Source: Chitinophaga pinensis
GTDB lineage: Bacteria; Bacteroidota; Bacteroidia; Chitinophagales; CAMDFR01
Length of the DNA: 36,946 nt
Reading direction: 5' to 3'
Assembly (NCBI GenBank): GCA_945860705.1
Contig: CAMART010000030.1
Location: forward strand, 1-36,946
The notes beneath the pieces are model-generated. The model did no database searches. It had not been told where the DNA came from and worked only from the letters and a program-made list of their open reading frames with translations. The position numbers were made by a program, and so were the translations under genes. Positions within the stretch are counted from its first letter, which is position 1, and each line of letters begins with the position of its first letter. Below, in pieces: positions 1-36,946 of the stretch.

Positions 1-54
1 AAGATACATTTTTTTTATGAGGATGCAAAAATAAATTTAGTCTATTTTAAACAC

Positions 55-1131
55 TTATTTTCCAGCTACTTTTACCCTCGGATCGAGGTAGGCATAGAGA
101 AAATCGGTAAGTATATTCACAATTACAAACACAAAGGCGATATACAGCACACAACCCATCACGACAGGTATATCAAAACTTCTAAGCGCATTGACAGTGA
201 GCGAGCCCAAACCATTGCAGTGGAGCACTTCTTCTACAAACATAGCTCCAGCTAAAAGTGATGCAAACCAACCTGTAACAGATGTTGCTACTGGCGTGAG
301 TACATTTCTGAGTGTATGCTTAAAAATCACTTTATTTTGGCTCAATCCTTTGGCTTTAGCGGTGCGAATAAAATCTTGCCCCATCACATCAAGCATGGTA
401 CTTCGAGTAAGCTGTGAAATAATAGAAATCGGCCTTACTCCGAGCGCTAAAACTGGAATAATCAGGTTTTTCCATACAAAAACTTTATCGCCATAGTCGT
501 CTAGTTCTATCAGTGATCCAGTAAAATTGAGGTGAGTAATATGCCCCAGCATATTTACTAAAACCAATAATAATATCATAGCAGAAAAATAGGAAGGCTG
601 TGAAATACCTAAATTGATAATAACTAAAATGGCATTGTCTATCCAAGTGTTTTTCTTGAGTGCCGCCCATATTCCTAATAAAATACCTATAATAGCTCCA
701 AATAATGTAGCAAATATGGCCATAATAAATGTACTCAACAATTTGCTTTTTATGAGTTGTATAACAGGCTTGCCGTTTTGATAGGATGTGCCTAAAAAAG
801 GTTTTTTTAGTGCTATTGTACAGCAACCTAAGTCAACTTTTAAATAGACTTCATACATTTTTGTATCTAAAAACAAATGACTATTTGCTTCATTTTTATG
901 ATAGGATATTGGTGAGATATCATTGAGATAAAGCAAATATCTTTTCCATGATGGCAAGTCGAGTCTGAATTCTTTTTCCATCTGAGCAACAGAAAGCGCA
1001 TCGGTTCTCTGCCCCATGGTCATACGAGCACTATTTACAGGTATGATATTAAATAATAAAAATAATATAGCAATGATGCCATTGAATACTAAAAAACTAT
1101 AAACTACTTTGTGCGTAATATATTTAAGCAT
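55..1131 (-). CDS. Peptide/nickel-type ABC transporter permease (DppB/OppB family)
   Basis: Inner-membrane permease of a DppB/OppB-type importer; the usual cargo is oligopeptides, but cargo cannot be read from the permease alone. The frame extends upstream to 1185, but I choose the ATG at 1131 (MLKYITHKV), because the 18 extra residues lack family similarity and the first membrane helix follows this Met directly; this gives 358 aa. Visible features are an N-terminal helix, a periplasmic stretch to about residue 120, then five helices. The cytoplasmic coupling loop reads RTAKAKGLSQNKVIFKHTLR and the C-terminus has the family signature FVEEVLHCNGLGSLTVNAL. The periplasmic insert is rather long. 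The gene ends 54 bp from the window edge, so partner permease, ATPase and binding-protein genes may lie to the left; none is present on the right. Confidence 0.88.
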   Translation of the reverse strand: MLKYITHKVVYSFLVFNGIIAILFLLFNIIPVNSARMTMGQRTDALSVAQMEKEFRLDLPSWKRYLLYLNDISPISYHKNEANSHLFLDTKMYEVYLKVDLGCCTIALKKPFLGTSYQNGKPVIQLIKSKLLSTFIMAIFATLFGAIIGILLGIWAALKKNTWIDNAILVIINLGISQPSYFSAMILLLVLVNMLGHITHLNFTGSLIELDDYGDKVFVWKNLIIPVLALGVRPISIISQLTRSTMLDVMGQDFIRTAKAKGLSQNKVIFKHTLRNVLTPVATSVTGWFASLLAGAMFVEEVLHCNGLGSLTVNALRSFDIPVVMGCVLYIAFVFVIVNILTDFLYAYLDPRVKVAGK

Positions 1132-1237
1132 TTTGTAAAGATAATAGCAAATGATAAAATCTATAAATATTTTTTGTTTACACAATTAAATATAACTAGT
1201 ATAATATAAATACTTTTATGAGGATATAGATTACTTA

Positions 1238-1461
1238 TTTGCCTTCGGCGATTTCTTTTGTCTTGAAACAAAAGAAACAAAAATTCAAGTCTTCGAATTC
1301 TTTTATCACAAAACTACACCTAATTATACCCATTAAAATAAGGTGTGGCATTTTCATATATTTTTAAAGCAAAATTTTCTGCCACACCATTTTAATGATG
1401 CATAAATCCACGCATATAAGTTAGGTTTGTTTTGTAGCTAAAATTATTCGATGACTTTGTA
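1238..1461. repeat. Dispersed palindromic element, family 1 copy 1
   Basis: Shares its layout with 7254-7490. It opens with TTTGCCTTCGGCGATTTC, then a perfect 10-bp hairpin (TTTCTTTTGT at 1252-1261 pairing with ACAAAAGAAA at 1268-1277). A long imperfect inverted repeat follows: the left arm runs about 1290-1358 and the right arm about 1388-1461. The inner stem is AAGGTGTGGCA against TGCCACACC. The middle stem pairs ACACCTAATTAT with ATAAGTTAGGT, and the outer stem pairs GTCTTCGAAT with ATTCGATGAC. No reading frame is present. It resembles a MITE or a structured intergenic repeat; no mobilising gene is in the window. Confidence 0.75.
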
Positions 1462-1499
1462 GGATGAATATTATCTATCTTATAAGACTCGATTATTAA

Positions 1500-1680
1500 A
1501 CTAAATTGTGGTAGAAATATAGGAATGTTAATCCTAAATTCAGCATTAGAAAAGCTGAATCGTCAAAGTGTTTGTATTTCAATAAATTAATATTTATTGA
1601 AACAAACACTTTGACGGGATAAACCCAATTAACACTCTAGAATTTTCGTCCCTCAAATCCTACAGCGTAATTTGGGTTAA
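1500..1680. repeat. Dispersed palindromic element, family 2 copy A
   Basis: An imperfect palindromic block. Its core is a 24-bp stem with a 2-nt bulge (1561-1586 with 1593-1616, 6-nt loop). It contains a smaller stem (ATTCAGC / GCTGAAT, about 1540-1560) and an AACCCAATT / AATTTGGGTT pair at the right. It shares AGCATTAGNAAAGC and GATAAAYCCAATTAACAC (1618-1635) with the element at 3147-3369, so the two look like diverged copies of one family. Confidence 0.55.
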
Positions 1681-1710
1681 TTTTTAATAAGTAAAATGAA
1701 TTAATGGAAT

Positions 1711-1718
1711 TATTTTTG
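1711..1718 (+). promoter_or_regulatory. Candidate -7 box for the gene at 1735
   Basis: TATTTTTG matches the Bacteroidota -7 consensus TAnnTTTG and lies 16 bp before the start codon, giving a very short leader. No clear TTTG -33 element is seen at the expected spacing, so the call is weak. Confidence 0.35.
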
Positions 1719-1734
1719 TAATCTTACTATAGAA

Positions 1735-3000
1735 ATGAGAAAACTAAAAACATATATTTTTCTATCAATAATATTCGTATTGATATTGCCTATGAAGGCA
1801 TCTTATGTTTTTATACCTATGGACGAAAGCCAAGCAAACCATCTCAAAGCATATGGAATTGCATTTTGGATATTGAAAAATGGTGGTGAAGCAGATTGGT
1901 TACTCAACTATAAAGGTGGAAGTTTTGCTACAAAACAACTCGGTGCAATAGAAAGTGAATGTGTGATACGTGGTGTCACTTATCAAATAATAGCGGATGC
2001 TCAATATACTGCTATACTCAGTCAAATAGCCAATCCTGAAGTAAATGCAGATGTAGTGAAACTAGAGAAAGCGCCTAAAATTGCAGTATACTCTCCCAAA
2101 ACAAAGCAACCTTGGGATGATGCGGTAACGATGGTGTTGACATATGCTGAAATACCATACGACATAATATATGATGATGAAATCATGAGTATGAAATTGC
2201 CTACTTACGATTGGTTGCATTTGCATCATGAAGATTTTACTGGGCAACAAGGAAAATTTTATGCTCAGTATGCCAATGCAGAATGGTACCAAGCTGAGAA
2301 GAACGAAAACGAAGCGATGGCTAAAAAATGGGGACTAAATAAAGTGAGCAAACTAAAACTCGAAGTAGCAAAACGCATCAAAGAATTTGTAAGTGGTGGT
2401 GGATTTTTGTTTGCGATGTGTAGCGCAACAGACTCCTACGATATATGCCTAGAAGCTGAGGGTACAGATATCTGTGCAGAGATGTTTGATGGAGATGCAC
2501 AAGACCCAAGTGCACAAAGTAAACTAGATTTTAGTAAAGGTTTAGCCTTTGAAAATTATCGCTTACACTCCGACCCATACGAATACGAATACTCAGACAT
2601 AGATGCCAATGTAGGTAGAAGTGTACCGAAAGATATAGACTATTTTACACTATTTGATTTTAGTGCCAAATGGGATCAAGTACCTACTATGCTTACTCAA
2701 TGCCATACCAAAACTATCAAGGGTTTCATGGGACAAACCACTTCTTTCAATAAGGATTTTGTAAAGAAAAATGTACTAATCATGGGTGAAAATAAAAGTG
2801 CAGACGAAGCAAAATATATTCATGGTGAAATGGGTAAAGGTATGTGGACTTTCTATGGTGGACACGACCCAGAAGACTATCAGCATTTTGTAGGCGACCC
2901 AAAAACTGATTTGAATCTTCACCCAACTTCTCCTGGCTATCGACTGATACTAAATAATGTACTCTTTCCTGCAGCTAAAAAGAAAAAACAGAAAACGTAG
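1735..3000 (+). CDS. Secreted protein of the family often labelled 'asparagine synthetase B'; function unknown
   Basis: 421 aa with an N-terminal signal-like helix (residues 1-22), so probably exported. From memory, Bacteroidota homologues with the MDESQANHLKAYGIAFW and VDWLLNYRGGSF-type motifs (here residues 29-63) are commonly labelled 'asparagine synthetase B'. I see no Asn-synthetase ATP-pyrophosphatase (PPi loop) motif and no N-terminal catalytic Cys, so that name is probably wrong. Conserved-looking features are LHLHHEDF (161-168), GGGFLFAMCSATDS with Cys229 at a strand-turn-helix, and GGHDPEDYQH (375-384). That Cys/His pattern could suit a class I glutamine-amidotransferase-like or ThuA-like fold; this is inference. 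The tail is lysine-rich. It is a single-gene unit flanked by repeats on both sides. Confidence 0.7.
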   Translation: MRKLKTYIFLSIIFVLILPMKASYVFIPMDESQANHLKAYGIAFWILKNGGEADWLLNYKGGSFATKQLGAIESECVIRGVTYQIIADAQYTAILSQIANPEVNADVVKLEKAPKIAVYSPKTKQPWDDAVTMVLTYAEIPYDIIYDDEIMSMKLPTYDWLHLHHEDFTGQQGKFYAQYANAEWYQAEKNENEAMAKKWGLNKVSKLKLEVAKRIKEFVSGGGFLFAMCSATDSYDICLEAEGTDICAEMFDGDAQDPSAQSKLDFSKGLAFENYRLHSDPYEYEYSDIDANVGRSVPKDIDYFTLFDFSAKWDQVPTMLTQCHTKTIKGFMGQTTSFNKDFVKKNVLIMGENKSADEAKYIHGEMGKGMWTFYGGHDPEDYQHFVGDPKTDLNLHPTSPGYRLILNNVLFPAAKKKKQKT

Positions 3001-3368
3001 GAACAGTAGCAAGTATTAATTAGCAAGAATCAAGATGTAAGTATCAAGAAATAAGTAGTAAGAATTAAGACGCTAGTCACGCCATGGCGTGATAGATTTT
3101 AAGATAAAAAGGTTATTTAGTATGTTTTTGGTGTGCCACCTTCTAAGGATGAGATGAGAAACTAGAATCAACCTTCTCTCGCGCAAGCATTAGCAAAGCG
3201 GTGCTTGTGTGATTATTTATTATAATTTATGTTTTAAAATTCATTTTAGTAAAATTATTATAAATTAATTAGATTATAAAAAGATAAATCCAATTAACAC
3301 ACAAGCATCACTCGTACCTCGTTAATGCTTGCGCGAGATAGGGATGAGATGAGAAACTAGAGTCAACC
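3001..3368. other. Repeat-rich intergenic spacer
   Basis: No gene is visible. Directly after the stop codon is a run of degenerate words such as AAGTATCAAGAAATAAGTAG (3001-3070). A perfect palindrome follows at 3077-3092, then the family 2 palindromic element with flanking direct repeats (3147-3369). Confidence 0.6.
3077..3092. repeat. Perfect 16-bp palindrome
   Basis: TCACGCCATGGCGTGA reads the same on both strands. It lies downstream of the 1735 gene and is markedly more GC-rich than its surroundings. It could be an end of a repeat or a protein-binding site; no T-run follows, so it is not an obvious terminator. Confidence 0.5.
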
Positions 3369-3369
3369 C
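3147..3369. repeat. Dispersed palindromic element, family 2 copy B, with flanking direct repeats
   Basis: A direct repeat beginning GGATGAGATGAGAAACTAGA occurs at 3147-3173 and again at 3342-3368. Between the copies is an inverted repeat: TCTCGCGCAAGCATTA at 3177-3192 pairs with TAATGCTTGCGCGAGA at 3323-3338, with further pairing inward (GTGCTTGTGTG / CACACAAGCAT). The AT-rich centre has no coding capacity. The right direct repeat touches the stop codon of the M14 peptidase gene. It shares GATAAAYCCAATTAACAC (3283-3300) with copy A. Confidence 0.7.
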
Positions 3370-5759
3370 TAATACTTCACAAACTTAAATGTTTGGTATT
3401 GGTTTTTAAAGTCTGCTACTTTTAGATAATAGATACCATTGGATAGATTTCTTACATCTAGTATATATGATTTCTCCGCTATATTGTTTTTTGCTACAAC
3501 AATATTTCCTATCTGGTCTAAAATTTGAATTGTATTAAACTGTTTATTATACTTTGATAGAATAGTGATTTCGTCTTGTGTGATACTCGGATATATCTGA
3601 AATGCCTCTTTGCTTATATCTTGAATTCCTACATTTGTACTATCCGTATTTGTAGTATCTGTATTTACTAGTATTTCTATGTCATCAAAATAAAATCCAT
3701 CTAATCTAGTGAAATTATCCGTTTTTAAAGTAAATCTAATTTTAATTTTCTTTCCTAAGAAATCTGATAAATTCATATTTTCCTGCACCCAAGTAGCCTG
3801 CGTACCATCATATACTGGATTGCCCAAGTCTTCGTCTGCTGTGCCTTCTACAGTATAAAGTCCACAAAGTGGGGTGGCGATATTTGTCACTTCTTCTACA
3901 GCGTGTACTTGTACGAAATCATAATTGTCTTCCGTAGCCCATTTGCAATAAAATTTAAGGAATGCATTATTGGCATTTGTTAAATCAAAAACTGTATTAT
4001 TGGTTAAAATATAAGTAGCATTATTTTCAGAATTTCCTGTAGGTGAATCATGAAATGATGCAGGAGCAGAAACATATGTAGTAGCTGAAACTCCCCAATT
4101 TCTTGTTCCAGAATTGGTCCAGCCTGATAGTGTTGTAGCACTTGATGCATACACCCTAATCAATGAATCATCAAAATATTTGATAATCGTATCGTATGTA
4201 GATACATTATTTGTCGTGAGTTTCCATAGATATCTAAATGTGTTGCCCGTCAATAAAGATGGATTGATAGTATAGCTCACACTATCAGTATTTTTTTGAA
4301 GCAATGCCATATTGATATGGTATTTTGGAGCTGTAGCAACAGTAAGTGCTGGACTGAGTGAGATACATTCTACTTTGAAAGTATCTGTATTTCTTAGACC
4401 CAATCGCTCTATATCGTATTTCAAAAAACCATTTGTAGTAGTAAATAATGATGTGTTGATATCCTCTAAATCTGCTACATCTATTACTAAAAGTGCTGTT
4501 TTTATATTCTGCATTAAAGTACCTTGGCAAATAGCTGTAATCTGTGAAGATGGCATCCAGAAAGCATCTCCACATTCTGGAGTCATAGAAAAATATTTGT
4601 TTTTAGTTATTGAATCGCCATATCCGTAGTCATCTGAATCGCCATTTACATTGTATCCTACTGTTTCAAAACCTGTCCCTGCTTTATATTTATTTTCTTC
4701 TGTAAGATATGCACCATATCTTTTAAATAGGGTAGAATCTGGTGTAAGAGAAGGTATATGTCCCCAAGGATATACTAAATAATTTCCGTATGTATGATAG
4801 TTGAGTACAATTTCAAAAGGGACACTTGATACAAAATCTCTTATCATTTTAGTTTCTGGCTCAGAAAAACCTGCAGTACCTCTATAGGTATCACTAGAAG
4901 TAGTAGGTGAAGAACCAACATCGTCATAGGCCCAATAAAATCCATAGTTTCTATTTAAGTCTACGCCAAAAGTACCATCTCCGTTATTTCTTCTATTCTT
5001 ACGCCACATACCACCTCCACTTGGATTTGTAGTTTGATTGTAGATGTATCCATCTGGATTTAAACATGGTAGAAAATACATTTCAGAATTATCTACTATG
5101 CTTTTTATCATAGGGTCGGTATTGTAATTTTCTAAAACATAATACATATACATAATCAGTTGAGACATAGAAAGAGGCTCGCGTGCGTGATGTAAAGCAG
5201 TATATAGCACTTTTGGTTCACTTGCTTCACTTACATTTGGATTATCAGATATTTTTACAACAAATACCGATCTACCCTCAGCAGTTGTCATAGTACTCAA
5301 TGGAGTTTTTACTGTAATCAATCCTGGATACTCTAGTGCCATACTATCTATCATTTGCAACATTTGCGCATAAGTAAAATAGCCACCCATACTTCCTAGA
5401 TACCAATGAGAAGGCACAGCTGGCAAAGTAGCGGTAGCAAAACATGGTAAGCCATCAGTTCTGTATTGTACATTTTCTGTAGGATGTTCGTTTTCATAAT
5501 GAAAATGTGCAACTACATCATCTACTAATATTTCATAGTGAATTTCAGCACTATTTAAAATATCTATATCTGTATCTGAAAAATCTGCAGTATAAAATTT
5601 ACCTTCTTCATAGATTCCGTGATCTATATCTATACCCAATCTGATTAAATCTTCTACTCCACTATTATCTATGTGTACTTTTAGTTTTGAATATTTTACT
5701 TGTGCTTGTATCACTTGAATAGCAAGCATTAAAAGAAATAGTGTAAATAGTTTTTTCAT
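3369..5759 (-). CDS. Secreted zinc carboxypeptidase (peptidase M14) with T9SS type A sorting domain
   Basis: 796 aa metallocarboxypeptidase, probably exported by the type IX system and either released or surface-attached. A signal peptide (1-19, ending IQAQ) is followed by a propeptide-like region to about 115. The M14 domain (about 120-425) carries the zinc ligands HAREP (His191, Glu194) and His322 in NYHTYG. It also has the substrate-binding stretch VDLNRNYG (266-273) and the catalytic Glu395 in MTPECGDAFW. A beta-rich middle domain (about 550-710) resembles a jelly-roll or MAM-like module. The last 80 residues form a type A sorting domain ending in FKFVKY. It lies 12 bp downstream of the TPR gene, so the two are probably co-transcribed. 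Confidence 0.92.
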   Translation of the reverse strand: MKKLFTLFLLMLAIQVIQAQVKYSKLKVHIDNSGVEDLIRLGIDIDHGIYEEGKFYTADFSDTDIDILNSAEIHYEILVDDVVAHFHYENEHPTENVQYRTDGLPCFATATLPAVPSHWYLGSMGGYFTYAQMLQMIDSMALEYPGLITVKTPLSTMTTAEGRSVFVVKISDNPNVSEASEPKVLYTALHHAREPLSMSQLIMYMYYVLENYNTDPMIKSIVDNSEMYFLPCLNPDGYIYNQTTNPSGGGMWRKNRRNNGDGTFGVDLNRNYGFYWAYDDVGSSPTTSSDTYRGTAGFSEPETKMIRDFVSSVPFEIVLNYHTYGNYLVYPWGHIPSLTPDSTLFKRYGAYLTEENKYKAGTGFETVGYNVNGDSDDYGYGDSITKNKYFSMTPECGDAFWMPSSQITAICQGTLMQNIKTALLVIDVADLEDINTSLFTTTNGFLKYDIERLGLRNTDTFKVECISLSPALTVATAPKYHINMALLQKNTDSVSYTINPSLLTGNTFRYLWKLTTNNVSTYDTIIKYFDDSLIRVYASSATTLSGWTNSGTRNWGVSATTYVSAPASFHDSPTGNSENNATYILTNNTVFDLTNANNAFLKFYCKWATEDNYDFVQVHAVEEVTNIATPLCGLYTVEGTADEDLGNPVYDGTQATWVQENMNLSDFLGKKIKIRFTLKTDNFTRLDGFYFDDIEILVNTDTTNTDSTNVGIQDISKEAFQIYPSITQDEITILSKYNKQFNTIQILDQIGNIVVAKNNIAEKSYILDVRNLSNGIYYLKVADFKNQYQTFKFVKY

Positions 5760-5771
5760 TATATTTTTAAA

Positions 5772-6491
5772 TTATTTATTGCAATAAGTTTCTATATTTT
5801 TTGTAGCTTCGGTACTACCGAGTAGCATAGATGTATTCCAGTCTTCACATGCTTTCATCAGATTTGCATCAAATCTATACGATTTGGCACGAGCATCGTA
5901 TGCTTGCCAAAAATCTTTTTTCAAATCTATACATCTAGAAAAATCATTGATACTTCCAGTATAGTCATCCATTGAAAATTTCGCTAATCCTCTTTTATAA
6001 AAAGCATCAGCATCTTCTTTGACTATAGATAAATATTTATCATAAGCACTGATACTCTCTTTAAATTTGTATTGATAAAAAAAACAAAGTGCAATTCCAC
6101 TCAATGCTTTTTTGTGGGAAGGTATTTTTCTGAGAACAATCTCATACATTTTTTTTGCTTGTACTATATCTGACTTACCAATATATGCCTCTCCTAAATA
6201 GATATATGCATCATAATAAGTAGAATCTAAAGTCAAAACCTCCTGCATATCTTTGATAGTATTATCAAACTCACGAGTTTTGATAAACATAGCACCTCTA
6301 TTAAAATATGCCATCATGTAATCTGGTTTTATTTTTATAGCTTCAGAATAGTTATATATAGCCACACCAAAATCATATGAATATCCTGCACGCACTCCTG
6401 CGCTGTAGAAATCAAATGCTTTTTCTTCTTGAGCATTTATAGCTAAAGAAAAAAAGAAAAAAAGAAGAAAAATAAATTTTTCTTTAATCAT
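5772..6491 (-). CDS. Exported tetratricopeptide (TPR) repeat protein
   Basis: 239 aa. A signal peptide (1-20, ending INAQ) suggests a periplasmic or outer-membrane-associated location. Residues 24-225 form at least five TPR units, recognisable by motifs such as MAYFNRGAMFIKTREFDNTI, DAYIYLGEAYIGKSDIVQA and DAFYKRGLAKFSMDDYTGSI. The end ACEDWNTSMLLGS is a form I have seen in other Bacteroidota TPR proteins. TPR units bind protein partners; no enzyme motif is present. It is the first gene of a likely two-gene unit with the M14 peptidase 12 bp downstream, so a role in that peptidase's folding or transport is possible but unproven. TATCTTTA at 6519-6526 (minus) is a possible -7 box. Confidence 0.85.
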   Translation of the reverse strand: MIKEKFIFLLFFFFSLAINAQEEKAFDFYSAGVRAGYSYDFGVAIYNYSEAIKIKPDYMMAYFNRGAMFIKTREFDNTIKDMQEVLTLDSTYYDAYIYLGEAYIGKSDIVQAKKMYEIVLRKIPSHKKALSGIALCFFYQYKFKESISAYDKYLSIVKEDADAFYKRGLAKFSMDDYTGSINDFSRCIDLKKDFWQAYDARAKSYRFDANLMKACEDWNTSMLLGSTEATKNIETYCNK

Positions 6492-6550
6492 AAGAAATAA
6501 ATAGGCAATTTTACAATATAAAGATACAAATAAACATCAACATTTTATTA

Positions 6551-7207
6551 TTGGAAAATTATTTTAACATTAACCATATTCTTGTAGAAATTTTAAACTA
6601 CAAACTGAGTCACTTAGAATTTTGGGCTGTGATTACAGGATTAATAGCTGTGTATCTTTCCTCGATTGAAAATGTATGGAGTTGGGTGATTGGATTAGTG
6701 AATGTTGTACTTTTTTTTATACTATTTTATCAAGTGCAACTCTATCCAGATATGTTTTTGCAAGTATTTTATTTTATTACCAATTGTATTGGATTTTTTC
6801 TCTGGAAGTTTCCTAAAAAAGGCAATGAAAATCAACGAAACGAATTGAAAATATCTAGAATGAAAAACTCCATGTTATTGGGTATTGGCATAATATGTAT
6901 ACTTTCAACAATTCTTTTAGGTACTTTTTCTAGCCATTTGCATACACTATTTCCAACTGTATTTAGTCTACCTAGCTCCTACCCTTATATAGATTCGTTC
7001 ACTTCTGTATTGAGTATATTAGCTACTTTTTTATTGATGAAAAAGAAACTTGAAGCATGGATAGTTTGGCTTGTAGTAGATATTATTCTTACAGTTCTAT
7101 ATGCTTTTAAAAACATTCAATTTGTAGCTATTGAATATTTTATTTTTTGCATTATAGCAATTTATGGAACTATAAATTGGTTAAAGATTTATAAAAAATC
7201 TAATTAG
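6551..7207 (+). CDS. pnuC: PnuC-family nicotinamide riboside (vitamin precursor) transporter
   Basis: 218 aa inner-membrane protein with about seven helices. Family hallmarks are NVWSWVIGLVNVVLF (41-55), QLYPDMFLQVFYF (63-75) leading to the aromatic FFLWKF (82-87), DSFTSVLSILATFLL (148-162) and LEAWIVWLVVD (167-177). PnuC proteins move nicotinamide riboside by facilitated diffusion and relatives carry other vitamins, so the exact cargo is not settled. The start is TTG at 6551; the frame is open upstream with no ATG, and the first internal Met falls after the second helix. The gene stands alone, divergent from the TPR gene. Its last codons and stop lie in a 21-bp sequence repeated at 7533-7553. 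Confidence 0.85.
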   Translation: MENYFNINHILVEILNYKLSHLEFWAVITGLIAVYLSSIENVWSWVIGLVNVVLFFILFYQVQLYPDMFLQVFYFITNCIGFFLWKFPKKGNENQRNELKISRMKNSMLLGIGIICILSTILLGTFSSHLHTLFPTVFSLPSSYPYIDSFTSVLSILATFLLMKKKLEAWIVWLVVDIILTVLYAFKNIQFVAIEYFIFCIIAIYGTINWLKIYKKSN

Positions 7208-7213
7208 AATTTT
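7193..7213. repeat. 21-bp direct repeat, left copy
   Basis: Identical over 21 bp to 7533-7553; the core is ATCTAATTAGAATTTT after an A-run. This copy contains the last codons and TAG stop of pnuC. With its partner it brackets palindromic element copy 2. Confidence 0.7.
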
Positions 7214-7543
7214 ATATTAAGACTATTATTAATATTTAAATGAATATAGCCTTTTTGCCTTCGGCGATTTCTTTTGTCTTGAAACAAAAGAAACAATCTC
7301 GTCAACTTTAGACGAGACAAGTCTTTGAATCATTTTATCACAAAACTACGCTTACTTATGCCTATTAAAATAAGGTGTGGCATCATTATTTTATGCATTT
7401 AGTTAATTTATCTGCCACACCATTTTAATGATGCATTAACCCAGCATATAAGCAAACTTGTTTTGTAGATAAAACTATTCAATGACTATTGCAAATACAA
7501 AGAGGCATTTGCAACTTTTGTGATTAATCCAAAAAAAATCTAA
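7208..7543. other. Intergenic region between convergent genes, filled by a palindromic element
   Basis: No coding frame is seen. The spacer holds family 1 element copy 2 (7254-7490) and an 8-bp-stem hairpin (TTGCAAAT 7489-7496 / ATTTGCAA 7507-7514). It is bracketed by a 21-bp direct repeat. Confidence 0.65.
7254..7490. repeat. Dispersed palindromic element, family 1 copy 2
   Basis: Same layout as 1238-1461: the TTTGCCTTCGGCGATTTC start, then the 10-bp hairpin (7268-7277 / 7284-7293), then a long imperfect inverted repeat with inner stem AAGGTGTGGCA / TGCCACACC. Here the outer stem reads GTCTTTGAAT / ATTCAATGAC and the middle stem reads GCTTACTTAT / ATAAGC. Both differ from copy 1 on both arms in a way that keeps pairing. 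It carries one extra hairpin absent from copy 1 (TCTCGTC 7297-7303 / GACGAGA 7311-7317). Confidence 0.75.
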
Positions 7544-7553
7544 TTAGAATTTT
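7533..7553. repeat. 21-bp direct repeat, right copy
   Basis: Identical to 7193-7213. On the minus strand it contains the last codons and TAA stop of the EXPERA-like gene. Both convergent genes therefore end inside a copy of the same sequence. Confidence 0.7.
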
Positions 7554-8041
7554 CTAGTAAAAGGCATTTCTTTGCGCATACGTATAATCAATAGAATAGG
7601 TATAATCACATAGGGTAAATTGAGAGGTAAAAACCTACCTAAATTTTGACATCTCCACTCTGGCTCACCAAAAAACTCTACACCAAACACAATAACACCA
7701 GTAATAACCGAAATAGCTGTACCATACATAATAGCTGGCACTTGTATTCTATTATAGCCTTTGTATATACAGTATACTAGCACTAAATAAAATGGACCAT
7801 ATACAAATGCGGAGAGACCTGTAACCATTTTCATCCAAAATGGAGGATTCATAAATAATGGGTCGCATCCCATAGCATATCCATAATTGGCTCTTGAAAA
7901 CCAATTGGTAGAAGTTGGACTCATTTCTACACCCATTGTTGGTACTGCATCTGAAATCATAGATGTGATAAAAAACAAACTGAACATGACCATGAAAAAT
8001 ATATCAATTGGTCTTTGTTTAAGAGGTAAATTTTGTTGCAT
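7544..8041 (-). CDS. EXPERA-domain membrane protein, TMEM97/sigma-2-receptor-like
   Basis: 165 aa with four predicted helices. It matches the EXPERA family by DPLFMNPPFWMKM (60-72), IQVPAIMYGTAISVITG (99-115), an acidic residue in helix 3 (Glu122) and the closing helix LPYVIIPILLIIRM (142-155). EXPERA proteins include sterol isomerase (EBP), TM6SF2 and TMEM97; this one looks closest to TMEM97 by eye. Asp31 and Asp60 sit where human TMEM97 has Asp29 and Asp56, residues known to matter for ligand binding; that alignment is mine and unverified. It follows the DUF2490 gene with a 1-bp gap, so the two are probably co-translated. The substrate in this bacterium is unknown. Confidence 0.8.
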   Translation of the reverse strand: MQQNLPLKQRPIDIFFMVMFSLFFITSMISDAVPTMGVEMSPTSTNWFSRANYGYAMGCDPLFMNPPFWMKMVTGLSAFVYGPFYLVLVYCIYKGYNRIQVPAIMYGTAISVITGVIVFGVEFFGEPEWRCQNLGRFLPLNLPYVIIPILLIIRMRKEMPFTRKF

Positions 8042-8042
8042 A

Positions 8043-8753
8043 CTAATTTTTTACTTTTTGTTTAGAATCTTTTTTATTAAATGCTTTTTTGATTTTTTTC
8101 CATGAAGGTATTTCGTAAGTATACTCTAGTGTGATGGCTTGCATCACTTGCGTAGTAGGAAAATTAGGTTGATACATATAAGCAATACCAAGTGTATGTA
8201 ATTTTTTTATTTTAAAATCGACACCAGCAATTAATCTAAGTCTAAATGGATCTATTCTATTGGGATAAATTCTAAAAAATTGTTCAGCACTGATATATGG
8301 TTTTATTGATTTTTTTATTGAATATGATAATTGCAAGCGTTCTCTTATTGCATTTTGTGGTTCGTGACCTTTTTCATATCTATTATTGAAATATTCTCTT
8401 TCATTTTGATACATATTTCTCAAGTTCATTTCAAACTTTTTATACTTATAAGTAAGAATCACTGAGCCAGAAAATCTATGCAAATCTCTGTATTGATTAG
8501 TAGCATATCTATAGCTCAAATCAAAACTCACATATTTATTTAATTTATATCCAAGTCCTGTGCTTATGTACGAACTTTTGAAAGTAGAAATATCATGGTC
8601 AAATCGAACTTGATAACCCAAATCCCAAGATATATTCTTTTTAAAATTCTTTTTAACACCAACTGAAGACCAATTTTCCCAATCATATTGCAACTGTGAA
8701 TATGCAAATTGAGCAATAAAAATTAAACAAAATAATTGAAGCGTTTTTTTCAT
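8043..8753 (-). CDS. DUF2490-family outer-membrane beta-barrel protein
   Basis: 236 aa with a signal peptide (1-19, ending AYSQ). The rest is alternating amphipathic strands typical of a small outer-membrane barrel: YDWENWSSVGVKKNF near the start, then repeated aromatic-terminated strands such as ISWDLGYQVRF and YISAEQFFRIY. The WENW start, central HRFSGSVILTYKY and NAIRERLQLSY motifs fit DUF2490. Function of the family is unknown. The lysine-rich tail (from about 217) probably lies outside the barrel. It is first in a two-gene unit with the EXPERA gene 1 bp downstream, and divergent from the lipoprotein gene across about 54 bp. Confidence 0.8.
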   Translation of the reverse strand: MKKTLQLFCLIFIAQFAYSQLQYDWENWSSVGVKKNFKKNISWDLGYQVRFDHDISTFKSSYISTGLGYKLNKYVSFDLSYRYATNQYRDLHRFSGSVILTYKYKKFEMNLRNMYQNEREYFNNRYEKGHEPQNAIRERLQLSYSIKKSIKPYISAEQFFRIYPNRIDPFRLRLIAGVDFKIKKLHTLGIAYMYQPNFPTTQVMQAITLEYTYEIPSWKKIKKAFNKKDSKQKVKN

Positions 8754-8807
8754 ATTTTAACAAAACTACTAATAATAATCATAGAATTTTATACGTTTTT
8801 ATTTTTT

Positions 8808-9458
8808 ATGACAAAAATATTTTACCTAATTCTATTTACTCTTTGTTGCTATGCTTGTAATCAACTGCAAAGTGCATCGAATATTTTTACCGAAAATAAT
8901 GAAAACTCGAATCTTCAAACAGACTCTATTCATTATCATCAGCTCTACATAAAAGCAAATGAAGCTAAAATTTTTTGTCAAGAGAATAATTACAATACAG
9001 ATTACTGCCTATTAATCAATTTATCAAAACACTCCGGTAAAAAACGATTTTATTTATGGGATTTTGAAAAAGGTAAAGCAATAGACTCTGGTATGGTCAG
9101 TCACGGATGCTTTGATAATCCTTGGGGACAGACTAGCACAAAAGAAAAAGCAAGTTGTAGTAATGTAGAAAATAGTCACGCTTCATCTTTAGGCAACTAT
9201 AAAATAGGTGAACGTGGAGTAAGTGAATGGGGCATAAAAGTAAAATACACCTTGTATGGATTGGACAAAACAAATTCGAATGCCTACAAAAGAATCATAG
9301 TTCTGCATTCGTGGAATATGGTGAGTGAAGATGAAGTATATCCTGATGGAACTCCTGAAGGATGGGGCTGTCCTGCTACATCAGATGAATTTTTAACACG
9401 CATAGATAAAAAATTGAGAACAAGTAAAAGACCAGTTTTACTGAAGATATTTCAATAA
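8808..9458 (+). CDS. L,D-transpeptidase-like (YkuD_2-type) lipoprotein
   Basis: 216 aa. The frame is open from 8736, but the ATG at 8808 gives a proper lipoprotein signal, a short hydrophobic helix ending CYAC with Cys17 as the lipidation site. The longer start would place 24 extra residues overlapping the opposite gene's start. The catalytic region has LLINLSKHSGKKRFYLWDF (68-86), MVSHGCF (96-102), IIVLHSW with His167, and GWGCPATSDEF with Cys188. That is the HxW...GCPA layout of the murein L,D-transpeptidase catalytic domain family. Likely role: peptidoglycan cross-link or anchor formation in the periplasm. It converges on the thioesterase-like gene with only 3 bp between stops. Confidence 0.8.
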   Translation: MTKIFYLILFTLCCYACNQLQSASNIFTENNENSNLQTDSIHYHQLYIKANEAKIFCQENNYNTDYCLLINLSKHSGKKRFYLWDFEKGKAIDSGMVSHGCFDNPWGQTSTKEKASCSNVENSHASSLGNYKIGERGVSEWGIKVKYTLYGLDKTNSNAYKRIIVLHSWNMVSEDEVYPDGTPEGWGCPATSDEFLTRIDKKLRTSKRPVLLKIFQ

Positions 9459-9461
9459 AAT

Positions 9462-9920
9462 CTACGCAAAACTTTTCACTTTCATATACGACTGAATAGT
9501 AGCATATGCAAATGCATCCCCTTTTGAATTGGTACAATATACATTGTGAGTAGCAATATATTTTCCACTAATGATTAAATGTTTTTTAGCTTCAGCAAGC
9601 TCTTCTTCACTTATCACAAAATCAAAATAAGCTATAGATTTTACAGGTTTTATAAATTTTACTGAAACGGATTTGGTAAGTACAGTAGCTGTAATTCCTT
9701 TTTCTTTAAGTGCCAAATAAAACATCAATGGCAAAAAGGGATCTGCTGCACTAGCTATACTTCCACCAAAAACGGTAAACGCTCCATTAAAATTGATTGG
9801 ATGCTTGATGATATAAACTCTTAAATTTCTATATTGATTGCGCCACATACCCAAGCATATTCCGTTTAATATAAACAGAGGATAAAAGCGAATAAGAATA
9901 GATTGTATAAAACTAAACAT
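9462..9920 (-). CDS. Hotdog-fold thioesterase-like protein (DUF4442 type)
   Basis: 152 aa from the ATG at 9920 (MFSFIQSILIRFYP); a slightly longer start at 9935 adds five residues. The central NFNGAFTVFGGSIASAAD (44-61) is the hotdog central-helix region, followed by strand pairs VLTKSVSVKFIKPVKS and FAYATIQSYMKV. It lacks a clear catalytic Asp or Glu in the expected helix position beyond Asp61, so enzyme activity is uncertain. No signal peptide is seen. It is divergent from the monooxygenase gene, with a 10-bp-stem hairpin between them. Confidence 0.65.
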   Translation of the reverse strand: MFSFIQSILIRFYPLFILNGICLGMWRNQYRNLRVYIIKHPINFNGAFTVFGGSIASAADPFLPLMFYLALKEKGITATVLTKSVSVKFIKPVKSIAYFDFVISEEELAEAKKHLIISGKYIATHNVYCTNSKGDAFAYATIQSYMKVKSFA

Positions 9921-9956
9921 AAATTGATAGTGCAAAGTTAGAATATTAAACCATTT

Positions 9957-9983
9957 AGTTTTATCTTAGTCATAGATAAAACT
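9957..9983. promoter_or_regulatory. Hairpin or operator-like inverted repeat between divergent genes
   Basis: AGTTTTATCT (9957-9966) and AGATAAAACT (9974-9983) form a perfect 10-bp inverted repeat with a 7-nt gap. It lies 9 bp before the monooxygenase ATG and 37 bp before the thioesterase-like start. It could be a dimer-binding operator for both genes or a leader hairpin covering the ribosome site of the plus-strand gene. Confidence 0.45.
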
Positions 9984-9992
9984 CAAATAAAG

Positions 9993-11555
9993 ATGAATAA
10001 AATTTATTTTACATTATTAATTTTTGTATCTAGCTACTATTCTACTTTTGCTCAAGTCACTTGGGCAGATGATATTGCCTGTATATTATATAGCAACTGT
10101 ACCAACTGTCACAATCCAAATGGTGCAGGACCTTTTTCGCTGATGACCTATGCAGATGCTAGCTCACAAGCTTTATCTATCAAATCTTCTACACAAAGCA
10201 AACATATGCCACCATGGTCTGCGGATAGAACTTACAGACGATATGCACATGAAAGATACCTGACTGATGAAGAGCTCAGACTCATAGCTGAGTGGGCAGA
10301 CAACGGTGCACCAGAGGGAATAGCATCTAATGCACCTGCGCCACCTACCTACAATTCAACAGAAGTAATCACTTCGCCAGATTATAGACTACAGATACCT
10401 ACTTATACTGTGGGTGGAACTGGAGATGTATATAGATGTTTTGTACTAGACCCGGGCACAACAGTAGACAAATATTTATCTGTACTAGAAGTATTGCCTG
10501 GCAATAAAAACATAGTGCATCATGTATTGTTTTTTCAAGATAGTACTTCTGCTCCAGCTACTCTAGATGCAGCAGATCCAGGCCCAGGATATAATAGTTA
10601 TGGTGGTACTGGTAGTAGTGCGTCTATTTTGATAGGTGCATGGGTTCCTGGTCAGACACCAAACTTTTTCCCAGCAGGAATGGGAGTACGTATTCCTGCA
10701 GGTGCAAAGCTCATAGCACAGATTCATTACCCACAAGGCAGTGCAAGTATGGTTGATTCTACAAAATTTAATTTAGTAATGACCAGTACACCGCTTAGAA
10801 ATGTAACTATAGCTCCTGCGCTCAATCATGGACCTAGTATGCTTGATGGTCCACTATTTATCCCAGCAAATACAATACGAACTTTCCATTTTAGATATAA
10901 TTTACCTCCTGCCCCACTCACAGTAATATCTGTATCACCACATATGCACTTGATAGGACGCCAAGTAAAGGCATGGGCTATTACCCCAACATTTGATACG
11001 ATACCATTAGTGAAAATAGATAATTGGGATTTTCATTGGCAAACTCAATATAATTTCAGACAGCCATTGAAAATACCTGCTGGATCTATTTTATATGGCG
11101 AAGCTACTTATGACAATACTATGGCTAATCCATTCCAGCCAAGTAGTCCACCAATAGATGTAGCAAGAGGAGAAGGCACTTTAGATGAAATGATGCTTAT
11201 TTATTTTGGAGTATTACTCAATGCTCCCGGCGATGAAAATATGGTGATAGATACGAGTACCATAAAACTCACCTATGCTGGATGCACATTTGGAACAGAT
11301 ATTCAAGCTATAGATAATGAAAATATACTATTCGATTTCTATCCAAATCCTGCTTCTAGTTCTATTACTATAGAAATGAAATCAAGTATTAATAAAATTG
11401 CTATATATAATGTCTATGGAGAAAAAATAATAGAAAAAAACTTAGACGAAGAAAACTCTTTACAAATAGATGTATCAGCCTATCCATCTGGTCAGTATTT
11501 TATAAGAGCTTTTGATAAGAAGACTAATTATACTAGAAAGCTATTAATAGATTAA
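9993..11555 (+). CDS. Secreted copper type II monooxygenase-like protein with haem c motif and T9SS type A tail
   Basis: 520 aa. A signal peptide (1-21, ending FAQ) precedes a cytochrome c-like segment with CTNCH (Cys36, Cys39, His40) and a likely axial Met72 in HMPPW. The core resembles ascorbate-dependent PHM/DBH-type enzymes. The first domain has His176/His177 (VHHVLFF) and His245 (QIHYPQG). The second has HMH (His317, His319) with Met400 in LDEMM, matching the His-His-Met copper site. A type A sorting domain starts at DFYPNP (448-453). Known relatives hydroxylate substrates with two copper centres; here the haem could supply electrons in place of ascorbate (inference). A terminator at 11579 ends the unit. 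Confidence 0.85.
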   Translation: MNKIYFTLLIFVSSYYSTFAQVTWADDIACILYSNCTNCHNPNGAGPFSLMTYADASSQALSIKSSTQSKHMPPWSADRTYRRYAHERYLTDEELRLIAEWADNGAPEGIASNAPAPPTYNSTEVITSPDYRLQIPTYTVGGTGDVYRCFVLDPGTTVDKYLSVLEVLPGNKNIVHHVLFFQDSTSAPATLDAADPGPGYNSYGGTGSSASILIGAWVPGQTPNFFPAGMGVRIPAGAKLIAQIHYPQGSASMVDSTKFNLVMTSTPLRNVTIAPALNHGPSMLDGPLFIPANTIRTFHFRYNLPPAPLTVISVSPHMHLIGRQVKAWAITPTFDTIPLVKIDNWDFHWQTQYNFRQPLKIPAGSILYGEATYDNTMANPFQPSSPPIDVARGEGTLDEMMLIYFGVLLNAPGDENMVIDTSTIKLTYAGCTFGTDIQAIDNENILFDFYPNPASSSITIEMKSSINKIAIYNVYGEKIIEKNLDEENSLQIDVSAYPSGQYFIRAFDKKTNYTRKLLID

Positions 11556-11578
11556 AATAACAACTTAAAATAAATATA

Positions 11579-11606
11579 GGGAAGTCAATTAGGCTTCCCT
11601 TTTTTT
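11579..11606 (+). terminator. Rho-independent terminator after the monooxygenase gene
   Basis: GGGAAG (11579-11584) pairs with CTTCCC (11594-11599), followed by a run of seven T. It lies 24 bp after the stop codon. Confidence 0.85.
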
Positions 11607-11658
11607 ATGAGTTTTTATACTATTTCAAAAAATGTTTTTAAAATAAATGGAATAAGCC

Positions 11659-11666
11659 TATATTTG
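11659..11666 (+). promoter_or_regulatory. -7 box of the tRNA-Met promoter
   Basis: TATATTTG matches TAnnTTTG exactly and is followed by CACTCCG, a context like that of Bacteroidota stable-RNA promoters. The tRNA begins 29 bp downstream. The -33 element is not clear. Confidence 0.65.
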
Positions 11667-11695
11667 CACTCCGTTTTTTGAATAGGATATTTTTT

Positions 11696-11769
<74 letters not shown>

Positions 11770-11776
11770 CTTTTCT

Positions 11777-14491
11777 TTACCTCAACAAAGTGACGCTCCC
11801 CTTCCCTATTCTTACTTCATCTTTATAAGATACTTTGATATAGTAAATATAAACTCCTGGGTTTAGTAAAACTCCTTTATAATAGCCTGTCCATGGCTCA
11901 GTCATATCCCAGAGCATTTCGCCATATCTATCAAATATCTGAAATCTATCTACATTCAATACTTTTGAACCCAACATAAAATACGTATCATTTGCTCCAT
12001 CTCCATTTGGTGTAAATGCATTGGGCATAAAAAAATCAAATGGATATTTGAGTGTAATCGTGGCACTATCTTGGCTCCAGCATCCATCACTCATCACATG
12101 AAGTGTATAAGTGATATCTTCATCTGGTGTGCTTATTGGATTTGGACAATCTGTACATAAGACAAATGTATTTGGCTCCCAATAAAAAGAATCTACTAAT
12201 GAACTTAGTAGTTCAGGATTGCTATAGAGCATCACCGATTGCTCAGGGTCTATCAATGTATCTGGATAGGCTTGAATACTTAGTGGTGGTCTGAGTGTGA
12301 GCGTAACGGAATTGGAGATGCCTCTGCATCCATTGGTATCAGTGATAGTGACGAAATGTGTGCCTGCACTAGATATTTCATTGATACGCGTATTGGTACC
12401 ATTTGACCAGGCGTAAGTTCTGTATGGCTCAGTAGTAGTAAGCTGTACAGAGCCACCTTCACACAAACTGATATTGGTATCGGGTATGATTCTAGGAATA
12501 GGATTGGCTACCGATCTTACTCGCACCGTATCATATCTAAAACAAGTAAACTCACTTGCTCTTACTACAAATGTAAAAGTACCAATCACTCCAGTAGGAA
12601 TACTGATGATAGGATTCTCAGCAGCAGTTCCACTCATATAAGCTAGTGCACTTGCTGGATAAGGTGTCCAACTAACAGCAGTACCTAAAGATGTTGTAGG
12701 ACTACCGCCAATAGTGACGCTTCCACCTTCACATACTACTTGATTGATACCTGCATCAGCAGGAGGAGATGGTATTACTTCTATCAAAGTATCATCATCT
12801 ACAAATACATTGCATGTATCAAAAATACGTACAGAAACAAATGTATCTCGTTCAGGATAAATAGTAACTACTCGAGTAGTATCACCTGTACTCCAAAGAT
12901 AATGATAGGGTGGTACTCCCCATGATGGATAAGCTGTAAGCACTACTGGCTGTCCAGCACAGACGGGAGTTCTATTGGGTGTCATATATCCTTCGAGTCT
13001 TCTAGCTTCGATAGTGACAGCCCACATATTCCCTGTAGCGCATTTATTGCCGCAAGTCTCTCCACATCTGAGTTCGATATTGCCTAATGTAAAGTTCATC
13101 ACATAATCGGGACATTGTGGTCTTATACAATCTAACATACGTGGTATTAAAATAGAACTTGCACCCGGAATCACTAATGGGTCTGTAGTAACAGTGCCGG
13201 GAGTATCTGCTACTCCTATGGGTAGAGGTGGTGCTGCTAGTCCGGTAGAAGTACCACACTCATCACTACTAAAATCATGACGAATATCATGGCGCATACA
13301 GCCAGGTGCAGGTATAGGTGGTGTACCACAAGTAACACTCAATTCGTTTTCATCTTCTACATCTACATAAGTATTGATGATATCTGATTTACCGGGTACA
13401 TTTACTGCTAAAAAATAATCACATGAACCAATTGTATTATGTGTAAACTGCATACCTGCTCCGGGCAATCCACTAGAATTGAAATTTCCAACTTTATTGT
13501 AGCCAGTCACCCAAGGGTCAATAACTATAGGATATACAACGGAAGTACTTTTTAAATATTTGGTAGGGATTTTTGTAATTAAAGTTAATGTATTATCGCT
13601 AATTTCATACTCATAGAAACATGGAAAAACAATAAATTTTGAATCATACATCAACGCTTTTTCTATCTTAAATATTTTTTGATTTAGGTTATTGACAATA
13701 TCCAATGCCCCAAAATAATTTCCATATTCATCAATAAAATGATCTTCATTTTCTATAACAGTAGCTAAATTTTCTAAAATAATTTCTTCTTTTAAAATTA
13801 AAAACTCAGAATTGAAGTTGATAACAGGTCGCTCTTTCAATACAAATTTTGATTGTACACTTCCTTTTTTAAATTGGTAAATAAGATTGATGCCTGAATA
13901 GGCTTCACTTATTGCTACACCGTCATCACCCGCCGTATAGCTTGCTACAGTGTATTTATCTGTATAGTTATTTAATCTATCATCTTGTTCGTTGCTAAAA
14001 TAAAAACGATTCTTAGTTCCAAATTTTACTAAATATTCATCACTAGCTATTTTTATCTCTTTAGTATTTTTATCAAAAAAAGTTTTCACAGGTTGGTTTA
14101 TTGCTCCATAAGTATTGAAATCAATATTTTTCAATCTTGAATCAATAGTTACAAATTGATTGTTTTCATTTTTATAATTCAATGGTATTTTACTCGTTTG
14201 GCTAAAAGTATGATTGGCATTTGAGCCAAGCTCTATAAATGTTCTATGGTTGGCATCTCTTTGTTCATAGAGTTCTATACAGTTTGTACAAGGTGTAAAA
14301 GGTGTGATTTTTCCAAAATCTGGATTTGAAATAAAATTAGATGAATTGTATTTTTTTAAATCTGAATGAGCGATGAAAGAATCTTTGGAAAAACTCGTAT
14401 AATTATTTTTCACAATTGTACGTAGCTCATTTTGGCTAAATACAAATTGAATCAATAATAGAAAAAAAATACAAAGTATGGTTTGCTTCAT
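11777..14491 (-). CDS. Large secreted surface protein with PKD-like repeats and T9SS type B (gliding-associated) C-terminus
   Basis: 904 aa with a signal peptide (1-19, ending VFSQ). The N-terminal half (about 20-330) has no motif I recognise. A Cys-rich middle (about 380-500) contains repeated C-P and CGET/CGNK motifs that could form disulfides. Three Ig/PKD-like modules follow, each opening with a C-x-G motif (CAGQPVVLTAYPSWG, CEGGSVTIGG, CEGGSVQLTT). The last 85 residues begin FFMPNAFTPNGDGANDTYF and contain FQIFDRYGEMLW, the type B sorting domain found in SprB-like adhesins. Likely a cell-surface or released adhesin; ligand unknown. It lies 81 bp downstream of the cysteine desulfurase gene. 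Confidence 0.88.
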   Translation of the reverse strand: MKQTILCIFFLLLIQFVFSQNELRTIVKNNYTSFSKDSFIAHSDLKKYNSSNFISNPDFGKITPFTPCTNCIELYEQRDANHRTFIELGSNANHTFSQTSKIPLNYKNENNQFVTIDSRLKNIDFNTYGAINQPVKTFFDKNTKEIKIASDEYLVKFGTKNRFYFSNEQDDRLNNYTDKYTVASYTAGDDGVAISEAYSGINLIYQFKKGSVQSKFVLKERPVINFNSEFLILKEEIILENLATVIENEDHFIDEYGNYFGALDIVNNLNQKIFKIEKALMYDSKFIVFPCFYEYEISDNTLTLITKIPTKYLKSTSVVYPIVIDPWVTGYNKVGNFNSSGLPGAGMQFTHNTIGSCDYFLAVNVPGKSDIINTYVDVEDENELSVTCGTPPIPAPGCMRHDIRHDFSSDECGTSTGLAAPPLPIGVADTPGTVTTDPLVIPGASSILIPRMLDCIRPQCPDYVMNFTLGNIELRCGETCGNKCATGNMWAVTIEARRLEGYMTPNRTPVCAGQPVVLTAYPSWGVPPYHYLWSTGDTTRVVTIYPERDTFVSVRIFDTCNVFVDDDTLIEVIPSPPADAGINQVVCEGGSVTIGGSPTTSLGTAVSWTPYPASALAYMSGTAAENPIISIPTGVIGTFTFVVRASEFTCFRYDTVRVRSVANPIPRIIPDTNISLCEGGSVQLTTTEPYRTYAWSNGTNTRINEISSAGTHFVTITDTNGCRGISNSVTLTLRPPLSIQAYPDTLIDPEQSVMLYSNPELLSSLVDSFYWEPNTFVLCTDCPNPISTPDEDITYTLHVMSDGCWSQDSATITLKYPFDFFMPNAFTPNGDGANDTYFMLGSKVLNVDRFQIFDRYGEMLWDMTEPWTGYYKGVLLNPGVYIYYIKVSYKDEVRIGKGSVTLLR

Positions 14492-14572
14492 GAATACTAA
14501 TTATCGATTGCAGTTTTACTGAAATCACTCATATTCAAATATAGTAAAGAAAGCTTAGAATGATAAAAAAAA

Positions 14573-15721
14573 TTAAGCAACAGCTTCTTTTACTCCTACT
14601 ATAGATTTGAGTTTTTCTATCACAAAATCTATTTCTTCTTTGGTAGTATATCTAGAAAAAGAAAAACGAATTCCTTTTCTATTAGGGTCAGCTTTTATAG
14701 CATTGAGCACATGCGAACCAGTATCTGCACCGCTACTACAGGCACTTCCTCCACTTGCTGCTATTCCATTAATATCTAGATTGAAAAGTAAGGTTTCATT
14801 TTTTGGTGATGGAGGGAAAGAAACACTCAAGACTGTATACAGACTATTCTCACTAGTATCTCCATTAAATTTTATATCCTTAAAATTTTCTAGTAATTGG
14901 TTTATCATATATTTTTTTATGGAAAGTATATGGTTTTTATGTTCCTCAAAATGAGCATATGCTTCTTCTATAGCTTTTCCTAAACCTATAATCCCATACA
15001 TATTTTCTGTTCCTGCACGCATATTTCGCTCTTGTGCTCCACCATGTATAAACGACTTTATTTTGGTATTGGCATTGATATATATAAATCCAGAACCTTT
15101 GGGTCCATGAAATTTGTGTCCAGAACCCGATAAAAAATTGATGGGCAATTTTTGTAAATCAAATGGATAATGACCTATAGTTTGTACTGTATCTGTATGC
15201 AACAGCGCATTATGTTTAGTGCAAATCTCCTTAAGTTTATTTAGGTCTACCATGGTACCGATTTCATTATTGGCATGCATTACAGTTACTAAAGCTTGTT
15301 CATTTAATGAGGCTAATAAATTATCTAATTGTACCAAATCCATTTCGCCTTGTTCATTTACATTTAGTAGATGAACTTTTGCTAAACCTTTTTCTTCTAT
15401 ATAATCCGTAGTATGCGATACACAGTGATGCTCTATGGGAGAAGTGATGATATGCTTTACGCCTAAATCTTGCACACTGCATTTGATAGCCATATTATTT
15501 GCCTCTGTACCACTAGAGGTGAAAAATATTTCTGCTGGTGAGCAGTTCAAAGCTTTAGCTACTTGCTTACGAGCATTTTCGATTGCAGTACGCGTAGTTC
15601 TACCAAAAGAGTGGATAGCAGATGGATTTCCAAAATGTTCTTTCATAAAAGGAATCATCGCATTCAATACTTCATCACTTAGTGGAGTGGTGGCTGCATT
15701 ATCTAAATATACTTTCATCAA
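14573..15721 (-). CDS. Cysteine desulfurase (NifS/IscS family)
   Basis: 382 aa PLP enzyme that removes sulfur from cysteine for Fe-S clusters and thio-modifications. Visible features are the YLDNAATTPLSDEV start and SSGTEANNMAI (69-79). His100-type residues lie near IEHHC, and the PLP lysine is Lys203 in SGSGHKFHGPKG. RNMRAGTEN (232-240) and the active Cys328 in ASGGSACSSG complete the set. Length fits the family. The frame begins MM; either Met could start. No IscU or SUF scaffold gene is adjacent; the neighbours are a DUF5916 gene 40 bp upstream and a surface protein downstream. Confidence 0.95.
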   Translation of the reverse strand: MMKVYLDNAATTPLSDEVLNAMIPFMKEHFGNPSAIHSFGRTTRTAIENARKQVAKALNCSPAEIFFTSSGTEANNMAIKCSVQDLGVKHIITSPIEHHCVSHTTDYIEEKGLAKVHLLNVNEQGEMDLVQLDNLLASLNEQALVTVMHANNEIGTMVDLNKLKEICTKHNALLHTDTVQTIGHYPFDLQKLPINFLSGSGHKFHGPKGSGFIYINANTKIKSFIHGGAQERNMRAGTENMYGIIGLGKAIEEAYAHFEEHKNHILSIKKYMINQLLENFKDIKFNGDTSENSLYTVLSVSFPPSPKNETLLFNLDINGIAASGGSACSSGADTGSHVLNAIKADPNRKGIRFSFSRYTTKEEIDFVIEKLKSIVGVKEAVA

Positions 15722-15761
15722 TATTAATTTTATACAAAATTACTGAAAATAAGACAATTCT

Positions 15762-17924
15762 TTACAACTGAAACCAATAGGTAAATTTGATTTGAAAGGC
15801 ACGTTGACGTTTGGCGAGTAAATTGTCATAAATATCTGTATATACAATAAACAAATCAGACATCGGTTTAAATCGCCATTGAAGTCTAGTATTCAAATTA
15901 AATACATTTTGTTGTGTATTGTACTGAACTATATTATTGAAAAATAAATTTTTACTAAAGGTAATTTCTAGTTTTGAGCTAAGTAATGTAAGACTGATAT
16001 TGTCTCCATTTTTATAAAATTCATTTCGTGTGATATTGGCACTGATGCTTCCATATGGCTGAAATCTATAAGCAATTCCTGCTCCATAGCTAAAAGAATA
16101 TCTATCAAAATATTTACCTCCGTTAATATTGGCAGAATAAGTAAGTTTTTTTCTAATATCAGATGTATAAGAAAGTGATGCATTGGTATATGTATAATTT
16201 CCTGCTTTTATAGGATAATATTTCCTACCAGACACATCAAAATCTCTAACTAATCTGGTCTGAATATTACTGATATTAAATATAAAATGTGAAGTATTTA
16301 ATAATAAAATATCTGTAGAATATCTATTAGTTCTATCTGTACTATTTTTAAATTCTGTACTCCAGTATTGACTATAGTATAGTGTATTTGTCCAACTAAA
16401 TATCTTCTTATTCTTTTTTGGATAATAGATGTAAGATATAGATGGCTCTAATCTAAAATAGGCTGTACGAGGTACAAATCCCACTTCAGCATTGTAAAAC
16501 TTACCTACATACTCATGGTTCCATTGTATATTCCATTTTGAGGTGACATAGGCCAACCAAGTAGCATTCGCATTGGCATCTATTTGTACTTTGTTGTTGA
16601 ACGAATGATGATAAAAAAACTTTCCTCTCCATTTATTATCTTTACTATAAAGGTTATAATCAATTCCTATCAACGTATTCGTTTGATCTTTTATAGATTC
16701 ATTCTTATCAAATCCTTGTTTGCTTACTAATATCATTCCAATATTACTCCTATCAAAGACTCTACGTTGTACTGCTGCTACTACATAGTTTTGCATAGGT
16801 AGATTTTGTGTTTCTTTTTTATTGGTAAGCATATCCATGATGCCTATACGCCAGTTTTTATTGATGCTTCCACTGAGTCGAGTTCCAGCAATGATAGGTA
16901 CTTGCTCTCCTCTATACAATCCTATTCTTCTGCTAAAAAATGGTCTTATTTTACTAAATCCAAAGCCTTCAAATAAGTCGTTATTTTCTATAAAGAATTG
17001 TCTTCTTTCAGGAAAAAATAATTCAAACCTATCGAGATTGACTACTTGATCATCTACTTCTACTTGCGAAAAATCTGGATTTACGGTGATATCTAAATTT
17101 AAAGAGGAGGTGATTCCTACCTTAGTATCAAAACCTACATTGGCTAAATTATGTATCGAAGGATAAGGTGCTCTTAGGTAATTATAAGACGCTCCACCAG
17201 TAACATAAGGAATCAAAACTATATTCGCTCCATTTCTTATTGGTGATTCTTCAAAATGCATTTTACCTACAAATCCTAAATTAGAAATATTAAAATTTCT
17301 AGGAATAGGAATCCAATTGGTAGTTTCATTATTTTTTACATCAACACGAGAAAAATTTATTCCCCAATCATTAGAATTCTTTTTGAATCGCAATGTTTTG
17401 AAAGGTATTTTCATCTCTACACTCCATCCGTCTTTTTGTTTTGCTACTTCGCTATACCAAGTATTGTCCCAAGCAGTAGTCACACCAAAACCACCGCCTT
17501 GCGCTATCAGTCCTTCACGCTGTGCACCTAGTGCGTTGACTCCAAAACTAAAGCCATTGATATTATCATTTAAAGGTGATAATGAGAAAACAAAAGCATC
17601 AGAATTTTTTATGGAAAAATCTCTTTTTAGTGATTGAACTACCAAAGGTTTTTGAACTGTATCTTTCAAAAAAGCATAGAGATAAATAAATTTTTTATCA
17701 TAGCATAATTTTACTACTGTTGGGTTTTGTGCTTTGGCAGTATCTGTTGGATAGCTTTGTATAAAATTATTTATCGTTGGTAATGTATTCCAGATTGGCT
17801 CATTGTCTTTTCCATCTATTTCTATAGTTGTAGCTATTTTTTTTATATCATAGTTGAACTGAGCAATGGTTTTATTACTCATCAATATCATTAAAAAAAA
17901 TAGTGTATAGTAGAATTTATTCAT
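15762..17924 (-). CDS. DUF5916 outer-membrane protein with N-terminal CBM9-like domain
   Basis: 720 aa with a signal peptide (1-21, ending TIAQ). Residues about 25-210 form a carbohydrate-binding-family-9-like sandwich (IEIDGKDNEPIWNTLP, FIYLYAFLKDT, GWSVEMKIPFKTLRF). DUF5916 follows, with the characteristic NPDFSQVEVDDQVVNLDRFE and LFFPERRQFFIENNDLF (about 290-325) and then a long series of strands ending in W and aromatic residues, consistent with a beta-barrel. The family is common in Bacteroidota and its function is unknown. It lies 28 bp downstream of the SUI1 gene, with a weak terminator-like hairpin between. Confidence 0.88.
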   Translation of the reverse strand: MNKFYYTLFFLMILMSNKTIAQFNYDIKKIATTIEIDGKDNEPIWNTLPTINNFIQSYPTDTAKAQNPTVVKLCYDKKFIYLYAFLKDTVQKPLVVQSLKRDFSIKNSDAFVFSLSPLNDNINGFSFGVNALGAQREGLIAQGGGFGVTTAWDNTWYSEVAKQKDGWSVEMKIPFKTLRFKKNSNDWGINFSRVDVKNNETTNWIPIPRNFNISNLGFVGKMHFEESPIRNGANIVLIPYVTGGASYNYLRAPYPSIHNLANVGFDTKVGITSSLNLDITVNPDFSQVEVDDQVVNLDRFELFFPERRQFFIENNDLFEGFGFSKIRPFFSRRIGLYRGEQVPIIAGTRLSGSINKNWRIGIMDMLTNKKETQNLPMQNYVVAAVQRRVFDRSNIGMILVSKQGFDKNESIKDQTNTLIGIDYNLYSKDNKWRGKFFYHHSFNNKVQIDANANATWLAYVTSKWNIQWNHEYVGKFYNAEVGFVPRTAYFRLEPSISYIYYPKKNKKIFSWTNTLYYSQYWSTEFKNSTDRTNRYSTDILLLNTSHFIFNISNIQTRLVRDFDVSGRKYYPIKAGNYTYTNASLSYTSDIRKKLTYSANINGGKYFDRYSFSYGAGIAYRFQPYGSISANITRNEFYKNGDNISLTLLSSKLEITFSKNLFFNNIVQYNTQQNVFNLNTRLQWRFKPMSDLFIVYTDIYDNLLAKRQRAFQIKFTYWFQL

Positions 17925-17939
17925 TCAATATTTTTAAAT

Positions 17940-17968
17940 AAAAAAAGAAAGATTAACCTTTCTTTTTT
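17940..17968 (-). terminator. AT-rich terminator-like hairpin at the SUI1 stop codon
   Basis: AAAAAAGAAAG (17941-17951) pairs perfectly with CTTTCTTTTTT (17958-17968) around a 6-nt loop, with a T-rich run after it on the minus strand. One arm is the lysine-rich end of SUI1. Low GC makes it a weak or partial terminator. Confidence 0.4.
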
Positions 17969-18291
17969 ACTTTGTATTTCATTTGAACTAATAAATCAAA
18001 AACTTTGTCTTTTAGTTCCCCTTGTATCAAAATCAATCCATCTTTTACAGAGCCTCCACAGCCACATTTATTTTTTAGTATTTTGCCTAAAGCTTCCAAG
18101 TCATCTGTCTTTCCTGTAAAACCTTCTACTATAGTCACTGACTTACCTGCACGTTGTTTTCTATCGATGTATACATATAGATTTTGTTTCTCTGGCACTA
18201 GAGTTTCTATATCCTCATCATCCGTTTCATATTTAAAATCTGGATCTGTAGAATATACAATACCTATTTTATCTTTAGTTTTTTTACTCAC
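17953..18291 (-). CDS. SUI1/eIF1-like translation factor (YciH family)
   Basis: 112 aa. The SUI1 core is clear: LYVYIDRKQRAGKSVTIVEG (38-57) is the basic loop, LGKILKNKCGCGGSVKDG (68-85) is the conserved Cys-Gly region, and ILIQGELKDKVFDLL follows. Bacterial YciH-type proteins are homologues of eukaryotic eIF1 and have been linked to start-codon fidelity under stress in E. coli; the role here is presumed. The N-terminal 35 residues are acidic and probably disordered. It sits 26 bp downstream of an amino-acid permease gene. Confidence 0.9.
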   Translation of the reverse strand: MSKKTKDKIGIVYSTDPDFKYETDDEDIETLVPEKQNLYVYIDRKQRAGKSVTIVEGFTGKTDDLEALGKILKNKCGCGGSVKDGLILIQGELKDKVFDLLVQMKYKVKKKG

Positions 18292-18317
18292 AGTAATAAA
18301 AGTAAATGTTTAATAAA

Positions 18318-19751
18318 TTAAGTTGTAGGCGTTTTTTTCATTGCTTTCCATATATAATATACCGGTATCCCTAGTACAACAATTGATAAACTTCCTATAC
18401 CAAAAACTGGTTTTGCATAGATAAGATTGATACAAAATAATGATGCAAGAATTATATAAATTATCTGCATAATCGGATATCCAAATGCTTTGTAAGGTCT
18501 TTCTGCATCTGGCATTTTTTTGCGCAAAATAAAAATACCAATAATTGTAAGTATATAAAATAAAATCACAGCAAACATTACATAATCGAGCAAATCGCCA
18601 TATTTTCCAGACAAGCATAAAACAGATGCCCATATAAACTGAACCCATAGGGCAAATCCTGGAACACCATTTTTATTATCTTCTTTCATTTTATCGAAAA
18701 ACAAACCATCTCTAGCCATTTCTTGATATACTCTTACAGAAGAAAGTACGATACCATTATTGCATCCAAAAGTAGAAATCATAATCAATACCGCCATAAT
18801 AATCACAGCTGGTTGACCAAAAATCTGCATAGCTGCAGCGACACCTACTCTATCTTGTGCAGCAAATTTTATACCTTGACCCATCACATCTGTTGCTGTA
18901 GGAGAACCATGAATCGGTAATAAAAACAAATAGGCAACGTTGGCTAATATATAGAGTAAACATACAATGACAGTACCTGTAAGCAAACTCATTGGAATAT
19001 TTTTCTTAGGGTTTTCAATATCTCCAGCTATAAAAGTGACATTGTTCCATGCATCACTACTAAATAACGAACCTACCAAACCTACACCAATTGCACTCAT
19101 CAAAGCTATAAAACCGAGCTCAACATATGTACCTGTTTTTGCATCATATTGTGTAGCATGCCATGCATCTTGCCAATTGGCATTCCATATATCTACTTTT
19201 CCAAAAATAAAAATACCTAATACAATGATTCCAAACAATGCGATAATCTTAGTACTATTAAAAAACAGATTAATTGCTTTACCGTATTTCATACCGGCTT
19301 GATTGATCAATGTCAAAACTAAGATTGAAATAATACCCGTAATTTGTGCTGCATTGATTGAAAAACTTTCTGTAACTTGAAGTAAGATAACTTTTTCTCC
19401 AAGTTCTGGAACTATCACACTTGCAAATTTGGCAAAGGCAACTGCAATAGCGGCAATACTCCCACATTGTATCACTACAAATAATGTCCAACCATATAAA
19501 AAAGCTGTAAATGAATTAAACGATTCTTTGAGATAAACATATTGACCTCCTGCTTGTGGCATCATACCAGCTAGTTCGCCATAGCTCAGTGCTGCTAGCA
19601 AAGTCATAAGACCTGATATCAACCAAAGTACTAAAAGCCAACCAGAGCTTCCCACAGTTCGAGCCATATCGCTACTTACTAGAAATATACCAGAACCAAT
19701 CATACTACCTGATACAATCAGTGTAGCATCTAAGAAATTTAGTTTTTTCAA
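18318..19751 (-). CDS. APC-superfamily amino acid permease
   Basis: 477 aa with about 12 membrane helices. The first helix holds the substrate-binding break GSMIGSGIF (15-23). Other features are LSYGELAGMMPQAGGQYVYL (56-75) and the helix 6 region VGSLFSSDAWNNVTFIAGDI. The overall pattern is closest to LAT/SteT-like exchangers; cargo cannot be told. It starts 18 bp downstream of another APC permease from which it clearly differs, so this is a tandem pair of distinct transporters rather than a recent duplicate. The frame is intact and of normal length. Confidence 0.9.
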   Translation of the reverse strand: MKKLNFLDATLIVSGSMIGSGIFLVSSDMARTVGSSGWLLVLWLISGLMTLLAALSYGELAGMMPQAGGQYVYLKESFNSFTAFLYGWTLFVVIQCGSIAAIAVAFAKFASVIVPELGEKVILLQVTESFSINAAQITGIISILVLTLINQAGMKYGKAINLFFNSTKIIALFGIIVLGIFIFGKVDIWNANWQDAWHATQYDAKTGTYVELGFIALMSAIGVGLVGSLFSSDAWNNVTFIAGDIENPKKNIPMSLLTGTVIVCLLYILANVAYLFLLPIHGSPTATDVMGQGIKFAAQDRVGVAAAMQIFGQPAVIIMAVLIMISTFGCNNGIVLSSVRVYQEMARDGLFFDKMKEDNKNGVPGFALWVQFIWASVLCLSGKYGDLLDYVMFAVILFYILTIIGIFILRKKMPDAERPYKAFGYPIMQIIYIILASLFCINLIYAKPVFGIGSLSIVVLGIPVYYIWKAMKKTPTT

Positions 19752-19769
19752 AAGGAAATTATTTTAGAT

Positions 19770-21257
19770 TTAAGATTCCGTATCTGTTTTATTGAGTTTG
19801 CTATTTTTTTTGCTGTAAGCAAAATAAATAATAATTCCTATAGCCAACCAAACAAACAATCGAAGCCAATTAGTCCAACCAAGTCCTAAAATCATTGCTC
19901 CACAAAATCCAATTCCTAATAATGGAACAAAAGGAACTAATGGAGTTTTGAATTGACGAGGCATATCAGGATTTGTTTTTCTAAGTATAATCACAGCTGC
20001 ACAAACCAGAATAAATGCAAACAAGGTACCTATACTAGACATGTCACCTACTATATCACCAGGAATAAAAGCTGCAAAGAAACCTACAATTAGAAATATC
20101 ATGATATTTGCTTTGTATGGAGTTTTAAAACTTGGATGTAAAGTAGAAAGACTAATAGGTAATAATCCATCTTTGCTCATTGAGTAAAACACTCTTGACT
20201 GACCTAGTAATAATACTAATATTACTGATGAAAATCCTGCTAAAATAGCAACCGTAACTAAACTAGCTAACCAACTATATCCAGCCATATATTTTGTAAT
20301 AGCAAATGCTACTGATGCTTCTTTTCCTCCAGTTCTAAAATCTTCTACTGTAGCTACGCCTGTGAGCACATGAGCAAATAAAATATAAAGAACTGTACAA
20401 ATAGCTAATGAACCTAGAATACCAATAGGCATATCTCTTTTTGGATTCTTGGCTTCTTGGGCTGCAGTACTCACCGCATCAAAACCAATAAAAGCAAAAA
20501 ATACCACACCAGCTGCACCAAGAATACCCATGATTCCTCCATAGCTCTTTGTAATACCATGAGGGTCTACATATTTTGTTGCTTCTGGTATATAAGGAGT
20601 ATGATTTGCAGGATTGATAAACTGCCATCCAATAAAAATAATCAAACATACTATAGTTACTTTCATGATAACAATAAGGTTATTTATCAAAGCACTTTCT
20701 TGTGTTCCTTTTATAAGTAATAAACTAAGAACAAAAATTATAAACAAAGCAGGAAGATTTATAATACCATGATGAAGACCATCAGGTGTAGACTGAAAGG
20801 GAGAATGACACCACTGATATGGAATAGCACCCACATGTAAGACATTTACTAAAAGATTATTTAAATACTCGCTCCAGGCTATACCTACTGTAGCTGCACC
20901 AACTGCATATTCAAGAATCAAATCCCAACCAATAATCCATGCTATTAACTCTCCCATAGTAGCGTAAGAGTATGTATATGCACTTCCAGATATAGGAATA
21001 GTAGATGAGAATTCTGCATAACAAAGTCCAGCCAATGCACATCCAATAGCTGCAATGATAAAACCGATTGTTACAGATGGACCAGCGTGCTCAGCAGAAG
21101 CGGCTGCAGTTCTTACAAAAAGTCCGGCACCAATGATAGCACCAATACCAAGAGCAATCAAAGATAAAGGACCAAGTGTACGTTTCATACCACCTGAAGT
21201 CTCTTGTGACTCGGCTACTAGATCATGAATATTTTTCTTTCTAAATAAATTTGACAT
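19770..21257 (-). CDS. APC-superfamily amino acid permease, cationic amino acid transporter (CAT)-like
   Basis: 495 aa with 12 or more helices. After a cytoplasmic start (FRKKNIHDLVAESQ) comes LGIGAIIGAGLFVRT (36-50), then CYAEFSSTIPISGSAYTYSY (78-97). GWDLILEYAVGAATVGIAWS and FFAFIGFDAVSTAAQEAKNP are both strongly typical of CAT/YfnA-like permeases. It probably imports or exchanges amino acids at the inner membrane; selectivity unknown. It is the first of two permease genes (18-bp gap) and 88 bp downstream of DedA. Confidence 0.92.
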   Translation of the reverse strand: MSNLFRKKNIHDLVAESQETSGGMKRTLGPLSLIALGIGAIIGAGLFVRTAAASAEHAGPSVTIGFIIAAIGCALAGLCYAEFSSTIPISGSAYTYSYATMGELIAWIIGWDLILEYAVGAATVGIAWSEYLNNLLVNVLHVGAIPYQWCHSPFQSTPDGLHHGIINLPALFIIFVLSLLLIKGTQESALINNLIVIMKVTIVCLIIFIGWQFINPANHTPYIPEATKYVDPHGITKSYGGIMGILGAAGVVFFAFIGFDAVSTAAQEAKNPKRDMPIGILGSLAICTVLYILFAHVLTGVATVEDFRTGGKEASVAFAITKYMAGYSWLASLVTVAILAGFSSVILVLLLGQSRVFYSMSKDGLLPISLSTLHPSFKTPYKANIMIFLIVGFFAAFIPGDIVGDMSSIGTLFAFILVCAAVIILRKTNPDMPRQFKTPLVPFVPLLGIGFCGAMILGLGWTNWLRLFVWLAIGIIIYFAYSKKNSKLNKTDTES

Positions 21258-21345
21258 AAATTTTATTGTGTTTTGGGATAAAATTAAGATTTAATAACAA
21301 GTGAAAGTATATAAAAAAATCGAAAAAGTAAAATTTGAAGAATAA

Positions 21346-22002
21346 TTATACTGCTTCTTTTTTAGAAAACATTTCTTTGGCTACTCCATACAAAAATGGA
21401 ATGACAGAAATAATAAGAATTGCTGTAGTGATTTTTTTAAAATTGTCTTGTACCCATGGAATACTGCTCAAAAAATATCCTCCTAGTAAAAATGGAGTCA
21501 CCCAAGCTATAGCACCAATAAGTGTATAAGAATAAAATTTCTTTCTATCCATATATCCAAGTCCAGCTACAAAAGGAACAAAAGTTCTGATAAATGGAGT
21601 AAATCTTCCCATAATAATAGCAAATGCACCATTTTTTTCATAGTATTGATGTGTGCTTATCAGATGTTTCTTTTTGATAAATGGGATTTTTTCTTTTTCT
21701 AAAATAGAAGGCCCAACCCATCTTCCTATAGAGTAGTTGACTATATTGCCTAGAACTGCAGCAATAACTAAAATCACGAATAATAATACAATATTTAAGC
21801 CACCAAGACCTACAACTATACCTGCACCAAATAGTAATGAGTCGCCGGGAAGAAATGGTGTAACAACAAAACCTGTCTCAGCAAAAATGATGATAAACAT
21901 GATAATAAAAATCATATTACCGTATTGATTAAATAATTCTTTGAGTAATTGTAAATCTCCTAGTTTATGTAAAAAACCTAAAAAGCTGTGTATTAAATCC
22001 AT
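21346..22002 (-). CDS. DedA-family membrane protein
   Basis: 218 aa from the ATG at 22002 (MDLIHSFLGF); an earlier in-frame Met at 22023 adds seven residues and overlaps no better signal. Family features are FAETGFVVTPFLPGDSLLF (about 45-63), the SIGRWVGPSILEK segment and the essential-type motif GRFTPFIRTFVPFVAGLGYM. DedA proteins are inner-membrane and implicated in lipid-carrier (undecaprenyl phosphate or phospholipid) flipping in other bacteria. The upstream terminator of sdhB lies 35 bp away, so DedA likely has its own promoter, which I could not identify. Confidence 0.9.
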   Translation of the reverse strand: MDLIHSFLGFLHKLGDLQLLKELFNQYGNMIFIIMFIIIFAETGFVVTPFLPGDSLLFGAGIVVGLGGLNIVLLFVILVIAAVLGNIVNYSIGRWVGPSILEKEKIPFIKKKHLISTHQYYEKNGAFAIIMGRFTPFIRTFVPFVAGLGYMDRKKFYSYTLIGAIAWVTPFLLGGYFLSSIPWVQDNFKKITTAILIISVIPFLYGVAKEMFSKKEAV

Positions 22003-22030
22003 AATATTTATATATGATAACAAATGTAAA

Positions 22031-22065
22031 ATAAAAAACGAGAGCTGCCAAAGGCAACTCTCGTT
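22031..22065 (-). terminator. Terminator after sdhB
   Basis: A 13-bp stem with one C-A mismatch (22037-22049 / 22053-22065, loop AAA) is followed on the minus strand by a run of T (22031-22038). It lies 24 bp after the sdhB stop and closes the sdh operon. Confidence 0.85.
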
Positions 22066-22089
22066 ATATACTAATTATTTATAAACAGC

Positions 22090-22851
22090 TTATTTACTCG
22101 ACAACGATGCACTCAAATATTCTCTATTCAATCGTGCAATATTTGTGATAGAAATTCCTTTTGGACATTCTGCTTCACATGCTCCAGTATTGGTACATGA
22201 ACCAAAACCTTCTTCTTCCATCTGATTGACCATCGCAAGTACTCTTGATTTTCTCTCTGGCTGTCCTTGTGGCAAAAGCGCATATTGAGAAACTTTAGCA
22301 GAAACAAAAAGCATCGCACTTGAATTTTTGCATGCAGCAACACAAGCTCCACAACCTATACAAGCAGCACTAGTAAATGATTCATCAGCATCTTCTTTTG
22401 AGATAGGCAAGCTGTTCGCATCTTGTGCATTACCTGTATTTACTGATACATATCCTCCTGCTGCCATGATTCTATCAAATGAAGAACGATCTACTGCTAA
22501 ATCTTTGATAACTGGAAATGCTGCTGCTCTCCATGGTTCTATAACAACAGTATCTCCATTTTTGAATGAACGCATATGAAGTTGACAAGTAGTCACACCT
22601 TGTTTTGGACCATGTGGCTGACCATTGATATACATGCTACACATACCGCAGATTCCTTCTCTACAGTCGTGGTCAAAAGCTACAGGTTCCTTACCTTCAA
22701 CAATTAGTTTTTCGTTGAGCACATCTACCATTTCGAGGAAAGACATATCTGGCGAAATACCACTAATAGGATACGTTTCAAATATACCTTTAGCTTCTTT
22801 ATTTTTTTGTCTCCAGATTTTTAGCGTTAAATTCATATCTCCGTGACTCAT
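22090..22851 (-). CDS. sdhB: Succinate dehydrogenase/fumarate reductase iron-sulfur subunit
   Basis: 253 aa. It carries the electron path of complex II from flavin to quinone. The 2Fe-2S ligands are Cys63, Cys68, Cys71 (CREGICGMC) and Cys89. The 4Fe-4S and 3Fe-4S clusters use Cys164/167/170 (CIGCGAC) and Cys174, then Cys219, Cys225 and Cys229 (CP). All are present, so the protein looks functional. Normally sdhB directly follows sdhA; here two foreign-looking genes lie between, and sdhB starts 23 bp after the nuclease-like gene. It must be expressed by read-through from sdhC or from an internal promoter I cannot see. The minus-strand terminator at 22031-22065 ends the unit. Confidence 0.96.
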
Positions 22852-22874
22852 AATTTATTGTTTTTATATGTTAA

Positions 22875-23318
22875 TTATATTATTTCTTCTAATAATTGTG
22901 ACTTAATAATCAAGTTATTTATCTTATTTATTCTTTTTATTTTAATATCGAGTGCTTTACGTTTATTATCGATATAATTAGGACTTGGAGTTTTAGATGT
23001 AACTATTCTTAAATTTAATTTTAATGATTTTAAATAATCATCTGATATCAATTTAATTGTTCTCTCTAATTGATCAAAGGCTTTACTAACATCTGCTCCT
23101 TTCAATTCCAATAATATTAATTCAATTTTTTCATTTTCTATTATATAATCAGCTCTCTCATCTTTAAAATCACTTCTATCTAAATCTAAAACTGATAATA
23201 CTTTTTCATCTTTATTAATGCCAATGTATTTTGACTTTAATGAAGTTAAAGAAATTATTTTTCTTTTCTCATTCTTACAAATATGATATGCATCTTCATT
23301 TATTACTTGATTATACAT
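22875..23318 (-). CDS. Small PD-(D/E)XK nuclease-like protein, partner of the adjacent ATPase
   Basis: 147 aa from the ATG at 23318 (MYNQVINEDA); a TTG two codons earlier is an alternative. I do not recognise a named family. Residues 52-84 read KDERADYIIENEK...LLELKGADVSKAFDQL. Asp57, Glu71-Leu-Lys73 and Gln83 match the D...ExK...Q arrangement of the PD-(D/E)XK nuclease core on successive strands. RIVTSKTPSPNY (104-115) could be the last core strand, and the C-terminus is lysine-rich and helical. Its ATG overlaps the ATPase stop by 8 bp, so the two are translationally coupled. The base composition looks more AT-rich than sdhA or sdhB, suggesting acquisition. Nuclease activity is inferred from the motif only. 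Confidence 0.6.
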   Translation of the reverse strand: MYNQVINEDAYHICKNEKRKIISLTSLKSKYIGINKDEKVLSVLDLDRSDFKDERADYIIENEKIELILLELKGADVSKAFDQLERTIKLISDDYLKSLKLNLRIVTSKTPSPNYIDNKRKALDIKIKRINKINNLIIKSQLLEEII

Positions 23319-24432
23319 TGTCAAATTCTAAATTTAAAATTTTATCATATTCTTCATTTATCTCTTTTGAAACCGAATCTATTTTACTTACATCTATTTG
23401 ATTCAGTTCCATATCCATAATGTTTTCATATCTTCCATCTGCATACAACATATAGGCACTTACATCTGCTGGATTTACCCAATATTTTTTATGAATTATT
23501 TCACTTGCTTTTTCATTTTTCTGACCTACATTATAAGCATACATTAAGTTATTTAACGAAGATAATATATATGGGCTGTGGGTGGTTATGAAAAGGTTAT
23601 CATCATGTAAAGGACATTTTATTATCAAATATTTAACTAATTTATTTTGAGTAACAGGAAATAAATTTATCTCTGGTACTTCAATTATAAAATTTCCTTT
23701 TCTATAGTTATCATCTTTTATTGGATTATAAAATCCTTCGATTATCATAAAAAGTGGAATACTTGATTGAAATCCGCTTGAAGCTTTTGTTAATGCAATT
23801 CTATAATGTGAAGTATTGATAAATTCTATACCATTTTCAATTGATAAGAATGCATCTAAAACCTCAAGTTTTAATCCTTTAAAATCATTCTTACAAATTT
23901 GGTAGTCACTTCCAAAATCTTGTAAATATACTGGTATATCTATATTATTTTTAGTAAAAGAGAAAGATGAATTAGAAATCATTGGAATTAGATTCCTTTC
24001 TGTTGGAATATAGTACACTATGTTATTAGCAACAGTTGAGATAGTATTCAGTAATTCTTTTCTTAATTGAATATCAATTTTATCTTCAGAACCTGATATA
24101 TTGTTAATATAGTTATTGATTAAATTTTTTAATTCATTATTATAAAATTTTACATATGAATTAATATTTTTTATTTCTAATATATAATTTTGATTAGAAT
24201 ATAAAAAAGATGAAAACTCATTAAAGTATTCAGCTATTTGAAACTCATCTAATAAATCCGTGAAATTTTCATAGAAATCACCAATAAATAAATGTTCATC
24301 CCTAAATATCGCCAACAACTTAGCCAACGTACTTTTCCCACTGCCTTGTTCACCAATCAAAATATTGATTTTCTTGATGTCAAGCTCTACATCCTTGATA
24401 GGACCAAAGTTTTTAACAATGAGTTTTTCCAA
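23311..24432 (-). CDS. ABC/OLD-like AAA ATPase, possible defence ATPase
   Basis: 373 aa, soluble. It opens MEKLIVKNFGPIKDVELD, typical of OLD/RecF-like ATPases. Walker A is GEQGSGKST (27-35). YIPTERNLIP (141-150) is a motif common in this group. A signature-like KASSGFQSS lies at 216-224. Walker B is FIIEVPEINLFP (248-259), with Glu251 in the Asp position and Val252 where the catalytic Glu normally stands. A His-switch occurs as TTHSPYIL (283-290). The region between 50 and 135 replaces a long coiled coil. No TOPRIM domain follows, so any nuclease would be the coupled downstream protein. The gene is AT-rich and sits 121 bp after sdhA. Family membership is sure, the biological role is not. Confidence 0.8.
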   Translation of the reverse strand: MEKLIVKNFGPIKDVELDIKKINILIGEQGSGKSTLAKLLAIFRDEHLFIGDFYENFTDLLDEFQIAEYFNEFSSFLYSNQNYILEIKNINSYVKFYNNELKNLINNYINNISGSEDKIDIQLRKELLNTISTVANNIVYYIPTERNLIPMISNSSFSFTKNNIDIPVYLQDFGSDYQICKNDFKGLKLEVLDAFLSIENGIEFINTSHYRIALTKASSGFQSSIPLFMIIEGFYNPIKDDNYRKGNFIIEVPEINLFPVTQNKLVKYLIIKCPLHDDNLFITTHSPYILSSLNNLMYAYNVGQKNEKASEIIHKKYWVNPADVSAYMLYADGRYENIMDMELNQIDVSKIDSVSKEINEEYDKILNLEFDNV

Positions 24433-24553
24433 TTACTTTTTTACTCTATTTATATAAAAAAATTCCAATGTTCAAATTCCAATTTACAATGTTAATTTAT
24501 TAAACTTTAAACTCGATTTTTCTCATTCAAAATTCAACACTCAACATTCAACA
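24433..24553. repeat. Degenerate short-word repeat after sdhA
   Basis: Between the sdhA stop and the ATPase start the sequence is built of near-repeats such as CAACACTCAACATTCAACAT (plus strand, about 24530-24553), and AATTCCAATGTTCAAATTCC further out. It has no coding potential and no clear terminator. Similar word-like runs follow the stop codons at 3000 and 31077. Confidence 0.55.
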
Positions 24554-26536
24554 TTATTTATAGCTTCTACTTGCTATCTTAATATTTTCGTATTTCAATT
24601 CCTCTTTGTTTAATGTCCAGTCTCCAACAGAATTGAACTCCCAAGCTGCTACATAAGCATAATTTTCATCATCTCTATTTGCTTCTCCTTCTTCTGTTTG
24701 GTATTCTTCTCTGAAGTGACCACCACAACTTTCATTTCTATTAAGAGCATCTCTACACATGAGTTCACCTAGTTCTATGAAATCTGCAACTCTACCTGCT
24801 TTTTCTAATTCAGGATTAAATTCATCCATCGTACCAGGTACTCGTACATCTCTCCAAAACTCTTCTCTGATAGATTGTATATCCGCAATAGCTTGTTTTA
24901 AACCTTTTTCACTTCGAGCCATACCACATTCATTCCACATTATTTTACCTAGTCGTTTATGAAAATAATCAACAGATTTAGTCCCTTTGATATTCATCAA
25001 TTTCTCTAAAGTAGATTTTACATTTTTCTCTGCTTCTACAAATGCCTCATGGTCTGTAGACATAGAAGGTGTACGTATCTCATTAGATAAATATGCCCCA
25101 ATAGTATATGGAATCACAAAATATCCATCAGCCAAACCTTGCATCAATGCAGATGCACCAAGTCTATTAGCTCCATGGTCAGAAAAATTAGCTTCACCTA
25201 ATGCATACAAACCCGGAACAGTAGTCATCAAGTTATAGTCTACCCAAAGTCCACCCATAGTATAGTGTACCGCTGGATATATTCTCATAGGTACCTCGTA
25301 TGGATTTTCATCAGTGATTTGTTTGTACATATCAAACAAATTACCATATTTTTCTTTCACTACATCTTTACCTAATTTGATGATAGTAGCCTCATCTGGA
25401 TTGTGTATGTTTTGTTTAGTAGCTTCTACTCTACCGTATCTTTTCATATTAGCTGCAAAGTCTAAGTAAACAGCCATTTTGGATGTACCTACACCATAGC
25501 CTGCATCACATCTTTCTTTTGCTGCTCTAGATGCCACATCTCTTGGAACTAAATTACCAAATGCTGGATATCTTCTTTCTAAGAAATAATCTCTTTCTTC
25601 TTCAGGTATCTCAGTAGCTTTTCTGGTATCGCCTTGTTTTTTTGGTGTCCAAATTCTACCATCATTTCTAAGAGACTCAGACATCAATGTCAATTTTGAT
25701 TGATGGTCTCCACTCACTGGTATACAAGTTGGGTGAATCTGAGTAAAGCAAGGATTACCAAAAAACGCTCCTTTTTTATGAGCTTTCCAAGCAGCAGTAA
25801 CATTGCTACCCATAGCATTGGTAGAAAGATAGAATACATTGCCATATCCTCCTGTACAAAGTAGTACTGCATGACCAAAATGTCTTTCTAATTTTCCAGT
25901 AACAAGGTCACGTGCAATAATCCCTCTACACTTACCATCAATATTTACTATATCTAGCATCTCATGACGTTTGTATGATTGGATTGTGCCCATACCTACT
26001 TGTCTTTGAAGGGCACTATATGCACCTAAAAGTAACTGTTGTCCCGTTTGACCTGCAGCATAGAAAGTTCTTTGTACTTGTGTACCACCAAAAGAACGAT
26101 TGCTCAACAATCCGCCATATTCACGAGCAAAAGGAACCCCTTGTGCAACGCATTGGTCAATAATATTACCACTTACCTCTGCCAATCTATGCACATTTGC
26201 TTCTCTAGCTCTATAATCACCACCTTTAATAGTATCATAAAAAAGTCTATAGATACTATCCCCATCATTTTGATAGTTTTTTGCTGCATTGATACCACCT
26301 TGAGCGGCAATAGAATGCGCTCTACGAGCAGAATCTTGAAAATAGAATACTTTTACTTTGTATCCCATTTCTGCCAAAGAAGCTGCTGCTGCTGATCCTG
26401 CAAGACCAGTACCTACTACTATTACTTCAAGATTTCTCTTGTTAGCTGGATTTACCAATGGTACTGATGATTTATATTTTGTCCATTTTTCGGCTAAGTT
26501 GCCTTCAGGAATTTTTGCATCTAATTTTTGACTCAT
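24554..26536 (-). CDS. sdhA: Succinate dehydrogenase/fumarate reductase flavoprotein subunit
   Basis: 660 aa, oxidising succinate to fumarate (or the reverse) at the inner membrane's cytoplasmic face. The Rossmann FAD motif is [17 protein letters not shown] (40-56) and the covalent FAD ligand is His74 in [11 protein letters not shown]. The substrate-site segments [15 protein letters not shown] and SRAAKERCD-type regions are present, as is the C-terminal capping helix. The form is the longer soluble-subunit type of Bacteroidota/epsilon-like complex II. It is the second gene of the operon, 30 bp after sdhC. The next gene downstream should be sdhB but is instead the ATPase. Confidence 0.96.
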
Positions 26537-26566
26537 ATATATTGTATGTTAGATTTTATTATTTAA

Positions 26567-27250
26567 TTAAAATGCGATATGCCCATTTACTCTTAAATAA
26601 AGAATAACAGGTATAACAGCAAATAAAAGTGGAACTACCACTGAATATATAACCCCAACACCCTCGATAATACCATTATATCGCGGATGATTCAGTCCTA
26701 AAGTTTGAAAAGCACTCTTAAACCCATGAAGTAAGTGGTAACCCAATGAAAACTGAGTAAGAGCATATAATAATACTATCCATAAATTCTTAAATGTATA
26801 AAGCATCAAAGAATACAAATCATGTGATTCTCTACCATCTATTTCAAAACCAGTAATTTTAGATGGCCACCAAAAGTGTGCAATGTGTAAAATTAAAAAT
26901 ATTAACAATAAGGTACCTAAAAGACCCATTGAACGGCTATACCAAGTACTATTTGCGCTTGCTTTACTCACTTCGTAACCTACAGGTCTAGCTTTTCTAC
27001 TTTGTATCGTAAGTACTAATGCGTCTATTATATGTATGATAAAACCCAAAAACAAACCAATCTCTAGAGGTTTGATGAAAGGACTACCCATAAATTCTGC
27101 TGCCATGTTGAAGGTTTCGCCACCATCTGGAATAAGAGCACAAAGATTGATACCTAAGTGAACAATAAGAAAAGTAATAAGAAACAGCCCTGTAAGACCC
27201 ATTATATACTTTTTGCCAACAACGCTTTTAAAAATTCCTGTTTGATTCAT
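26567..27250 (-). CDS. sdhC: Succinate dehydrogenase cytochrome b subunit (single large anchor)
   Basis: 227 aa with five membrane helices, the type B anchor in which one protein binds two haems b. The frame is open to 27310, but the ATG at 27250 (MNQTGIFKSVVGKKYIMG) matches the family start, and the extra 20 residues contain the probable promoter. Candidate haem ligands are His in LIVHLGINL, IIHIIDAL, LHIAHFWWP and GYHLLHGF. It anchors SdhAB and passes electrons to menaquinone. It is the first gene of the sdh operon, with a TAATTTTG box and a perfect palindrome upstream. Confidence 0.93.
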   Translation of the reverse strand: MNQTGIFKSVVGKKYIMGLTGLFLITFLIVHLGINLCALIPDGGETFNMAAEFMGSPFIKPLEIGLFLGFIIHIIDALVLTIQSRKARPVGYEVSKASANSTWYSRSMGLLGTLLLIFLILHIAHFWWPSKITGFEIDGRESHDLYSLMLYTFKNLWIVLLYALTQFSLGYHLLHGFKSAFQTLGLNHPRYNGIIEGVGVIYSVVVPLLFAVIPVILYLRVNGHIAF

Positions 27251-27276
27251 ATAAGAAGAAATTGAGTTTTTCTGTT

Positions 27277-27305
27277 CCGAATATTCGGTATGATATGCAA
27301 AATTA
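27277..27305 (-). promoter_or_regulatory. Candidate sdh operon promoter with palindromic site
   Basis: On the minus strand TAATTTTG (27298-27305) matches the TAnnTTTG -7 consensus. Nine bases downstream is the perfect 12-bp palindrome CCGAATATTCGG (27277-27288), where it would overlap the transcription start. That is a good position for a repressor operator. No clear -33 TTTG is seen. Confidence 0.45.
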
Positions 27306-27471
27306 CACAAATATTGAAAAAATCGTATATAGTAATTTTGAATACTTATACATTACTAACAAGTTAATAAGATTTTTGTTTGTGGAATAACATTCATAAA
27401 ACTTATTGTAAATGAAAAACCTAGTTAGGCATTTTTTAATAGAAATATGATTTTTTATTTAGCTTTACCCT

Positions 27472-28671
27472 ATGAAAATATTGCAAGTCTGTAAGAAATT
27501 TCCTTATCCTCCCAAAGATGGAGAGATGATTGCCATATTTAATTTTAGTGAATCATTCCTTGCACTCGGACATGAACTTACCTTATTGTCATTAAATACC
27601 AATAAGCATTATTACAACATCAAAAATTTACCTCAAAACATAAAAAACAAAATTGATTTTGAGGCAATTGATATCAATACAAATATTAATTTTTTTAATG
27701 CTTTGTCGTCTTTTATCCATAATACTCCCTATAATATAGACCGTTTTTATTCAGTAGATTTTGATGAAAAAATCATAGAATTATTAAGTAAAAATACTTA
27801 TGATTTAATTCTCCTAGAAGGATTGCCATTATTGCTTTATGTAAGTACATTTAAAAAATATAGTACCGCGCATATCTCATACAGAGCGCATAATGTAGAG
27901 TACGAAATATGGGAAAGACTATCAAATAACGCTACTAATTTTGTCAAAAAAAAATATTATAAACTACTTTCAAAACAAGTAAAAGATTTTGAAAAAAACA
28001 ATATTCCTAAAGTAGACTCTGTGGTGACTATAAGCGAGCGTGATGCAAGTATCTTAAAAAGCATCACCAATATAAAAAGCAACTATACAGCTCCTGCTTG
28101 TATATCACCCAACAATATTCATATCAATAGTTCACAAACTAGTTATAATTCTTTATTTTTCTTAGGAGCTTTGGACTGGCTTCCAAATCTAGAAGGTATT
28201 GAATGGTTTATACAAGATGTATTTCCTTTAGTAATAAATAAAATGCCAGATACAATAGTGTATATAGCAGGTAGAAATACTCCAGAAAAAATTAAACATT
28301 ATTCGAATAAAAATATCATCGTACTTGGTGAAATAGATGATATCAGTAAGTATATGAATGCTCATCAAATAATGATAGTACCACTGCTATCTGGTGGAGG
28401 TATGCGTATAAAAATAATAGAAGCGATGCTCTATGGAAAAACTATTGTCAGTACAAGTATAGGTGCCGAAGGGATAGCAGACGAAAATAGTATCATAAGA
28501 TGCGATAATGCTACTATCTTTGCAGAAGAATGTATAAACATGTTAGCACATAAAAACAAACAAATAGAATTGGGCGAAAAAGCAAAACATGTGGCTAGTG
28601 AAAAATATACAGCAATAAATGTGACTAGAAATTTGCTCTCATTTTATAATCAAACTTTTAATATTCATTGA
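27472..28671 (+). CDS. Glycosyltransferase family 4-like (GT-B fold)
   Basis: 399 aa, soluble. The N-terminal domain starts MKILQVCKKFPYPPKDGEM, a common opening for sugar transferases of this type. Further features are YRAHNVEYEIWERL (137-150), VTISERDASIL, the linker FLGALDWLPNLEGIEWF and the donor-binding motif VPLLSGGGMRIKIIEAMLYG, whose Glu contacts the nucleotide sugar. It probably adds a sugar to a polysaccharide or glycolipid; donor and acceptor unknown. TAGCTTTAC lies at 27460-27468, only 3 bp before the ATG, so if it is the -7 box the message is nearly leaderless. The stop overlaps the next gene's start. Confidence 0.88.
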   Translation: MKILQVCKKFPYPPKDGEMIAIFNFSESFLALGHELTLLSLNTNKHYYNIKNLPQNIKNKIDFEAIDINTNINFFNALSSFIHNTPYNIDRFYSVDFDEKIIELLSKNTYDLILLEGLPLLLYVSTFKKYSTAHISYRAHNVEYEIWERLSNNATNFVKKKYYKLLSKQVKDFEKNNIPKVDSVVTISERDASILKSITNIKSNYTAPACISPNNIHINSSQTSYNSLFFLGALDWLPNLEGIEWFIQDVFPLVINKMPDTIVYIAGRNTPEKIKHYSNKNIIVLGEIDDISKYMNAHQIMIVPLLSGGGMRIKIIEAMLYGKTIVSTSIGAEGIADENSIIRCDNATIFAEECINMLAHKNKQIELGEKAKHVASEKYTAINVTRNLLSFYNQTFNIH

Positions 28672-29852
28672 TATTAGCTTGTATTCTTGTCATCATTTTT
28701 TGCATTGCATTGATTGCATACAGCTATGTTTTGTATCCAATACTGCTTGGTTTTTTAGTGAAAAATAAACAATTTTCACATCAACAATACAATAAAGACA
28801 AAGAGTTACCACATATAAGTATTATGATGTCGGCACTTAATGAAGAGCGTATCATCGAAAAAAAAATACATTCTATATTTGACACAAGCTATCCTCTAGA
28901 AAAAATACATGTATATATTGGTTCAGATTATTCTATAGACAAAACCAATAAAATTTTACAAGATCTTTCAAAAACATACTCCCATCTTCATTTTAATTAC
29001 TATGAAGAAAGAAGAGGGAAAGCTAATGTTTTGAATTCATTGAAAAAAGATATTCATACTTCTACTAAAGTCGTTGTACTTACTGATGCAAATGTTCTAT
29101 TTACAAAAGACACATTATTCCATTTAGCAAAACATTTTAAAGACGAACAAATAGGACAAGTAGGCGCTAATATTATCAACTATTTTGAGGCAGATAAGCC
29201 AATAAGTCAACAAGAAAACTACTATATACAAAGAGAAAATTCTATTAAATATAATGAAGGTCTATTTGATGGATCTATGATTGGTGCATTTGGAGCATGC
29301 TATGCTATACGAAGAGATTTACTTATAGAATTTCAACAAACTTTTTTGATGGAAGATTTCTATTTATCGCTTTCTGTTTTGCAAAAAAAATATAAAGCCA
29401 TACTAGATAAAGATGCTATTTGTTATGAAGATTTGCCAGGTATAATAGAAGAAGAATACAAACGTAAAAAAAGAATATCTGCAGGCAATTATCAAAATAT
29501 GATGGCTTACCTAGATTTATTATTAAATATTTTTTCCAAAGTTGGTTTTTGTTATTGGTCGCACAAACTGCTTCGTTGGTTTACACCTTTCTTTCTCATA
29601 ATCATAGGAGTATGCACTATTTTGCTAGGCATACTGAACTTTATTCCTATTAAATTTATTATAGGTTTTAGTTGTTTAATTATTGCTTTTTGGGTGATTG
29701 ATTATTTTATGGAAAAAGCTCATAAGCAAATTGTAATTTTGCGCTTTGTTAGATATTTTATTTATATGAATCTAGCAATGCTTCAAGGATTTTTTATGTA
29801 TATAAAAGGAATAAAAACAAATGTCTGGACGCCAACTAAAAGAGAAAACTAG
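28668..29852 (+). CDS. Glycosyltransferase family 2, membrane-bound
   Basis: 394 aa. An N-terminal helix (3-30) is followed by a GT-A domain with [20 protein letters not shown] (48-67), the metal-binding LTDANVLF (DAN in the DxD place), the catalytic [10 protein letters not shown], and [12 protein letters not shown] in the place of the QxxRW loop. Three or four C-terminal helices follow. The layout resembles processive or single-addition polysaccharide synthases. The start is TTG at 28668, overlapping the GT4 stop as TTGA; there is no ATG before the catalytic region, so this unusual start is needed. The last 32 bp overlap the start of ribBA. Confidence 0.85.
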
Positions 29853-31077
29853 TAAAAAAACTACTGCTACATTAGACACTATAGAAAGTGCTATAGCCGA
29901 TATCAAAAAAGGTAAACTGGTAATAGTAGTAGATGATGAAGATAGAGAAAATGAGGGTGATTTCATCACTGCAGCTCGTAATGTAACTCCAGAAGTAATC
30001 AATTTTATGAGTACACATGGACGTGGACTTATCTGTGCACCATTATTGGAAGACAGATGTGATGAGCTGGGTCTTGAATTGATGGTGGGTAAAAATACGG
30101 TACTACATCAAACAAATTTCACAGTATCTATAGATTTGATAGGTGATGGATGCTCTACTGGAATATCGGCTCATGATAGAGCCAAAACAGTGCAAGCATT
30201 AATAGACCCGAATTTAAATCCAGATTTACTAGGCAAACCAGGGCATATATTTCCACTTAGAGCAAAAAGAGAAGGGGTACTTCGCAGAGCTGGACATACA
30301 GAAGCCGCTATTGATTTAGCTCGCTTGGCAGGATTTGAACCGGCAGGTGTTTTGGTAGAGATACTCAATGAAGATGGCTCTATGGCTAGACTTCCAGAAC
30401 TTTTGAAAGTAGCTAAAAAGCATCAATTAAAAATTATTTCTATTAAAGATTTAATTGCTTACAGACTCAAAAATGAAAAATTAGTTACAAAAGAAGTAGA
30501 AGTAGATATGCCCACAAAATATGGACATTTCAAACTAATAGCCTACAAACAATCTATAAGCGAAGAGGTACATTTAGCAATAGTAAAAGGTACTTGGAAA
30601 AAAGATGAAGCAGTGATGGTACGTGTACACAGCTCATGCGAAACAGGCGATATATTAGGCTCGCTCAGATGCGACTGTGGCGACCAACTTGCCAATGCAA
30701 TGCGCATGATAGAAAAAGCTGGCAAAGGTGTAGTACTATACATGAAACAAGAAGGCAGAGGAATAGGTCTAATAAATAAACTCAAAGCATACCAACTTCA
30801 AGAAAAAGGACAAGACACAGTGGAAGCCAATCTGAGTCTAGGTTTCAAAATGGATCAAAGAGACTATGGTATAGGTGCTCAAATATTGAGAGACTTGAAC
30901 ATTCAAAAAATGAAACTATTGTCTAATAATCCAAAAAAACGAATTGGCTTGATAGGATATGGACTAGAAATAGTAGACAATATCAATATAGAAATAGATG
31001 CCAATCCTCACAATGAAAAATACCTCAAAACAAAAAGAGATAAGATGGGGCACGAAATCATGAAAAAGGAGAAATAA
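29821..31077 (+). CDS. ribBA: Bifunctional 3,4-dihydroxy-2-butanone-4-phosphate synthase / GTP cyclohydrolase II
   Basis: 418 aa, providing both committed steps of riboflavin synthesis. The RibB half (about 15-215) has the metal-binding [10 protein letters not shown] (38-47), HGRGLIC (56-62) and RAGHTEA (156-162). The RibA half has zinc ligands Cys273, Cys284 and Cys286 (SSCETGD, RCDCGD) and the GTP-binding KQEGRGIGL (309-317). Both halves look active. The ATG lies inside the end of the GT2 gene, and there is no later ATG before the RibB core, so ribBA seems to be coupled to the glycosyltransferases. No FMN riboswitch is visible upstream, nor could one fit. Downstream is a word-like repeat run. 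Confidence 0.96.
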
Positions 31078-31210
31078 TTATTTGAGTTACGAGTTGAAAG
31101 TTCAATGTTACGAGTTGAAAGTATTAATTTATAATCTATATCTTAAATCTAATATCTAAGTTTATGAATTATATCTAATATCTAGTATCTAACGTCTAGT
31201 ATCTTATTAG
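31078..31210. repeat. Degenerate short-word repeat after ribBA
   Basis: GTTACGAGTTGAAAGT occurs at 31086-31101 and again at 31107-31122. A series of ATCTAATATCTAAG / ATCTAATATCTAGTATCTAA variants follows to about 31205. No coding frame or clear terminator hairpin is seen. Confidence 0.6.
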
Positions 31211-31246
31211 AAAAAATCTATTGTCTTAAAATCTTGTTTATTTTAC

Positions 31247-31254
31247 TATTTTTG
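31247..31254 (+). promoter_or_regulatory. -7 box of the lpd promoter
   Basis: TATTTTTG fits TAnnTTTG exactly and lies 25 bp before the ATG. A TTG at 31221-31223 is a possible -33 element, with spacing slightly longer than ideal. Confidence 0.5.
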
Positions 31255-31279
31255 CATCAATAATCAAAAACCAACAAAT

Positions 31280-32668
31280 ATGAATTACGATATCATAGTA
31301 TTAGGAAGTGGCCCTGGAGGATATGTGACTGCTATACGTGCATCACAACTAGGTATGAAAGTAGCCATAGTAGAACGCGAAGCTCTAGGAGGGATTTGCC
31401 TCAACTGGGGATGTATACCTACCAAAGCATTGCTCAAAAGTGCTAATGTATTTGAATATATCAATCATGCTAGTGACTACGGGATAAAAGTAGAAAAAGC
31501 AGATAAAGATTTTACAGCAGTAGTTAAAAGAAGTAGAGATGTAGCTGGTGGGATGAGTGCTGGTGTTACGTTCCTGATGAAAAAAAATAAGATAGATGTA
31601 ATCATGGGAACAGGTAAAGTGAAACCTGGTAAAAAACTTGAAGTAACTGCAGCAGATGGCACTAAAAAAGAATTGACTGCAAATCATATCATCATAGCTA
31701 CAGGAGGTAGAGCAAGACAATTACCAAATCTTACTATAGATAACAAAAAAATAATCGGATATAGAGATGCTATGGTATTGCCTACACAACCAAAGAAAAT
31801 GGTGGTAGTAGGTAGTGGTGCCATAGGTGTAGAATTTGCATACTTTTATGCAACTATGGGCACAGAAGTGACTATAGTAGAATACTTAGAAACAATAGTA
31901 CCACGTGAAGATAAAGAAATAGGAAAAGAGCTAGAGAAAGTATTTAAGAAAAAAGGCATGAAAATCATGACCAAATCTAGCGTAGAAAAAGTAGATACCA
32001 GTGGAGCAGGATGTAAAGTGACTGTAAAAACAGCAACAGGCACTGAAGTAATCGAATGTGATGTTGTACTTTCTGCAGTAGGTGTAAGCCCAAATACTGA
32101 AAATATTGGTCTTGAGGAAGTAGGAATCAAAACTGATAAAGGATTGGTGATGGTAGATGAATACTACAAAACAAATGTAGAAGGATACTATGCTATAGGT
32201 GATATCACTCCAGGTCAAGCATTGGCTCACGTGGCAAGTGCAGAAGGAATCACTTGTGTAGAAAAAATAGCAGGACATCACCCAGAACCTATTGATTATA
32301 ACAATATACCTGGTTGTACCTATTGCTCTCCGGAGATAGCATCTTTAGGTATGACTGAAGAAGAAGCTAAAGCTAAAGGATATACGCTGAAAGTAGGTAA
32401 GTTTCCATTTTCTGCATCTGGAAAAGCAAGTGCTGGTGGTGCAAAAGAAGGATTTGTAAAAATGATATTTGATGCAAAATATGGTGAGCTTCTAGGCGCG
32501 CACATGATAGGAGCCAATGTAACAGAGATGATTGCAGAACTAGTAGTTGCTCGCAAACTTGAAACTACTGGTCATGAAATACTCAAAGCGATACATCCAC
32601 ACCCTACTATGAGTGAAGCTGTGATGGAAGCAACTGCAGCAGCATATGGCGAAGTGATTCATTTATAA
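31280..32668 (+). CDS. lpdA: Dihydrolipoyl dehydrogenase (E3)
   Basis: 462 aa flavoprotein that reoxidises lipoyl groups of pyruvate, 2-oxoglutarate or branched-chain dehydrogenase complexes and the glycine cleavage system. The FAD motif is GSGPGGY (9-15) and the redox disulfide is Cys40 and Cys45 in GGICLNWGCIPTKAL. The NAD motif is VVGSGAIGVEFAY. ATGGRARQLPNL and the closing HPHPTMSEA, with catalytic His441 and Glu446, complete the set. It stands alone: no E1, E2 or lipoylation gene is in the window, so its complex is encoded elsewhere. It ends at a strong bidirectional terminator. Confidence 0.96.
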   Translation: MNYDIIVLGSGPGGYVTAIRASQLGMKVAIVEREALGGICLNWGCIPTKALLKSANVFEYINHASDYGIKVEKADKDFTAVVKRSRDVAGGMSAGVTFLMKKNKIDVIMGTGKVKPGKKLEVTAADGTKKELTANHIIIATGGRARQLPNLTIDNKKIIGYRDAMVLPTQPKKMVVVGSGAIGVEFAYFYATMGTEVTIVEYLETIVPREDKEIGKELEKVFKKKGMKIMTKSSVEKVDTSGAGCKVTVKTATGTEVIECDVVLSAVGVSPNTENIGLEEVGIKTDKGLVMVDEYYKTNVEGYYAIGDITPGQALAHVASAEGITCVEKIAGHHPEPIDYNNIPGCTYCSPEIASLGMTEEEAKAKGYTLKVGKFPFSASGKASAGGAKEGFVKMIFDAKYGELLGAHMIGANVTEMIAELVVARKLETTGHEILKAIHPHPTMSEAVMEATAAAYGEVIHL

Positions 32669-32690
32669 TTTCAGATTCAATAAATAAAAA

Positions 32691-32721
32691 ATCCCGAACA
32701 AAATTGTTCGGGATTTTTTTT
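32691..32721. terminator. Bidirectional terminator between lpd and the collagen-like gene
   Basis: ATCCCGAACAA (32691-32701) pairs perfectly with TTGTTCGGGAT (32704-32714). A T-run follows and an A-run precedes it, so it can work on both strands for these convergent genes. Confidence 0.9.
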
Positions 32722-32734
32722 ATTAAGTATTAGA

Positions 32735-34363
32735 TTATTTACTTTCTAATGCTTCTATTCTTTTTAATAATGCATCGATTATTGCTTGTTGATCTTGAAC
32801 TAATTTTTCTAAATTTACTTGTTTGTAATCCAGTGCTTTTATACCTAAAGTATTTAATCCTATCATTTCATTTAAACTAACAGTTAGTTTACCTAGCATT
32901 TCAGGATTTTTACATTCTTTCATTTCATGAACAGTTTCTTCTGGTAAAGATTGAGCTAAAAACCCAATATGATAGTTTGGACGATATCTGAGTGAAGTAT
33001 TATTATTATCCATAGTTTCATAATTGTATAAATAAGTAGCACTTTGTATATTTCTGAATTTTTCTAAATAAGACTCATACTCTTCAGTACTTATTTTATG
33101 AATGTCTTTTTTCAAACGTGCATCACTCGTAATATTAAATGCTGCTGCATTAAATTCACCGTAAGTCAATCCAGAAGTATCATAAACTGCAACAGTTGCT
33201 ATATCATCTCTACCTAATAATGCTCCCATACTTGTAGAAGATTGAAATGTTATAGATGGGAACTGCGCTGTTCCTGCTGTTGTATTTGGTTTTAAAATTA
33301 AATGTTGGGTACTACCTGTAAAACCTACTGCGTCATTTTGTGTAGTTTGTATACCACCCGTTAAATGAAATTTAGTTAATGGAGTAATTGTACCTAGACC
33401 TAAATTTCCTGTATTAGATATTCTCATTCTTTCAATTGCATTTGTATAAAATTCTAGAGGCTGATCTTCTGCAACATAAATTAATCCATCACCACTAGGA
33501 GAATTCATACCAAAATACACTCCATCTGTACCTAATGAACCAGTCGTAGTATTGGTCATATTAATACCTGTATAAGTAGCAGAATTTCTATGCAGATGTA
33601 ATTGTTCTACTGGTGTAGCTATACCTATACCCACATTTGTACCATTATCAAATAGTTGTGAATTACCACCAGTTGTAGCTGCAGTGAATTTTACAACATA
33701 ATTGGTAGTACCAGAAATATTAGCACTACCTGCTGGACCTGTAGCGCCTGCTGGACCTGTTGCACCAGCTGGACCCGCTGGGCCTGTTGCTCCTATAGGA
33801 CCTGTAGGACCTGCTGGACCTGTTGCTCCTGTAGCACCTGCTGCGCCTGTAGCACCTGCTGGACCTGCTGGGCCTGTCGGACCTGCTGGACCAGTAGCAC
33901 CATCTACACCATTAGTACCATTCGCCCCTGCTGGACCTGCTGGACCAGGTGTACCACCATTAGCTGCATATAAAGCATATGGTACGCTTAATAATTCTTG
34001 AGTACCCATGTCAGTATAAGAAGTACCTCCTGCTGGGTCTAATTCTACTTGTAAAAATTTATTACCCGTACTCCAATCAATACCTGCAAATGTACCTGAT
34101 ACTACTGTACCTGTTCCAATTGAAAGCGTAAATAATCCAAATTGATTAGTTGTTTTAGTATGTGTTTCTCTATATACTATCGGTCCAGAAGCAGAACCAT
34201 CATGTACACTGAGTCTTATGCCTACTGGCTGTGTTACTAATATTGCACCAGATGAATTTCTAGCAACCGCTTGATAATTTACCTTTTGAGGCACTTGTGC
34301 ATTTACTATAGTTGAAAAAACAACTATCAAAATCAGCGTAAATAAAATTGTAATTTTTTTCAT
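32735..34363 (-). CDS. Secreted collagen-like protein with S74 (tail-spike chaperone) domain
   Basis: 542 aa. A signal peptide (1-23, ending NAQ) is followed by a beta domain, [16 protein letters not shown] to about 135, that I have seen in other Bacteroidota surface proteins. Then come 25 uninterrupted Gly-X-Y triplets (137-211), mostly GPA, GAT and GPT. Beta-rich trimer-like repeats ([29 protein letters not shown]) lead to an S74-type domain starting [11 protein letters not shown] with Ser413/Asp414. In phage tail spikes that Ser performs self-cleavage of the chaperone. The end (about 510-540) is a coiled coil. No T9SS tail is present. It probably forms a trimeric fibre. It lies 20 bp downstream of a small T9SS protein gene. 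Confidence 0.88.
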
Positions 34364-34383
34364 TATGTATATTTTTTAGGTTT

Positions 34384-34908
34384 TTATTTTATAATTATTA
34401 ATTTTTCTTCTAAGGTATAGCTCGTCTTTGCAGTTTTGGAAATGTATTCTAGTTTCAATGTATAATTGCCAGATGCTAGTTGACTACAATCATAGTTATA
34501 AACAGCATTACCAGATGCATATTCATTTTCTAAAACTGAAGTAACAAGTTTACCAGTAGCATCATACATATTTAGTTTCACATCACCACTTACCGGAAAT
34601 TTATATCCTACAGTAAAGGTTTGTTCAGCTGGATTTGGATAAACTATCATTGAGCCTTTTTCATTTGATTCTAAATCAAGTATAGAATTTCCTTGATCAA
34701 TATCAGCTTGTTGAAAGCCTTGAGTGAGTATGCTACCACCAGAAGATAACGTAGTAACAGCAGATAATTCACCTACTGTATAGGACAGGCTTCCCGATGT
34801 ACTTGTGGCATAAGTACCCCCAGAAGCTATAACACTTGGACTCACACTCTGGGCAGAGACGCAAAAACCAACTGATATAAAAGTAGAAAGTAAAATTGTT
34901 TTTATCAT
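34384..34908 (-). CDS. Small secreted protein with T9SS type A sorting domain
   Basis: 174 aa: a signal peptide (1-20, ending VSAQ), then a short Ser/Thr/Gly-rich stretch (21-70: SGSLSYTVGELSAVTTL, GGSILTQGFQQ). The type A sorting domain starts at VYPNPAEQTF (89-98) and ends EEKLIIIK. Apart from the sorting domain the mature protein is only about 60 residues, with no motif I recognise beyond the QGFQQ segment, which I have seen before such domains. First gene of a likely two-gene unit with the collagen-like fibre protein 20 bp downstream, so it may be an anchor or partner for the fibre (inference). Confidence 0.85.
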   Translation of the reverse strand: MIKTILLSTFISVGFCVSAQSVSPSVIASGGTYATSTSGSLSYTVGELSAVTTLSSGGSILTQGFQQADIDQGNSILDLESNEKGSMIVYPNPAEQTFTVGYKFPVSGDVKLNMYDATGKLVTSVLENEYASGNAVYNYDCSQLASGNYTLKLEYISKTAKTSYTLEEKLIIIK

Positions 34909-34937
34909 GTTTTATGTTTAAGGTTTACAATAGTGTG

Positions 34938-34968
34938 CAAAATATAAAATTGTTATGTATTAAACAAA
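34938..34968 (-). promoter_or_regulatory. Promoter of the small T9SS protein / collagen-like fibre unit
   Basis: On the minus strand TTTG (34965-34968) is followed after 18 bp by TATATTTTG (34938-34946), close to the Bacteroidota TTTG / TAnnTTTG pair. The leader to the start codon is about 30 nt. Confidence 0.55.
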
Positions 34969-35060
34969 TTTAAATGAGTAAACTGTAGTATTCAATCTGT
35001 AACTAACATAAATATTATAGATATATTTGTTTGTTTGAACTTTTAAATTGAATTTTATAT

Positions 35061-36056
35061 ATGATTCATACCCACACAGAAAATCCAAAACTAAAATACA
35101 TAGATTTACCATTTGAGTGGAAAGGAACTCCACTAGATAAAAATGGAAGATTTATCAATCATGAGCATTTTCACAATCATTCATTCAAAATGTTTTTGAA
35201 ATGGCAAACCACTAAAAACGAACACAAAACATTAAAGAAAACATCTACTTGGAAATATGATATTACAAAAGAAGATTTCATCAATCAAAAAAAGGATTGT
35301 ATAGTATGGCTGGGTCATGCATCCTTTTATATTCAGTTAAATGGTATTAAAATTTTAATAGACCCTATACTTTATGATATCTCCTTATTGAAAAGGAATA
35401 CAGAACTCCCTTGCCATCCAACTGATTTAAAAAATATTGATTATACATTGATATCTCATGACCACAGAGATCACCTTGATGAAAAAAGTTTAAAAACAAT
35501 CATTAAACAAAATCCTAATACTCATTTTCTAACAGGGCTAAATAATGATAAGATTATTGAATCATTCACCAACTCAAAAAAAATACAAGCTGCTGGATGG
35601 TATCAACAATATGAATTAGAAAACGAATTGACGATTACATATTTACCTACTAGGCATTGGTGCAGAAGACTAATACGAGATACCAACTACAGACTTTGGG
35701 GAGGATTTTTAATTCAGCATAAAAATAAGACCATCTATTTTGGTGGAGATTCTGGATATGGAAGTCATTTTTCAGATTTACATAAAATAGCTCCAAAAAT
35801 AGATTATGCATTACTTGGAATCGGTGCATACAAACCTGAGTTTTTTATGGGTCAAAGTCATATGTCACCAGCAGATGCCGTAAAAGCATTTGAAGATACG
35901 CAAGCCAAATATATGATACCGATGCATCATAGTACGTTTGACTTATCAGACGAAGCACTGTCTGACCCTATTCATACTTTACAAAAAATTGAAAAAGAAA
36001 AACAACTTACTGATAAAATTAAATATCCAAAAATAGGAGAACGATTAATTATCTGA
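35061..36056 (+). CDS. Metallo-beta-lactamase-fold hydrolase, NAPE-PLD-like
   Basis: 331 aa, no signal peptide. The zinc-site motif HDHRDHLD (His133, His135, Asp137, His138) is complete, with further metal-ligand candidates at His199, Asp230 (FGGDSGYG) and His289/His290. WLGHASFYIQLNGIKILIDP (83-102) and YLPTRHWCRRLIRDTNYRLWGGF (starting at 194) closely resemble human N-acyl-phosphatidylethanolamine phospholipase D, including the HWC(R/K)R motif. Bacterial relatives are annotated as MBL-fold hydrolases of unclear substrate; phospholipid or N-acyl lipid hydrolysis is a reasonable guess. Its last 12 bp overlap the end of the convergent small membrane protein gene. Confidence 0.88.
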   Translation: MIHTHTENPKLKYIDLPFEWKGTPLDKNGRFINHEHFHNHSFKMFLKWQTTKNEHKTLKKTSTWKYDITKEDFINQKKDCIVWLGHASFYIQLNGIKILIDPILYDISLLKRNTELPCHPTDLKNIDYTLISHDHRDHLDEKSLKTIIKQNPNTHFLTGLNNDKIIESFTNSKKIQAAGWYQQYELENELTITYLPTRHWCRRLIRDTNYRLWGGFLIQHKNKTIYFGGDSGYGSHFSDLHKIAPKIDYALLGIGAYKPEFFMGQSHMSPADAVKAFEDTQAKYMIPMHHSTFDLSDEALSDPIHTLQKIEKEKQLTDKIKYPKIGERLII

Positions 36057-36302
36057 TGTTGATTTTGAACTAAGCATATTATATATAGCTACCGCTCCAA
36101 TAAATACCCAAACTATATTTAAGAATGCAGGAGCATAGGCTTTATGCGCCAAAGTATTGATGATAAAACATATTGCACCACAAAGATTGAGTAACTGATA
36201 AGTCCATGAATTAGCTTCTATTTTTTTGAAGGATAATAATGCATAAGCACTAATCAGAGAAAAAGTCCCTATCCACCCAAGTATTTCTATTATTATTTCC
36301 AT
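36045..36302 (-). CDS. Small membrane protein, CBU_0592-like
   Basis: 85 aa with three predicted helices: ILGWIGTFSLISAYALLS (7-24), YQLLNLCGAICFIINTLA (35-52) and FLNIVWVFIGAVAIYNML (60-77). This spacing, with GWIG, YQLLNLCGA and NIVWV, matches a small family annotated CBU_0592-like; its function is unknown. The ATG shares one base with the stop of the S4 gene (TAATG), so the two are translationally coupled. Confidence 0.75.
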   Translation of the reverse strand: MEIIIEILGWIGTFSLISAYALLSFKKIEANSWTYQLLNLCGAICFIINTLAHKAYAPAFLNIVWVFIGAVAIYNMLSSKSTSDN

Positions 36303-36520
36303 TATTCTATTATTATTTCTTGATTATTAAATTTTATCTTATCTCCTACTCTTAATTTTTTACGCTTTTGGGTTTCGTATTGATTGTTTACTAGCACCTC
36401 TCCTTCTGTTATTCGGATATTAGCTTCACCACCCGTATCTACCAATCCAAGTAATTTCATTAGTTTATTTAATTCTATAAATTCTTTATCTTCTAGTTTA
36501 AAAACAGTCATTGATTTCAA
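36302..36520 (-). CDS. S4-domain RNA-binding protein (YbcJ-like)
   Basis: 72 aa, essentially a single S4 domain: FIELNKLMKLLGLVDTGGEA (14-33), where family members bind structured RNA, then ITEGEVLVNNQYETQKRKKL (37-56) and GDKIKFNNQEIIIE. YbcJ-type proteins are presumed ribosome or RNA associated. Two Met codons (36520, 36511) can start; the second begins MTVFKLEDKEF and fits the family as well. TATCTTTA at about 36533-36540 (minus) is a possible -7 box. It is the first gene of a coupled pair with the small membrane protein. Confidence 0.85.
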   Translation of the reverse strand: MKSMTVFKLEDKEFIELNKLMKLLGLVDTGGEANIRITEGEVLVNNQYETQKRKKLRVGDKIKFNNQEIIIE

Positions 36521-36604
36521 TATTTATATGTGTAAAGATATAGAATTAATAGACTATAACAGAGCGGATTAGATACTACAGAATTTTTTAAAATATATTA
36601 TCAG

Positions 36605-36612
36605 TATCTTTA
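36605..36612 (+). promoter_or_regulatory. Candidate -7 box for the desaturase gene
   Basis: TATCTTTA is one base off TAnnTTTG and lies 26 bp before the ATG. The same variant occurs on the minus strand upstream of the S4 and TPR genes, so it may be a common local form. Confidence 0.35.
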
Positions 36613-36638
36613 CAATACAAACTAAACAAACAAATTTA

Positions 36639-36946
36639 ATGTCAAAAGTTACTTTTATTAATAATCCTCGTCCTTTCAAAACATTATTGGATGAGCGAAT
36701 AGATGAATATTTTACGAATACAAAAAAAGAGAAAAGAGGCAACTGGAATTTATACTCAAAAACTATAATATTACTCAGCTCTATGGTGCTGGTATACCTA
36801 GCTATAGTAGTAAATATTTTGCCGATTTGGGTAATGTTACTATTATGCGCTTTTCTTGGATTGATTCAATCTGGTATTGGGTTTAATGTGATGCACGATG
36901 CCGCTCACGGTAGCTATAGCAACAATCCAAAATTAAATAATTTTAT
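36639..36946 (+). CDS. Fatty acid (acyl lipid) desaturase, N-terminal part
   Basis: The window ends inside this gene; 102 codons are visible from the ATG at 36639 (MSKVTFINNPRPFKTLLDER). After a hydrophilic start there are two membrane helices (about residues 46-83), then VMHDAAHGSYS, the first histidine box (HDAAH) of membrane di-iron desaturases. The further His boxes are beyond the edge. These enzymes insert double bonds into fatty acyl chains at the membrane. Family assignment rests on one box plus topology. Confidence 0.82.
   Translation, partial: MSKVTFINNPRPFKTLLDERIDEYFTNTKKEKRGNWNLYSKTIILLSSMVLVYLAIVVNILPIWVMLLLCAFLGLIQSGIGFNVMHDAAHGSYSNNPKLNNF

Follow-up and report, generated by a model that had tools for sequence, protein, structure and literature searches.

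A predicted ATPase-nuclease pair, probably a phage-defence module, between sdhA and sdhB of Chitinophaga pinensis

Why should an ATPase gene and a small nuclease-like gene lie inside an operon of central respiration? We analysed such a case in a 36,946-nucleotide stretch of Chitinophaga pinensis DNA (contig CAMART010000030.1, the window in the following). On the minus strand, the genes are ordered sdhC (27310-26567, cytochrome b subunit), sdhA (24554-26536, flavoprotein subunit), an ATPase gene (23311-24432, 373 aa), a small gene with ATG start (22875-23318, 147 aa) and sdhB (22090-22851, iron-sulfur subunit), so that sdhA and sdhB form the left and right flank of a putative docking site. The coordinates confirm the arrangement given in the initial annotation, including the 8-bp overlap between the ATG of the small gene and the stop of the ATPase gene. 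The ATPase gene begins with TTG, immediately preceded by an in-frame TAA. Both genes had been described as more AT-rich than sdhA and sdhB, which holds: their GC contents are 21% (nuclease) and 25% (ATPase) versus 37-39% for the two sdh genes, with 32.6% for the window. Inspecting the ORF list of the window by eye, we recognised no phage genes.

The 121-bp spacer 3' of the sdhA stop (24433-24553) had been noted for word-like repeats. About four copies of the heptamer TGTTGAA are indeed present, but they are not specific to this junction: the repeat occurs at about nine further sites of the 2.94-Mb genome (0 in the reversed control). Like the copies at 24526-24553 of the window, these sites are intergenic spacers, often just past a gene end. 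The heptamer is a dispersed genomic repeat; with copies throughout the genome, a role as integration signal is unsupported.

The ATPase is of the ABC type and matches AAA_15/AAA_21. Among all PADLOC families, PDC-M29A scored best (2.2e-38), followed by AriA (1.9e-22), while the PtuA models remained far below M29A (1.2e-8). For the structural model (pLDDT 89.5), the nearest solved fold was PtuA, as known from Septu and retrons (Z ~18); Rad50/SMC heads scored slightly lower, and AriA reached Z 15. The Walker A lysine is K33 (24334-24336, minus strand). Walker B reads IIEVPE, and its V252 (23677-23679, minus strand) replaces the second, catalytic glutamate in the window ATPase only; all 78 other ATPases with a readable motif have EEPE. 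The window copy may thus be attenuated, as judged from its TTG start and the change from Glu to Val. One could go further and regard the pair as a decaying passenger that was acquired horizontally and no longer functions, to which both peculiarities would fit. However, both frames are fully open, the catalytic residues of the nuclease are intact and TTG starts were called for several other carriers of the pair too. Nor does Val252 prove lost function, since the related BcGajA was reported to act despite lacking ATP hydrolysis (PMC10568477). We consider such decay unlikely.

For the small protein, the initial annotation had pointed to a pattern of D57 (23148-23150), E71 (23106-23108), K73 (23100-23102) and Q83 (23070-23072; all minus strand). 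In an alignment of 20 nuclease homologues, D47, D57, E71 and K73 are invariant and L72, G74, D76, A80 and Q83 nearly so (Q83 in at least 90%). Since it is conserved in homologues, the D...ExK...Q motif is not a chance pattern. The window protein itself matched the PADLOC model PDC-M29B weakly (9e-4); 15 of the 20 homologues matched it as well, at best with 1e-11. AlphaFold2 gave a model (pLDDT 85.8, pTM 0.81) with strands at residues 58-62 and 66-72, a helix at 77-90 and a strand at 100-107, in the order expected of a PD-(D/E)XK core (alpha-beta-beta-beta-alpha-beta). Its best structural matches were Can2/Card1-type nucleases, with BspD6I, EcoT38I, EndoMS and FokI lower in the list; these matches were modest (VIA Z 5.0-6.7), and some unrelated folds were interspersed. 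Foldseek returned nothing with E <0.001, no relative was detected among PDB sequences and no match to plasmids and phages was obtained at E 0.01. The structure check that had been proposed for the 147-aa protein thus yielded a PD-(D/E)XK-like core, and motif and model together predict a PD-(D/E)XK nuclease with near certainty.

Do the two genes belong together? Scanning public genomes with an ATPase alignment yielded 80 loci from Bacteroidota, Campylobacterota, Cyanobacteriota, Pseudomonadota and others, whereas a scan of genome contigs with the window ATPase as single query gave no match. In 76 of the 79 testable loci, most of them outside sdh operons, a D...ExK protein is encoded directly downstream of the related ATPase (versus upstream in 7 loci, our control); the two genes form a unit. 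On sequence grounds, the pair belongs, as a divergent member, to the PADLOC candidate family PDC-M29, for which our literature search found no published characterisation or activity data. The pair itself is therefore not a new kind. The earlier proposal of a type unlike those named held for Septu, Gabija and PARIS, but an undescribed type would be too strong a claim, because the PDC-M29A/B match exists. In three of the carriers at the sdh junction (L147, L181 and L189), the partner protein is clearly different yet retains E-x-K, as if effectors had been exchanged. M29 pairs were also seen directly upstream of and co-directional with corA-pta in Flavobacterium and genome G242 (L145, L194 and L139, with ackA next in L139), and several Hymenobacter pairs adjoin dxs convergently. 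About 1 kb from the pair in L139 lies a 1168-aa ORF (L139:10304-13810) without Pfam match, which may resemble Cas13b.

We then asked whether the position between sdhA and sdhB is peculiar. In three genomes of the same genus the slot is empty, with sdhA and sdhB 20-74 bp apart. Genomes of the order were ranked by how closely their sdhB resembles that of the window, and the highest ranks were taken, so that the sample is not random; among about 124 of them with linked genes, the gap exceeds 150 bp in about 29. Such gaps were found at 17 of 78 sdhA-sdhB junctions versus 4 of 78 sdhC-sdhA junctions, which served as control (Fisher p 0.004). Among control pairs that are still linked, inserts were present in 0 of 26 atpA-atpG and about 1 of 22 rpoB-rpoC pairs, which speaks against a uniform invasion of all core operons in this order. 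Apparent inserts upstream of rpoC or atpG were, in the cases fetched, genes parted from their usual neighbour. Between rpoB and rpoC of another genome of the order (L351:300-2157, contig G443:C97), an AAA ATPase gene (two ORFs, perhaps broken) and an RloB/DUF4276-like gene lie on the strand of rpoB and rpoC, so that here, too, a core operon houses an ATPase and a partner gene. In G006, G027, G039 and G617 (L024, L023, L018 and L140), sdhB is apparently unlinked from sdhA.

Elsewhere in the order, the slot holds other cargo: a GT2-like glycosyltransferase, 23S-rRNA-IVP-type proteins, PDDEXK_3 proteins, a PDDEXK_2 protein, a nucleotidyltransferase/substrate-binding (MNT/HEPN-type) pair, a GT90-type protein and small lipoprotein-like genes. 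One conserved glycosyltransferase-like gene recurs at this position in two families (L008, L036, L037, L045, L055, L061, L072 and L127). Two cargoes share the slot in L147 and L149, where the ATPase and its small partner are followed by a glycosyltransferase-like gene and then by sdhB. The junction would thus serve as a docking site at which cargo is swapped without a recombinase; searching the literature, we found no sdh docking site.

Including the window, 13 genomes carry the pair exactly between sdhA and sdhB: three belong to other families (G033, G446 and G427) and nine are further loci (L143, L146, L147, L149, L151, L153, L181, L189 and L199). The contigs of L143, L146 and L189 are filed under Phycisphaerales, Beijerinckiaceae and Limnohabitans, and their sdh operons are of the Bacteroidota type. 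Since their sdhA is 70-80% identical to that of the window, these contigs probably stem from Bacteroidota and were mis-binned. Most carriers show tight spacing, with 0-24 bp on either side of the pair. Within the order, the slot is occupied by the pair in 4 of 299 genomes. These four copies are the four best-scoring members of the order sample, a ranking favoured by the search model, which was itself built from junction copies; the other 15 matching genomes carry their copy elsewhere, as far as flanks were readable. That is, relatives do not always carry these genes at the junction, and most M29 relatives reside at other sites.

Could the pair be an accessory for the biogenesis or regulation of succinate dehydrogenase? 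The exact recurrent position, the compact spacing over very divergent hosts and the restriction of one ATPase lineage to the slot would be expected of such a partner. However, the pair is missing from near relatives, those of the same genus included, in which sdhCAB is intact, the few occupied slots of the order are the exception, homologues exist in prophages and beside unrelated genes, and the nuclease has preserved its active-site motif despite the divergence of the ATPases (31-55% identity among carriers versus 69-85% for sdhA). We regard an accessory function as very improbable.

How the junction copies are related was addressed with a tree of 12 junction ATPases (the truncated L199 was left out) and non-junction members, those from the same order included. 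In 88% of bootstrap trees, the junction ATPases fall on one side of a single branch. On the sdhA tree, however, the carriers are scattered (12 changes) among neighbours that mostly lack the pair. Together, these sequence comparisons point to one old ATPase lineage that specialised to the slot and was repeatedly gained and lost. As to origin, the pair might instead have been inherited vertically from an ancestor of the order that had it in the slot, followed by many losses. The single ATPase group and its deep internal divergence would agree with this, as would the result that close pairs, compared at the sdh flanks for recombination tracts, showed no identity drop near the insertion. Yet ATPase distances among carriers do not follow those of sdhA (Mantel r 0.07, p 0.30), L181 and L189 combine distant sdhA (69-73%) with ATPases nested among the L146, L147 and L141 proteins, and the 12 changes would require many independent losses. 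Purely vertical descent therefore appears unlikely to us, and we prefer repeated gain and loss of a slot-bound lineage. Since the insert contains no recombinase gene, the simplest route of spread, which we infer for this lineage, is homologous recombination through its conserved flanks, sdhA and sdhB. In the most far-reaching form of this reading, a defence lineage confined to the slot and tied to respiration in its expression, and perhaps in an ATP-gated activation, would move across genera and families by sdh-flank recombination, with the slot as its recombinase-free docking site. We put this forward tentatively, as a possibility that we ourselves rather doubt. What is new, relative to the literature searched, is a lineage bound to a slot of the succinate dehydrogenase operon.

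The link to phage defence comes from a distant relative. In P2-family prophages of E. coli, a homologous pair is flanked by gpA, which encodes the replication endonuclease, and gpQ, which encodes the portal protein. It was found in 10 of 5,426 complete genomes, and this location was read in two of the 10 and in one contig of a viral collection; PHROGs confirmed flanking gpA, portal and tape-measure genes. Both genes are clearly homologous: the ATPase shows 27% identity (E 2e-37), and profile comparison related the nucleases with 99% probability, an ELKGxDVxKA stretch and the Gln being common to them. The gpA-gpQ interval is the P2 defence hotspot of Rousset et al. (PMC9122126), and residence of a homologous pair in this published hotspot supports a role in phage defence. 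In two further contigs of the viral collection (L225 and L239), pairs adjoin a phage repressor and a primase. In contrast, support from classical defence islands is weak, because few of the 148 genes flanking non-sdh members match PADLOC at 1e-15. These neighbours are mostly housekeeping genes, and a location of non-sdh family members in defence islands is unsupported. Taken together, the sequence evidence indicates that the pair is probably a phage-defence module with a predicted PD-(D/E)XK effector, and the original reading as a compact, inserted and defence-like ATPase-nuclease pair that is co-directional with sdh is supported.

A selfish module of toxin-antitoxin character, with the nuclease as toxin, the ATPase as antitoxin and the seat in a core operon lowering the chance of loss, would share several of these features. 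A small effector encoded in overlap with a larger ATPase is what one would expect, and the slot cargo of other genomes includes the MNT/HEPN-type pair, 23S-IVP-type proteins and PD-(D/E)XK singletons. PARIS itself has reportedly been described in toxin-antitoxin terms before. But addiction would be weak, given how readily close relatives have an empty slot, and residence in the P2 gpA-gpQ hotspot favours an antiphage function. We think it rather improbable that the pair is a selfish module of this kind; the toxin-antitoxin reading is compatible with defence and does not exclude it.

We therefore favour, with some confidence, an anti-phage module in which the ABC ATPase controls the PD-(D/E)XK nuclease, in a permissive slot and in a lineage that moves between hosts. 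If the pair works like Septu and PARIS, the ATPase would oligomerise, bind ATP and restrain the nuclease. In PARIS, AriB is held by AriA and set free by a trigger (PMC11455837); here, a phage cue or a drop in nucleotide would free the nuclease. The freed enzyme might cut phage or host nucleic acid, either DNA or tRNA, and thereby stop the infection. Cutting of tRNA has been reported as the mode of action of Septu (PMC13096335) and of AriB (PMC12409363). Because of the tight spacing, we place the pair in the sdh transcription unit, so that respiring cells would always produce it. The sdhA-sdhB junction would act as a permissive slot in which modules and other small genes come and go.

Searches for defence systems usually focus on defence islands and mobile elements. 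Those based on islands would overlook a family nested beside or inside core operons, such as sdhA-sdhB or, in Flavobacterium, corA-pta. The slot could also serve as a natural experiment, with identical operon and flanks either empty or filled in sister species, in which spread and cost of defence modules would be testable without mobile-element confounders. In addition, PtuA/AriA-type ATPases, whose known effectors are of the HNH and TOPRIM types, would with this family gain a PD-(D/E)XK effector.

How does the pair compare with known systems? PDC-M29 (M29A plus M29B) is the best database match and has both genes, but the window pair is divergent, above all in its weakly matching small protein, and the sdh-resident lineage is undescribed there. 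OLD-family proteins have a C-terminal or separate TOPRIM, whereas neither window protein gave a TOPRIM match. Gabija differs in both components: GajA carries a fused TOPRIM that the 373-aa window ATPase lacks, and instead of a GajB-type UvrD-like helicase the pair has sdh genes as neighbours. PARIS shares the stand-alone AAA_15/21-type ATPase beside an effector nuclease gene, and AriA is a structural match; however, AriB is a TOPRIM/DUF4435 tRNA nuclease, whereas the window effector is of the PD-(D/E)XK type and matched neither DUF4435 nor TOPRIM in domain-family and PADLOC searches. Septu and retron-associated PtuAB likewise combine an ABC ATPase with a small nuclease partner gene; PtuA is the closest solved fold, but the PADLOC PtuA models rank far below M29A. 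PtuB, however, is an HNH protein, while the window partner shows PD-(D/E)XK motif and fold, and the same searches detected no HNH family in the window proteins. Finally, the gpA-gpQ hotspot of P2 prophages (the old/tin locus) houses a homologous ATPase-nuclease pair in E. coli, but there the pair is phage-borne, whereas the window slot is part of a chromosomal core operon.
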